This document shows positions 1-48,997 of a DNA stretch of 48,997 nucleotides, in pieces. The notes under the pieces were generated by a model. It had not been told where the DNA came from and ran no database searches. It saw only the letters and a list, made by a program, of their open reading frames with translations. The position numbers were made by a program, and so were the translations under genes. The first letter of the stretch is position 1; the number at the start of each line of letters is the position of its first letter. Source of the DNA: Clostridia bacterium (GTDB lineage Bacteria; Bacillota; Clostridia; Oscillospirales; CAG-272); the NCBI GenBank assembly GCA_017450965.1, contig JAFSSQ010000016.1:1-48997 (forward strand), in the 5' to 3' direction.

Positions 1-646
1 CCTCGTCGGCGTTGCAGCAGACGTACTTTTTGCCGGCGGGCTGATTGGCGGCGAACTGCCACTTGTTGCCGGTGGGGAAGCCCGCGCCGCCGCGGCCGCG
101 GAGGCCGGAGGCTTTGACGGTGTCGATGACCTGCTGGGGGGTCATTTCGTTTAAGACCTTGGCAAGCGCCTGATAACCGTCGGTCCCGATGTATTCGTCG
201 ATGCTCTCGGGATCGATCACGCCGCAGTTGCGGAGCGCAACGCGGGTCTGCTTTTTATAGAAGGAAGTATTGTTGAGCGAATAGACGTCGGCGCCCGCGC
301 CGGAGTTGGCGCCGATGGTGTACTCCGCCACGATCTTGCCGCCGAGGATGTGCTCCTCGAAGACGCGCTTCGCCTTTTCGGCGTCCATCTTGACGTAGGT
401 TACCTTTTCCTTGCCCGGTTCCGTGATCTCCACCACGGGCTCGTACTGACAGATGCCGATACAGCCGGTCTGGGCGACGGTCACGTTCTTCTTGCCGGAA
501 GCGGCGAGCGCTTCTTCAAACGCGTCAAGGACGGGACGGGCGCCCGCCGCAAGACCGCAGGTGGCCAGACCGACAAGGATCTTGGTTCCGGCGGCGGCCC
601 CTTTCATCCTGTCGCGAATGGCGATAAGTTCTGCTAAACTGTTCAT
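1..646 (-). CDS. NADH-binding NuoF/HndC-like hydrogenase (or NADH dehydrogenase) subunit, 3'-truncated by window edge
   Basis: The first 215 residues are present; the gene runs off the left edge. It begins with ATG at 646-644 behind a GAGGAGAA ribosome site. Residues 20-80 form a thioredoxin-like 2Fe-2S domain (Cys30, Cys62, Cys66 visible). A glycine-rich FMN/NADH-binding stretch ([16 protein letters not shown]) follows near residue 190. Family knowledge: such subunits carry FMN and Fe-S clusters and pass electrons between NAD(P)H and an [FeFe] hydrogenase or complex-I-like partner in the cytoplasm. The NuoE-like partner lies 71 bp upstream on the same strand, so the two are one operon. Hydrogenase versus complex I cannot be decided because the catalytic subunit is outside the window; the lone E-F pair favours an electron-bifurcating or NADP-reducing hydrogenase. 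Confidence 0.9.
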
Positions 647-717
647 TCTTATTTTTCTCCTCAATATGTTTAATGTAGACCGGAAAGACAGGTCTTCCGG
701 GCGATTTTGCGCGGCTT

Positions 718-1215
718 TTATTTGGTGTATTTGGAAAGAATACCCTCGACCTGCGCGACGTTGAGCCGCCCGTACACTTCGCCGTTGACGGTCATAACGG
801 GAGCAAGTCCGCACGCGCCGATGCAGCGGGTGGCCTCAAGGCTGTACTTGCCGTCGCGGGAGGTCTCGCCCACGCCGAGGTTCAGCACGGAGGAGATTTT
901 GTCCAGCACCCCGCCGGAGCCCTTGACGTAGCAGGCGGTGCCGAGGCAAACGGAAATGGCAACCTGTCCCTTCGGGTTGAGAGAGAACTGGGAATAGAAG
1001 GTGGAGACGCCGTACGCCTCCTCAAAGGGGACGCCGAGACCGGCGGCAACGCGGCGCTGGACCTCTTCGGGAAGATACCCGTAGATCTCCTGCGCGCCCT
1101 GCAGCACGGGCATCAGAGCGCCGGGTTCGTCTTTGTGCTCGGCGATCAGCTTGTCCAGAGCAAGCGCCTGCTCCTGCGTTCCGCTGAACGCCACGGTGGT
1201 CGGTTTCTTTTTCAT
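718..1215 (-). CDS. NuoE/HndA-like 2Fe-2S thioredoxin-fold subunit
   Basis: A 165-residue protein of normal length for the 24-kDa NuoE/HndA family. The four cluster ligands are Cys90 and Cys95 (motif CLGTAC) and Cys131 and Cys135 (motif CIGAC). The N-terminal 80 residues are the helical part that packs on the F subunit. It relays electrons in a cytoplasmic NADH-linked hydrogenase or dehydrogenase together with the gene that follows at 646. The ATG at 1215 has an AGGAGG site about 8 bases upstream. A consensus promoter lies about 80 bp further upstream (1297-1325), so this is the first gene of the operon. Confidence 0.93.
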
Positions 1216-1296
1216 GTGCGGTTCTGCCTCCTGAAAATCATTCGGATATTTGATGCCGGCAGGGGTCGGTGCGCCGGCTTTGCGAGATCGTTAATT

Positions 1297-1325
1297 ATTA
1301 TACAATACGAAAAAGAAAAAGTCTA
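1297..1325 (-). promoter_or_regulatory. Sigma-A promoter of the hydrogenase-type operon
   Basis: On the minus strand TAGACT (1325-1320), a 17-bp spacer and a perfect TATAAT (1302-1297) sit upstream of the gene starting at 1215, giving a leader of about 75 nt. The 1216-1535 interval between divergent operons is AT-rich and otherwise holds only the plus-strand promoter at 1476-1504; no gene or structured RNA was seen in it. Confidence 0.75.
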
Positions 1326-1475
1326 TACCTTTTCGGTGAAAAAATTTATTTTTTAACAAAAAATGTTCTTTTTTCTCCGACGGAAAAAAAGTGCCGAAAC
1401 AGAGGAAAAAAGCGGGAGAAAAGTTGGGCGGTTTCCCGATTGAGAGAACAAAAGGTCAGCTTTGAAAAAACAGGA

Positions 1476-1504
1476 TTGCTATCGTGAAGAAAAAATGTTA
1501 TGAT
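1476..1504 (+). promoter_or_regulatory. Candidate promoter of the arabinan operon
   Basis: TTGCTA (1476-1481), a 17-bp spacer and TATGAT (1499-1504) lie 32 bp before the GTG start of the AraC-type regulator. It would drive the regulator and the three glycosidase genes behind it as one transcript. Confidence 0.6.
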
Positions 1505-1535
1505 AAGATAAAAAGGAAAGTGAGGTGAGTGCGCC

Positions 1536-2327
1536 GTGGACTTCACCCTGGAGCAGTGTATGCACCTGAAGCGTCAGGAAAAAGGCTTCTCCATCACGCG
1601 GGACCGGGTCAAGTGTTATCTCTTCTGCCATTTCATCAATCCCGTCGACGTGGTCAGTCAGGGGAAGCTCATCCGCACCTCTGCCAACGCCTGTATGCTC
1701 TGGACGCCGGGGAGCCCCGTTTTTTACAAAGCGGAGATCATTTATCTCTTTCACAATTTCATCCATTTTCAGGTGGACGATCCGGAGGCGTTCGCCCGGA
1801 TCGGCGTTCCGCTCAACCGTCTGTTCTATACCGAAATGCAGGACCGGATCACACGCACGGTGGAGCAGCTCGAGTTTTTCCTCGGGCTCGGGGAGCAGGA
1901 GCGCAAACCCCAGCTCAGCGAGATGCTTTCCGATCTTTTCACCGGGCTCACGGAGGAGCAGAAGAATCAGCGCATCACCATCGGCCGCAGCACGCATTAC
2001 GCGTTTGACAACCTGCGCAGCATGATCTACATTTCCCCCGCGGAGTGGAGCGTGGAGAAGATGGCGGAGTACGTCTACCTCTCCCGATCCTATTTTTCCA
2101 TCCGCTATAAAGAATACTACGGCGTCTCGCCGAACGAGGATCTGATCCAGGCCTCTCTGCTTCTGGCGGTCCGCCTTTTGACGACGACCCGGATCCAGGT
2201 CACGGACGTTGCGTATGAATGCGGTTTCCGCAGTCTCGAGTATTTCATCCGTCTCTTCAAGAGCAAGTACGGGGTCACGCCCGGCAAATACAGAGAACTC
2301 AATCTGATCGAGGAGGAGAACGGATGA
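1536..2327 (+). CDS. AraC-family transcriptional regulator of the arabinan operon
   Basis: This 263-residue protein has an N-terminal cupin-like sensor domain (about 1-150) and a C-terminal double helix-turn-helix of the AraC/XylS type (about 165-260; the second helix pair reads DVAYECGFRSLEYFIRLFKS). The GTG start at 1536 is chosen because GAGGTGA lies 7 bases upstream; no ATG with a ribosome site exists nearby. Its stop overlaps the start of the first GH43 gene by 4 bases (ATGA), so the regulator is translationally coupled to the enzymes it probably controls. The effector is likely a sugar released from arabinan; this is inferred from the neighbours, not from the protein. Confidence 0.9.
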   Translation: MDFTLEQCMHLKRQEKGFSITRDRVKCYLFCHFINPVDVVSQGKLIRTSANACMLWTPGSPVFYKAEIIYLFHNFIHFQVDDPEAFARIGVPLNRLFYTEMQDRITRTVEQLEFFLGLGEQERKPQLSEMLSDLFTGLTEEQKNQRITIGRSTHYAFDNLRSMIYISPAEWSVEKMAEYVYLSRSYFSIRYKEYYGVSPNEDLIQASLLLAVRLLTTTRIQVTDVAYECGFRSLEYFIRLFKSKYGVTPGKYRELNLIEEENG

Positions 2328-3850
2328 AAGAAACAAACAATCGGAACCGGGTAAGACTCCTCTCGCTTTCTCTCTTGTCCGCGATCCTCTTTTCCGCCGT
2401 TTCCTGCGCCGCGGGACCGGTCGATCCCGGTGCTGCGGAGAGCGCGGCGGAGACAGAGGCGGGATCAGACGCTCCGCTCCCGTTTGAGGACGGCGCGGTC
2501 TACCGGATCGAAACGCCCGGATGGTACGCGCTTTCCGGCGGCGATTACGGCGCGGCGGAAAACGCCGGGGTCCTGACCTACGGGACGGCGGACGATCTCA
2601 ACCAGCTTTGGCGCGTTCACGTCGCCGGCGGCGGGATCCTTTTCGAGAATATGAGCGCCGGGCTTTATCTCAACGTCCGGACGGACTCCAAAAAAGAGGG
2701 AGCGCCCCTCGCTCTCAACTCCCGCAGCGAGATCCGCTCGCAGCTCTGGACCGCCGCCCCGGCCGAAGGGAAGGAAAACGCGTTTTTCCTGCAAAACGCG
2801 GCGACCGGCGGCTTTGCGAAGGATACGGCGGAGGAAACGACGGGAACCGCTGTCCAGACGCTTCTCTCGGAGGACGCGACGCCGTGGACCTTCAAAAAGA
2901 TCGCGGGACCGGATACGGTGTTTCCGCGCGTCCTGATCCTCTCCGGGGACTACGTTTCCGCCGCGAACTGCCCCGAGATCCGCAAGATCGGCGGCGTCTA
3001 TTACAACTTCAATCAGGCGGGCGGGATCGCGATCAAGCGTTCCTCCGATCTCAGGCGCTGGACCAGCGTCGGTACCGTGGTGCAAACGACCCCGGACTGG
3101 CTCCGGAAGGGGGGCTACGGTTCGATCTGGGCGCCCGGCTGTTATCTCGTCGGCGATACGCTCCGCTGCTATTACGCGGTCTCCTCTTTCGGCTCGCAAA
3201 ACTCCGCGATCGGGATGGCGTACTGCGCAAACGGCAATCCCGCAAGCGACTGGAAGGACGGCGGGATGGTCATCTCCTCCAAAGCGGGCGATCCGTACAA
3301 CTGCATCGACCCGAATATCTTTGTTGAAGACGACGGGACGACCTATCTGATCTTCGGCTCCTACTGGACGGGGATCTATATGCGGAAGATCGATCCCGCG
3401 ACCGGCCTGCTTGACGAAACGGATCCTACGCTCTGGCATCTTGCGCAGGGGCAGGGGGAGATGGAAGCGCCCTATCTGATCAAAAAGGACGGCTATTATT
3501 ATCTTTTCGTCGCGATGGGCAACATCTCAAAAAACGATACCTATCACTGGGCGGTCGGAAGGAGCGAAAGCCTGTTCGGCCCCTATCTGGACAAAAAGGG
3601 AAACCCGATGCTGGAGGGGAACGTCTTCGCTCTCACCGAGTATAAAAACGGGGTGCAGCGCGTCGGGCACGCGCAGTGTTTCCTCGACGACGACGGGACG
3701 TATTATATGGTGGCGGAGTCCTGGAGGGACCGTTTTGACCCGACCTGCAAGGTATCCCTCCATATCAGCACGATCGTGTGGAACGATCAGGGCTGGCCCG
3801 TGACCGCCCTGGCAAGAGATCTCCCCCGCGAACTGGCGGGAAAGAAATAA
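2324..3850 (+). CDS. Lipoprotein: ricin-type lectin-like domain + GH43 arabinanase-like domain (first of two paralogues)
   Basis: A 508-residue lipoprotein: signal peptide with lipid-anchored Cys28, a Ser/Ala/Glu linker, a beta-trefoil (ricin/CBM13-like) domain at about 50-195 (QLW repeats), and a GH43 five-bladed propeller at about 200-508. GH43 landmarks match endo-1,5-alpha-L-arabinanases: IWAPGCYL, SSFGSQNSAIGMA, IDPNIF with Asp329 (expected pKa modulator) and EAPYL with Glu381 (expected general acid). The expected general base, Asp in the family's HDP motif, aligns by eye with Cys216 in NCPE. The enzyme may be inactive, altered or mainly glycan-binding. The ATG at 2324 (GAGGAGAA just upstream) is preferred over an in-frame upstream start inside the regulator. 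It is strongly similar to the next gene, so a tandem duplication. Confidence 0.88.
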   Translation: MKETNNRNRVRLLSLSLLSAILFSAVSCAAGPVDPGAAESAAETEAGSDAPLPFEDGAVYRIETPGWYALSGGDYGAAENAGVLTYGTADDLNQLWRVHVAGGGILFENMSAGLYLNVRTDSKKEGAPLALNSRSEIRSQLWTAAPAEGKENAFFLQNAATGGFAKDTAEETTGTAVQTLLSEDATPWTFKKIAGPDTVFPRVLILSGDYVSAANCPEIRKIGGVYYNFNQAGGIAIKRSSDLRRWTSVGTVVQTTPDWLRKGGYGSIWAPGCYLVGDTLRCYYAVSSFGSQNSAIGMAYCANGNPASDWKDGGMVISSKAGDPYNCIDPNIFVEDDGTTYLIFGSYWTGIYMRKIDPATGLLDETDPTLWHLAQGQGEMEAPYLIKKDGYYYLFVAMGNISKNDTYHWAVGRSESLFGPYLDKKGNPMLEGNVFALTEYKNGVQRVGHAQCFLDDDGTYYMVAESWRDRFDPTCKVSLHISTIVWNDQGWPVTALARDLPRELAGKK

Positions 3851-5473
3851 ATGAACGAAGAAAGGAAACGCGCGAAGATGAAGCAAAGTGAAAAAAAGCG
3901 GCGCGGCGAACGGATCAAAGCGTTCGCGGCGGCAGCGATGGCGCTCGTTCTGCTCCTTCCGGTCCTTCTCGTTACCGTCTCCTGCGACAGCGGACCGGGC
4001 GAGGAAACGACGGCGAGCGAGGGGACGGAAAGCGCGGGAGCGCCCGATACCACGACGGATCCGGGAGGGACGACGATGACGCAACCGTTTGAAGAAGGCG
4101 CTGTTTATAAACTGGAGAACGCACTGTATTTCGCTCTTGCCGGCGATGATTACGGCGCGCTCCAGAACGCGGAGGTCATTACCTACGCGAGCAAGTCCGA
4201 GCTCAGCCAGCTCTGGCGCGCCCACCTGACGGAGGACGGCGTTATGCTGGAAAATCTCAGCGCCGGACTCTATCTGACCGTCAAGGCGGATTCGAAAAGC
4301 GAGGGGTCGCTCATCAGTCTCACCTTCCAGAATAAGGACCGCTCGCAGGTATGGCGCGTCCTTCCCGCCGAAGGGGAGGGTCTCTTCCTTTTGCAGAACG
4401 TGAAGACGGAAGGGTATCTCGGCGAAAAAGAGGTCGAGATCACGGGGAACGTCGTTCAGAAGCTGGACAGAAGCGGCGCAACGGCGTGGGCCGTTAAAAA
4501 AGCGGCGGAAGCCGATACCGTTTTTCCGCGCGTGCTGATCCTCTCCGGGGATTACCGATCCGCCACCAGCACGCCGGAGGTCCGCAAGGTCAACGGGGTC
4601 TACTATTCTTATAATATGACGGGCGCGATCACGATCAAGCGTTCAAACGATCTGAAAAACTGGACAAAGCTCGGCACCGTCTTTTCGACCAGACCCACGT
4701 GGCTGAAAGAAGCGACGGGCGGGTCCGATGCGATCTGGGCGCCCGGCTGCTATCTGGTCGGCGGTATGCTCCGCTGTTATTACGCGACCTCCTCCTCCGG
4801 CTCGCAGAACTCCGCGATCGGGATGGCGTATTCCGCGACGAACAATCCCATCGTCGGCTGGAAGGACGGCGGCATGGTCATCGCCTCCAAATCGGGCGAT
4901 CCCTACAACTGCATCGACCCGAATATCTTTGTCGAGGACGACGGCAGCACCTATCTGATCTTCGGCTCCGCCTGGACGGGGATCTATATGCGGAAGATCG
5001 ACCCGGAGACCGGGCTGCTCGATGAAAAGGACACCACCCTCTGGCACCTCGCGCAATCGTCGGAAAAGATGGAGGCGCCCTATCTGATCAAAAAGGACGG
5101 ATACTATTATCTTTTCCTCGCGATGGGGTATCTCAACGACGAGAACAAAGCCAAAACGATGCCGTACCGCTGGGCGGTCGGCAGGAGCGAAAGCCTGTTC
5201 GGCCCTTACGTAGACAAAAACGGCAAGCCGCTGCTCGAGGGGTATACCTCCACGCTCACCGAGAATAAACCGGGGATCCAGGGCGTCGCACACGCGCAGT
5301 GTTTTCTCGACGACGACGGTACCTACTATATGGTGGCGGAGTCCTGGGAGGACCGCAGCGTATCGAAGACCCCGGTCGTCCTGCATATCAGCACGATCGT
5401 GTGGAACGAGCAGGGCTGGCCCGTGACCGCGCTGGCAAAGGACGTGATCCGGGAACTTGCCGGAAAGAAATAA
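3851..5473 (+). CDS. Lipoprotein: lectin-like domain + GH43 arabinanase-like domain (second paralogue)
   Basis: A 540-residue paralogue of the preceding protein with the same order: signal peptide with lipid Cys45, low-complexity Thr/Glu linker, beta-trefoil lectin-like domain (about 75-220) and GH43 domain (about 225-540). Asp356 (IDPNIF) and Glu408 (EAPYL) correspond to the pKa modulator and general acid. The general-base position aligns with Thr241 in STPE, so both copies lost the canonical Asp while keeping a Pro-Glu pair just after it. The ATG at 3851 abuts the upstream stop. A second in-frame ATG at 3878 has AAAGGA 11 bases upstream and would give a more usual signal peptide; either is possible. 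It probably acts outside the cell, anchored to the membrane. Confidence 0.88.
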   Translation: MNEERKRAKMKQSEKKRRGERIKAFAAAAMALVLLLPVLLVTVSCDSGPGEETTASEGTESAGAPDTTTDPGGTTMTQPFEEGAVYKLENALYFALAGDDYGALQNAEVITYASKSELSQLWRAHLTEDGVMLENLSAGLYLTVKADSKSEGSLISLTFQNKDRSQVWRVLPAEGEGLFLLQNVKTEGYLGEKEVEITGNVVQKLDRSGATAWAVKKAAEADTVFPRVLILSGDYRSATSTPEVRKVNGVYYSYNMTGAITIKRSNDLKNWTKLGTVFSTRPTWLKEATGGSDAIWAPGCYLVGGMLRCYYATSSSGSQNSAIGMAYSATNNPIVGWKDGGMVIASKSGDPYNCIDPNIFVEDDGSTYLIFGSAWTGIYMRKIDPETGLLDEKDTTLWHLAQSSEKMEAPYLIKKDGYYYLFLAMGYLNDENKAKTMPYRWAVGRSESLFGPYVDKNGKPLLEGYTSTLTENKPGIQGVAHAQCFLDDDGTYYMVAESWEDRSVSKTPVVLHISTIVWNEQGWPVTALAKDVIRELAGKK

Positions 5474-5509
5474 AAACCATCCGATCAGAACGGATTGAAG
5501 GAGAAAAAA

Positions 5510-7018
5510 ATGAAGAAGACAGTTTTGCACGCGGACAGGTATTTCGGCGGAACGCCGATCGACAAACGCATTTTCGGTTCGTTTGCCGAGCACATGGGAC
5601 GTCTCGTTTACGGCGGAATGTATCAGCCGAGCCATGCCACGGCGGATGAAAACGGCTTCCGCGGCGACGTGATCGATCTGGTGAAGGAGCAGGGCGTGAC
5701 GGCGCTGCGCTATCCGGGCGGCAACTTCGTTTCCGCTTACCGTTGGGAGGATACCGTCGGCGATCCCGCGACCCGCCCGGTCCGCACCGAGCCCGCGTGG
5801 AAGAACATCGAGACCAATCAGTTCGGTCTCAACGAGTTTATGACCTGGTGCCGCAAAACGGGGATCGAACCGATCATGGCGATCAACCTCGGCACGAGAG
5901 GGACGGACGCCGCGCGCGATCTTCTGGAATACTGCAATATGCCGGTCGGGACGAAGTTTTCCGACTGGCGCGCCTCCCACGGCTTCAAGGATCCCCATAA
6001 CGTCCGGATGTGGTGCCTCGGCAACGAGATGGACGGCGTGTGGCAGATCGGGCACCGTTCTGCCTTTGAGTACGGCTCCTCCGCCGTGCAGGCGGGGCGC
6101 CTGATGAAGCGGATCGACCCGACCCTGCAGCTTGTCGTCTGCGGCAGCGCGGGCATGGTCGTGCCGACCTTCGCCGCCTGGGACGCGGAGGTCCTGGAGC
6201 AGACCTACGACGTCGCGGATTTTATTTCCGTGCATACCTATTTCGACAACCGCAACAAGACCCCGCAGGATTCCGCCGTTTTTCTCAGCGCGTCGAACAA
6301 TCTTGACAAGCAGATCAACGCGATCATCGCGACCTGCGACTACGTCAAGGCCAAGCTCCGCAAAAAGACGACGGTCAACCTCAGCGTGGACGAGTGGAAC
6401 GTTGTGTACCGCCCGCACGGGAAGGTGCCGGACGTGGACTGGACCTTCGCTCCGCACCAGATCGAGGACGTTTACAATCTCGAGGACGCGCTGGTCGTCG
6501 CCTCCTCTCTCATGACGCTGATGCGCCACGCGGACCGCGTCAAGATCGCCTGCCAGGCCCAGTTGGTCAACGTGATCGCGCCGATCATGACCTCCGACGA
6601 CAAAGCGTGGCGGCAGACCATCTTCTACCCGTTTGCGGAGATGAGCCGCTGGGGGAGAGGCGAGATCCTGCCCCTGGTCTCTGACGGGGAGACCTACGAG
6701 GCGGGTGTGTACGGCACCTCGCCTCTGCTTGACGCGATCCTGACCGAGGACAAGGAAAACGGCACGCTCACTCTGTTTGCGGTCAACCGTTCGCTCGACG
6801 AGGAGAACGAGATCACGCTGGATCTGCGCCAGTTTGAAGGCTGCCGCGTGAAGCTTCATTCCGTTCTCAACAGCGAGGGGCTCCGCGATACCAATACCGA
6901 GGAGAACCCGGACAAGGTCCGTTCCGAGGCGCGCGGCGACGCAAAGCTGGAGGGCGGGATCCTGACCGCTCACCTTGAAAAGCATTCCTTCAATACGATC
7001 GTTCTCGCGAAAAACTGA
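5510..7018 (+). CDS. abfA: GH51 alpha-L-arabinofuranosidase
   Basis: A 502-residue protein of the usual length for family GH51. It has no signal peptide, so it acts in the cytoplasm and releases terminal alpha-L-arabinofuranose from imported arabino-oligosaccharides. Catalytic residues are visible: acid/base Glu173 in CLGNEMDG and nucleophile Glu295 in SVDEWN. The (beta/alpha)8 barrel is followed by the C-terminal beta-sandwich (about 390-502). The ATG at 5510 follows AAGGAG with a 6-base gap; an in-frame TTG at 5495 is rejected because it lies upstream of that site. It is the last gene of the operon, 36 bp after the second GH43 gene and followed by a strong terminator. It completes an extracellular-to-intracellular arabinan route. 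Confidence 0.95.
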   Translation: MKKTVLHADRYFGGTPIDKRIFGSFAEHMGRLVYGGMYQPSHATADENGFRGDVIDLVKEQGVTALRYPGGNFVSAYRWEDTVGDPATRPVRTEPAWKNIETNQFGLNEFMTWCRKTGIEPIMAINLGTRGTDAARDLLEYCNMPVGTKFSDWRASHGFKDPHNVRMWCLGNEMDGVWQIGHRSAFEYGSSAVQAGRLMKRIDPTLQLVVCGSAGMVVPTFAAWDAEVLEQTYDVADFISVHTYFDNRNKTPQDSAVFLSASNNLDKQINAIIATCDYVKAKLRKKTTVNLSVDEWNVVYRPHGKVPDVDWTFAPHQIEDVYNLEDALVVASSLMTLMRHADRVKIACQAQLVNVIAPIMTSDDKAWRQTIFYPFAEMSRWGRGEILPLVSDGETYEAGVYGTSPLLDAILTEDKENGTLTLFAVNRSLDEENEITLDLRQFEGCRVKLHSVLNSEGLRDTNTEENPDKVRSEARGDAKLEGGILTAHLEKHSFNTIVLAKN

Positions 7019-7025
7019 AACAAAA

Positions 7026-7062
7026 AAAGAAGACGGACACAGGCGTCCGCCTTCTTTTTTTT
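7026..7062. terminator. Bidirectional terminator between the arabinan operon and the SLH gene
   Basis: AAGAAG plus CGGAC pair with GTCCG plus CTTCTT, followed by eight T on the plus strand and preceded by an A-run that serves the convergent minus-strand gene. Confidence 0.85.
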
Positions 7063-7067
7063 GCGCG

Positions 7068-8327
7068 TCAGCCCGCGCGTCTCGCCGCGGAGAGGAGAAC
7101 GGCGCAGTCGTCGCGCCGCAGCGTTTCTCCGGCGGCAAAGGATCCGCCGCTCGGCAAAAGGAGCCCGCAGGAGAGGGCGGAGTCGAGCGCCGCGGTTTTT
7201 TCGGACGTTCCCTCCTCCGCGGAGGCGGGAAGGGAAGCAAGTCCGAAAACGCGCGCGCAGATCACCGCGGCTTCCGCGCGGCTGATCGGAGCGTTCGGAT
7301 CAAGGAGCCGTTCGTTTTCCGCGCTCGGCTCCCAAAAGCCTCCAAAGAGCGCCGTGCAGACGGCGGGCAGATACTTTTGCGGGATCTCGCCGCGGTCGTC
7401 ATAGACGGAGACGGCTTCCTTGCGGTAAAACGAAGTGTCGATCCCGGCGGCGGCGAGGCAGCTTGCGGCAAACTCCGCGCGTGAGACGGCCTGCTCCGGC
7501 TCAAAATAGAGCGCGCCGCCGACAAAAGACGCCTGCATATACCCGTTTGCGCACGCGCTCACGGCGGCGTTTTCCTTGCCCGTTCCGGTCATATCCGCGA
7601 GAGAAATGCCGGATTTGTTTTTTGCGATGCGGATATTCACGGTCGCCACCTTGCTGTAATTGCCGTATTCGTCGCATACGACGTAGGAAAAACTGTCTTT
7701 TCCGGTATAGTTTTTGTTCGGGGTATAACGGAAGTCCCCGCTCGCGGCGTCAAAAAGCTCCAGCGTTCCTTTTGCCGGCGCTTTGACGATGCGGTAGGTG
7801 AGGCCGTCGTTTTCCGGATCGCTTGCGGGTAAATAGGAGGAAACGGGAACGTCGCGGAAGGTCTCAAGAGAAGCGAGAGCCCCTTCGGGCGCCGCCGCGG
7901 GCGCCTCGTTGATCCGGTCAAGGAAGATAAGGGAGCAGGTCAGATCCGCCAGGGCGTACTTTTCGGGGAGGGAGAAAGTGAAGGCCGAGGACGGAACGTT
8001 ATCGTCCGCCGCGCGGAAGGAGAGATATTTCAGCATGCTCCGGCGGATCGTCTGGCCTTCCGCCAGCCGCGTATCGCCGAGATAGAGCGCCCCGTCCTCC
8101 GCCGGGGGGAGGGAGGTGATCGTCAGGGAGGAAAAGTCGGCAAGTCCGACGGCCTGCGAGAAGTCGGTGGGGGTAAAGAGAATGTCCGAGCCGGCAAGGC
8201 CCGCTTTGACCATCACAAAATGCCCGGAAAGGACCTCAAGCGCCGGAGACGCGGTCGCGGCGCCGACCGGGATCGCCGCCGGGAAACAGAGGGCGAGGGA
8301 GAGCAAGAGAGGAAGAAGACGTTTCAT
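7068..8327 (-). CDS. Secreted surface protein with cadherin-like/Big_9 domain and SLH repeats
   Basis: This 419-residue protein has a Sec signal peptide (cleaved near residue 23, VGAATA). An uncharacterised beta-rich region follows to about 145. Next comes an Ig-like 'Big_9/cadherin-like' module at about 150-235 (DPENDGLTYRIV, GDFRYTPNKNYTGKDSFSYVV). Two S-layer homology-like segments fill the C-terminus, about 260-419 (VSRAEFAASCLAAAGI, ISRAEAAVICARVFG). SLH modules normally bind pyruvylated secondary wall polymers, so the protein is predicted at the cell wall surface; a third repeat may be degenerate. The ATG at 8327 has AAGGAGAT just upstream. It is a single-gene unit divergent from cotJABC. 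Function beyond adhesion or scaffolding is unknown. Confidence 0.8.
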   Translation of the reverse strand: MKRLLPLLLSLALCFPAAIPVGAATASPALEVLSGHFVMVKAGLAGSDILFTPTDFSQAVGLADFSSLTITSLPPAEDGALYLGDTRLAEGQTIRRSMLKYLSFRAADDNVPSSAFTFSLPEKYALADLTCSLIFLDRINEAPAAAPEGALASLETFRDVPVSSYLPASDPENDGLTYRIVKAPAKGTLELFDAASGDFRYTPNKNYTGKDSFSYVVCDEYGNYSKVATVNIRIAKNKSGISLADMTGTGKENAAVSACANGYMQASFVGGALYFEPEQAVSRAEFAASCLAAAGIDTSFYRKEAVSVYDDRGEIPQKYLPAVCTALFGGFWEPSAENERLLDPNAPISRAEAAVICARVFGLASLPASAEEGTSEKTAALDSALSCGLLLPSGGSFAAGETLRRDDCAVLLSAARRAG

Positions 8328-8462
8328 AGGGATCTCCTTTTTTTTGAATGAATGTACCCATAGTTTGCCCGCCGGGCAGGGAAGTATACGGTCCCGTCAC
8401 GCAAAAAGGCACGCGTTCATAAAATGAAAACAGCGGGAAACCGTCCCGCAAAAGGAGAAAGT
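8328..8462. promoter_or_regulatory. Divergent control region between the SLH gene and cotJABC
   Basis: CATAAAAT at 8418-8425 (plus) resembles the -10 element of the mother-cell sporulation factor sigma-E, the expected driver of cotJ; a matching -35 is not clear. A perfect 6-bp hairpin (GCGGGA/TCCCGC, 8433-8449) sits just before the cotJA ribosome site AAAGGAGA and may shape its translation. No sigma-A promoter for the SLH gene is obvious. Confidence 0.35.
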
Positions 8463-8759
8463 ATGCAACGATACGCAAACGACGATCCGCGCACGCCGCT
8501 GGAGAGGATCCGGCAAACGGGCGGCGCCCGGGCGAGCAGGCGGTTCGTCCCGATGGAGGCGGCCGCCGCGGCGGGATCGCCCCAAAACGGCGAAAAGGAG
8601 CTTGCGACGCCGCAGGGGTGCGTCCGAACGCCATCGCTTGCCGCGGTCTACGCCCCCCGCCAGTCCTTTGAGGGGCTCTATACGCCTCAGCAGGCGCTTG
8701 GCGCGGGCACCCTGTTTTCGGGGCTCGACAAACCGTTCCGGGGAGGGATGAAAGGATGA
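8463..8759 (+). CDS. cotJA: Spore coat-associated protein CotJA
   Basis: A 98-residue protein whose last 40 residues match CotJA: LAAVYAPRQSFEGLYTP, ALGAGTLFSGLDKPF. The N-terminal half is a poorly conserved, basic and Ala-rich extension. The ATG at 8463 is chosen for the AAAGGAGA site 4 bases upstream. In Bacillus and Clostridia cotJABC is made in the mother cell and its products join the spore coat. The stop overlaps the cotJB start (ATGA), indicating coupling. This gene is among the clearest signs in the window that the organism sporulates. Confidence 0.88.
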   Translation: MQRYANDDPRTPLERIRQTGGARASRRFVPMEAAAAAGSPQNGEKELATPQGCVRTPSLAAVYAPRQSFEGLYTPQQALGAGTLFSGLDKPFRGGMKG

Positions 8760-9022
8760 ATCTTGACGCATCTGTCACTAAAAAAGGCCTGCTGGAAGCC
8801 TTGCAGGCGGTCGACTTTGCTCTGGTGGAGACGCAGCTCTATCTCGACGCATACCCGGACAGCGCGGAAGCGCTGGAGTATTTTTACCGGATGCGCGACG
8901 AGAGCGACCGTCTGACCGCCGAATACGAAAAACGCTACGGGCCCCTCACGCCGATGGCAAACGAGGGAGAAAACTGGAAATGGATCGACGGGCCGTGGCC
9001 CTGGGAAGCGGGAGGAAACTGA
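8756..9022 (+). CDS. cotJB: Spore coat protein CotJB
   Basis: An 88-residue protein with the CotJB pattern: a helical N-terminus (LLEALQAVDFALVETQLYLD), the YEKRYGPLTP motif and the aromatic C-terminal motif WIDGPWPWE. It has no signal peptide or membrane segment; it is assembled into the coat together with CotJA and CotJC. It overlaps cotJA by 4 bases and ends one base before cotJC starts. Confidence 0.92.
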   Translation: MNLDASVTKKGLLEALQAVDFALVETQLYLDAYPDSAEALEYFYRMRDESDRLTAEYEKRYGPLTPMANEGENWKWIDGPWPWEAGGN

Positions 9023-9023
9023 T

Positions 9024-9617
9024 ATGTGGATCTATATGAAAAAACTGCAATTTCCCGTCCGGATCAAAAATCCGGATCCGCGTTACGCGAAGATCATCGT
9101 CTCTCAGGTGGGAGGACCGGACGGGGAGCTGGGAGCCGCCACGCGCTATCTCCAGCAGCGTTATTCGATGCCGTACAACGAGATCGTGGGGATCCTCACC
9201 GACGTCGGAACGGAGGAGCTCGCTCATATCGAGATGGTCTCGGCGATCCTGCATCAGCTACTCCGGAACGTGAGTATCGAGGAGATCAAAAAGGGCGGAT
9301 TTGAGCCCTTTTTCACCGATCATACGACGGGCGTTTACCCGGCCGCCGCCTCCGGCACGCCTTTCTCCACGCAGGCGATCGGGGTCAAGGGGGATCTTTT
9401 TGCCGATCTGACCGAGGATCTTGCGGCGGAGCAGAAGGCGCGCGTCACCTACGACAATATCCTGCGCCTTGTCGACGATCCCGACGTGCGGGAGCCGATC
9501 AAGTTCCTGCGGGAGCGGGAGATCGTCCACTTCCAGCGCTTCGGCGACGCGATGCGCATCGCGCAGGACAAAAACGACAGCAAAAACTTTTACGCGGTCA
9601 ACCCTTCCTTCGACTGA
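9024..9617 (+). CDS. cotJC: CotJC, manganese-catalase-like spore coat protein
   Basis: A 197-residue member of the ferritin-like manganese catalase family, at the short length typical of CotJC. Metal-ligand candidates are Glu35 (DGELGA) and the Glu65-x-x-His68 pair (EELAHIEM) in the first helix pair. A second set lies in the C-terminal half around EDLAAEQKAR and EREIVHFQRF. Family knowledge: these proteins dismutate hydrogen peroxide with a di-manganese centre and sit in the spore coat. It starts one base after cotJB, with GGGAGG upstream inside the cotJB end. It is the last gene of the operon, followed by a terminator at 9635. Confidence 0.93.
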   Translation: MWIYMKKLQFPVRIKNPDPRYAKIIVSQVGGPDGELGAATRYLQQRYSMPYNEIVGILTDVGTEELAHIEMVSAILHQLLRNVSIEEIKKGGFEPFFTDHTTGVYPAAASGTPFSTQAIGVKGDLFADLTEDLAAEQKARVTYDNILRLVDDPDVREPIKFLREREIVHFQRFGDAMRIAQDKNDSKNFYAVNPSFD

Positions 9618-9634
9618 AAAGCCCTTACCCGCCG

Positions 9635-9672
9635 CTCCGCCGGACGCGTTTTTGCGCGCCCGGCGGAGTTTT
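9635..9672 (+). terminator. Terminator of cotJABC
   Basis: A 9-bp perfect stem CTCCGCCGG / CCGGCGGAG followed by TTTT; the loop itself contains a GCGC-rich inner pairing. Confidence 0.8.
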
Positions 9673-9683
9673 GGATAAAAGAC

Positions 9684-9712
9684 TTGCAAAACGGAAACGA
9701 ATCGTATAAAAT
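9684..9712 (+). promoter_or_regulatory. Promoter of deoD
   Basis: TTGCAA (9684-9689), 17 bp, TAAAAT (9707-9712), 34 bp before the deoD ATG and immediately after the cotJC terminator. Confidence 0.6.
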
Positions 9713-9746
9713 GGAAATACAAAGTAAAAAGAAAAGGAGCGCTCTT

Positions 9747-10466
9747 ATGGTTTCCTATCCCACCCCTCATATCAACGCCTCGCCCGAGGACTTTGCCGAG
9801 ACGGTCCTGATGCCGGGCGATCCCCTGCGCTCGGAGTTTATCGCCAAGAACTTTCTCACCGGCGCGCGTCTGGTCAACGACGTGCGCGGCGTACACGGCT
9901 ACACGGGCGAGTGGAAGGGCAAGCGCGTCTCCGTGATGGCAAGCGGAATGGGGATGCCCTCGATCGGCATTTACAGCTGGGAGCTTTACAACGTCTTCGG
10001 CGTGCAGAACATCCTGCGGGTCGGTTCCGCCGGCGCGATGCAGCCGGAGGTGAAGATCCGCGACCTTGTTCTCGCGTCCGGCGCCTCCACCAATTCCGCT
10101 TACGCCGCCCAGTTCCGTCTGCCCGGCACATTTGCGCCGGTCGCGGATTTCCGTACGCTTTGCATCGCCAAAGAGGAGGCGGACAAGCTCGGCGCCGCCG
10201 TCCACGTCGGCAATGTCCTCTCAAGCGACGTGTTTTATTCCGACGATCCGGACGCCTCCGCGCGTTTCGCCGCCCTCGGCACCCTGTGCGTGGAGATGGA
10301 ATCGGCCGCCCTCTATCTCAACGCGGCAAAAGCCCGGAAAAACGCGCTTGCCATCCTCACGATCTCGGACGAGCTTTACAGCGGACGCGCCACGACGGCG
10401 GAGGAAAGGCAGACGTCTTTCACGCTGATGATGGAGGCCGCGCTCAATACGGCGATCCGCCTTTGA
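9747..10466 (+). CDS. deoD: Purine nucleoside phosphorylase, DeoD (hexameric) type
   Basis: This 239-residue protein follows E. coli DeoD throughout: TPHINA with the substrate His, MPGDPLR phosphate-binding loop, RVGSAGA, CVEMESAALY ribose-binding Met/Glu, and the catalytic Asp in ISDELYSG. It phosphorolyses purine (deoxy)nucleosides to free base and (deoxy)ribose-1-phosphate in the cytoplasm. The ATG at 9747 follows AAGGAG by 7 bases; an in-frame upstream start at 9684 overlaps the promoter and is rejected. Its neighbours xpt and a BMP-type nucleoside importer make a salvage cluster: import, cleavage, base rescue. It has its own promoter and ends in a strong hairpin. Confidence 0.95.
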   Translation: MVSYPTPHINASPEDFAETVLMPGDPLRSEFIAKNFLTGARLVNDVRGVHGYTGEWKGKRVSVMASGMGMPSIGIYSWELYNVFGVQNILRVGSAGAMQPEVKIRDLVLASGASTNSAYAAQFRLPGTFAPVADFRTLCIAKEEADKLGAAVHVGNVLSSDVFYSDDPDASARFAALGTLCVEMESAALYLNAAKARKNALAILTISDELYSGRATTAEERQTSFTLMMEAALNTAIRL

Positions 10467-10472
10467 CCCCCA

Positions 10473-10500
10473 TATCTGCCCGCCTTCCGGCGGGCAGATA
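10473..10500 (+). terminator. 12-bp hairpin after deoD
   Basis: TATCTGCCCGCC, loop TTCC, and the exact complement. There is no clear T-run behind it, so it may end transcription weakly or protect the 3' end. A smaller GGTCC/GGACC stem follows at about 10518-10535. Confidence 0.6.
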
Positions 10501-10598
10501 CTATATCTTGTGGAGGTTGGTCCTTCGCGCCGGACCGCCTTTGGCGAAAATGCTCAAAAAAAAGACGAAAAAAAGAAATTATACTCCTATTTTGTCAC

Positions 10599-10627
10599 TT
10601 GAAAAAAAACAGCTTGTATGCTACCAT
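10599..10627 (+). promoter_or_regulatory. Promoter of xpt
   Basis: TTGAAA (10599-10604), 17 bp, TACCAT (10622-10627) with an extended TG just upstream of the -10. Transcription would start about 30 nt before the ATG, too close for a purine riboswitch. Confidence 0.55.
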
Positions 10628-10662
10628 AAAGGCGAGTTCTTTTTCTGTCGAGAGGTGCCGAT

Positions 10663-11238
10663 ATGGAGCTGATGGAAAAACGCATAGCCGAGCAGGGCCG
10701 CGTGCTTCCCGGGGATATTCTCAAAGTCGACAGCTTTCTCAACCACCAGATCGACGTTCCGCTGCTTTCCGCCGCGGGCGAGGAGTTTTATAACGCATAC
10801 CGCGCGTGCAAGGTGAACAAGATTTTGACCATCGAGGCCTCCGGCATCGGGATCGCTTGTCTTACCGCACGCTTTTTTGATTGTCCGGTGGTGTTCGCCA
10901 AGAAAAAGGTCGGGCGCAACTCCGACGACGAGTTTTTTACTTCTTCCTGTTTCTCCTATACCAAGATGCAGACTTGCGAGATTTCCGTCTCCAAACGCTA
11001 TCTTTCCCCGGAGGACCGCATCCTCCTGATCGACGATTTTCTGGCCGAGGGCAACGCCCTTGCCGCCCTGATCGACCTGGCAAACCAGGCGGGCGCACAG
11101 GTGGTCGGCTGCGGCATCGTCGTGGAAAAGGCGTATCAGAGCGGCGGCGAACGGATCCGCGGGATGGGATACCGCGTGGAATCTCTTGCCCGCATCCGGT
11201 CGATGAGCCCGGAGGGCGGCATCGTGTTCTGTTCCTGA
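10663..11238 (+). CDS. xpt: Xanthine phosphoribosyltransferase
   Basis: A 191-residue PRTase-fold protein of typical Xpt length. The PRPP-binding motif reads ILLIDDFLAEGNAL (about 120-133), and the N-terminus carries VDSFLNHQIDVPLL, characteristic of Xpt. It joins xanthine to PRPP to make XMP, feeding GMP synthesis. The ATG at 10663 is preferred over 10672 because AGAGGTG lies 5 bases upstream. It lies 56 bp before the importer binding-protein gene with no terminator of note between them, so it may share a transcript with the transporter. Together with deoD this completes purine nucleoside salvage. Confidence 0.94.
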   Translation: MELMEKRIAEQGRVLPGDILKVDSFLNHQIDVPLLSAAGEEFYNAYRACKVNKILTIEASGIGIACLTARFFDCPVVFAKKKVGRNSDDEFFTSSCFSYTKMQTCEISVSKRYLSPEDRILLIDDFLAEGNALAALIDLANQAGAQVVGCGIVVEKAYQSGGERIRGMGYRVESLARIRSMSPEGGIVFCS

Positions 11239-11294
11239 CGGTTTGCACGGGGCGCGTCCCCTGTAAATAAAAACTTATTTTTAAGGAGAGAGAT

Positions 11295-12497
11295 ATGCTG
11301 AAAAAGGTACTTTCCACCGTTCTTGCTCTGGCGACTGTTCTGACGCTGTGCGTCGCATTTGCTTCCTGCGAGAAAAAAGGAACCGAAAACCTGAAGGTCG
11401 GGTTTATTTTCCTGCACGACGACACCTCCACGTATGACAAAAACTTCATGAACGGAGCCAAAGAGGCTCAGCAGGCTCTCGGGCTGAAAGACGACCAGAT
11501 CATCTTCAAGTATCCGGTCGAGGAAGGCAAGGCTTGCTATGACGCCGCCGCCGATCTCGTCGACCAGGGCTGCACCATCGTGTTCGCCGACTCCTTCGGT
11601 CATGAGGAATGGATGATCAAGGCCGCAAAGGAGTTTCCGAACGTTCAGTTCTGCCACGCTACCGGCGTGAAGGCTCACACCGAAAAGCTTGATAACTACC
11701 ACAACGCGTTCGCTTCCATCTATGAAGGCAGATACCTCGCCGGTATCGCCGCGGGACTGAAGCTCAACGAGATGATCGCCGCCGGCAAGTTCACGGCGGA
11801 AGAGGCCGTGATCGGCTACGTCGGCGCTTTCCCGTACGCGGAAGTCGTTTCCGGTTACACCTCCTTCTTCCTCGGCGCCCGTTCCGTCTGCCCGACCGCT
11901 ACGATGCTGGTCGACTTCACCAACTCCTGGTACAGCGTTGACGCCGAGCGCGACGTGGCCGAGACTCTGATTTCCAAAGGCGCGAAGCTGATCAGCCAGC
12001 ACGCCGACTCGATGGGCGCCCCCTCCGTCTGCGAGGCGAAGAACGTCCCGAACGTCTTCTACAACGGCGACACCATCGCGACCTGCCCGAACACCTACCT
12101 GATCGCTTCCCGCATCAACTGGGCTCCTTATTTTGAGTACATGATCAACTGCGTCAAGGATGGCAAAGCGATCGACACCGACTGGACCGGCACAATCGCG
12201 ACCGGCTCCGTCGTTGTGGAAGTCCTCAACGAGAAAGTGGCTGCAGCCGGCACCAAGGAAGCTCTTGAAAAAGCGACCGCCGATCTCAAGGCCGGCACGC
12301 TCCACGTTTTCGATACCAAGACCTTCACCGTCGACGGGAAGGAAGTTACCACCTACCTTGCCGACGTGGACGACTACGGCGATTTCAAGGGCGAGACCGA
12401 AGTGATCAAGGACGGCTACTTCCACGAGTCTGAGTACCGCAGCGCTCCTTATTTCGATCTCCGGATCGACGGCATCACCGACCTGAGCGCGAAATAA
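11295..12497 (+). CDS. BMP/PnrA-family nucleoside-binding lipoprotein of an ABC importer
   Basis: A 400-residue lipoprotein (lipid Cys26 in AFASC) of the basic membrane protein (PnrA/BmpA) family: KVGFIFLHDD, the FADSFGHEEW and NAFASIYEGRYLAGIAAG motifs, and IGYVGAFPYAEVVSGY. Such proteins capture purine or other nucleosides outside the membrane and deliver them to the permeases encoded downstream. Codon use is more biased than in neighbouring genes, in line with a highly expressed binding protein. AAGGAGAG precedes the ATG. A 13-bp hairpin right after the stop separates it from the ATPase gene, probably letting the binding protein be made in excess. Confidence 0.93.
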   Translation: MLKKVLSTVLALATVLTLCVAFASCEKKGTENLKVGFIFLHDDTSTYDKNFMNGAKEAQQALGLKDDQIIFKYPVEEGKACYDAAADLVDQGCTIVFADSFGHEEWMIKAAKEFPNVQFCHATGVKAHTEKLDNYHNAFASIYEGRYLAGIAAGLKLNEMIAAGKFTAEEAVIGYVGAFPYAEVVSGYTSFFLGARSVCPTATMLVDFTNSWYSVDAERDVAETLISKGAKLISQHADSMGAPSVCEAKNVPNVFYNGDTIATCPNTYLIASRINWAPYFEYMINCVKDGKAIDTDWTGTIATGSVVVEVLNEKVAAAGTKEALEKATADLKAGTLHVFDTKTFTVDGKEVTTYLADVDDYGDFKGETEVIKDGYFHESEYRSAPYFDLRIDGITDLSAK

Positions 12498-12511
12498 CCA
12501 GTTCTGTCCGG

Positions 12512-12540
12512 TTGAGGCGGAGCATCCTGCTCCGCCTCAA
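12512..12540 (+). terminator. Partial terminator between binding protein and ATPase genes
   Basis: A perfect 13-bp stem TTGAGGCGGAGCA / complement with a TCC loop, followed by a pyrimidine-rich tail. It sits inside the operon, so it likely attenuates transcription or stabilises the upstream mRNA. Confidence 0.75.
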
Positions 12541-12566
12541 CTTTCCGTTTTCTTTTGAAACGCGTT

Positions 12567-12582
12567 CTGACGGGCCCGTCAG
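12567..12582. repeat. 16-bp perfect palindrome before the nucleoside ABC ATPase gene
   Basis: CTGACGGGCCCGTCAG is fully self-complementary with no loop, which fits a dimeric repressor operator better than an RNA hairpin. It lies 36 bp before the ATPase start, between the intra-operon terminator and the ribosome site CAGGAGGG. Confidence 0.5.
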
Positions 12583-12618
12583 GGCGGATTTGAGAAAAAA
12601 ACACAGGAGGGTTCCTTC

Positions 12619-14193
12619 ATGGCCAGACCCGCGATCGAACTGCGGGGGATCACCAAGACCTTCGGCAGTATCGTTGCTAATCAGAACATCGATCTCGACG
12701 TTAATTACGGAGAGATCCTTTCGATTTTAGGAGAGAACGGCAGCGGAAAGACTACGCTGATGAACATGATCTCCGGTATCTACTTTCCGGACGCGGGAAA
12801 GATCCTGATCAACGGGAAAGAAGCGGTCATCCGTTCCCCGAAGGACGCGTTTTCTCACGGGATCGGGATGATCCATCAGCATTTCAAACTGGTGGACGTT
12901 TTTTCCGCGGCGGAAAACATCGTCCTCGGTCACGAGGAGAAACGCTTCCATAAAAAAACGATCACAGCCGAGGTGAAGGAGATCTGCGAGCGTTACGGCT
13001 TTGAGGTGGATCCCGACAAAAAGATCTATGAGATGAGCGTCTCGGAAAAGCAGACGGTGGAGATCATCAAGGTTCTTTACCGCGGCGCGGACATTCTCAT
13101 CCTTGACGAGCCGACCGCGGTTCTGACGCCGCAGGAGACGGACAAACTCTTTGCCGTTCTCCGGCGGATGCGCGACGCGGGGAAGGCGATCATCATCATT
13201 ACCCACAAGCTCCACGAGGTGCTCTCGCTCTCCGACCGGGTCGCCGTTCTCCGCAAGGGGGAGTACGTCGGCACGGTCAAAACCGCCGAAACGGACGAGA
13301 CCGCTCTGACGGAAATGATGGTAGGGAAGAAGGTTTCCCTGAACATCGAGCGCAACGCGCCGAAAGGGATGGAAAAGCGGCTGGAAGTGAAAGGCCTGAC
13401 CTGCTTTGACCGCGAGGGCGCGCAGATCCTGCGGGACATCGGATTTACCGCAAACGGAGGCGAGATCCTGGGGATCGCCGGGATCGCGGGCTCCGGCCAG
13501 CGGGAGCTGCTTGAGGCGATCGCCGGACTGCAGAAGTATCAGCAGGGCGAGATCCTCTACTTTGATCCGCGGACGGGAAAAACAGAGAGTCTGAAGGACA
13601 AAACGCCGCTGCAGATCCGCGAGCTCGGCGTGCGCCTCTCTTTTGTGCCGGAGGACCGGCTCGGGATGGGGCTTGTCGGCAATATGGATATCGTCGACAA
13701 TATGATGCTCCGCAGCTATCGGGGCGGAAAAGGCGCTTTCCTTGACCGGAAAAAGCCGAAAAACCTGGCAGACGAGATCATTGAGGAGCTGGAGGTTTCC
13801 ACGCCGGGCGTGCATACGCAGGTGCGCAAGCTTTCCGGCGGCAACGTGCAAAAAGTCCTCGTTGGACGCGAGATCGCAGCGGCTCCCACGGTCTTTATGG
13901 CGGCGTATCCCGTCCGCGGGCTCGACATCAACTCCTCGTATATGATCTACAATCTGCTCAACCGCCAGAAGGAAAGCGGCGTGGCGGTCATCTTCGTCGG
14001 AGAGGATCTGGACGTTCTGATCGAACTCTGCGACCGGATCCTTGTGATCGGCTCAGGGGAGATCACGGGGACGGTGGACGCCCGCCATACGACAAAGGAG
14101 GAGATCGGTCTTCTGATGACGCGTTCCGTTTCCTCCGGTCCGGACGCGCCGGAGACTGCGACAACGACCGAAAAGGAAGGTGATCCGCAATGA
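12619..14193 (+). CDS. Nucleoside ABC importer ATPase (two fused ABC domains)
   Basis: A 524-residue protein with two ATPase domains, as in NupO/RbsA-type importers. Domain 1 (about 1-240): Walker A GENGSGKTT, signature MSVSEKQTVEI, Walker B ILILDEPT. Domain 2 (about 255-510): degenerate Walker A GIAGSGQREL, signature LSGGNVQKVL and a Walker B-like VFMAAYPVRGLDI. The degenerate second site is normal for this subfamily. It hydrolyses ATP on the cytoplasmic side to drive nucleoside import. CAGGAGGG precedes the ATG, and the stop overlaps the next gene by 4 bases. The C-terminal 20 residues are Ser/Thr/Ala-rich and not conserved. Confidence 0.94.
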   Translation: MARPAIELRGITKTFGSIVANQNIDLDVNYGEILSILGENGSGKTTLMNMISGIYFPDAGKILINGKEAVIRSPKDAFSHGIGMIHQHFKLVDVFSAAENIVLGHEEKRFHKKTITAEVKEICERYGFEVDPDKKIYEMSVSEKQTVEIIKVLYRGADILILDEPTAVLTPQETDKLFAVLRRMRDAGKAIIIITHKLHEVLSLSDRVAVLRKGEYVGTVKTAETDETALTEMMVGKKVSLNIERNAPKGMEKRLEVKGLTCFDREGAQILRDIGFTANGGEILGIAGIAGSGQRELLEAIAGLQKYQQGEILYFDPRTGKTESLKDKTPLQIRELGVRLSFVPEDRLGMGLVGNMDIVDNMMLRSYRGGKGAFLDRKKPKNLADEIIEELEVSTPGVHTQVRKLSGGNVQKVLVGREIAAAPTVFMAAYPVRGLDINSSYMIYNLLNRQKESGVAVIFVGEDLDVLIELCDRILVIGSGEITGTVDARHTTKEEIGLLMTRSVSSGPDAPETATTTEKEGDPQ

Positions 14194-15293
14194 GCGATAC
14201 GACCGCTCCGAAGAAAAGCGAAACGAGAGAACCTCTTTTCCATATCGCTAAGCGCGAGGAGATCGTATGGTGGAAGGCGTGGCTGATCCGCGCCGCCGCG
14301 ATCATCGCGTCTTTGGCCGCGTGCGCTGCGATTTCCCGCTTTTTGGGCGGGATTGATCCCTCGTCCTTTTTCCGTTCGATGCTCAGCGGCGCCTTCGGTA
14401 CCACGCGCCGCATCTGGAAGCTGTTCTACGAGCTGGCGATCCTGCTTTGCATCTCGCTTGCCGTAACGCCCGCTTTCAAGATGCGGTTCTGGAACATCGG
14501 CGCGGAGGGGCAGGCGCTGATCGGCGGACTGGCAACCGCCGCCTGTATGTACTATTTCGGCGGCAGGATCCCAACGCCTCTGCTCTTTGTTGTTATGATC
14601 GCGGCCAGCATCCTCGCCGGGATGATCTGGGCGGTGATCCCTGCCGTCTTCAAAGCGTTCTGGAACACCAACGAAACGCTGTTTACCCTGATGATGAATT
14701 ACGTTGCGATCCAGCTCGTGACCTTTATGATCAATTTCTGGGTCACAAGCGGCTCAGGCACGCTCCCGCCCATGTCCGAGTACGCGCTGCCGACGATCGG
14801 CAACGCCTGGATCCTCAACATCATCGTGATCTCGGTCCTTACCGTGGCGGTCTATATCTATCTGCGCTTCAGCAAGCACGGCTATGAGCTGTCCGTCGTT
14901 GGAGAGAGCGAGAACACCGCGCTTTACGTCGGCATCAACGTCAAAAAGGTCATCATCCGCACGATGCTCCTCTCCGGCGCTCTCTGCGGCGTGACCGGGC
15001 TCCTTTTGGTCGGGGGGACCGACCACACCATCAGCGCCTCCACGGTAGGAGGGCGCGGGTTTACCGCGATCATGGTTTCCTGGCTCGGGCGCTTCAACCC
15101 GATCTTCATGGTGCTGACCTCCTTTCTGCTTGCGTTCCTCGGGGCCGGCGCCAACCAGATCTCCAACGATTATAAAATGAACGGCTCGATCTCCGATATC
15201 ATCACCGCCGTCATCCTCTTCTTCGTCATCGGCTGCGAGTTCTTCATCCAGTATCGGATCGCCTTCCGCAAACACGGAAAGGAGGAAAAATAA
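14190..15293 (+). CDS. Nucleoside ABC importer permease (first)
   Basis: A 367-residue integral membrane protein of the BPD_transp_2 family (NupP/YufP-like), with about nine hydrophobic helices after a 35-residue cytoplasmic N-terminus. Family motifs include FWNIGAEGQALIGGL and NTNETLFTLMMNYVA. The central GESENTALYVGINVKKV segment is the coupling loop that contacts the ATPase. It overlaps the ATPase gene by 4 bases and abuts the second permease gene; the two permeases form the heterodimeric channel. Confidence 0.93.
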   Translation: MSDTTAPKKSETREPLFHIAKREEIVWWKAWLIRAAAIIASLAACAAISRFLGGIDPSSFFRSMLSGAFGTTRRIWKLFYELAILLCISLAVTPAFKMRFWNIGAEGQALIGGLATAACMYYFGGRIPTPLLFVVMIAASILAGMIWAVIPAVFKAFWNTNETLFTLMMNYVAIQLVTFMINFWVTSGSGTLPPMSEYALPTIGNAWILNIIVISVLTVAVYIYLRFSKHGYELSVVGESENTALYVGINVKKVIIRTMLLSGALCGVTGLLLVGGTDHTISASTVGGRGFTAIMVSWLGRFNPIFMVLTSFLLAFLGAGANQISNDYKMNGSISDIITAVILFFVIGCEFFIQYRIAFRKHGKEEK

Positions 15294-16283
15294 ATGTCCG
15301 CCTTTTTTACCCAACTCATTTCCATTCTGACCCGCGCGATCGCCAGCTGGATGCCGTTTTTGTACGGCTCCACCGGCGAGACCCTGACCGAAAAGAGCGG
15401 TCACCTCAACCTCGGCATCCCCGGTATCATGTGCGTGGGCGCCTCCTCCGGCTGTATCGCGATCGCGATCTACGGCAACGCCGCGGGAGGACTTGACGCG
15501 GGCAGCCCGTTCCTTTGTCTCCTTCTCTCGCTCCTCGCTTCCTTCCTCGGCGGTGTGTTGATGGGGCTTATTTACTGTTTTCTCACCGTTACCCTGCGCT
15601 CAAACCAGAACGTGACCGGTCTTGCGCTGACCACGCTCGGCACCGGCGTTTCCACCTATATGATCTCCAAGGTGCAGAACGCCGATTTCGTTCCCGCCAA
15701 TAAGTTTTTTACCTACTCGCTCCGCAGCGCCATCGGGCAGAACGCCGTGACCGACAGCTGGTTCGGCGAGCTTTTCCTCTCCCACGGCTTTATGATCTAT
15801 CTTGCCGTGATCATCGCCCTGATCGCCGCCTGGGTCTTAAAAAAGACCCGCGTCGGGCTCAATCTGCGCGCGGTAGGGGAAAACCCCGCCACGGCGGACG
15901 CGGCGGGCGTGAACGTCAGCCGGTATAAGTACCTCTTTACCTGCCTCGGGAGCGGGATCGCGGCGCTGGGCGGTCTTTGCTACATCATGGACAACCTCAA
16001 CGGCAACTGGGAGTACAGCATTGCCGAGATCGGCTGGCTCTCCATCGCGCTGGTCATCTTTACGCTCTGGCGCCCCAATCTCGGGATCCTCGGCTCCGTC
16101 GTCTTCGGCGGGCTGCGCATCCTCGGCAATTCCAATTTCATCCGCGGCGTCGACAAATCCGTGATGCAGATGCTCCCCTATCTCGTTACGATCCTCGTCC
16201 TTGTCATCGTGAGTATGCGCAACCGCAAAGAAAATCAGCCTCCCGCCCATCTGGGACAGAACTATTTCCGGGAGGAACGGTAA
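15294..16283 (+). CDS. Nucleoside ABC importer permease (second)
   Basis: A 329-residue BPD_transp_2 permease (NupQ/YufQ-like). The N-terminal motif TEKSGHLNLGIPGIM and the coupling segment GLNLRAVGENPATADAAGVNV are typical of this half. It has eight to ten predicted helices. The ATG directly follows the stop of the first permease (TAAATG), so translation is coupled. It ends the transporter operon, followed by a 16-bp terminator stem. Confidence 0.93.
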   Translation: MSAFFTQLISILTRAIASWMPFLYGSTGETLTEKSGHLNLGIPGIMCVGASSGCIAIAIYGNAAGGLDAGSPFLCLLLSLLASFLGGVLMGLIYCFLTVTLRSNQNVTGLALTTLGTGVSTYMISKVQNADFVPANKFFTYSLRSAIGQNAVTDSWFGELFLSHGFMIYLAVIIALIAAWVLKKTRVGLNLRAVGENPATADAAGVNVSRYKYLFTCLGSGIAALGGLCYIMDNLNGNWEYSIAEIGWLSIALVIFTLWRPNLGILGSVVFGGLRILGNSNFIRGVDKSVMQMLPYLVTILVLVIVSMRNRKENQPPAHLGQNYFREER

Positions 16284-16287
16284 CGAG

Positions 16288-16331
16288 CGCCGGAAACGGA
16301 ACGGGAACGTTCCGTTTCCGGCGTTTTCTTT
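16288..16331 (+). terminator. Terminator of the nucleoside importer operon
   Basis: A perfect 16-bp stem beginning CGCCGGAAACGGAACG with a GGAA loop, followed by TTTTCTTTT. Confidence 0.92.
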
Positions 16332-16341
16332 TCCCGGACGG

Positions 16342-16371
16342 TTGACTCGCGCGGACGGGGGGGAGTACAAT
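16342..16371 (+). promoter_or_regulatory. Promoter of the acetyltransferase-like gene
   Basis: TTGACT (16342-16347), 18 bp including a run of seven G, and TACAAT (16366-16371), 35 bp before the ATG. Confidence 0.65.
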
Positions 16372-16405
16372 AGAGTAAAGACTTTTTTTGAAAGGATCGG
16401 AGGCC

Positions 16406-17527
16406 ATGGTCACTGTAAGAGAAGCTGTAAGCAAGGCGGATTTGCGCCGTTTTGTGGATTTTCCCAACAAAATGTACCGCGATATCCCGCAGTATATCCC
16501 CGGTTTTTATTCCGACGATCTGCAGGATTGGGACAGAAAGAAAAACCCGGCGGCGGAGTATTGCGACTGGAAGTGTTTTCTCGCCTATCGGGACGGTGAG
16601 ATCGTCGGCAGGATCGCGGGCATCTGCAGCCACCGGGCGAATGAAAAATGGAAGACGAACCGGATGCGGTTTTCCAACGTGGATTTTATCGACGACGAGG
16701 AGGTCTCCGCGGCCCTCTTCGCCACGGTCGAGAACTACGCGCGCGAAATGCACTGCGACGAGGTCCACGGTCCCCTCGGTTTTTCCGATATGGACCGGGA
16801 GGGGATGCTCGTCGAGGGGTTTGACCGCAAGAGTATGTTCATCACCTACTATAACCACCCGTATTATCCGCAGCATCTGGAGCGCCTCGGCTACCGCAAG
16901 GACGCGGACTGGATCGAATATCTGCTCAAGGTCCCGGACGACGAGGGGATCGCCAGGATCCGGCGGCTCGCGGAGCTGGTCAAGCGTCGCTACAAGCTGC
17001 GCGAGGTCGACCTGAAACACAAAAGCGAGTATCCGCGCTATATCGAAAAGGTGTTCCGACTTGTCAATATCGCCTACGCCGATCTCTACGGGACCGTGGA
17101 ACTGACCGAGCGGCAGATCAAGCGCTACGCGGGGAAGTTTGCGCCGCTGGTCAATCCGAAGCTGATGAGCATCGTGGAGGACGAGCAGGGGGAGGTGATC
17201 GCCTTCGGGATCACCGCGCCCTCCGTGGCGGACGCCCTGAAAAAGTCAAACGGACGGCTTTTCCCGTTCGGGTTTCTGCGCGTGCTGCGCGCCTTCCGCG
17301 TCAACGATACGATCGACCTCTTTCTCGTGGCGGTCCATCCCGACTATCAGGGGCGCGGCGTAAACGCGATCCTGATCTCTCACGTCTGGGACGGGTGCCG
17401 CGACGTGGGGATCGTGCAGGCGGAAAGCGGCCCGCAGCTCGAGAAAAACTCTAAGATCCTCGCCCAGTGGAGCGGATTTGAAAAAGAGCAGCACAAGCGC
17501 CGCCGCTGCTATCTCAAAACGCTTTGA
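16406..17527 (+). CDS. YghO-like GNAT-fold acetyltransferase family protein
   Basis: A 373-residue soluble protein of a large but poorly understood GNAT-related family (E. coli YghO-like). Recognisable family stretches are FPNKMYRDIPQYIPGF near the N-terminus, HGPLGFSDMDREGMLVEGF (about 115-135), YYNHPYYPQHLERLGY, and a C-terminal acetyl-CoA-binding-like segment LFLVAVHPDYQGRGVNAIL (about 305-323) with the Q-x-x-G-x-N/G pattern. The ATG at 16406 has AAAGGA 9 bases upstream. It is monocistronic between its own promoter and the gdhA promoter. The substrate is unknown. Confidence 0.75.
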   Translation: MVTVREAVSKADLRRFVDFPNKMYRDIPQYIPGFYSDDLQDWDRKKNPAAEYCDWKCFLAYRDGEIVGRIAGICSHRANEKWKTNRMRFSNVDFIDDEEVSAALFATVENYAREMHCDEVHGPLGFSDMDREGMLVEGFDRKSMFITYYNHPYYPQHLERLGYRKDADWIEYLLKVPDDEGIARIRRLAELVKRRYKLREVDLKHKSEYPRYIEKVFRLVNIAYADLYGTVELTERQIKRYAGKFAPLVNPKLMSIVEDEQGEVIAFGITAPSVADALKKSNGRLFPFGFLRVLRAFRVNDTIDLFLVAVHPDYQGRGVNAILISHVWDGCRDVGIVQAESGPQLEKNSKILAQWSGFEKEQHKRRRCYLKTL

Positions 17528-17630
17528 GGGCGCCGGTCCGGACGGCGCGCCGCCCGGCGAGGCGATCGCGCTCTCGCTTCCGTTTGTGCAGGATTTTCGA
17601 TCCAAAAATGCAAAAATCTCGCCGCTGTAC

Positions 17631-17659
17631 TTGACAAGCGGAAAAAAAGAGAATATACT
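17631..17659 (+). promoter_or_regulatory. Promoter of gdhA
   Basis: Consensus TTGACA (17631-17636), 17 bp, TATACT (17654-17659), 43 bp before the gdhA ATG. The A-rich spacer and near-perfect boxes predict strong expression. Confidence 0.85.
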
Positions 17660-17672
17660 GAAACGGTAATAA

Positions 17673-19037
<1,365 letters not shown>

Positions 19038-19059
19038 AAAATCCAAAAAACGGAAAAGC

Positions 19060-19097
19060 CCGGGAAACAGGGAAAACCTGTTTCCCGGACTTTTTTT
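19060..19097 (+). terminator. Terminator of gdhA
   Basis: A 12-bp perfect stem CCGGGAAACAGG / CCTGTTTCCCGG with a GAAAA loop, then AC and seven T. Confidence 0.92.
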
Positions 19098-19139
19098 GCC
19101 GCCCGGCTTAACCGCGCGGCGATTTTCCGGATTTTTATC

Positions 19140-19168
19140 TTGAAATCCCGGAAAAAAGCGGATATAAT
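19140..19168 (+). promoter_or_regulatory. Promoter of the beta-helix/esterase gene
   Basis: TTGAAA (19140-19145), 17 bp, perfect TATAAT (19163-19168), 34 bp before the ATG. Confidence 0.82.
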
Positions 19169-19202
19169 AGAACCGACATCCCGAAAAGGAGAAGATACCA
19201 AA

Positions 19203-21287
19203 ATGAAAAAAACGATTTCCCGTTCTCTTGCGTTTTTCCTCTCGCTCTGTCTGGCACTTCCGCTCGTCGGATCGGTTCTGCCGCCTGCCTCGGCGGCGGG
19301 GAAGGTGGTCTATCTGAAAAAAGACGGAGCGGGCGCAAAGGATGGTTCCTCTCCCGAAAACGCGTTTTCCACGCTTACAGACGCTTACGCCGCGCTCGGC
19401 AGCGAGGGTGGAACGATCGTGATCTGCGGGGAGTTTACGATCAACGGACACTTTACCGAACCGGTCCACGAGGGCGTCGTGACCGTGACGCAGAACTACA
19501 ACGATATCGATTACCGATCCGTCGGGACCGTCAACAACGCCAGCGAGGGCAAACGCTGGATCCTCAACGGGCCGACCGTCTTTACCGATATTGTCTTTGT
19601 GTCGACCGCTCCCGCGAGCGTCAAGTACAACGGTATTCTGTTTATCGCCCAGAACAATCCGATCACCTTTGCGGAGGGAGTCGTCTGCGAGGGGTTTGCC
19701 AATACGCAGATCGCCACGGCGGTTTCGATCCTCGGCGGCCGTCAGAATGGCGTCACGCCCGCCGCGAACCGCGGCAACGATTCGCATATCACCGTCAAAT
19801 CCGGCACGGTGGTCATCGCCGGGCTTGACCGTCAGTTTGAGCGCACCCATGACGGCGTCGCCCATATCGAGATCGACGGCGGGACGGTCGCGATCCTCTA
19901 CGGAGGCAGCGTCAACAACGGAACGGGAGGGGGACTCGACTTGACGATCAACGGCGGCACCTTTACCGGTAAAATCGAGTGCGCGGACCGCCTGTCCGGC
20001 GACGTCTCCGTTACGGTCAACGGAGGGAATTTTGACTCCTGCCCGTCGATCATCGGCGGCGCAAAGGGCGTTCTCACGGTCAGCGGGAGCGTGGAGAGCA
20101 AGGTGACGGCGATCGCAACGGGATTCGGAGAGGTACGCACCTCCGCCGGCGTGCAGCACAACCTGGTCGCGGAAGAGGTGTTTGCTTCCGGCGTGTTTAC
20201 CGATTCGCACGGCACAAAGATCCCCTACCGCTATTACTTCCCGGAAGGGTACGATAAAAACGCGGATACCGTCTATCCCGTTTTCTTCTATTTCCACGGC
20301 AACGGTTCCCGCGGCAGCGACAACAAAAAGCAGCTCTCGGCCTCCACGCACACGATCGTGACAAAGGTCCTCAACTACGCCGAGGACGCGATCATCGTGG
20401 CGCCCCAGTGCCCGGCGTCGCCCGAAGAGTGGACCGACCACAATTGCTATCCCGGTCACGGGAACTACGATCCGGAGTCTACTCCGCTTATGACTTACAT
20501 GACGGCGGCGCTGGAGCTGTATAACTCCTTCCTGACAAACGAAAAGATCGATCCGACCCGTATCTACATCGCCGGCGGGTCGAACGGCGCGGGCGCCTGC
20601 TGGAACGCGATCGCGCATTCGCCGAAGACGGTCGCCGCCGCCGTCATCCTGGCGGGGACCGGGCAGACGGGCGGCGCGGAAAAGATCGCGGAATACTATC
20701 TCAATACCCCGATCTGGACCTTCCACGGCGACGCGGATACGACCCTCTCGGTGGCGGGTACGCGCGGGATCGTCAACGCCGTGAAGGCGCTCGGCGGAAC
20801 GAAGATGATCTATACCGAGATGCCGGGTTACAGCCACAATATCTGGACGGACGCAGCGAATACCGAGGGATTGATCGATTGGATGTTCTCGCAGCGGCGC
20901 ACCGATTCCGTCGGCGTTTTCCGCCTCGGGGACGAAGCCGACAAGACGCACGCGGATCTTCTCTCCCTCCGCGCCGGCGGCACGGAGACGGAGCCTCCGG
21001 CAGAGGAAACACTCTCTCCGGAGACGAACGCTCCTGCGGAAACGCAGAAGGCAGGTGGCGCGACAACGACCCCCGTTGCGACGGAATCCCAGTCGGACGT
21101 CGCAACGGAATCACAGTCGGACGCCGCAATGGAATCGATGTCAGACGCCGCAACGGATTCCGCAAAAACCGATCCGACTCCCGATCCGAAAAAGGGAACG
21201 CCCCGGTACCTTTGGGCGATCCTCGGGGGAGTAGTCGCGGCAGGCGCCGCTGCCGCCGTTTTCCTGCTGAATAAAAAGCGGAAGTAA
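19203..21287 (+). CDS. Membrane-anchored surface protein: beta-helix-like domain + esterase domain
   Basis: A 694-residue protein: Sec signal peptide (to about 31); a parallel beta-helix-like region of repeated short strands (about 35-325; SSPENAFSTLTDAY, ITVKSGTVVIAG, LTINGGTFTGK, VTVNGGNFDSC); and an alpha/beta-hydrolase of the PHB-depolymerase/feruloyl-esterase type (about 335-565). A Thr/Ser/Glu linker with 8-residue repeats follows, then a C-terminal membrane helix ending NKKRK. The catalytic triad is visible as Ser460 (GGSNGA), Asp512 (HGDADT) and His545 (GYSHN). It would release ester-linked groups from glycans at the cell surface, with the beta-helix giving binding or lyase-like function. 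The esterase part resembles the protein at 42958-43692. The ATG at 19203 follows AAGGAG. Confidence 0.82.
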   Translation: MKKTISRSLAFFLSLCLALPLVGSVLPPASAAGKVVYLKKDGAGAKDGSSPENAFSTLTDAYAALGSEGGTIVICGEFTINGHFTEPVHEGVVTVTQNYNDIDYRSVGTVNNASEGKRWILNGPTVFTDIVFVSTAPASVKYNGILFIAQNNPITFAEGVVCEGFANTQIATAVSILGGRQNGVTPAANRGNDSHITVKSGTVVIAGLDRQFERTHDGVAHIEIDGGTVAILYGGSVNNGTGGGLDLTINGGTFTGKIECADRLSGDVSVTVNGGNFDSCPSIIGGAKGVLTVSGSVESKVTAIATGFGEVRTSAGVQHNLVAEEVFASGVFTDSHGTKIPYRYYFPEGYDKNADTVYPVFFYFHGNGSRGSDNKKQLSASTHTIVTKVLNYAEDAIIVAPQCPASPEEWTDHNCYPGHGNYDPESTPLMTYMTAALELYNSFLTNEKIDPTRIYIAGGSNGAGACWNAIAHSPKTVAAAVILAGTGQTGGAEKIAEYYLNTPIWTFHGDADTTLSVAGTRGIVNAVKALGGTKMIYTEMPGYSHNIWTDAANTEGLIDWMFSQRRTDSVGVFRLGDEADKTHADLLSLRAGGTETEPPAEETLSPETNAPAETQKAGGATTTPVATESQSDVATESQSDAAMESMSDAATDSAKTDPTPDPKKGTPRYLWAILGGVVAAGAAAAVFLLNKKRK
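21075..21161 (+). repeat. 24-bp tandem repeat coding a Ser/Asp-rich linker
   Basis: Three and a half copies of an 8-codon unit reading [VA]-A-[TM]-E-S-[QM]-S-D, at 21075, 21099, 21123 and 21147. The unit lies in the linker before the C-terminal membrane helix; copy number could vary between strains. Confidence 0.75.
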
Positions 21288-21302
21288 ACTCAAATAAAAA
21301 CG

Positions 21303-21344
21303 CCCGGGCGCACGGAAAACCGTGCGCCCGGGTCTTTTTCTTTT
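21303..21344. terminator. Bidirectional terminator between the esterase gene and the lysine importer operon
   Basis: A 13-bp perfect stem CCCGGGCGCACGG / complement with an AAAA loop, flanked by T-rich sequence on the plus side and AAATAAAAA on the other, so it serves both convergent transcripts. Confidence 0.9.
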
Positions 21345-22088
21345 TCAGTTTGCGAAGAACCGCTGCAGAAACGCGGCCGTTTTGGGATTGTTCGGCTTTT
21401 TGAAGATCACGGACGGAACGTCGTCCTCGCAGATGACGCCGCCCTCCATGTAGACCACGCGGGAGGACACGTCGCGGGCAAACGCCATTTCGTGCGTGAC
21501 GACGATCATCGTCAGCCCCTCGGACGCCAGCTGCCGCATAACGGTCAGCACCTCGCCGACCATCTGCGGGTCAAGGGCGCTCGTCGGCTCGTCAAAGAGC
21601 AGCATTTCGGGAGACATCGCAAGGGAACGGGCGATCGCGACCCGCTGCTTCTGCCCGCCGGAAAGCTGGGCGGGTTTGGCGTTGATGAACTGTTCCATCC
21701 CCACCTTCCGCAGATAGGTCATGGCCGTTTCTTTCGCTTCCTCTTTGCTGCGCTTGAGGACCTTGATCTGCCCGACGGTGCAGTTTTCCAGCGCCGTCAT
21801 ATTGTTGAACAGGTTGAACTGCTGGAAGACCATCCCAACGCTTGCGCGGTATTTTTGGAGATCGTTTTCCTTTGAGGTAATATCTACCCCGTGATAGAGG
21901 ATCTCGCCCGCGGTCGGGTTTTCCAGCAGGTTGATGCAGCGGAGCATCGTACTCTTTCCGGAGCCGGAGGCGCCGATCACGCTGACGACCTCCCCCTTCG
22001 ATACGGAAAGGTTGATATCGTCCAGAACGAGGTGATCGCCGAACTGTTTTTTCAGATGCGTGATTTGAATGATCGGTTCAGTCGACAT
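21345..22088 (-). CDS. Amino-acid (lysine) ABC importer ATPase, GlnQ type
   Basis: A 247-residue polar-amino-acid ATPase: Walker A GASGSGKST (about 38-46), Q-loop FQQFNLF, signature LSGGQKQRVAIARSL, Walker B MLLFDEPTSALD and switch His in VVTHEM. It powers import through the permease encoded just upstream, whose gene overlaps it by 11 bases. GGAGGAG precedes the ATG at 22088. Membership of a riboswitch-controlled operon (lysine aptamer at 24023-24176) makes lysine the likely substrate; the ATPase sequence alone does not specify it. Confidence 0.94.
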   Translation of the reverse strand: MSTEPIIQITHLKKQFGDHLVLDDINLSVSKGEVVSVIGASGSGKSTMLRCINLLENPTAGEILYHGVDITSKENDLQKYRASVGMVFQQFNLFNNMTALENCTVGQIKVLKRSKEEAKETAMTYLRKVGMEQFINAKPAQLSGGQKQRVAIARSLAMSPEMLLFDEPTSALDPQMVGEVLTVMRQLASEGLTMIVVTHEMAFARDVSSRVVYMEGGVICEDDVPSVIFKKPNNPKTAAFLQRFFAN

Positions 22089-23001
22089 AGCCCGGCTCCT
22101 CCTTTTTCACCTTGATCTCCGCCTCCGGGTCGCTCTGCGAGCCGAAGATGGTATAGCTCTCCTTGCCGGCGAGCTTCTTTTCCGCCAGGCGGAGCAGCCG
22201 CGTTACGGTAAAGGTGAGGATAAAGTAGATGACGCAGACGATCAGATAGGTTTCAAACGTTTTGAAGGTTTCCCGTTTGATGATACCGGCAAAGTAGTAG
22301 AGCTCGGTTACGCCGATCACGTTCAGCACAGAGGTATCCTTGATATTGATCACAAACTCGTTGCTGACGGAGGGGAGGATGTTGCGCATCACCTGGGGGA
22401 TGATAACGGAGAGCATCGTCTGGCCGTGGCTCATCCCGATCGAGGCCGCGCCCTCAAACTGCCCCTTGTCGATCGAGATGATCCCGCCGCGCACGATCTC
22501 CGCCATGTAAGCGCCGGTATTGATCGACACGATAAAGATCCCGGAGGGGATCAAGGGGAGGGTGCTGCCGCCCGTGGCGAAGGCGTAGCCCCAGTAAATG
22601 ACCATCGCCTGCACCATCATCGGCGTCCCGCGGAAGATCTCAACGTAGACGGAGATGATCTTGTTGAGGAGCTTATGGAAAAAGCAGAGGACGGCGTTTT
22701 TGGAATAGGGAGCGGTACGGATGATCCCGGTCAGCATCCCGATAAGGAGCCCCGCCACGGTGCCGACAAGAGAGATCAGCATCGTCTGTCCGACGCCGCG
22801 GAGGAGCAGCGGATATTTTTCCGTTAAGATTTTCCAGACGTTCTCAAAAAACCCCGGCTCGCTTTTTGCCGCTTCCGCGGGGGCGGCGGCTCCGTCAGCC
22901 GCGGCGGCTGTGAGAACGGGAAGCGCGGAGAGGAGCAGCGCCGCGCAGAAGAGAAAGACGAAAAACCGGAAATAGCGTTTCGATTGATGATACATAATCA
23001 T
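22078..23001 (-). CDS. Amino-acid (lysine) ABC importer permease
   Basis: A 307-residue permease of the HisM/GlnP family. The core is about 70-295: QTMLISLVGTVAGLLIGML, FRGTPMMVQAMVIYW, and the coupling loop GAASIGMSHGQTMLSVIIPQVMR. An extra N-terminal hydrophobic segment (8-35) plus an Ala-rich stretch looks like a signal peptide or additional helix and makes it longer than the usual 220-residue form. The ATG at 23001 has only a weak GGA site; a second in-frame ATG follows two codons later. It lies downstream of the binding-protein gene, past a GC-rich hairpin. Confidence 0.9.
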   Translation of the reverse strand: MIMYHQSKRYFRFFVFLFCAALLLSALPVLTAAAADGAAAPAEAAKSEPGFFENVWKILTEKYPLLLRGVGQTMLISLVGTVAGLLIGMLTGIIRTAPYSKNAVLCFFHKLLNKIISVYVEIFRGTPMMVQAMVIYWGYAFATGGSTLPLIPSGIFIVSINTGAYMAEIVRGGIISIDKGQFEGAASIGMSHGQTMLSVIIPQVMRNILPSVSNEFVINIKDTSVLNVIGVTELYYFAGIIKRETFKTFETYLIVCVIYFILTFTVTRLLRLAEKKLAGKESYTIFGSQSDPEAEIKVKKEEPGYVD

Positions 23002-23023
23002 AATTCCGTTCGGAAAAGGATGG

Positions 23024-23049
23024 GTCCGGCGCGCTTTGGCGCGCCGGAC
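23024..23049 (-). terminator. GC-rich hairpin after the binding-protein gene
   Basis: An 11-bp stem GTCCGGCGCGC / GCGCGCCGGAC with a 4-nt loop, between binding protein and permease. A weak T-run makes partial termination or mRNA protection likely. Confidence 0.6.
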
Positions 23050-23064
23050 GGCGTTTTTTCTCTC

Positions 23065-23946
23065 TTATTTTTTGTAGATCACAACGAGATTGGAGGAGTA
23101 GTACACGTTGCTGAAATCAACCTCCTGGGCGCGCTCCTCCGTCGGGCTCATACCGGCGACGATGGCGTCGACCGTTCCGGCCTGGAGAGCGGGCAGCAGA
23201 GAATCCCATTCGATCGCATAGACCTCCAGCGCCATGCCGAGCTTGTTGGCGATGTACTTGGCGATCTGGATATCATAGCCGTTCGCGTAAAGACCGGTCT
23301 TGCCTTCGCCGGAGATCGGCACGGCGCCGAAGGATCCGCCGGAGACGGTGTCGGTCCAGTTGAAGGGCTCGTAGGCGCATTCCATCGCGACCTTCAGCGT
23401 TCCGTTGGTCGCGGCGGGCGTTTCGGAGCTGAGCGAGAGGGAAGTAAGCGTCTGGCCTGCGCTCAGTTTGACCATCTCTTCCATCAGGGCGGCGCGCGTG
23501 TCGGCGCTGATCTCCGCGAGGACGGCGTCGATCTTCGCTTTGAGATCGGAGCCCTTCTTCACGGCGACGGCGATGCCGACCTCGGCGTCCGTCGCACTAA
23601 AGCCGGTGTCATTGTTTTTGAAGTGCAGGTAGTCGAGCGAGCTGTCTTCAAGGCAGACGGCAAGAGCGGTCGGCTCCTCGGCGACGTAACCGGCGATCGC
23701 GCCGCTCTTGAGGGCGACGAGCAGATCGGAAAACTCCGGATAGGTCGACGAAACGACGCCGTCGATCTGTTCCAGTGCTTTCGCGTGGAAGGTGCCGGCC
23801 TGCGCGGCGATCTTGAGGCCGCTGAGATCCGCGATCTTTTCGGCGTTTGCGACCTTGCCGGAGGTGCTGCTTTGCTGGCAGGAGCAGAGTCCGAACATGG
23901 AGAAAACAAGAAGAAGAGCGAGACAGGAGAGAACGATTCTTTTCAT
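23065..23946 (-). CDS. Lysine-binding lipoprotein with circularly permuted SBP_bac_3 fold
   Basis: A 293-residue lipoprotein (lipid Cys23, GLCSC). The two halves of a family-3 amino-acid binding protein occur in reverse order. Residues 35-163 match what is normally the second half (KIADLSGLKIAAQAGT, VALKSGAIAGYVAEEPTA, AVKKGSDLKAKIDAVL and the C-terminal helix). After a Ser/Thr/Ala linker (164-182), residues 183-293 match the normal N-terminal half (LKVAMECAYEPFNW, GYDIQIAKYIANKLG, IEWDSLLPALQAG, AGMSPTEERAQEVDFSN). All pieces of one complete fold are present once. The ligand-binding Arg of the SPTEER motif is kept. It delivers the ligand, probably lysine, to the membrane permease. AAAGGAAACC precedes the ATG. 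Confidence 0.88.
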   Translation of the reverse strand: MKRIVLSCLALLLVFSMFGLCSCQQSSTSGKVANAEKIADLSGLKIAAQAGTFHAKALEQIDGVVSSTYPEFSDLLVALKSGAIAGYVAEEPTALAVCLEDSSLDYLHFKNNDTGFSATDAEVGIAVAVKKGSDLKAKIDAVLAEISADTRAALMEEMVKLSAGQTLTSLSLSSETPAATNGTLKVAMECAYEPFNWTDTVSGGSFGAVPISGEGKTGLYANGYDIQIAKYIANKLGMALEVYAIEWDSLLPALQAGTVDAIVAGMSPTEERAQEVDFSNVYYSSNLVVIYKK

Positions 23947-23966
23947 GGTTTTGGTTTCCTTTCCCC

Positions 23967-24176
23967 AAAAAATAATTTAACCGTAAACGTGAAGTACACA
24001 TTTACGGCGATTTCCTTCGTAAACGATGGCCCTCCACATAAAGTGACAGTCTGCAAGATATTCTCCTGCAGCCCAGCAAAACGGAATGGCGTCCGTTCCA
24101 CTTCGGCAAATCTCCCTTTCACCCGTGCCTGCCGGCATGATCCGGGGTACTGATGAGACCCGCGCCTCCATCACGT
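23967..24176 (-). promoter_or_regulatory. Lysine riboswitch (L-box) with terminator-type expression platform
   Basis: Read on the minus strand, the leader carries the L-box core in order: GATGGAGGCGCG (P1 and first conserved block, near 24172-24161), CATCAGTA, GGGTGAAAGGGAG, TTGCCGAAG, TTTTGCTGGGCTGCAGG, CTGTCA, and TGGAGGGCCATC closing P1 (to 24025). P1 is GATGG/CCATC. It is followed by a terminator (CCGTAAATGTG pairing with CACGTTTACGG, one mismatch, 24007-23981) and TTTTTT at 23972-23967. CGTTTACG, next to the 3' arm of P1, can pair with the terminator's CGTAAATG as an antiterminator. Bound lysine should therefore switch the importer operon off. The 23947-24331 gap holds this element, its promoter and the tRNA promoter. 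Confidence 0.95.
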
Positions 24177-24181
24177 ATTCG

Positions 24182-24220
24182 ATTATAGAGTCATTATACA
24201 GGAAAAACGGGGAAATGCAA
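24182..24220 (-). promoter_or_regulatory. Promoter of the lysine importer operon
   Basis: TTGCAT (24220-24215), 16 bp, TATAAT (24198-24193), with a second TATAAT at 24187-24182. Initiation would fall within a few bases of the riboswitch P1 stem. Confidence 0.7.
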
Positions 24221-24286
24221 GACTTTGCTTCAAAAGTTAACAATTTGTTCATAATATCGAAAATTTGAATTTTTTTCAAAAAACCC

Positions 24287-24315
24287 TTGAAAAAGCGAAG
24301 ACGGTGTGATATACT
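24287..24315 (+). promoter_or_regulatory. Promoter of tRNA-Val
   Basis: TTGAAA (24287-24292), 17 bp, TATACT (24310-24315), 16 bp before the mature tRNA 5' end. Confidence 0.8.
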
Positions 24316-24331
24316 AACAGAGCATTCACGT

Positions 24332-24408
24332 GGAGGCATAGCTCAGTTGGTTAGAGTACTTGCTTGACATGCAAGGGGTCACAGGTCCGAGTCCTGTTGT
24401 CTCCACCA
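24332..24408 (+). tRNA. tRNA-Val (anticodon GAC)
   Basis: A complete 77-nt cloverleaf: acceptor GGAGGCA / TGTCTCC, D-arm with AGCTCAGTTGGTTAGAG, anticodon stem CTTGC/GCAAG around TTGACAT (anticodon GAC), T-arm with GGTCCGAGTCC (GGTCCGA in place of the usual GGTTCGA), and an encoded CCA at 24406-24408. Confidence 0.96.
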
Positions 24409-24493
24409 AAAATCCTGCGCTTCGGCGCGGGATTTTTCCTTATTCACTCTTCACTCTTCACTATTCCCTTATCCTTCCCCTCGCAGGATTTTT
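24408..24493. repeat. 86-bp segment bounded by 12-bp inverted repeats
   Basis: AAAAATCCTGCG at 24408-24419 recurs exactly inverted as CGCAGGATTTTT at 24482-24493. Between them lie the tRNA terminator and a pyrimidine-rich stretch with three near-identical 7-bp units (TTCACTC, TTCACTC, TTCACTA) around 24446-24466. This resembles a small decayed non-autonomous element inserted at the tRNA 3' end; no coding capacity. Confidence 0.45.
24409..24437 (+). terminator. Terminator of tRNA-Val
   Basis: AAAATCC and GCGC pair with GCGC and GGATTTTT around a TTCG tetraloop, directly behind the CCA end. Confidence 0.85.
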
Positions 24494-24527
24494 GGAAGTA
24501 AGAAGGGAAGTTCTGAAAGCAAAAACG

Positions 24528-24560
24528 AAAGGCGCCCCCGGTCACGGAGGGGGCGCCTTT
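24528..24560 (-). terminator. Terminator of the small membrane protein gene
   Basis: A 12-bp perfect stem AAAGGCGCCCCC / GGGGGCGCCTTT, followed on the minus strand by CGTTTTTGC. Confidence 0.85.
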
Positions 24561-24599
24561 TGCATATCCTGTACCGTGCGGGCGGGATCCCGCGGCGGA

Positions 24600-24971
24600 T
24601 CAGCAGAACAGGTACGCGATGAGCAGGGATGCCGCAAGGTATACCAGCCCGAAGAAAAGCGGGTAATTGAAGGACTCGCCGCGCTGTTCTTCCCGATCCT
24701 TGCGGTACTCCTCAAAGGGCTTTGCGTTCTTGTCGACGCCCCGCCGGAAGACGTAGCGGGTGATGTCAAAATCGCCGTGGCGCGCAAACGTGAGGACGAC
24801 CCCTATGGCGATCAGCACAAGACTGACGATCAGCAAAACGTCCGAAAAGACCGTCAGTTTGTTTGTTGGGGCCAGTATGGCCTTGACTGTCGGATATGCC
24901 AGCGTGACCAGCACGGCGGCCGGCAAGAGGCGCAGTTTGATATTTTTGAAGCTTCCGAATATTTTTTTCAT
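24600..24971 (-). CDS. Small membrane protein with three hydrophobic helices, DUF3899-like
   Basis: A 123-residue protein with predicted membrane helices at about 14-34, 40-62 and 102-122. A charged cytoplasmic loop lies between the second and third (HGDFDITRYVFRRGVDKN ... EEYRKDREEQRGES). The FD-x-x-x-Y-x-x-R-R pattern and layout recall DUF3899 proteins of Bacillota; this match is from memory and weak. AGGAAAG precedes the ATG at 24971. It is single-gene with its own terminator, between tRNA-Val and the opp operon. Function unknown. Confidence 0.65.
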   Translation of the reverse strand: MKKIFGSFKNIKLRLLPAAVLVTLAYPTVKAILAPTNKLTVFSDVLLIVSLVLIAIGVVLTFARHGDFDITRYVFRRGVDKNAKPFEEYRKDREEQRGESFNYPLFFGLVYLAASLLIAYLFC

Positions 24972-25205
24972 AATCGCCGACTTTCCTGTTAGCGGGACCC
25001 GCCCGTGGTGTTCCCATCCTTATAATATATAGAAGACCCAAACGGCGCCGTCGCCGCGGCGGGAGCTTTTCGCGCGAGTTTCCGAAGAGCCGTTTTTCTA
25101 TATAAAATGATAATCGCCGGACGGGCGTTTGTCAACCTTCCGTTTGCAGATTTTCTTTTTTTCGGGGCGTCTGAGCTTTTTGTGAGGTTTTTTTCGCATA
25201 ATCTC

Positions 25206-25234
25206 TTGACAAGACTTGCATTTTGGTTTATACT
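25206..25234 (+). promoter_or_regulatory. Promoter of the opp operon
   Basis: Consensus TTGACA (25206-25211), 17 bp, TATACT (25229-25234), giving a leader of about 90 nt. The 24972-25331 gap also holds an imperfect inverted repeat at about 25026-25103 (TATATAG ... AAACGGC / GCCGTTT ... CTATATA); no gene was seen there. Confidence 0.88.
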
Positions 25235-25238
25235 GAAT

Positions 25239-25252
25239 TACGTTTCAACGTA
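25239..25252. promoter_or_regulatory. Palindromic operator-like site at the opp transcription start
   Basis: TACGTT-TC-AACGTA, a perfect 6+2+6 inverted repeat starting 4 bp after the -10 box. A repressor bound here would block initiation. The protein is not known. Confidence 0.45.
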
Positions 25253-25331
25253 TTTTATCTCAGAATGCTTTGATGCGCCGAATAATGAGATTCTGTATGT
25301 TGAGAAAAAAATTAAAAAAAGGAGAAAAACC

Positions 25332-27347
25332 ATGAAAAGAATTATCGCGGTACTTCTTGCGGTAGTGATGCTGTCGCTTTGCCTCGCGGCTTGCAACAAC
25401 AACACCACCAATCCGATCGCCTCGGATACCACCGACAATTCGAACCCGAACCCCGGCCCGGAAGAGAAAAAAGAAGTCACATATTCCATGATTCAGAACT
25501 TTGATATCACCACGCTGGATTATGTCTTCAACAACAAGTCCTCCAACGGCGACTACACCAGCAACTTCATCGAAGGTCTTCTTACCCAGGACAATCACGG
25601 CACGCTTATTGCCGGTATGGCCGAAAAGTGGGAAGCCAACGCTGACAAGACAGTCTGGACCTTCACGATCCGCGACAACGCCAACTGGATCACCAGCGAA
25701 GGCGAAGTGTACGCGAAAGTGACCGCTGAAGACTTTGTCACCGGTCTGAAGCACGCCGCGGACTCCAAGTCCGAGACCTTCTCTCTGGTTGAAGATCTGA
25801 TCGTCAACCTGAAGGCGTACGCGGAAGGCACCGCTCAGTGGGAAACCGTCGGTATCAAAGCCGAAGGCAATAAGGTCATCTACACGCTGACCCAGTCCTG
25901 CGGTTACTTTGACGGCATGACCACCTATTCTATCCTCTGGCCGATCAATGCGGAGTTCCTTACTTCCAAGGGCGACAAGTTCGGCGCTGTCGAGCCCTCC
26001 GGCATCCTTTACAACGGATGCTACATTCTGACCTCTCTTGTCGCGAACCAGGAAGTCCGCTTCGACAAGAACCAGAACTACTATGACAAGGACAACGTCT
26101 TTGTCGACCACGTGAAGGTCACTTACTCCGACGGTAAAGACGCCGACCAGAACTTTATGATGTTCACCCGCGGCGAAGTTACCTCCACCGCGATCAACTC
26201 CAACCTGCCTCAGGTCGTGGAGATCGCTGACAGAGATTACAAAGACAACCAGTACAAGAGCATGACCACCGCTACCACGTACTGGGGCGCTTTCAACTTT
26301 GACAGACAGCTCTACACCCTTTCCGGCGACACTTCTGTCTCCACCACCGACAAGACGACTGACGCGCAGAAGGCCGCTACCAAGGCGGCGATCCTCAACA
26401 AGAACTTCCGTCTTGCCATTTACGCCGCTTACTCTACCAAAGCAACTCAGACGATCACTCAGGGCGAAGAGAGAGCTCTTGACGCCGCGAGAAACACCCT
26501 CGTTCCTTACACCTTCGCTGCGAAGTCTGACGGAACCGCTTACGGCGCTCTCGTGACGAAGTATCTTGAGGAAATCGCTCCCGTCTTCAAGGGCATCGAC
26601 CTCAACGACGGTCAGGACGCCTGGTACAGCGTTGAAAGAGCGAAGGCGTTTGCCGCGCAGGCGAAGACCGAGCTCAAGGACGTGATCCCGGATTCCGAGT
26701 GGCCGATCCACCTCGACTACCCCGTGAACTCCGCCAACGAGAACAACACCAAGACCGCTCAGGCGATGAAGAAATCCATCGAAGACGCGATCGGCGACTA
26801 CGTGCAGATCAATCTCGTTATGTTCGCTGACAAGACCGCTTACTACAGCGCGTTCTACTCTGTGGCGACCGGCGCGGAGAACTGCATTGACTTCGCGTTT
26901 GCCGCGGGCTGGGGCCCTGACTACGGCGACCCGCTCACCTACATCAACTGCTACAACGCCGAGAACGGCGACATGCTGGCTTACTCCGGCCTGAACCTCG
27001 CTTCCGAAGGTCAGACCGACTCCAACAAAGCTGCGATCAAGGCCATCGGCCTGGACGAGGTTCTGACCCAGCTCAAGGCGGCTGCTCTGCTTGCCGGCGA
27101 CGAGCGCATCGAAGCGTTCGCGAAGATCGAGGCTACGCTTCTTGCCAACGGTATCCTCCGTCCGGACTCCACCAGCGGCGCCAACCTCGTGCTCAGCAAG
27201 GTTGTTCCTTTCTCTGCTGCTTACGGTCTCTATGGTCAGGCCTCTTACAACGTGGTTCCTTACTTCAAATATATGAAGCTCCAGGATACCGTCGTGAAGG
27301 CTGCTGACTACTATGCCGCTAAGGAAAAATGGCTGAAGGGCGAATAA
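25332..27347 (+). CDS. oppA: Oligopeptide ABC importer binding lipoprotein (SBP_bac_5)
   Basis: A 671-residue lipoprotein (lipid Cys21, LAAC), somewhat longer than usual OppA. Family-5 features include an N-terminal FDITTLDYVFNNKSSNGDYTSN region, ESL-like FIEGLLTQDNHG, WTFTIRDNANWITSEGEVYAKVTAEDFVTGLKHA, and the C-terminal AGWGPDYGDPLTYINCY motif. It binds peptides outside the membrane for the OppBC channel. Codon use is strongly biased and less GC-rich than in neighbours, in line with very high expression. The ATG at 25332 has AAAAGGAG upstream; an in-frame start at 25107 would place the promoter inside the gene and is rejected. Confidence 0.95.
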   Translation: MKRIIAVLLAVVMLSLCLAACNNNTTNPIASDTTDNSNPNPGPEEKKEVTYSMIQNFDITTLDYVFNNKSSNGDYTSNFIEGLLTQDNHGTLIAGMAEKWEANADKTVWTFTIRDNANWITSEGEVYAKVTAEDFVTGLKHAADSKSETFSLVEDLIVNLKAYAEGTAQWETVGIKAEGNKVIYTLTQSCGYFDGMTTYSILWPINAEFLTSKGDKFGAVEPSGILYNGCYILTSLVANQEVRFDKNQNYYDKDNVFVDHVKVTYSDGKDADQNFMMFTRGEVTSTAINSNLPQVVEIADRDYKDNQYKSMTTATTYWGAFNFDRQLYTLSGDTSVSTTDKTTDAQKAATKAAILNKNFRLAIYAAYSTKATQTITQGEERALDAARNTLVPYTFAAKSDGTAYGALVTKYLEEIAPVFKGIDLNDGQDAWYSVERAKAFAAQAKTELKDVIPDSEWPIHLDYPVNSANENNTKTAQAMKKSIEDAIGDYVQINLVMFADKTAYYSAFYSVATGAENCIDFAFAAGWGPDYGDPLTYINCYNAENGDMLAYSGLNLASEGQTDSNKAAIKAIGLDEVLTQLKAAALLAGDERIEAFAKIEATLLANGILRPDSTSGANLVLSKVVPFSAAYGLYGQASYNVVPYFKYMKLQDTVVKAADYYAAKEKWLKGE

Positions 27348-27385
27348 TCCTGACACGGAACTGAAGGTTCATTGACTTAGAACAG

Positions 27386-27418
27386 CGAGAGCCGAAAGAC
27401 TTGCTCTTCTGGCTCTCG
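27386..27418 (+). terminator. Hairpin between oppA and oppB
   Basis: CGAGAGCC / GGCTCTCG stem, extended inside by AGA/TCT pairing, followed by TTGCTTTG. A likely partial terminator or mRNA-stabilising element that keeps oppA mRNA in excess over the permease part. Confidence 0.6.
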
Positions 27419-27443
27419 TTGCTTTGACGAAGGGAGATTACTT

Positions 27444-28943
27444 ATGAAAAAGGGTTATATTCTGTCGCGGCTGCTGAGGTCGCTGATATCCCTGTTTATC
27501 ATATTAGTGATCGTTTTTACCATGATCTACACGCTGATCCCGCGCGGCAATATCTTTTTTGACGATCCGACCTACCGCAAGCTCGGCGGAAAGCCGGACG
27601 ACAAAACCAGTTACATTTACACGACGTGGGAAAAGCTCGGATATCTCGATTACGTTACGATATCCGATTATTGCGTGGAGCTGTACGGGCAGTCCGACCC
27701 GCGCGTTGAGCCGGGACTTATGCCCGATTCCCCGGAATCCGCCCAGTTCCGGGAAACGTACGAGAATAACGGCTACACGGTAGAATCGTATACCGCCAGC
27801 GGGCGGCTGTTCGCTTACAAGGACATTCCGATCGCCAAGAGACTTCTCAAGTGGTTTGGCAGCCTCATTCAGATCGATCATCCCTGGGCGGTAAAAGATC
27901 CCAACAACCCGGATCTTGAGAGATACATCAAGTTCGGCAAAACGCCGACGGGCGGTCTTGCGCTGATTGGCAGCGGTACCGTCCATAAATACCTGATTTA
28001 CACCGACTCTAATTTCCCTTATATCCATCAGAATATTATTTCGCTCAACCTCGGCAATTCCTACCCCACCTTCCAGGGCTTTGACGTTCTGAAAGTCATT
28101 TTCCAGACGCAGGGGGAAGAAGTAAAGAGAAAAGTAACCTTTGAAACCGGTTACGAGTCCGAGTCCGCCATCATTTTCGGCACCCTCCAGTACAAATATA
28201 ACACAGACCGGATGGACCGGAATAAATTTGTTGATAATTACGCAGATTATCAGACCAAAAAGAACCAGCCGTCCATGGTGGGCACGTCCTTTATCATGGG
28301 CATTATCGCGCTCGTTCTTTCCTATCTGATCGGGCTTCCCATGGGCGTTGCCATGGCAAAGCACAAGGATAAACTGATCGATAAGCTGGGAATGGTTTAT
28401 ATCATATTTATCATCGCCGTACCATCGCTTGCCTACATCTATTTGTTCCGATATATCGGGACGATGGTCTTCGGGCTCCCGTCGGTCTTTACCGTTTTCG
28501 GTTCCGGCGATGTTCGCTCCTGGATCCTGCCCGCCATCTCACTTGCCCTTCCGTCCATCTCCGGACTGATGCTCTGGATGAGACGGTACGTTGTAGATCA
28601 GATGAATTCGGATTACGTGAAGTTCGCCAAGGCGAAAGGGCTTAACAAGAGCGAGATCTTCAAAAATCACATCTTCAAAAACGCCATTATTCCGATCGCT
28701 CACGGCATTCCTTCCTCCCTTGCCGCTTGTATCACAGGCGCCATCATAACAGAGGCGGTCTACGCGGTCGGCGGGATCGGGAAAATGCTCCCCGAATCGA
28801 TCAACAAGTACAACAACGCGATGATCATCGCCCTTGTGTTCATGTTCTCCGGGATCTCTGTCCTTGCCGTTCTGCTCGGCGACATCGTGCTGACAAAAGT
28901 GGATCCTCGGATCTCTCTCAGCGAGAAGGCAGGTAGATCGTGA
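27444..28943 (+). CDS. oppB: Oligopeptide ABC importer permease OppB with large extracytoplasmic insert
   Basis: This 499-residue permease is far longer than the usual 300-330. Helix 1 is at about 8-32. Residues 33-270 form a long, mostly hydrophilic extracytoplasmic region. From about 275 the BPD_transp_1 core follows (SFIMGIIALVLSYLIGLPMG, LPAISLALPSISGLMLWMRR, coupling loop DYVKFAKAKGLNKSEIF). The insert replaces a short loop of typical OppB and may contact OppA or peptides; similar long versions occur in some other Clostridia. Ribosome site AAGGGAG. It overlaps oppC by one base. Confidence 0.92.
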   Translation: MKKGYILSRLLRSLISLFIILVIVFTMIYTLIPRGNIFFDDPTYRKLGGKPDDKTSYIYTTWEKLGYLDYVTISDYCVELYGQSDPRVEPGLMPDSPESAQFRETYENNGYTVESYTASGRLFAYKDIPIAKRLLKWFGSLIQIDHPWAVKDPNNPDLERYIKFGKTPTGGLALIGSGTVHKYLIYTDSNFPYIHQNIISLNLGNSYPTFQGFDVLKVIFQTQGEEVKRKVTFETGYESESAIIFGTLQYKYNTDRMDRNKFVDNYADYQTKKNQPSMVGTSFIMGIIALVLSYLIGLPMGVAMAKHKDKLIDKLGMVYIIFIIAVPSLAYIYLFRYIGTMVFGLPSVFTVFGSGDVRSWILPAISLALPSISGLMLWMRRYVVDQMNSDYVKFAKAKGLNKSEIFKNHIFKNAIIPIAHGIPSSLAACITGAIITEAVYAVGGIGKMLPESINKYNNAMIIALVFMFSGISVLAVLLGDIVLTKVDPRISLSEKAGRS

Positions 28944-29971
28944 TGAATTACTTTAAAAAGCATATGTTTGACAAATACAGTCTGGACAGCACCTTCGGCA
29001 AAGCTCCACTGCAAGAGAGCGAGCCGAAAGACGATCCGGCTGCCGGAATAAGCGAGGACGAGCTGTTCGAATTTGCGGAGTTTGATGAAAAAAAATCCGA
29101 GATCATCGCCGCGCCCCGTTATTCCTACTGGAAATCGGTTTGGAAAACGTTTGTCAGCAGTAAGTTTACCGTTGCGGTTTCCATTTTTATGATCCTCGTC
29201 GTAACCTTTTCCTTCATATACCCGACCTTCTTTTCGGATTACGATCCGATGAATCCGCAGTACATCAACGATTCTACGCACCGGTATCTTTCCCCGTCCC
29301 TTGAGCATCTCTTCGGGACCGACGATATCGGCAACGAAGTGTTCGATGTGGTTTGGGCGGGCGCGCGCAACTCGCTGATCGTCAGTTTGTCCGCTACGGC
29401 GATCAATATGGTGATCGGGATCACCATCGGCGCTATCTGGGGTTTTTCCAAGAAGATGGACAAGTGGATGATCGAGGTCTACAATATCATCTCCAACGTC
29501 CCGTTCCTTCTGCTCGCCATGATCCTTTCCTACATCCTCGGAAACGGCTTCGGTCCGCTGATCTTCACGATGACGATCACAGACTGGATCTTCGTTGCCT
29601 ACTTCATCCGGACGCAGGTCATGATCATCCGCGACCGGGAGTACAACCTTGCGTCGAAGTGTTTGGGAACTCGCACGTGGACGATGATCACCAAGAACAT
29701 CCTGCCCTATCTGATCTCGGTGATCATGACCTACATCTCGAGACAGGTCCCCGCTCTGGTCTCTTACGAGGTGTTCCTCTCCTACATGGGACTCGGCCTC
29801 GGCCAGCAGTACGCTTCTCTCGGACGCGCGATCTCGCAGTACACGTCCTACATGAGAGGCTACCCGCACCTGTTCTGGATCCCCGTTTCCATCCTTGCCA
29901 TTATCTCCATCTCGCTTTACATCGTGGGACAAAAGCTTGCGGACGCGGCTGACCCCCGCACCCACAGATAG
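28943..29971 (+). CDS. oppC: Oligopeptide ABC importer permease OppC
   Basis: A 342-residue permease: N-terminal cytoplasmic tail of about 60 acidic residues, helix 1 at about 72-95, then the BPD_transp_1 core (LFGTDDIGNEVFDVVWAGAR, coupling loop REYNLASKCLGTRTWTMI, C-terminal LADAADPRTHR typical of OppC/DppC). The ATG at 28943 shares its first base with the oppB stop (TGATG); a GTG one codon earlier is also possible. It forms the heterodimeric channel with OppB. Confidence 0.94.
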   Translation: MNYFKKHMFDKYSLDSTFGKAPLQESEPKDDPAAGISEDELFEFAEFDEKKSEIIAAPRYSYWKSVWKTFVSSKFTVAVSIFMILVVTFSFIYPTFFSDYDPMNPQYINDSTHRYLSPSLEHLFGTDDIGNEVFDVVWAGARNSLIVSLSATAINMVIGITIGAIWGFSKKMDKWMIEVYNIISNVPFLLLAMILSYILGNGFGPLIFTMTITDWIFVAYFIRTQVMIIRDREYNLASKCLGTRTWTMITKNILPYLISVIMTYISRQVPALVSYEVFLSYMGLGLGQQYASLGRAISQYTSYMRGYPHLFWIPVSILAIISISLYIVGQKLADAADPRTHR

Positions 29972-29980
29972 GAGGACGCT

Positions 29981-31040
<1,060 letters not shown>

Positions 31041-31054
<14 letters not shown>

Positions 31055-32009
31055 CGAACGGGACGTTATCCTCTCGATCCGGCACGTTGACGTTTCCTTC
31101 GACGTAGGCGGCAAGAAAAAGTTCAAAGCGGTCAGCGACGCCAATTTTGATATCTACCGCGGAGAGACCTTTGCCCTCGTGGGAGAATCCGGCAGCGGAA
31201 AAACCACGCTCGGACGGGCCGCGATCCGCATCAATCCCTGTTCCGCGGGGGAGATCCTCTTCAACGGGGAGCGTATTTCCGGCAAGATCTCCCGTCAGCA
31301 GGACCGGAACGTCATCAAGAATATCCAGATGATCTTCCAGGATCCTGCCGCCTCGCTCAACGAACGCGCGACGATCGAATACTGCGTTTCCGAGGGCCTT
31401 TATAACTTCCACCTCTATGAAAACGAGGAGGAACGGATCGCAAAGGTCGATAAGGCGCTTGAGGACGTCGGACTTCTTCCGGAGCACAAATCCCGCTATC
31501 CGCACGAGTTTTCGGGCGGACAGCGGCAGAGAGTGGGCATTGCCCGCGCTATGATCATGGAGCCGCAGTTTATCATCGCGGACGAACCGATTTCCGCTCT
31601 TGACGTTTCCATCCGGGCGCAGGTCCTCAATCTGATGAACAAGCTGAAGAAGGAAAAAAATCTTACCTATCTCTTCATCGCGCATGATCTCTCGGTGGTC
31701 AGATTTATCGCCGACCGGATCGCGGTGATCCATCTCGGCAAGATCGTCGAGATCGCCGAAGCCGAGGACCTCTTTATGCATCCCGTGCATCCTTACACCG
31801 TTTCTCTCTTGAGCGCGGTGCCGATGCCGGATCCGATCATCGAAAAGCAGAGAGAGTCGATCGTGTATACGAAGGAAGAGGACGATCCCAACGCAAGTCC
31901 GAGAGAGATGCGGGAGATCCGCCCCGGACATTTCGTGTACGCAAACGACGAAGATATGGTCGCGTTTGAAAAGAGAATGCAGAAACTGGAGTCCTTCCAC
32001 GCGAATTGA
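31041..32009 (+). CDS. oppF: Oligopeptide ABC importer ATPase OppF
   Basis: A 322-residue ATPase: Walker [10 protein letters not shown], signature [12 protein letters not shown], Walker [15 protein letters not shown], switch His in FIAHDLS. The C-terminus carries [19 protein letters not shown] as in Opp/Dpp ATPases. The ATG at 31041 lies inside the end of oppD with AAAAGGAGG about 8 bases upstream. It is the last gene of oppABCDF and is followed by a double terminator. Confidence 0.95.
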
Positions 32010-32017
32010 AAAACGAG

Positions 32018-32067
32018 AATCCGCAGGATTTGCATCTGAGAAGATGAGATCCTGCGGATTTTTTCTT
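32018..32067 (+). terminator. Terminator of the opp operon
   Basis: AATCCGCAGGAT / ATCCTGCGGATT outer stem with an inner CATCT/AGATG stem, followed by six T and TTTC. Confidence 0.9.
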
Positions 32068-32087
32068 TGATACTGGCGGGAAAAAAG

Positions 32088-32114
32088 AAAAACCTCGCAA
32101 AAGCGAGGTTTTTT
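32088..32114. terminator. Second, bidirectional terminator between oppF and coaW
   Basis: AAAAACCTCGC, loop AAAA, GCGAGGTTTTT. T-rich on one side and A-rich on the other, so it serves both convergent transcripts. Confidence 0.88.
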
Positions 32115-32118
32115 GTCA

Positions 32119-32949
32119 TCAGGCCTGGAGCGCCGCGCCGATCACGGTGGCGAAACGCGCGTACTCGGGAATGAGGAAATTCATTCCGAAGGAATGGGAA
32201 AAGCTCTCGAACATACTCCGGCAAAGGGGGAACGACGCCATATTGCCGGTGAGGACGATGTCCTTGGTTCCTTTGAAGCGGGCGGCGAAGATCGAGACCA
32301 TCGCGATCGTCTCGAAGACGATGTTGAAGATCCCGGCGGCAACGTCCTGTTTTTCCGCTATATCGCTGACCTTGCCGAAGTTGGCGGCCGTGAGATCGGT
32401 CTTCATTTCCGGGAAGGAGCCTTTTTTGGAAATATCGCTGACGCGCAGATCGATCTTGCTGAGATCGCCGCTTTCCGCCAGCTCCTGGATGTGGGCGACG
32501 TTGTCCATACCAAGCAGGAGCTTGGAGAGCCCCTGCAGCGTCCCGCCGCCGACGCCGGTACCGCCGAGATACTCGGTCGGCCGGTTTTCTTTGGCGTAAA
32601 CGATCGAGGTACCCGTCCCCATACTGACGACGATCGCCTCCCGGAGCCCCGAGATGTAAAGCCCGCCGAGCCCGATGCTCTCAAACTCGGAGACGTGGCC
32701 GCAGGGCAGGGAATAGATCGGTTTGTCCACAAAGGAAGAGCCGACGCCCGTCAGCATGATCTTGCCGATCTCGCTGAGCTGCAGATTGTTTTCGCTTGTG
32801 AACTTCCCGAACGCGCCGTAAAGCGAGGTCATCGGGTCGGTCGCGCGCACGAACATCGGGGTCAGCAGCACGGACGTCGAGTTCTGGCGAAATCCGACGA
32901 TCTTTGTCGTGCTTCCGCCAACGTCAATTCCGATATTGATTCTTGTCAT
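32119..32949 (-). CDS. coaW: Type II pantothenate kinase
   Basis: A 276-residue kinase of the actin-like ATPase fold, length as in Staphylococcus CoaW. Phosphate loop IGIDVGGSTTKIVGF at the N-terminus; glycine-rich VVSMGTGTSIVY and LGGTGVGGGTLQGLSKLL in the middle; adenosine-binding VLTGNMASFP near the C-terminus. It phosphorylates pantothenate, the first step to coenzyme A, and type II enzymes are typically not inhibited by CoA. The gene starts 27 bp after the dockerin gene without a clear terminator, so they may be co-transcribed, which is unexpected functionally. The ribosome site is weak (GGATACC). Confidence 0.92.
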   Translation of the reverse strand: MTRINIGIDVGGSTTKIVGFRQNSTSVLLTPMFVRATDPMTSLYGAFGKFTSENNLQLSEIGKIMLTGVGSSFVDKPIYSLPCGHVSEFESIGLGGLYISGLREAIVVSMGTGTSIVYAKENRPTEYLGGTGVGGGTLQGLSKLLLGMDNVAHIQELAESGDLSKIDLRVSDISKKGSFPEMKTDLTAANFGKVSDIAEKQDVAAGIFNIVFETIAMVSIFAARFKGTKDIVLTGNMASFPLCRSMFESFSHSFGMNFLIPEYARFATVIGAALQA

Positions 32950-32976
32950 AGTCCGGGTATCCGTTTTATAAAGCGG

Positions 32977-33303
32977 TCAGCACCATTCGGACCAGCCGGC
33001 GTCCTTATCCGCCACGATCGTCACGTCCTTGCCGGAGAGATAGTCGATCAGCAGATGGAGATCGTCGATGGAGACGGCGCCGCTTCCGTTGGTGTCAAGG
33101 ACGACTTCGTTTGTGTCGTTGACAAGGGTAAGATTGTCGGTAAACTGGATCATGTAGATCGCGTCGCGGTTGTCTACCACGCCGTCGCCGTTGATGTCGC
33201 CCGGTTTCGGCGACGCCTGCAGAGCAAACGAGCTGAATGCGAGGCAGAAAAGCAGGGTAAGAGCGAACACGAGGGGGAAGAAGCGCTTCAAACTTTTTTT
33301 CAT
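32977..33303 (-). CDS. Secreted stand-alone type I dockerin protein
   Basis: A 108-residue precursor: Sec signal peptide (about 1-30) and then little else than a dockerin module. Its two Ca-binding segments are GDINGDGVVDNRDAIYMIQF (about 35-54) and LDTNGSGAVSIDDLHLLIDYL (about 69-89), followed by a short tail ending WSEWC. Dockerins bind cohesins and normally carry enzymes; here no catalytic or binding domain is attached. The ATG at 33303 is set by GGAGGAAAC directly upstream; an upstream in-frame extension is rejected because it crosses the structured leader. The free C-terminal Cys and the aromatic tail are odd. Possible roles: cohesin competitor, scaffold cap or signalling. Confidence 0.85.
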   Translation of the reverse strand: MKKSLKRFFPLVFALTLLFCLAFSSFALQASPKPGDINGDGVVDNRDAIYMIQFTDNLTLVNDTNEVVLDTNGSGAVSIDDLHLLIDYLSGKDVTIVADKDAGWSEWC

Positions 33304-33342
33304 GTTTCCTCCAGAACGGATCCCGCCGCGCCGTGCATAATG

Positions 33343-33476
33343 AGAGAAGAAAACCCTGCTCTCGCAAGGGTGGCGCCCTCTCCGATGTTTTGTGCTCCCA
33401 ACGTCCGCGCCTGTCGGATCAGATCGGACAGGGCGGGAGGTCTGCATACCCGCACCGGAAGGTCAGGCTCCTTTTC
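33343..33476 (-). promoter_or_regulatory. Structured 5' leader with intrinsic terminator upstream of the dockerin gene
   Basis: On the minus strand a nested rod-like fold is visible: closing pairs CCTTCCGGTG (33462-33453) with CATCGGAGAGG (33387-33377), then CTCCC/GGGAG, then CCTGTC/GACAGG. It is followed by a terminator-like hairpin, ACCCTTGC-GAGA-GCAGGGT (33371-33353), and TTTTCTTCTC. A perfect TATAAT lies upstream at 33504-33499. The aptamer-plus-terminator layout recalls a riboswitch, but I recognise no known class; a separate small RNA of about 150 nt is the alternative. The 33304-33546 gap holds nothing else. Confidence 0.5.
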
Positions 33477-33498
33477 TTTCTTGTGGGTTTATAATCTC

Positions 33499-33504
33499 AT
33501 TATA
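33499..33504 (-). promoter_or_regulatory. -10 box for the dockerin leader
   Basis: A perfect TATAAT preceded by TGTG (minus strand). The -35 position holds a poor AAGATC, so an activator or extended contacts may be needed. Confidence 0.45.
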
Positions 33505-33546
33505 CACGCGCGAAGCAGGAAGATCTTAAAATACGGGGTCGGTGGG

Positions 33547-33858
33547 TCAGGGCTCCGCGTCGTAGTCTGTTTCCGAGAAGAACTCGTCGTCAAAAATGTC
33601 CGCGATCCTGTCGAACTCCTCGTCGTCGTCCACGGTGGAGAGGAAGGTCTCGCCGTTTTCGTCTTTGCCTTCCACGAAGAGGTAGTATTCGTCGGTATCT
33701 TCGTCGGCCGGGGCAAGAGCGTAATAGAGCTTGCCGCCGTCCTCCAGCGTTCCGAGAACTTCAAATTCCTTTTCCACGCCGTCGTCGTCGGTCAGGGTTA
33801 CAACGGTGATCTCGTCCTCGTCTTCCGGGACGTTGTTGAGCTTATCCGAATCGGTCAT
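33547..33858 (-). CDS. Acidic DUF1292 (YrzB-like) protein
   Basis: A 103-residue, very acidic protein of the DUF1292 family common in Bacillota: ITVVTLTDDDGVEKEFEVLGTLEDGGKLYYAL and YYLFVEGKDENGE. It has no signal peptide or membrane segment. The ATG at 33858 is chosen because GGGAGG lies just upstream; an ATG four codons earlier overlaps that site. It has its own consensus promoter (33895-33923) and lies downstream of hemW. Function is unknown; relatives often sit near alaS and ruvX. Confidence 0.85.
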   Translation of the reverse strand: MTDSDKLNNVPEDEDEITVVTLTDDDGVEKEFEVLGTLEDGGKLYYALAPADEDTDEYYLFVEGKDENGETFLSTVDDDEEFDRIADIFDDEFFSETDYDAEP

Positions 33859-33894
33859 GATGCCTCCCATATCTTTTGAGATTTTTCCACTCTT

Positions 33895-33923
33895 ATTGTA
33901 GCAAAAGGATGGCGTTTTGTCAA
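33895..33923 (-). promoter_or_regulatory. Promoter of the DUF1292 gene
   Basis: Minus strand TTGACA (33923-33918), 17 bp, TACAAT (33900-33895), 36 bp before the ATG. Confidence 0.82.
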
Positions 33924-33941
33924 TGATTTCAGAGACTTTCC

Positions 33942-35093
33942 TCAAAAATCCAGGATCGAGGAAAGGATGGTGTTGCTGACGTACATTCCGTCCGTCGTCA
34001 GGCGGCAGGAGGTTTCGTCGTTTTGGACGAACCCGCCCGCTTCAAAGGGCCTCAGCCGCTCGGCGTACTTTGAGTCAAACGGACGGCCGAAAAGCGCTTC
34101 GTAGATTTTTTTGTCGATCCCGTCGCAAAGCCGGAGGCGGAGCATCACGTAGTCCGTCTCAAAGCTGGAGGGGGTGTGGACCGCGCGCTCCGCGCAGAGG
34201 CGATCGCCCGCGCCGCCCGCTTCTACCGCGTCCACGTAGCGCTTGAGATCGGCGACGTAGCCATAGCGCCAGCCGCCGAAGTCGGAATGGGCGGAAGCGC
34301 CGAAGCCGAGATACGGCTCGCAGTTCCAGTATTTGAGGTTGTGCCGGCAGCGTTTGCCCGGTTTTGCGTAGTTGCTGATCTCGTAATGCTCGTAGCCGTT
34401 TTCCTGGAGGTATTCTTCCGCGTAGCAGTACATACTGTATTCGGTGTCTTCATCCGGCAGGGCGAGCGTGTCTTTCTGTTCAAAGAACGGCGTTCCCGGC
34501 TCCAGCTGCAGCCCGTAGGCGGAGATATGCTCCGGCCCGAGGGAGACGGCGTATTTCAGCGTGTTGAGGAAGCTCTCGGTCGTTTGCCCGGGGATCCCAT
34601 ACATCAGATCGACGTTGATATTCTCGATCCCCGCGCTGCGGAAAATGTGATAGCTTTCCTCAAAGTCTTTGACGCTGTGGATCCGGCCGAGGGCGCGGAG
34701 TTCCCCGTCGTCGGCGCTCTGGAGTCCGATGCTGACCCGGTTGACGCCGCTGGCGACAAGCAGTTCCGCGTATTTTTTACTCACGGTGGCGGGATTGGCT
34801 TCCACGGTGAACTCGGCGCTCTCCACCACGAAATAGGCGCGGTAGAGATCGTCGATCAGCTTTTTGAGCTGTTGGGGCGGCAGTACCGTCGGCGTTCCCC
34901 CTCCGATGAAGACGGAATCGACCAGATAATCCTCCGCCTGGCGGGAGATCTGCGTCATATTCTTTGAAAGGGCGGAAAGATAGCGGTTCTTTGTGCGTTT
35001 GTCGCTCCCCGCGACAGAACAGAAATCGCAGTATCCGCATTTTGAGAGGCAGAACGGGATATGGAGATAGATGCCCAGTGTTTTGTTTTCCAT
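33942..35093 (-). CDS. hemW: HemW-like radical SAM heme chaperone
   Basis: A 383-residue radical SAM protein: Cys15-x3-Cys19-x2-Cys22 (HIPFCLSKCGYCDF) holds the 4Fe-4S cluster. VFIGGGTPTVL and RVSIGLQSADDGELRALGR follow, then the C-terminal HemN-type domain (GFGASAHS, DYVMLRLRL). Unlike true coproporphyrinogen dehydrogenase HemN, this group (formerly YggW) binds heme and hands it to apoproteins. The lepA-hemW order is a conserved pair in Bacillota; the gap here is 8 bp and AAGGAGG precedes the ATG. An extra Cys25 (CDFCS) follows the motif. Confidence 0.92.
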   Translation of the reverse strand: MENKTLGIYLHIPFCLSKCGYCDFCSVAGSDKRTKNRYLSALSKNMTQISRQAEDYLVDSVFIGGGTPTVLPPQQLKKLIDDLYRAYFVVESAEFTVEANPATVSKKYAELLVASGVNRVSIGLQSADDGELRALGRIHSVKDFEESYHIFRSAGIENINVDLMYGIPGQTTESFLNTLKYAVSLGPEHISAYGLQLEPGTPFFEQKDTLALPDEDTEYSMYCYAEEYLQENGYEHYEISNYAKPGKRCRHNLKYWNCEPYLGFGASAHSDFGGWRYGYVADLKRYVDAVEAGGAGDRLCAERAVHTPSSFETDYVMLRLRLCDGIDKKIYEALFGRPFDSKYAERLRPFEAGGFVQNDETSCRLTTDGMYVSNTILSSILDF

Positions 35094-35101
35094 GGTCCTC
35101 C

Positions 35102-36913
35102 TTACTCCTCGTCAAGCCGCAGCACCGCCATAAACGCCTCGGGCGAGACTTCCACGGTGCCGAGCTTGCGCATCTTCTTTTTGCCTTCCTTCTGCTTTTC
35201 CAACAGTTTCTTTTTGCGCGTGATATCGCCGCCGTAGCATTTGGCAAGCACGTCCTTGCGCATCGCCTTGACGGTCTCCCGCGCGATGATCCGGGATCCG
35301 ATCGCCGCCTGGATCGGCACTTCAAAGAGCTGGCGCGGGATGTTGTCCTTCAGCTTTTCGGCGATCTTGCGGGCTCTCGCGTAGGCCTTTTCCTCGTGGA
35401 CGATAAAGGAGAGCGCGTCGACCTGATCGCCGTTGAGGAGAAAGTCGAGCTTGACGAGCTTGGAGGGCTCGTACCCCTTGAGATCGTAGTCGAGCGAGGC
35501 GTAGCCCTTCGTGCGGCTCTTGAGCGCGTCGAAAAAGTCGTAGATGATCTCATTGAGCGGCAGATCGTAATGCAGCTCGACGCGCGAAGCGTCAAGGTAC
35601 TTCATATCAAAGAAAACGCCGCGCCGGTCCTGGCAGAGATCCATGATCCCGCCGACGTACTCGGAGGGGGTGATGATGCTCGCCTTCACGATCGGCTCCC
35701 GCGCCTCTTTCGTTTCGTCGGCGGTAGGAAAGTTGGAGGGGTTGTCGATATAACGGACTGTTCCGTCCGACATCACGACCTCGTAAATGACGCTCGGCGC
35801 CGTTGTGATCAGATCCAGGTTGAACTCCCGCTCCAGCCGCTCCTCGATGATCTCCATGTGCAGAAGACCGAGAAAACCGCATCGGAAGCCGAAGCCGAGC
35901 GCGGCGGAGGTCTCCGGCTCGTATTGGAGCGCGGCGTCGTTGAGCTGGAGTTTTTCCAGCGCGTCGCGCAGATCGCCGTACCGGGCGCCGTCCGCCGGAT
36001 AGATGCCGGCGTAGACCATCGGCTGTACGGCGCGGAAGCCGGGCAGCGGCTCCGCTGCCGGCCGTTCCGCGTGGGTAACGGTATCTCCGACCCGTGTGTC
36101 GCGCACGTTCTTGATGCTGGCAGTCAGGTAACCGACCTCCCCCGCGGAGAGCGTGCCCGTGTGGCTGAGACCGAAGGGCTCGAGAACGCCGACCTCCACC
36201 ACCTCAAAGCGTGCGCCGGTGCCCATCAGAAGGATCTTATCCCCGTCCCGGAGCGTTCCCTCTTTGACGCGGATGTAAACGACCACGCCGAGATAGCTAT
36301 CGTAATAAGAGTCGAAAATGAGGCAGGAGAGAGGCGCGTCCGGGTCTCCCTTCGGCGCGGGGAGGTCGCGGACGATCGCGTCGAGGACCTGGCTGATGTT
36401 CTGCCCCGTTTTGGCGGAGACCGCGGGGCAGTCCTCCGCCGGGATGCCGATCACGTCCTCGATCTCCCGGCGCACGTTCTCGACCTGCGCGGACGGGAGG
36501 TCGATCTTGTTGATCACGGGCACGATCTCCAGATCGGCGTCGATCGCCAGATAGGCGTTTGCCAGCGTCTGCGCCTCGATCCCCTGCGTGGCGTCAACCA
36601 CAAGCAGCGCCCCCTCGCACGCGTTGAGAGAGCGGGAGACCTCGTAGTTGAAGTCCACGTGGCCTGGGGTGTCGATCAGGTTGAGCGTGTACGTTTCTCC
36701 GTCGGAGGCGGTATAGGACATTTTAACGGCGCGCGCCTTGATCGTGATCCCGCGCTCGCGTTCAAGGTCCATGTTATCGAGGACCTGTTCCTCCATATCG
36801 CGGGTGGAAACGGTGCGCGTCGCCTCCAGAAGCCGGTCGGCGAGCGTGCTTTTTCCGTGGTCGATATGAGCGATGATGGAAAAGTTGCGGATGTTTTTCT
36901 GATTATCGTTCAC
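35102..36913 (-). CDS. lepA: Elongation factor 4 (LepA), ribosomal back-translocase GTPase
   Basis: A 603-residue translational GTPase of the usual LepA length. G1 AHIDHGKST (15-23), switch region [10 protein letters not shown]3 DTPGHVDF, G4 NKID. Domain III/V and the C-terminal LepA-specific domain end with [26 protein letters not shown], the family hallmark. It acts on stalled ribosomes in the cytoplasm. The start is GTG at 36913-36911, supported by AAAGGTAAC 8 bases upstream and by the conserved N-terminus. It has a good promoter at 36967-36995 and leads into hemW. Confidence 0.97.
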
Positions 36914-36966
36914 GTTGTGTTACCTTTCGCAGATCTGAAAGGGAAAACCCCCTGCTATCTGCTTTT

Positions 36967-36995
36967 ATTCTACACGAAAACCCGCTCTCCGTCAA
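36967..36995 (-). promoter_or_regulatory. Promoter of lepA-hemW
   Basis: Minus strand TTGACG (36995-36990), 17 bp, TAGAAT (36972-36967), about 55 bp before the GTG start. Confidence 0.8.
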
Positions 36996-37026
36996 GGGCT
37001 TTGGAGGAGAAAAGGAAAGGCGCCGC

Positions 37027-38001
37027 TTATCGCGACGCCTGCTTGCGGAGACGGTGAAAAAAGAAGCAAAAGGCGTAATAGATCGGAACGGTAAAGAAGA
37101 GCGGAAGGGCGGCGATCCACGCGCCGAAGGAAAAACCGAGCCAGAGATAGACCCCGAGCGGGATCATCGGGAAAAAGAAGAAAAACGGCTCGCGGCGGAC
37201 GGCGGCTTCCACCAGACTGTGATAAAGAGGGAAGAGAAAAAGAAGGATCCACGCGGGATGCCAGTTTTTTGTGAGGAGTCCGACCGTGCAGAACGCGCCG
37301 AGCGCGATCAGTCCGACCGGCAGCAGATGGAAGGGGTGGAGCTTCTCTGGCGCGGGGGACGGTTCCGGTGTTTTGTCCTCGTTCTCGTCCTCGTCCGCGT
37401 CCGTGCCCTTGCCTTCACCCTCGTTCTCGTTTGCCGCGTCTTCTTCGCGGGGGAGTATGGTATCGTCTGCCGTATTTTCTTCCGGGGAGGGAACGGGCGT
37501 ATGTACCGCCTCGTCGGCGGGGAAGTCGGCCTGTTCCGGCGGGACGGCTTCCTTCGAAAAGGCGCGGACAACGTCCGGGTCGTCCGGGAAGATCGCCGGC
37601 GTTTCGGGGGAGGTGATCGGCGGGACCTCGGTCACGCGCTCCTCACCCGGCTCGGGGGTCGGCTCCGGCAGCTCGGTCGGACGTTCTCTCAGCGGATCGG
37701 GTTCTTTTTCCGGATCCAGCGGGTCGATCGTCCCGGGAAAGTCCGGTTTTTTCTCGGGCGCGGCGGGCTCGTCGGCTTCCTTTCGGGCGTGCTCCGGCGC
37801 GCTCAGCCCAAGGATTTCGTCGACAGATATGCCGTAGAGTTTCGCCAGGGCGATCAGGTTGTCGATATCGGGCGAGGCCTCCGCGCGTTCCCATTTACTG
37901 ATCGACTGGCGGCTCAATCCGAGCATCCCCGCCAGCGACTCCTGCGTGTATCCGCGCGAGGATCGCAGCGCCGCGAGGCGCCGCGCGGTTTCTTTTGTCA
38001 T
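37027..38001 (-). CDS. XRE-type DNA-binding protein with acidic linker and membrane domain
   Basis: This 324-residue protein has an N-terminal Cro/CI helix-turn-helix (about 5-62: LRSSRGYTQESLAGMLGLSRQSISKWER). A 150-residue linker rich in Pro, Glu and Asp follows (about 70-220). The C-terminal membrane region has three to four helices (about 222-318), ending in basic RLRKQASR. The HTH is typical of phage-like repressors that also occur fused to membrane domains in Bacillota. This layout suggests a regulator tethered to the membrane, able to sense envelope or lipid state; inference only. AAAAGGAGAACG precedes the ATG. It lies between lepA and rubrerythrin on the same strand; no clear promoter. 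Confidence 0.85.
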   Translation of the reverse strand: MTKETARRLAALRSSRGYTQESLAGMLGLSRQSISKWERAEASPDIDNLIALAKLYGISVDEILGLSAPEHARKEADEPAAPEKKPDFPGTIDPLDPEKEPDPLRERPTELPEPTPEPGEERVTEVPPITSPETPAIFPDDPDVVRAFSKEAVPPEQADFPADEAVHTPVPSPEENTADDTILPREEDAANENEGEGKGTDADEDENEDKTPEPSPAPEKLHPFHLLPVGLIALGAFCTVGLLTKNWHPAWILLFLFPLYHSLVEAAVRREPFFFFFPMIPLGVYLWLGFSFGAWIAALPLFFTVPIYYAFCFFFHRLRKQASR

Positions 38002-38049
38002 GATCGTTCTCCTTTTTTCGTCTTTTCTCCAGTATGGCCGGCATCCGCG

Positions 38050-38097
38050 TTTTTATACGGGAAAAGAGAAGCGGCACGGTTTTTCGCCGTACCGCTT
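38050..38097 (-). terminator. Terminator of the rubrerythrin gene
   Basis: An 11-bp stem AAGCGGTACGG / CCGTGCCGCTT (one mismatch), followed on the minus strand by CTCTTTTCCC. Confidence 0.7.
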
Positions 38098-38108
38098 GTC
38101 CGGAGCGC

Positions 38109-38648
38109 TTAGTAATTCTCGGGACGGACCATGAAGAAGGCCTTGGGATGGGCGCAGACGGGGCACACTTCCGGCGCCTTCGGCCCGATATGGATGTGAC
38201 CGCAGTTCCGGCATTCCCAGATCGTGTCGCCGTCGCGGGAGAAGACGATCTCGCCCTCGACTTTCCGGAGCAGTTCGCGATACCGCTCCTCGTGCGCTTT
38301 TTCGATCTTGGCGACCGCCTCAAAAAGGTAAGCGATACGGGTGAAGCCCTCTTCTTTGGCGACCTTGGCAAACTCGGGATACATCTCGGTCCACTCGAAG
38401 TTTTCGCCGCCGGCGGCGTCCTTCAGGTTTTCGGGGGTGGAGGGAACGGCGTCGCCGTGCAGGATCTTGAACCAGAGTTTCGCGTGCTCTTTTTCGTTGT
38501 TTGCGGTCTCCTCAAAGATGGCCGCGATCTGCTCGTAGCCGTCCTTTTTGGCTTTGGAGGCATAGTAGGTATATTTGTTTCTCGCCTGGGATTCGCCGGC
38601 AAACGCCGCCATCAGATTTGCTTCGGTTTTAGAGCCTTTGAGTTCCAT
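38109..38648 (-). CDS. rbr: Rubrerythrin
   Basis: A 179-residue classical rubrerythrin. The N-terminal ferritin-like di-iron four-helix bundle (about 1-140) has ligand motifs [22 protein letters not shown] and [14 protein letters not shown]. The C-terminal rubredoxin domain has two Cys pairs, CRNCG and [11 protein letters not shown]. It reduces hydrogen peroxide to water in anaerobes, taking electrons via rubredoxin or NADH. The ATG at 38648 follows AGGAGAAAG; an upstream in-frame start overlaps the promoter. It is monocistronic with a perfect consensus promoter, so strongly expressed. Confidence 0.96.
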
Positions 38649-38682
38649 ATTCTTTCTCCTTTTTTGAGTTTTCGTTGTTTTC

Positions 38683-38711
38683 ATTATATCGTTTCCGGGG
38701 CTTTTTGTCAA
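38683..38711 (-). promoter_or_regulatory. Promoter of rubrerythrin
   Basis: Minus strand perfect TTGACA (38711-38706), 17 bp, perfect TATAAT (38688-38683), 34 bp before the ATG. No PerR-like operator was evident over it. Confidence 0.92.
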
Positions 38712-38754
38712 CGCGAAAACAGAAAAAAACTTTGATTTATTTTCCTCGAAAACC

Positions 38755-38783
38755 TTGACATCGCGAAAATGTTGTGTTAGTAT
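38755..38783 (+). promoter_or_regulatory. Promoter of tRNA-Arg
   Basis: Perfect TTGACA (38755-38760), 17 bp, TAGTAT (38778-38783), 14 bp before the mature tRNA. It is back to back with the rubrerythrin promoter. Confidence 0.7.
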
Positions 38784-38797
38784 ATACAGGCGGTTAA

Positions 38798-38873
38798 GCG
38801 CCCTTAGCTCAGCGGATAGAGTGCCCGGCTACGAACCGGTAGGTCGAAGGTTCGAATCCTTTAGGGCGCGCCA
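38798..38873 (+). tRNA. tRNA-Arg (anticodon ACG)
   Basis: A complete 76-nt cloverleaf: acceptor GCGCCCT / AGGGCGC, D-arm TAGCTCAGCGGATAGAG, anticodon stem CCCGG/CCGG around CTACGAA (anticodon ACG, wobble A expected to be edited to inosine by TadA), T-arm GGTTCGAATCC, and an encoded CCA at 38871-38873. Confidence 0.96.
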
Positions 38874-38905
38874 CGAAAAAACCTCGCGTGAGCGAGGTTT
38901 TTTCG
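38874..38905 (+). terminator. Terminator of tRNA-Arg
   Basis: AAAAAACCTCGC, loop GTGA, GCGAGGTTTTTT, directly after the CCA end; symmetrical enough to work on both strands. Confidence 0.92.
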
Positions 38906-38910
38906 ATCCA

Positions 38911-39141
38911 AGCAGCCGACAGACGGCTTGGCATGGCATCACGGCGGGGCCGTGTATGGAATCAGCCGCTCTGCGGCTGTATGGCATCACGCGCCGCGCG
39001 CGTGTACGTCCTCTCCGTCGGCTTGATCGCATACATCCCTTCGGGATGATTCCATTCAGCCTTTTCGGGCTGATGCCATACCGCTCTGCGAGCGGATCAC
39101 ATACACGCCTGCGGCGTGATGATAGCGGGCTTTCGCCCGTA
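38911..39141. repeat. Array of about nine short hairpins in two opposed orientations
   Basis: Stems differ in sequence but each is self-complementary with a 3-nt loop in most. CACGGC/GCCGTG (38940-38954), CAGCCGC/GCGGCTG (38963-38979), CACGCGC/GCGCGTG (38988-39004), CATCCC/GGGATG (39034-39048), CAGCC/GGCTG (39057-39072), CCGCTC/GAGCGG (39081-39095), CACGCC/GGCGTG (39104-39118), GCGGGC/GCCCGT (39125-39140); a degenerate AGCCG/CGGCT lies at 38914-38928. Period is 21-25 bp within each block. The right block has flanks CATA before and GAT-N-C after; the left block has the exact reverse complement of these flanks, meeting at a core at about 39009-39029. It lies between the tRNA and GH127 terminators and has no coding potential I believe in. 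Confidence 0.8.
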
Positions 39142-39165
39142 GATATGAGTCGGTGACGGAGAAGA

Positions 39166-39193
39166 AAAAGGACAGACGAGCGTCTGTCCTTTT
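39166..39193. terminator. Terminator of the GH127 gene
   Basis: A 13-bp perfect stem AAAAGGACAGACG / CGTCTGTCCTTTT with a 2-nt apex (AG), continuing on the minus strand into TTTTTCTTC. Confidence 0.88.
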
Positions 39194-39218
39194 GCGTTCT
39201 GTTTTCGTATCAAACGCG

Positions 39219-42200
39219 TCAGTCTTTCTTTTTTGCGCGTTTCTTTTTCGCGGTTACGGCTAAGGTGACGCCGACAGCCGCCGCGGCGGCCGCCGCTGAT
39301 GCCGCTATCGCGGCCGCGGTCTTTTTCCTTTCGCTTCCCGGAGCGCCGTCTGAAGGAACGGCCGCCGTCCCGGATGCGGAAGAAGCGGGTTCCGTCCCGG
39401 TCTCCGGAGGAGCGTCGGTTTCCAGCGGAACGGAAACGACGCTGCCGACGAGCTTCCACTCAATGATCCCCACCGCTTTGCCGGAGACGGCGTTTTTCAT
39501 CTCTATCCGGATCGAATCGGTCCGTACTTCTCTGAACGTGTATTCGTTTACCGAACCGTAGGTTATCCTGTCACTGTCCTGCCCCGTTACCGGCCGGTAT
39601 TTGCCCGTGGCGGTATCCCGATAGTATATGGTAAAGCTGTCCGGCAGAGAAACGCCGCTGCTGTCACGGTACCATCTGATAAGGCAGGCGGAAACATCCA
39701 CCTCGTATGAAAAATCATACTGGACCCACGGGTCGCTGATAACCGATGTTGCCGATTTGTAGCTTGTCCATCTCTTCGCCGCATTGTCCGTGCCGTCGTT
39801 TAAATGGTAAACCGAGTCTCCGTTATAAGTATAGGAGGCCGAGGGGACGGCGTACGCCTCGAGCGAGGCGTGTGCGCGAGGTTCCGTCGGTACGTGGACT
39901 ATCATCGCGCCTTTTCCGCGGTTCGCGCGGGCGTAAAAAGGAATAAAAGTCCAGACGACCGCCGCGCTGCCGCCGGGGCTGTCCGTCGTCCCTTTCTGCT
40001 TTATGAGATTCATATCTCGCACGCCGTAGGGGTCTGTCTTGCCGTCGAGCGACTCGACCTTCACGATTTCCGCCGGGGAGGAGACGTCGATATAAGCGGA
40101 GAAAACGTCGAAATCGTTATCGGCGGCTTCCGCAAGATAGACAAGCGGTCCGCGGCGGAGAGCAACGCATCCCGCGTTGCTCTTGACTTGATCGGGCGAG
40201 CTTTCGTATTGCGTTTCCATGGAGAATCTTATCTCCGCCGTATCGCCGCTTTTCCATACGCGCTCAAGCCGGATATACCCGTCTTCGGCGGCGGAAACGG
40301 AGATTGCGGCGCCGTTTATTTTCACAAAAGCGCCGGAGCTCCAGCCCGGCACGCGGACAGATACCGCAACGGGCGAGGATGGCGCTGCCGAAACGACGAA
40401 GGAAACGTCTCCGTTCCAGGGAAATGCGCTTTCAAGCTGAAGGGAGAAAACGCCGGAGGACAGCTTGATTTCCGCGCTGTTGGTGATAAACTGGTCGATA
40501 TATATACAGTCGCCCGACGTTTTGTAGAGATACCCGCCGAGAGAAAGGATCGTGCGTGTGAAGTTCGGGGGACAACAGGCGGTGCCGTACCATTCATTGC
40601 GCTCCAGCCCCGTCATGGAAGCGAGGGTGTTGCGGTAGAAGAAGCGATTTCCTTCAAAGTTGACGCAGCCGAGCACGGTGTTGTAAAGGTCGGTTTCCAC
40701 TTTGTCCGCGTAGACGGAGTTGAGATAAAGCTTGCCCATACTGCGGTTCCACATCATATTTGCGATACCGGCGCAGGTCTCGCAGTAGGAGGTAAGGTCG
40801 TAAAGGTCGTATGCGTCGGCAAATCCTTCGTTTGCCGCGCTCTGTCCAACGCCGCCGGTTATGTATTGCTTGGTTTCCGAAACGTCCTTCCAGAGCGCCG
40901 TCAGCGCCTTGTCGTATTTTTTTGCGTATTCTTCGTCTATTGCGGCGAGCTCAGCCATAGCCGTGTACATATACTCCGCGCGGACCGCGTGTCCGACGGC
41001 GGAAACCTGCTCGGATACCGGCGCATGGTCCTGCCTGTAAGGCTTTTTGTCGCCGGTCACCGTGCGGTCGGCATAGTCTCCGCGCACTTCAAGGAAGAAC
41101 GCGGCAAGATCGGCGTACCGGCCGGAACGGAGCTTCAGAGAAGGATCCTCCGCCGCGGCGGCGTATCTGGCAAGCGCCAGAAGCGCGATCTCAATCTCCT
41201 GATGTCCCGCTATCTGCTTGCGTTGTCCGGCGCCGTAACCGAAGGTGGAAACGAGGTGGTCGGCGCATTTCACCGCCATATCGAAAAGACGTGTATCTTT
41301 TCCGCCGGTCGATTCGCAGTGCGCGATCGCCGCTTCAATAAAATGGCCCATACAGTAAAGCTCGTGCTTCGTTATGTCTGTGTATTTTTCCATCCCGCCG
41401 AGCGTATAGTACGTGTCAAAATATCCGCTTTGCTCCTGCGCGTCGATATAATACGGGATCCATTCTTCCAGTTTTGCCCTGATCCGCGCCTGCGCGGAAA
41501 GGATCTCAGCGTCCCCCGCCGCGTCTGCGGACAATGCGTAACACATAGACTCCAGCACCTTGTGGACGTCCGAGTCCACGTAGAGCGCGCCGGAGAAGGC
41601 GGAATACGGCTCGCCACGGTTCTTTTTTGCCGCGTTCTTGATGTTGGGGATGCCGCCGGTCGGCTTTTCGACGTTGGCTATCGCCGCCGGGAGTATCACG
41701 CAGACCGTTTGCTTGATATAGTCGCGGAAGAACCCGCCGTTGATCGTTACGTCGGTATAAGGAACGAGCGATACGCTCTCTGTAAACTCTTTAAGCGCCG
41801 ATACTGTCACGGAAGCTTTGACCTCTCTTTGCGACGATGCTATTTTCGCTTTAAAAACATAACGGCCCGGTTTGTCCGGATCGTAGTTTTCACCGTACCA
41901 TTCTCCGAGCGGAGCCGTGGCGGTGACGGAAGGGACAGCTTCCGCTTCGTTAAGTTCGCTCCCGGACGCGGTGCGCACGGTAAAGGAGGAGCACTCAAAA
42001 AGCTGTTTATAGGTCCTGAGCCCGACTCTGCCCTTGCCGTACGCCGGGACGCCGCCGGAGAGCGTGCTTTGATAGAGCAGATTTCCGTCTATCCATACGG
42101 CTAATCTGTTGCCGTAGAGCAGGACTTTCAGCGTATACTCCTTCCCGGTCTGATAGGAGATCGAAACGGTTTTGATCAGATGCCATTTGTTTTCGCTGTA

Positions 42201-42749
42201 TCCGATCGTCAGAGCGTCCGCGCCGCCGTACTTTCCGATTCCGACGTAGTAGCCGAGATAGGCGTCCGAGTTTTTGCCTGTGACGTTCGTTGCGCGCAGC
42301 ATAACGCCGAAATTATTGTCGATCGCTTCGGAGGTGCCTTTCAGTTTTGCTTCGATAACGAAATCCTCGTACTCGCCGCCGGTCAGCGCCATCATTTTGG
42401 CGGAAGACGATACCGCGGCGAATTTTTCCGCCGCAAAGGAGGTCGCGTCGCTGTCGAAGAGCGTCCAGTCCGAACGGTTCATTTCAGCCGTATACAGCGT
42501 CTGCGCGGCGGCAGCGGAAACGGAAGCAACTTTTACCGTCGTTTCCTTCGGCAGTGAGGCGCGCACCGCTTCGTAAGAGGTGCCGAGCGGCACGACGGTA
42601 TCTCCGCAGTCCTCTGCCGAAAGGATCTCCATCCCGTCCGGCATATCCGCTTTGATTCCGGGAAGGAGAACGGCGAGCGCCGGCAGCAGCGTCAGTGAGG
42701 CGAGCGCCGCGGAAAGGTATTTTATCATCCGTTTTTTTCCGCTTTTCAT
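39219..42749 (-). CDS. Giant membrane-anchored GH127 beta-L-arabinofuranosidase with accessory domains
   Basis: A 1176-residue surface enzyme: Sec signal peptide (1-35); a LamG/concanavalin-like domain (about 90-260; WTLFDSDATSFAAEKF, LKVLLYGNRLAVWIDG); a short beta domain; a GH127 (DUF1680) alpha/alpha-barrel (about 335-930); an F5/8-type (CBM32-like) C-terminal domain (about 960-1105); and a Ser/Pro/Glu linker, Ala-rich membrane helix and KKKRAKKKD tail. The metal-thiolate catalytic set of family GH127 is visible: Glu657 and Cys659 (SYCETCAGIANM), then Cys725 and Cys726 (ACCPPNFTR), where the first of the pair is the nucleophile. It should remove beta-L-arabinofuranose from hydroxyproline-rich glycoproteins or side chains. 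Much longer than the roughly 650-residue core family. Confidence 0.9.
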   Translation of the reverse strand: MKSGKKRMIKYLSAALASLTLLPALAVLLPGIKADMPDGMEILSAEDCGDTVVPLGTSYEAVRASLPKETTVKVASVSAAAAQTLYTAEMNRSDWTLFDSDATSFAAEKFAAVSSSAKMMALTGGEYEDFVIEAKLKGTSEAIDNNFGVMLRATNVTGKNSDAYLGYYVGIGKYGGADALTIGYSENKWHLIKTVSISYQTGKEYTLKVLLYGNRLAVWIDGNLLYQSTLSGGVPAYGKGRVGLRTYKQLFECSSFTVRTASGSELNEAEAVPSVTATAPLGEWYGENYDPDKPGRYVFKAKIASSQREVKASVTVSALKEFTESVSLVPYTDVTINGGFFRDYIKQTVCVILPAAIANVEKPTGGIPNIKNAAKKNRGEPYSAFSGALYVDSDVHKVLESMCYALSADAAGDAEILSAQARIRAKLEEWIPYYIDAQEQSGYFDTYYTLGGMEKYTDITKHELYCMGHFIEAAIAHCESTGGKDTRLFDMAVKCADHLVSTFGYGAGQRKQIAGHQEIEIALLALARYAAAAEDPSLKLRSGRYADLAAFFLEVRGDYADRTVTGDKKPYRQDHAPVSEQVSAVGHAVRAEYMYTAMAELAAIDEEYAKKYDKALTALWKDVSETKQYITGGVGQSAANEGFADAYDLYDLTSYCETCAGIANMMWNRSMGKLYLNSVYADKVETDLYNTVLGCVNFEGNRFFYRNTLASMTGLERNEWYGTACCPPNFTRTILSLGGYLYKTSGDCIYIDQFITNSAEIKLSSGVFSLQLESAFPWNGDVSFVVSAAPSSPVAVSVRVPGWSSGAFVKINGAAISVSAAEDGYIRLERVWKSGDTAEIRFSMETQYESSPDQVKSNAGCVALRRGPLVYLAEAADNDFDVFSAYIDVSSPAEIVKVESLDGKTDPYGVRDMNLIKQKGTTDSPGGSAAVVWTFIPFYARANRGKGAMIVHVPTEPRAHASLEAYAVPSASYTYNGDSVYHLNDGTDNAAKRWTSYKSATSVISDPWVQYDFSYEVDVSACLIRWYRDSSGVSLPDSFTIYYRDTATGKYRPVTGQDSDRITYGSVNEYTFREVRTDSIRIEMKNAVSGKAVGIIEWKLVGSVVSVPLETDAPPETGTEPASSASGTAAVPSDGAPGSERKKTAAAIAASAAAAAAAVGVTLAVTAKKKRAKKKD

Positions 42750-42784
42750 ATTGATCTCCGTAGAAAGAGGATTCTTTAATTTAA

Positions 42785-42813
42785 TTTTAAGATAAAATGA
42801 GACGATCTATCAA
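42785..42813 (-). promoter_or_regulatory. Weak candidate promoter of the GH127 gene
   Basis: Minus strand TTGATA (42813-42808), 17 bp, TTAAAA (42790-42785), about 36 bp before the ATG in a very AT-rich stretch. The -10 is poor, so the start site is uncertain. Confidence 0.35.
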
Positions 42814-42904
42814 GAGAAAACTTGTTTTTTCGGTTGAAATTCTGTTTTTATTTTCGCGGTTTGAGAAGACTTCGGTTTTTGATTGCTCGTTTTTCCGAAA
42901 CGAT

Positions 42905-42934
42905 GAAAAAAGAGGAGATGTATCCCCTCTTTTT
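42905..42934. terminator. Terminator of the small esterase gene
   Basis: AAAAAGAGG-GAT / ATC-CCTCTTTTT imperfect stem with A and T tails on both sides; it ends the ychF-esterase transcript before the GH127 promoter region. Confidence 0.8.
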
Positions 42935-42957
42935 CCGGCCGGATTTTTGCGGCGTGT

Positions 42958-43692
42958 TTATTTTTTCTTTTGCGCGAAGAGCCAGGAGACAAGGTCTTTT
43001 TCCGCGGCGATGAACGGCGCGATCCCGTGACCGGCGCCGCGGCAGACGGTGAGTTTGGGGTCGCCGCCGGCGGAGCGGATCGCATCCCGCATCTTTTCAA
43101 AAGCGGTAAAGGCGATCACGCTATCCACGTCCCCGTGGAAGATCCAAACGGGGACTTTTTGGGCAAAGCGGTCCGCTTTGGTCGGGTCGCCCGCGCCGGC
43201 GAAACTGACGGCGGCAGCAAAATGTTCCGGATAGCGGGTAAGCAGCCACCAGACGGCAAACGCCCCGCAGGAATAGCCGTTGAGATACACGCGGGCGGGA
43301 TCCGGCTTCAGCGCCTCCTCGGCAGCCAGAAGAAGTGCGTAGGCGGCGGTGAGATAGGGACTTTCATTTCGGGGATCCATGCGGTATTCGTCCGGCCTGT
43401 TCTCAAGGACCCATTGGGAAGTCACGGGGCAATGCGGCGCCAGCACGATACAGTTTCCGTGCTCCGCGATCACTCGCTTGGCGAGCGTGCACTCGCCGGT
43501 AGAGAGCTGTTTTTCGTTGTCGTCGCCGCGCGGACCGTTCCCGTGCAGAAAGAGGAAGACAGCGGGACGCTCGTTTTTCGCTTCCCCCGGGGCGGGGAGA
43601 TAGATCTGGAAGGGAAGAGAAACGCCCGCTCCCTGATAGACGCGCTTGTTCCAGGCGCCGGGGATCAGATCAGCAAATGCGGTTTTTTCCAT
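42958..43692 (-). CDS. Alpha/beta-hydrolase esterase (PHB-depolymerase/CE1-like), cytoplasmic
   Basis: A 244-residue single-domain hydrolase without a signal peptide. The triad is visible: Ser141 (GYSCGA), Asp190 (HGDVDS) and His222 (GAGHG), with oxyanion motif FLHGNGPRGDD. It is clearly related to the esterase domain at 19203-21287 (shared LHGNG/FHGNG-x-RG-x-DN and KQLS motifs). It may de-esterify imported oligosaccharides or act on small esters. It starts 4 bp after the ychF stop with no ribosome site of its own, so translation is probably coupled to ychF; that pairing looks accidental rather than functional. Confidence 0.85.
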   Translation of the reverse strand: MEKTAFADLIPGAWNKRVYQGAGVSLPFQIYLPAPGEAKNERPAVFLFLHGNGPRGDDNEKQLSTGECTLAKRVIAEHGNCIVLAPHCPVTSQWVLENRPDEYRMDPRNESPYLTAAYALLLAAEEALKPDPARVYLNGYSCGAFAVWWLLTRYPEHFAAAVSFAGAGDPTKADRFAQKVPVWIFHGDVDSVIAFTAFEKMRDAIRSAGGDPKLTVCRGAGHGIAPFIAAEKDLVSWLFAQKKK

Positions 43693-43696
43693 AGCG

Positions 43697-44788
43697 TTAC
43701 ACGTTGAAGCGGAAGACGACGATGTCGCCGTCCCGCATGACGTACTCCTTTCCTTCGCTCCGGATCAGCCCTTTTTCTTTCGCCGCCGCCATGCTGCCTT
43801 CCCGGCGGAGATCGTCGTAGGCGATCGTTTCCGCACGGATGAAGCCGCGCTCAAAGTCGGAATGGATCTTTCCGGCTGCCTGCGGCGCTTTGGTGCCGTC
43901 TTTGATCGTCCAGGCGCGGACCTCCTTCGGGCCCGCGGTGAGGAAGCTGATCAGCCCGAGCAGGCGGTAGCTTGCCACGATCAGACGGTCAAGTCCGCTT
44001 TGCTCGATCCCGAGCTCCTCAAGAAACTCTTTCTTTTCTTCCGGCGAGAGCTCGGAGAGCTCCGCTTCCGTCTGGGCGCAGATATCGAAGATCCCGGCGT
44101 TTTCCTTTTCGGCGAGCGCGGCGAGCGCGTTGTAATGCGCTCCCTTGTCCGCGGCTTCCCGCTGCGCCTCGCTGATGTTGGCGACGTAGATCGTCGGCTT
44201 GAGGGTGAGCAGCTGAATATCGCTGAAGAAAGCGGCTTCTTCCTCGGAGAGGCCGGCGCAGCGGGCGGTCATACCCCCGTCGAGGGTCTTGACGAGCCGC
44301 TCGGTGACCTCCAGCTCCTTTGCAAGCGTTTTATCGGTACGGACCGCTTTGCGCAGGCGGTCCGCCTTGCGGCTGAGAACGTCGAGATCGGCGTAGATCA
44401 GCTCCATATTGATCGTTTCCGCGTCGCGGACCGGATCGACCGATCCGTCCACGTGGATGATGTCGCCGTCGTCAAAGCAGCGCACGACGTGCAAAACGGC
44501 GTCGACTTCCCGGATATGAGAAAGGAACTTGTTGCCGAGGCCTTCTCCCTCGTGGGCGCCGCGCACCAGACCGGCGATATCGACAAACTCGATCGTCGCG
44601 GGCGTGAACTTTTCCGGATGATACATCTCTGCCAGAAAGTCGAGCCGTGCGTCGGGGACGGAAACGACGCCGACGTTCGGCTCAATGGTGCAGAAGGGAT
44701 AATTGGCGGATTGCGCGCCCGCGTTGGTCAGGGCGTTGAAGAGGGTGCTTTTTCCCACGTTGGGGAGACCTACGATTCCTAATTTCAT
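43697..44788 (-). CDS. ychF: Redox-regulated ATPase YchF (OLA1 family)
   Basis: A 363-residue protein of exact family length. G1 GLPNVGKST (7-15), G3 DIAGLVRGA, a central coiled-coil domain, and a C-terminal TGS domain ([42 protein letters not shown]). YchF proteins prefer ATP to GTP, bind ribosomes and affect stress responses. The ATG at 44788 follows AGAAGGTC; an upstream in-frame start lies in the leader and is rejected. It has its own promoter (44864-44892) and is followed directly by the esterase gene. Confidence 0.96.
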
Positions 44789-44863
44789 AGAGGACCTTCT
44801 TTCTTTGGAGTAACGGGAGAGAGACCGGCCCCGTCGGCCGTCGGCCGGCGGATCTACTCGCAT

Positions 44864-44892
44864 ATTGTATCATTCTTTCTCCTTTTTTTCAA
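44864..44892 (-). promoter_or_regulatory. Promoter of ychF
   Basis: Minus strand TTGAAA (44892-44887), 17 bp, TACAAT (44869-44864), leaving a GC-rich leader of about 70 nt. Confidence 0.78.
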
Positions 44893-44944
44893 TCGTTTTT
44901 CAAAAAAACCTCCTGCGCTTTCCCGGACTTTTTGGGGTTTTGAC

Positions 44945-44973
44945 TTGCAAAGAGAGAAAAAAAGTTGTATAAT
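44945..44973 (+). promoter_or_regulatory. Promoter of the two-component system
   Basis: TTGCAA (44945-44950), 17 bp, perfect TATAAT (44968-44973), 65 to 95 bp before the two candidate start codons. The 44789-45068 interval holds this and the ychF promoter only. Confidence 0.75.
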
Positions 44974-45068
44974 CAAAGCAACATTTGATTTTCATCGGCT
45001 TTTATCAACTTTTTTATCGCATCTTGAAAGGAGTTCGTATGAATGTAACGATCGAAAGGAGCGCAAAG

Positions 45069-45761
45069 ATGGGAGCCAAGATCCTTGTGGTAGACGACGA
45101 CGTCAATATCTGCGATATTCTTCGGATGTATCTCGAACGCGAAGGCTACGAAGTCAAGACGGTCAACGACGGAGCGGAAGGGATCGCCACGTTCAAGCTA
45201 TACGATCCTGATCTTGTTCTTCTGGATATCATGCTTCCGAAAAAGGACGGCTGGCAGGTCTGCCGCGAGATCCGCGAAACGTCCACCAAGCCGATCATCA
45301 TGATCACGGCGAAGGGCGAGATCTTCGACAAGGTCCTCGGCCTGGAGCTCGGCGCGGACGATTTTATCGTTAAGCCGTTCGATACGAAGGAGGTCACCGC
45401 GCGCGTCAAGGCGGTCCTGCGCCGCTACAGTATGGCAAAGGACGCGATGACGAAGGAGGAAACGCTGAAGTTCGAACATATCGAAGTCAGCCTCCAGAAG
45501 TATGAGCTCAAGATCAAGGGAAAAAGCGTGGACATTCCGCCGAAGGAGCTGGAACTGCTCTACTTCCTCGCGTCGAACTGCAACCACGTCTTCACGCGCG
45601 ATCAGCTGCTCGACAAGGTGTGGGGATTTGACTATCTCGGCGACTCCCGCACGGTGGACGTCCATATCAAGCGCCTGCGCGAAAAACTGGAAGGCGTGTC
45701 CGACAAATGGACGCTGAAGACGGTCTGGGGGGTCGGATATAAGTTCGAGACCGCGCAGTAA
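45069..45761 (+). CDS. OmpR/PhoB-family response regulator
   Basis: A 230-residue regulator: receiver domain (about 1-120) with acidic pocket VVDDD, phospho-acceptor Asp53 (LLDIMLP), and conserved Thr and Lys (ITAKGE, VKPFD). A winged-helix DNA-binding domain follows (about 130-228; KELELLYFLASN, VWGFDYLGDSRTVDVHIKRLREKL). Two starts are possible: ATG at 45069 (chosen; gives the usual MGAKILVVDDD beginning) and ATG at 45039, 10 codons earlier. Each has its own AAAGGAG site. It is the partner of the kinase 13 bp downstream; the regulon is unknown. Confidence 0.94.
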   Translation: MGAKILVVDDDVNICDILRMYLEREGYEVKTVNDGAEGIATFKLYDPDLVLLDIMLPKKDGWQVCREIRETSTKPIIMITAKGEIFDKVLGLELGADDFIVKPFDTKEVTARVKAVLRRYSMAKDAMTKEETLKFEHIEVSLQKYELKIKGKSVDIPPKELELLYFLASNCNHVFTRDQLLDKVWGFDYLGDSRTVDVHIKRLREKLEGVSDKWTLKTVWGVGYKFETAQ

Positions 45762-45774
45762 CGGGGCTTTCTCT

Positions 45775-47193
45775 ATGTTTCGCTCGGTTTTTTCCCGGCT
45801 GACGGCGGTCTTCGTCGTCATTATCGTCGCCAGCTTCACCATTCTCGCGTTTCTCATCACCTCGATCGCGGGAAATTATTCCTTTTCGGCCAAAGAGAAG
45901 ACGGTCTCTGATATCGCCGCCTCGCTCTCCCTTTTTCTGGACGGCAACAAAACCGAATGGGAGAACACCGCAGGACTCTCCGCGCTGCTTTCCGTCCCGA
46001 TCTATGACGAGGACGTGTTCGCTTTTCTGACAGATCCGACCGGCACGATCTTCTGCTGCGACGAAAAGAGCTCGCAGGAGCGGATCGGGCGCGCCGTTCC
46101 GGAGACGGTCCTCTCCCGGGTCCTTGACGGCGAGGAGTACGGGAAAGTAACGGATCTCGACGGTCTGTTGCCGCAGGGATCTTTTGCGGCGGCGCGCAGG
46201 ATCTCCTACGGGGCCGTTTTTGTCTGTTCCCTCAACACGTCCGCTTCCGAACTTATGACCTCGCTTGTCCGGACGATCGTCCTCTCCACCCTCTGGGTGC
46301 TGATCGCCGTCCTGATCGCGATCTTCTTTGTCAGTGAACATACCATCGGCCCGATCAAAACGATCAGCCGCGCCGCCAAGCAGTTTGCGGCGGGGGATTG
46401 GGACGTGCGCGTTCCGGCCGGCGGCCGGGACGAGATCGGCGAGCTCGCCGCCGCCTTCAACAGTATGGCGGAGTCTCTCTCAAATCTCGAAAAGATGCGC
46501 CGCACCTTCCTCGGCAATCTCTCTCACGATCTCCGCACGCCGATGACGACGATCAGCGGCTTTGTGGACGGGATCCTCGACGGGACGATCCCGAAGGACA
46601 AAGAGGAGCATTATCTCCAGATCGTCAGCTCGGAGACAAAGCGCCTTTCCCGCCTTGTCAGCGCGCTGCTCGATCTCTCCCGTCTTCAGGCGGGGGAGCG
46701 GAAGTTCACTTATACCGCGTTCGATATCTGCGAGATGGCGCGGGAGATCATCATCTCCTTTGAACAGCCGATCGAGGCGAAGCGTCTTGACGTGGAGTTC
46801 TTCTCCGACGAGAGCTCGATGAAGGCTTACGCGGACAAGGACGCGATCCACCAGGTCCTCTATAATATCTGCGACAACGCCGTCAAGTTTTCGGACGAGG
46901 GCGGTAAACTCTGCGTGCGCGTTTTCTCCTCCGGCAAAAAGATCCACGTCAGCGTCTATAACGAGGGGATCGGGATCCCGCCGGAGGATCTGCCGTTTGT
47001 CTTCGACCGCTTCTACAAGGGCGATAAGAGCCGCTCTCTCGACAAGACCGGCGTGGGGCTCGGGATGTTCATCTCCCGCTCCGTGATGGAGGCGCACGGG
47101 GAAACAATCACCGTCAAAAGCGAATACGGCAAGTTCTGCGAGTTTGAGTTCACCGTTCAGCAGGCGAAGGAATCGCGCAAAAAGTCTTCCTGA
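45775..47193 (+). CDS. Membrane sensor histidine kinase
   Basis: A 472-residue kinase: helix 1 (about 8-33), an extracytoplasmic sensor domain (about 34-160), helix 2 (about 163-185), HAMP (about 186-238), HisKA with phospho-acceptor His251 (NLSHDLRTP), and HATPase_c with N-box NICDNAVKF, G1 NEGIGIP and G2 GVGLGMFIS. The sensor domain has a single double-cysteine (FCCDEKS) and no recognised ligand fold. It phosphorylates the regulator encoded 13 bp upstream. The ribosome site is weak (GGGGCT), suggesting coupling. Confidence 0.95.
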   Translation: MFRSVFSRLTAVFVVIIVASFTILAFLITSIAGNYSFSAKEKTVSDIAASLSLFLDGNKTEWENTAGLSALLSVPIYDEDVFAFLTDPTGTIFCCDEKSSQERIGRAVPETVLSRVLDGEEYGKVTDLDGLLPQGSFAAARRISYGAVFVCSLNTSASELMTSLVRTIVLSTLWVLIAVLIAIFFVSEHTIGPIKTISRAAKQFAAGDWDVRVPAGGRDEIGELAAAFNSMAESLSNLEKMRRTFLGNLSHDLRTPMTTISGFVDGILDGTIPKDKEEHYLQIVSSETKRLSRLVSALLDLSRLQAGERKFTYTAFDICEMAREIIISFEQPIEAKRLDVEFFSDESSMKAYADKDAIHQVLYNICDNAVKFSDEGGKLCVRVFSSGKKIHVSVYNEGIGIPPEDLPFVFDRFYKGDKSRSLDKTGVGLGMFISRSVMEAHGETITVKSEYGKFCEFEFTVQQAKESRKKSS

Positions 47194-47199
47194 TCTGAA

Positions 47200-47235
47200 A
47201 AAACCGCTCGTCCGCGATCCGCGGCGAGCGGTTTT
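47200..47235. terminator. Bidirectional terminator between the kinase and GT39-like genes
   Basis: AAAACCGCTCG / CGAGCGGTTTT outer stem with inner CCGC/GCGG; T- and A-rich flanks serve both convergent genes. Confidence 0.88.
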
Positions 47236-47236
47236 C

Positions 47237-48835
47237 CTATTCCTGTTTTTCAGGCTTTTTTTGTTTTGTCCCGGCGCGGATCCGGTCGATGAGCCGGACG
47301 GCGCCGACGGCGGCGAAGGCGCACGCGAGGATATAGTACGGCAGGATATACTGCGATTTTCCTTCCCCGATGAGGTGATAGAGGAAGCCCCCGAGCACGA
47401 CGAGGGGAAGGGAAAGAGAGAGGATACTATTCTTTTTCAGGGAGAGGATACACCCCGCCGCAAAGGCAAAAAAGGTAAACTGGACGGTAAGATCCATATA
47501 CCGCGTTACGGCCTGCTTGCCCTCGCCGCAGACCCAGGCGGCCGGCCACGTTTTGTCGGCGTACTGCCCGCGGACGGTATTGTTCCAGATCGACTGGTAG
47601 GCGGGGTCGTTCCATTGCGAGACGGTCTTCTGATAAAAGAAGTTGTTCGCGTAGCGCGGTGAAGAGAGGAAGGTCGAGAGACGTTCGCGGATCGTTTCGC
47701 GCGAGCGTTCGGCGGCGAGGACGGGATCACGGCCGCTTCTCTCAAAGTTGCCGATGGTATAGGAGGGGGTGTACCAGCCGGGCGCGAGATCAGACTCGGA
47801 GAGCCCCATCGCAAACCAGCTGACGTAGGGGATCTGCTCGCCGAGGTCGACGCCGCTGCGCTTTTCGTACATCGCTTTCACGGCGGGCTGAACGGACAGG
47901 GAGAGGAAAAGCGCGAGAAAAAGCACGCCGCAGTCGGCAAGGAAACGCCGCCGTTTGAAAAAGAGAAAGAGAAAAAGCAGAAAGAGGGCGACGAGCCAAA
48001 TGAGGAAGTTCGATTTGATCATCACGGCGAGCGCGATGAAAACGGCGGAAAGGATCCCGTACCGCAGCGGACCTCCCTTGAGATAGCGCAGGCCGAACCA
48101 GAGCGCCCCGGAGGCAAAGGAGAGCCCGGGCAGGATCCCGTACACAAAGGAGCAGGAGATCACGGGCGCGGCGCTGACGGCGAGCAGAAAGACGGTCAGG
48201 ACCGTCACGCGCGGATCGTTAAAGAGGAGCGCGTTGATCCGGACGAGGAAAAGGTAGATCAGCGCGAGGAAAAACGCGTTGAGGACCTGGAGATAGAGGA
48301 GGTTTGCTTCCGGGGCAAAGAGCCGGACGAAGCGGATGATGATCTCGTTGAAGAAGACGTAACCGAGCTGGAAGGAGTAGTTCTGAAAATAGCGCTTGGT
48401 CTCAAAGGCGGAAAAATCGTTTTCCGCAAAAGCCCGCGCCGCCGAGGTGACGGTATAGGAGTCCTCGGAGGGGGCGGTCTGCGAGGTGAGGACCCAGATG
48501 AGCCCGGCAAGGAAGGTAAAGCCGAACAGGACGAGGGACCAGATCCTCGGATCGGCGGACCGGACGCGGCGGACGATCAGAAAGCAGAGAAATAGCGAAA
48601 GCGCGAGAAAGAAAAGATTGAGCGGGAAATTGTCGTCGAGATAACTGACGGACTCGATATGCTCACGGATCGAGACGACTCCGGAGGATCCTTCTCCAGC
48701 CTCCACGTCGTCGACGAGCGTGGTGTGGAGCAAACTGACAAGGGAGAGAAAAAGAGCGAGGACCGCGCAGAGAAAGGCGAGCGCGCGCTCTCCCGCCGTT
48801 TCGATCCGATCCGGAATGTTTCTGTTTTGCTTCAC
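47237..48835 (-). CDS. GT39/PMT-like multi-pass membrane glycosyltransferase
   Basis: This 532-residue protein has about 11-12 hydrophobic helices and a soluble extracytoplasmic C-terminal region between helices (about 345-440). After helix 2 it shows an acidic motif in an extracytoplasmic loop (SEDSYTVTSAARAFAENDFSAF), where family GT39/GT-C enzymes place their catalytic Asp/Glu. Such proteins use polyprenyl-phosphate sugars to modify proteins, lipids or wall polymers. The GTG at 48835 is chosen because GGGAGGAGG lies just upstream; an in-frame GTG at 48895 falls over the likely promoter. Single gene; substrate unknown. Confidence 0.78.
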   Translation of the reverse strand: MKQNRNIPDRIETAGERALAFLCAVLALFLSLVSLLHTTLVDDVEAGEGSSGVVSIREHIESVSYLDDNFPLNLFFLALSLFLCFLIVRRVRSADPRIWSLVLFGFTFLAGLIWVLTSQTAPSEDSYTVTSAARAFAENDFSAFETKRYFQNYSFQLGYVFFNEIIIRFVRLFAPEANLLYLQVLNAFFLALIYLFLVRINALLFNDPRVTVLTVFLLAVSAAPVISCSFVYGILPGLSFASGALWFGLRYLKGGPLRYGILSAVFIALAVMIKSNFLIWLVALFLLFLFLFFKRRRFLADCGVLFLALFLSLSVQPAVKAMYEKRSGVDLGEQIPYVSWFAMGLSESDLAPGWYTPSYTIGNFERSGRDPVLAAERSRETIRERLSTFLSSPRYANNFFYQKTVSQWNDPAYQSIWNNTVRGQYADKTWPAAWVCGEGKQAVTRYMDLTVQFTFFAFAAGCILSLKKNSILSLSLPLVVLGGFLYHLIGEGKSQYILPYYILACAFAAVGAVRLIDRIRAGTKQKKPEKQE

Positions 48836-48863
48836 AGCGGCCTCCTCCCGTAAACTTCCTCGT

Positions 48864-48869
48864 ATAATA
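48864..48869 (-). promoter_or_regulatory. -10 box of the GT39-like gene
   Basis: Minus strand TATTAT about 29 bp before the GTG start. The -35 region (TGCAAA) is poor. Confidence 0.4.
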
Positions 48870-48932
48870 GTAATTGTGAGTTGGATTTTGCACACTTCAA
48901 GGCACTCACTAAACCCAGGAGTGGTAATAGGG

Positions 48933-48959
48933 CGGTTAAGCCGCTAATCGGCTTAACCG
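48933..48959. repeat. 11-bp perfect hairpin at the right window edge
   Basis: CGGTTAAGCCG, loop CTAAT, CGGCTTAACCG. There is no T-run and no gene in 48896-48997. It could be a regulatory RNA stem, a mobile-element end or part of a feature continuing beyond the window. Confidence 0.5.
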
Positions 48960-48997
48960 TGATATCTGCCACATAGCGGGAAATGGGTGGCGAGTCA

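Follow-up and report, generated by a model that had tools for sequence, protein, structure and literature searches.

The locus analysed here raises the question of what a run of small hairpins, set between opposed copies of the same short words, represents in the space between a tRNA-Arg(ACG) gene and a convergent GH127 gene. The window (the whole stretch of 48,997 nucleotides that was analysed) belongs to a genome of 2.07 Mb, and the run covers its positions 38908-39139. The original prediction had placed the array between two terminators, with tRNA-Arg and GH127 as neighbours; both statements were correct, and the position seems to result from the element's landing immediately after a terminator. 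We consider it probable that the array represents a solo, ORF-less member of a family of small mobile elements that encode an S23 protein and are related to the rRNA intervening sequences.

Architecture of the array

The order of the array is hp0, three stem-loops with TATGGNAT words, a core, four stem-loops with words that are the reverse complement of TATGGNAT, and one further hairpin, so that the two arms face each other. The inner seven stem-loops are joined by the 8-bp words. All eight stem-loops of the original prediction were present, and each called stem folds by itself as called in single-hairpin folding, but the total is nine. The features, all within or directly ahead of the array, are the following:

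38798..38873, + strand: tRNA-Arg(ACG), the gene ahead of the element (ARAGORN, Rfam)
38874..38905, + strand: terminator hairpin GAAAAAACCTCGC/GCGAGGTTTTTTC; shared by sister species G057, where another array type follows it, and absent in sister species G376
38908-39139: array as a whole, between the tRNA-Arg(ACG) terminator and the convergent GH127 gene
38908..38931, + strand: hp0, CCAAGCAGCCGACAGACGGCTTGG, left end of the element; single fold; family consensus TATCCAAKCC..GGMTTGG
38932..38939, + strand: left word 1, CATGGCAT
38940..38954, + strand: hp1, CACGGC-GGG-GCCGTG; single fold
38955..38962, + strand: left word 2, TATGGAAT
38963..38979, + strand: hp2, CAGCCGC-TCT-GCGGCTG; single fold
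38980..38987, + strand: left word 3, TATGGCAT; across the family the third word is mostly NCAT
38988..39004, + strand: hp3, CACGCGC-CGC-GCGCGTG; single fold
39005..39025, + strand: half word and core, of which GTCGGCTTG (39017-39025) can pair with the 5' arm of hp0
39026..39033, - strand: right word 1, ATCGCATA
39034..39048, + strand: hp4, CATCCC-TTC-GGGATG; single fold
39049..39056, - strand: right word 2, ATTCCATT
39057..39072, + strand: hp5, CAGCCTTTTCGGGCTG; single fold
39073..39080, - strand: right word 3, ATGCCATA
39081..39095, + strand: hp6, CCGCTC-TGC-GAGCGG; single fold
39096..39103, - strand: right word 4, ATCACATA
39104..39118, + strand: hp7, CACGCC-TGC-GGCGTG; single fold; full copies elsewhere have the S23 ORF within tens of bp 3' of it
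39126..39139, + strand: extra hairpin, CGGGC-TTTC-GCCCG, with no word flank, membership unsure; single fold

The constant flanks predicted for the two blocks were recovered as the words TATGGAAT/TATGGCAT in the left arm and ATNCCATA in the right arm, in opposed orientation. The short core around which the blocks face each other is not a mere spacer: apart from one bulged base, GTCGGCTTG is the reverse complement of the hp0 5' arm, and throughout the family the two covary. All the parts of the element (terminator, hp0, left words, hp0-complementary core and right words) are present in the window copy. Both strands of 38905-39145 fold better than 200 of 200 dinucleotide shuffles (z -4.9 and -4.8), the predicted folds being a mixture of local hairpins and long-range pairs.

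Copies, structure and sites among relatives

Three arrays were found in the window's genome with blastn: the one described above and two other full ones, the second (C68) behind tRNA-Glu and the third (C67) behind a terminator after a tRNA-like 3' end. Array matches were also present in 14 of the 118 genomes of the family set, representing 13 genera, and the well-matched ones keep the same ordered architecture. The original prediction had made its case depend on such further copies, and since they occur both in this genome and in relatives, the array is not a product of chance. Scanning for the hp0 pattern gave at least 119 stretches in GTDB species genomes, and the family includes well over 100 loci of gut Clostridia. 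The matches listed (80) are by record title MAGs of Clostridia, Oscillospiraceae, Ruminococcaceae or Eubacteriales, many from ruminant guts. No match to the hp0 pattern was found in IMG/VR. Two unverified phage-labelled human gut scaffolds, L307 (MT835815) and L308 (MT835590), carry the array with S23; in one, a tRNA-Arg(ACG)-like gene precedes it.

Selection on structure, proposed from the window copy, is supported across the relatives. When segments were delimited by the words only and not by pairing, the outer 4 bp were perfectly paired in 69% of the 179 distinct cases and in 5% with shuffled partners, and the inner pairs 3-5 of the same segments in 66 and 4%, respectively. The arm sequence is free, with 69 different first five stem bases among the 179 segments. 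Hairpin length in the relatives ranges from 11 to 19 nt; spacing and phase on the double helix are therefore not kept, and the repeat period of 21-25 bp read originally from the window is not a fixed property. As to hp0 and core, 55 of 61 cores agree with their own hp0 at the variable base, and at least nine bases complementary to the own hp0 arm were present in 53 of 83 elements (shuffled mean 20, maximum 31). Left and right words are reverse complements, but their pairing is probably not the conserved trait, as the word variants, read by eye, do not covary between the arms. Related inserts of about 50-60 nt were seen in two species, in the hp3 loop of L002 (about 1587-1660) and in the hp1 loop of L032 (about 1660-1735), with the stems intact.

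Opposed short hairpins in extragenic, mobilised repeats are shared with REP/BIME elements and REPINs with RAYT, and the fixed flanking tetranucleotides would also fit mobilisation of a REP/BIME-like repeat by a Y1 (RAYT) transposase, a kinship considered from the beginning. Such an origin is nevertheless highly improbable, as the stem sequence is not conserved, the arms are always ordered 3+4 around a core that is complementary to hp0, and the linked gene is a different one, a four-helix-bundle S23. The Y1 transposase (PF01797) has no match in the window's genome, which is 98% complete, and is present in only three of eight array-bearing genomes, and the RAYT link was rejected.

In 47 of 83 sampled elements a tRNA gene called by ARAGORN ends 30-43 nt upstream, always on the same strand and representing altogether 12 isotypes, and the gap is the terminator. 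As this sample was picked on hp0 and not on tRNA, the link to tRNA genes is not built in. Other elements come after fragments of tRNA 3' ends, a 5S rRNA, or protein genes in the same direction. Different species have near-identical terminators (e.g. AAAATAAGACAGTCTTCGGACTGTCTTATTTT) behind their tRNAs for Val, Arg, Gln and Glu, which would fit a terminator that is itself part of the element; these recurrent terminators always precede the array in a sample that was itself chosen on the array. One exact terminator had a single match in the 118 genomes, which also precedes an array of another word type. Against its being part of the element, homology begins in most pairwise comparisons after the terminator, and copies at different tRNA loci share it mostly from the end of the T-run to near the S23 stop codon.

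The usual neighbour, a tRNA 3' end, together with the duplicated tRNA 3' ends upstream of the array at some loci, would agree with an attachment site or remnant of a tRNA-integrating island moved by a tyrosine recombinase. This is very unlikely, as the element starts behind the terminator and not inside the tRNA, is found also behind protein genes and a 5S rRNA, and has S23 as its linked gene. An integron-like gene cassette was considered for loci with two arrays 1.5-2.5 kb apart, and rejected: what lies upstream is a variety of genes, each of which simply stops ahead of the terminator.

Two further arrangements were observed at tRNA terminators. At 24408-24510, tRNA-Val, the window's other tRNA, has behind it a terminator and then the word array CCTTATTCACTCTTCACTCTTCACTATTC ... 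GGAAGTAAGAAGGGAAG, which is decayed and of a type that bears S23 in L291. In a second module the tRNA terminator is succeeded first by the T-arm in inverted copy and a hairpin (ACAGTCCGGTGGACTGT, for instance), and then by the tRNA 3' end repeated in direct orientation, with a new terminator behind it; this module was seen in L079 (3001-3440, reverse complement, tandem x2), L084 (1590-1716), L117, L083, L003 (586-692) and L244.

The orthologous tRNA-Arg locus is in three different states in the window species and its sister species G057 and G376, with upstream flanks 91 and 87% identical. The window has a TATGG-type array, G057 an AATGATG-type array and a remnant of a third type, and G376 no array and a different terminator, its flanks thus not being identical to an occupied site; the downstream gene also differs among the three. 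Because G057 has an array of different words and G376 none at the same site, comparison of these sequences indicates that the array was gained or exchanged here recently. Of the earlier proposal of a transposase-mobilised repeat, the mobilisation is supported, but no transposase or integrase was identified with the element, and no target-site duplication was established for these elements. At another orthologous locus (C67 and C43 of G057) the downstream flank is 92% identical over 1239 bp, and the two arrays, both TATG-type, differ by 120 gap positions and have 80% identity in the remainder. As regards compensating change between relatives, this pair shows wholesale turnover more than point compensation.

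The linked S23 gene and its words

In about 25 of 137 sampled elements the array is followed, at a distance within tens of bp and on the same strand, by an S23 ORF of some 117 codons or by what remains of one. The full copies are about 580 bp long, with the opposed hairpin-and-word array first and the S23 gene after it. The linked ORF matches PF05635 (E 2.4e-16) and TIGR02436 (E 4e-17), the '23S rRNA intervening sequence protein', a four-helix bundle, and the AlphaFold model of the protein (pLDDT 95) matches two S23 structures, 2rld and 2gsc, and also Avd from the diversity-generating retroelements (DGR; 4dwl, 8ub7). A resemblance of PF05635 to Avd has been described (PMC10053308). S23p was first met in rRNA intervening sequences and has no known function (PMC4990558), and a solved S23 relative from Xanthomonas is a homopentamer (cited in PMC4990558).

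S23 is present in 71 of the 118 genomes of the family set. An opposed array of exact 6-mers was detected by script in 33 of 47 S23 upstream regions. Shuffled sequences gave four such arrays in 940, and other windows taken from these loci 13 in 315, at least one of the 13 being ahead of a second S23 gene. Most of the remaining S23 upstream regions have arrays of other words when read by eye. The S23-associated words include GTGATATT, GTTATATT, GTGAAAT, AATGATG, GTGAAGT, TGATAT and TATATCAT. When the words were placed as labels on an IQ-TREE tree of 58 S23 proteins (nine of the 58 labels set by eye), the 13 labels required 12 changes, which is the minimum; the shuffled mean was 35.4 and none of 200 shuffles was as low. 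Several S23/word pairs occur within single genomes, so the match of clade and word does not reflect species history only. As S23 clade and word are co-inherited, the words are probably read by the cognate S23 protein.

The repeated words and the position between convergent terminators could also belong to a chromosomal protein-binding site (nucleoid protein, gyrase or insulator) fixed at the ends of transcription units. We find this very improbable, because the word type differs between species at one locus and tracks the S23 clade, spacing is variable, and pairing is kept though the stem sequence is free.

At the phylum level TIGR02436 was found in 42 of 249 genomes. Some of these S23 genes have short words on both sides, in forward orientation upstream and reversed downstream. 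In two cases, L273 and L280, the ORF is embedded in 23S rRNA gene sequence and stands between short words that are inverted relative to each other. About 15 of 28 S23 loci exceeded all 50 of their own shuffles in a 7-mer test; a fixed-threshold version was discarded as too permissive, as 24 of the 28 loci passed it but so did 31% of the shuffles. These flanking words, two cases being in 23S rRNA gene sequence, suggest that the rRNA intervening sequences and the tRNA-terminator elements may be branches of one class. In the open-licence PMC literature no paper was found tying S23 to such arrays. The 23S rRNA IVP is among the proteins named in a figure legend of a CRISPR-discovery survey (PMC10910872), and S23 word arrays might be taken for CRISPR arrays.

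The S23 genes of the window's genome have only 36-38% identity to the TATG-clade query and hence belong to other word types, among which are GTGAAGT and AATGATG. As no TATG-clade S23 was found in this genome, the window copy, with no S23 ORF adjoining, has probably been stranded or moved in trans, judging from the gene content.

A different role for S23, as binding partner and not mobility factor, would follow if the array were a structured non-coding RNA or a 3' trailer conserved for a host function and produced when transcription runs past the tRNA terminator or starts at an unseen promoter. The strong folding of both strands, the two exclusive, covarying pairings open to hp0 and core, and the place of Avd, the structural relative of S23, in a reverse-transcriptase ribonucleoprotein (8ub7) are consistent with this. 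We regard it as unlikely, since a terminator stands between tRNA and array in nearly every copy, the sister species have no array or another type at the same site, presence is patchy (14 of 118 genomes), and no Rfam family reaches the gathering threshold on the array.

A proposed terminator-proximal class of S23 elements

The known kind closest to the S23-encoding element preferred here is the S23 element of the 23S rRNA intervening sequences, which is likewise a small parasitic element with an S23/PF05635 ORF and a sporadic distribution. In the rRNA elements flanking complementary sequences form an extended stem (PMC4990558), with which the reverse-complementary left and right words of the window family may be comparable. 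The window family differs in standing behind terminators, mostly of tRNA genes (the window copy is not in an rRNA gene helix), in having its words separated by mini-hairpins and both arms upstream of the ORF, and in the many ORF-less copies. What is proposed here is a grouping of terminator-proximal, S23-linked opposed arrays, in which a cognate S23 within tens of bp is present in the fraction of elements given above, remnants included, and absent at the window copy, hence 'solo'. Such ORF-less relatives of a coding element with inverted arms resemble MITEs, but neither a transposase parent nor a target duplication was found for the window family. With DGRs the likeness is in the shared fold of S23 and Avd; RVT_1 is absent from 6 of 11 array-bearing or related genomes, the window's genome and G057 included, and a reverse transcriptase in the same genome was rejected as a requirement, being not needed there now.

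In the proposed mechanism an S23 ring would bind the 4-5 cognate words in one arm of the array, between which the hairpins would loop out as structured spacers. The bound form would be single-stranded, either RNA or DNA, given that the stems stay paired although their sequence and the spacing vary. The left and right arms, with the alternative pairing of hp0 and core, may then join the ends for copying into a new terminator-proximal site, and solo copies such as that of the window would have moved in trans or lost the gene.

More widely, and with a little less than even confidence, PF05635/S23 proteins could serve to read the words in a broad and so far undescribed class of mobile elements, each protein clade recognising a word of its own in opposed arrays. 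The rRNA intervening sequences would be its rRNA-targeting branch and the tRNA-terminator element another, moved by an as yet undescribed enzyme. The linkage to S23 accounts for one class of the extragenic hairpin arrays of gut Clostridia, which leave one tRNA site differently occupied between sister species, and the pairing of S23 clade and word gives S23p a candidate ligand, the binding of which is testable with non-cognate words of the same genome as controls.
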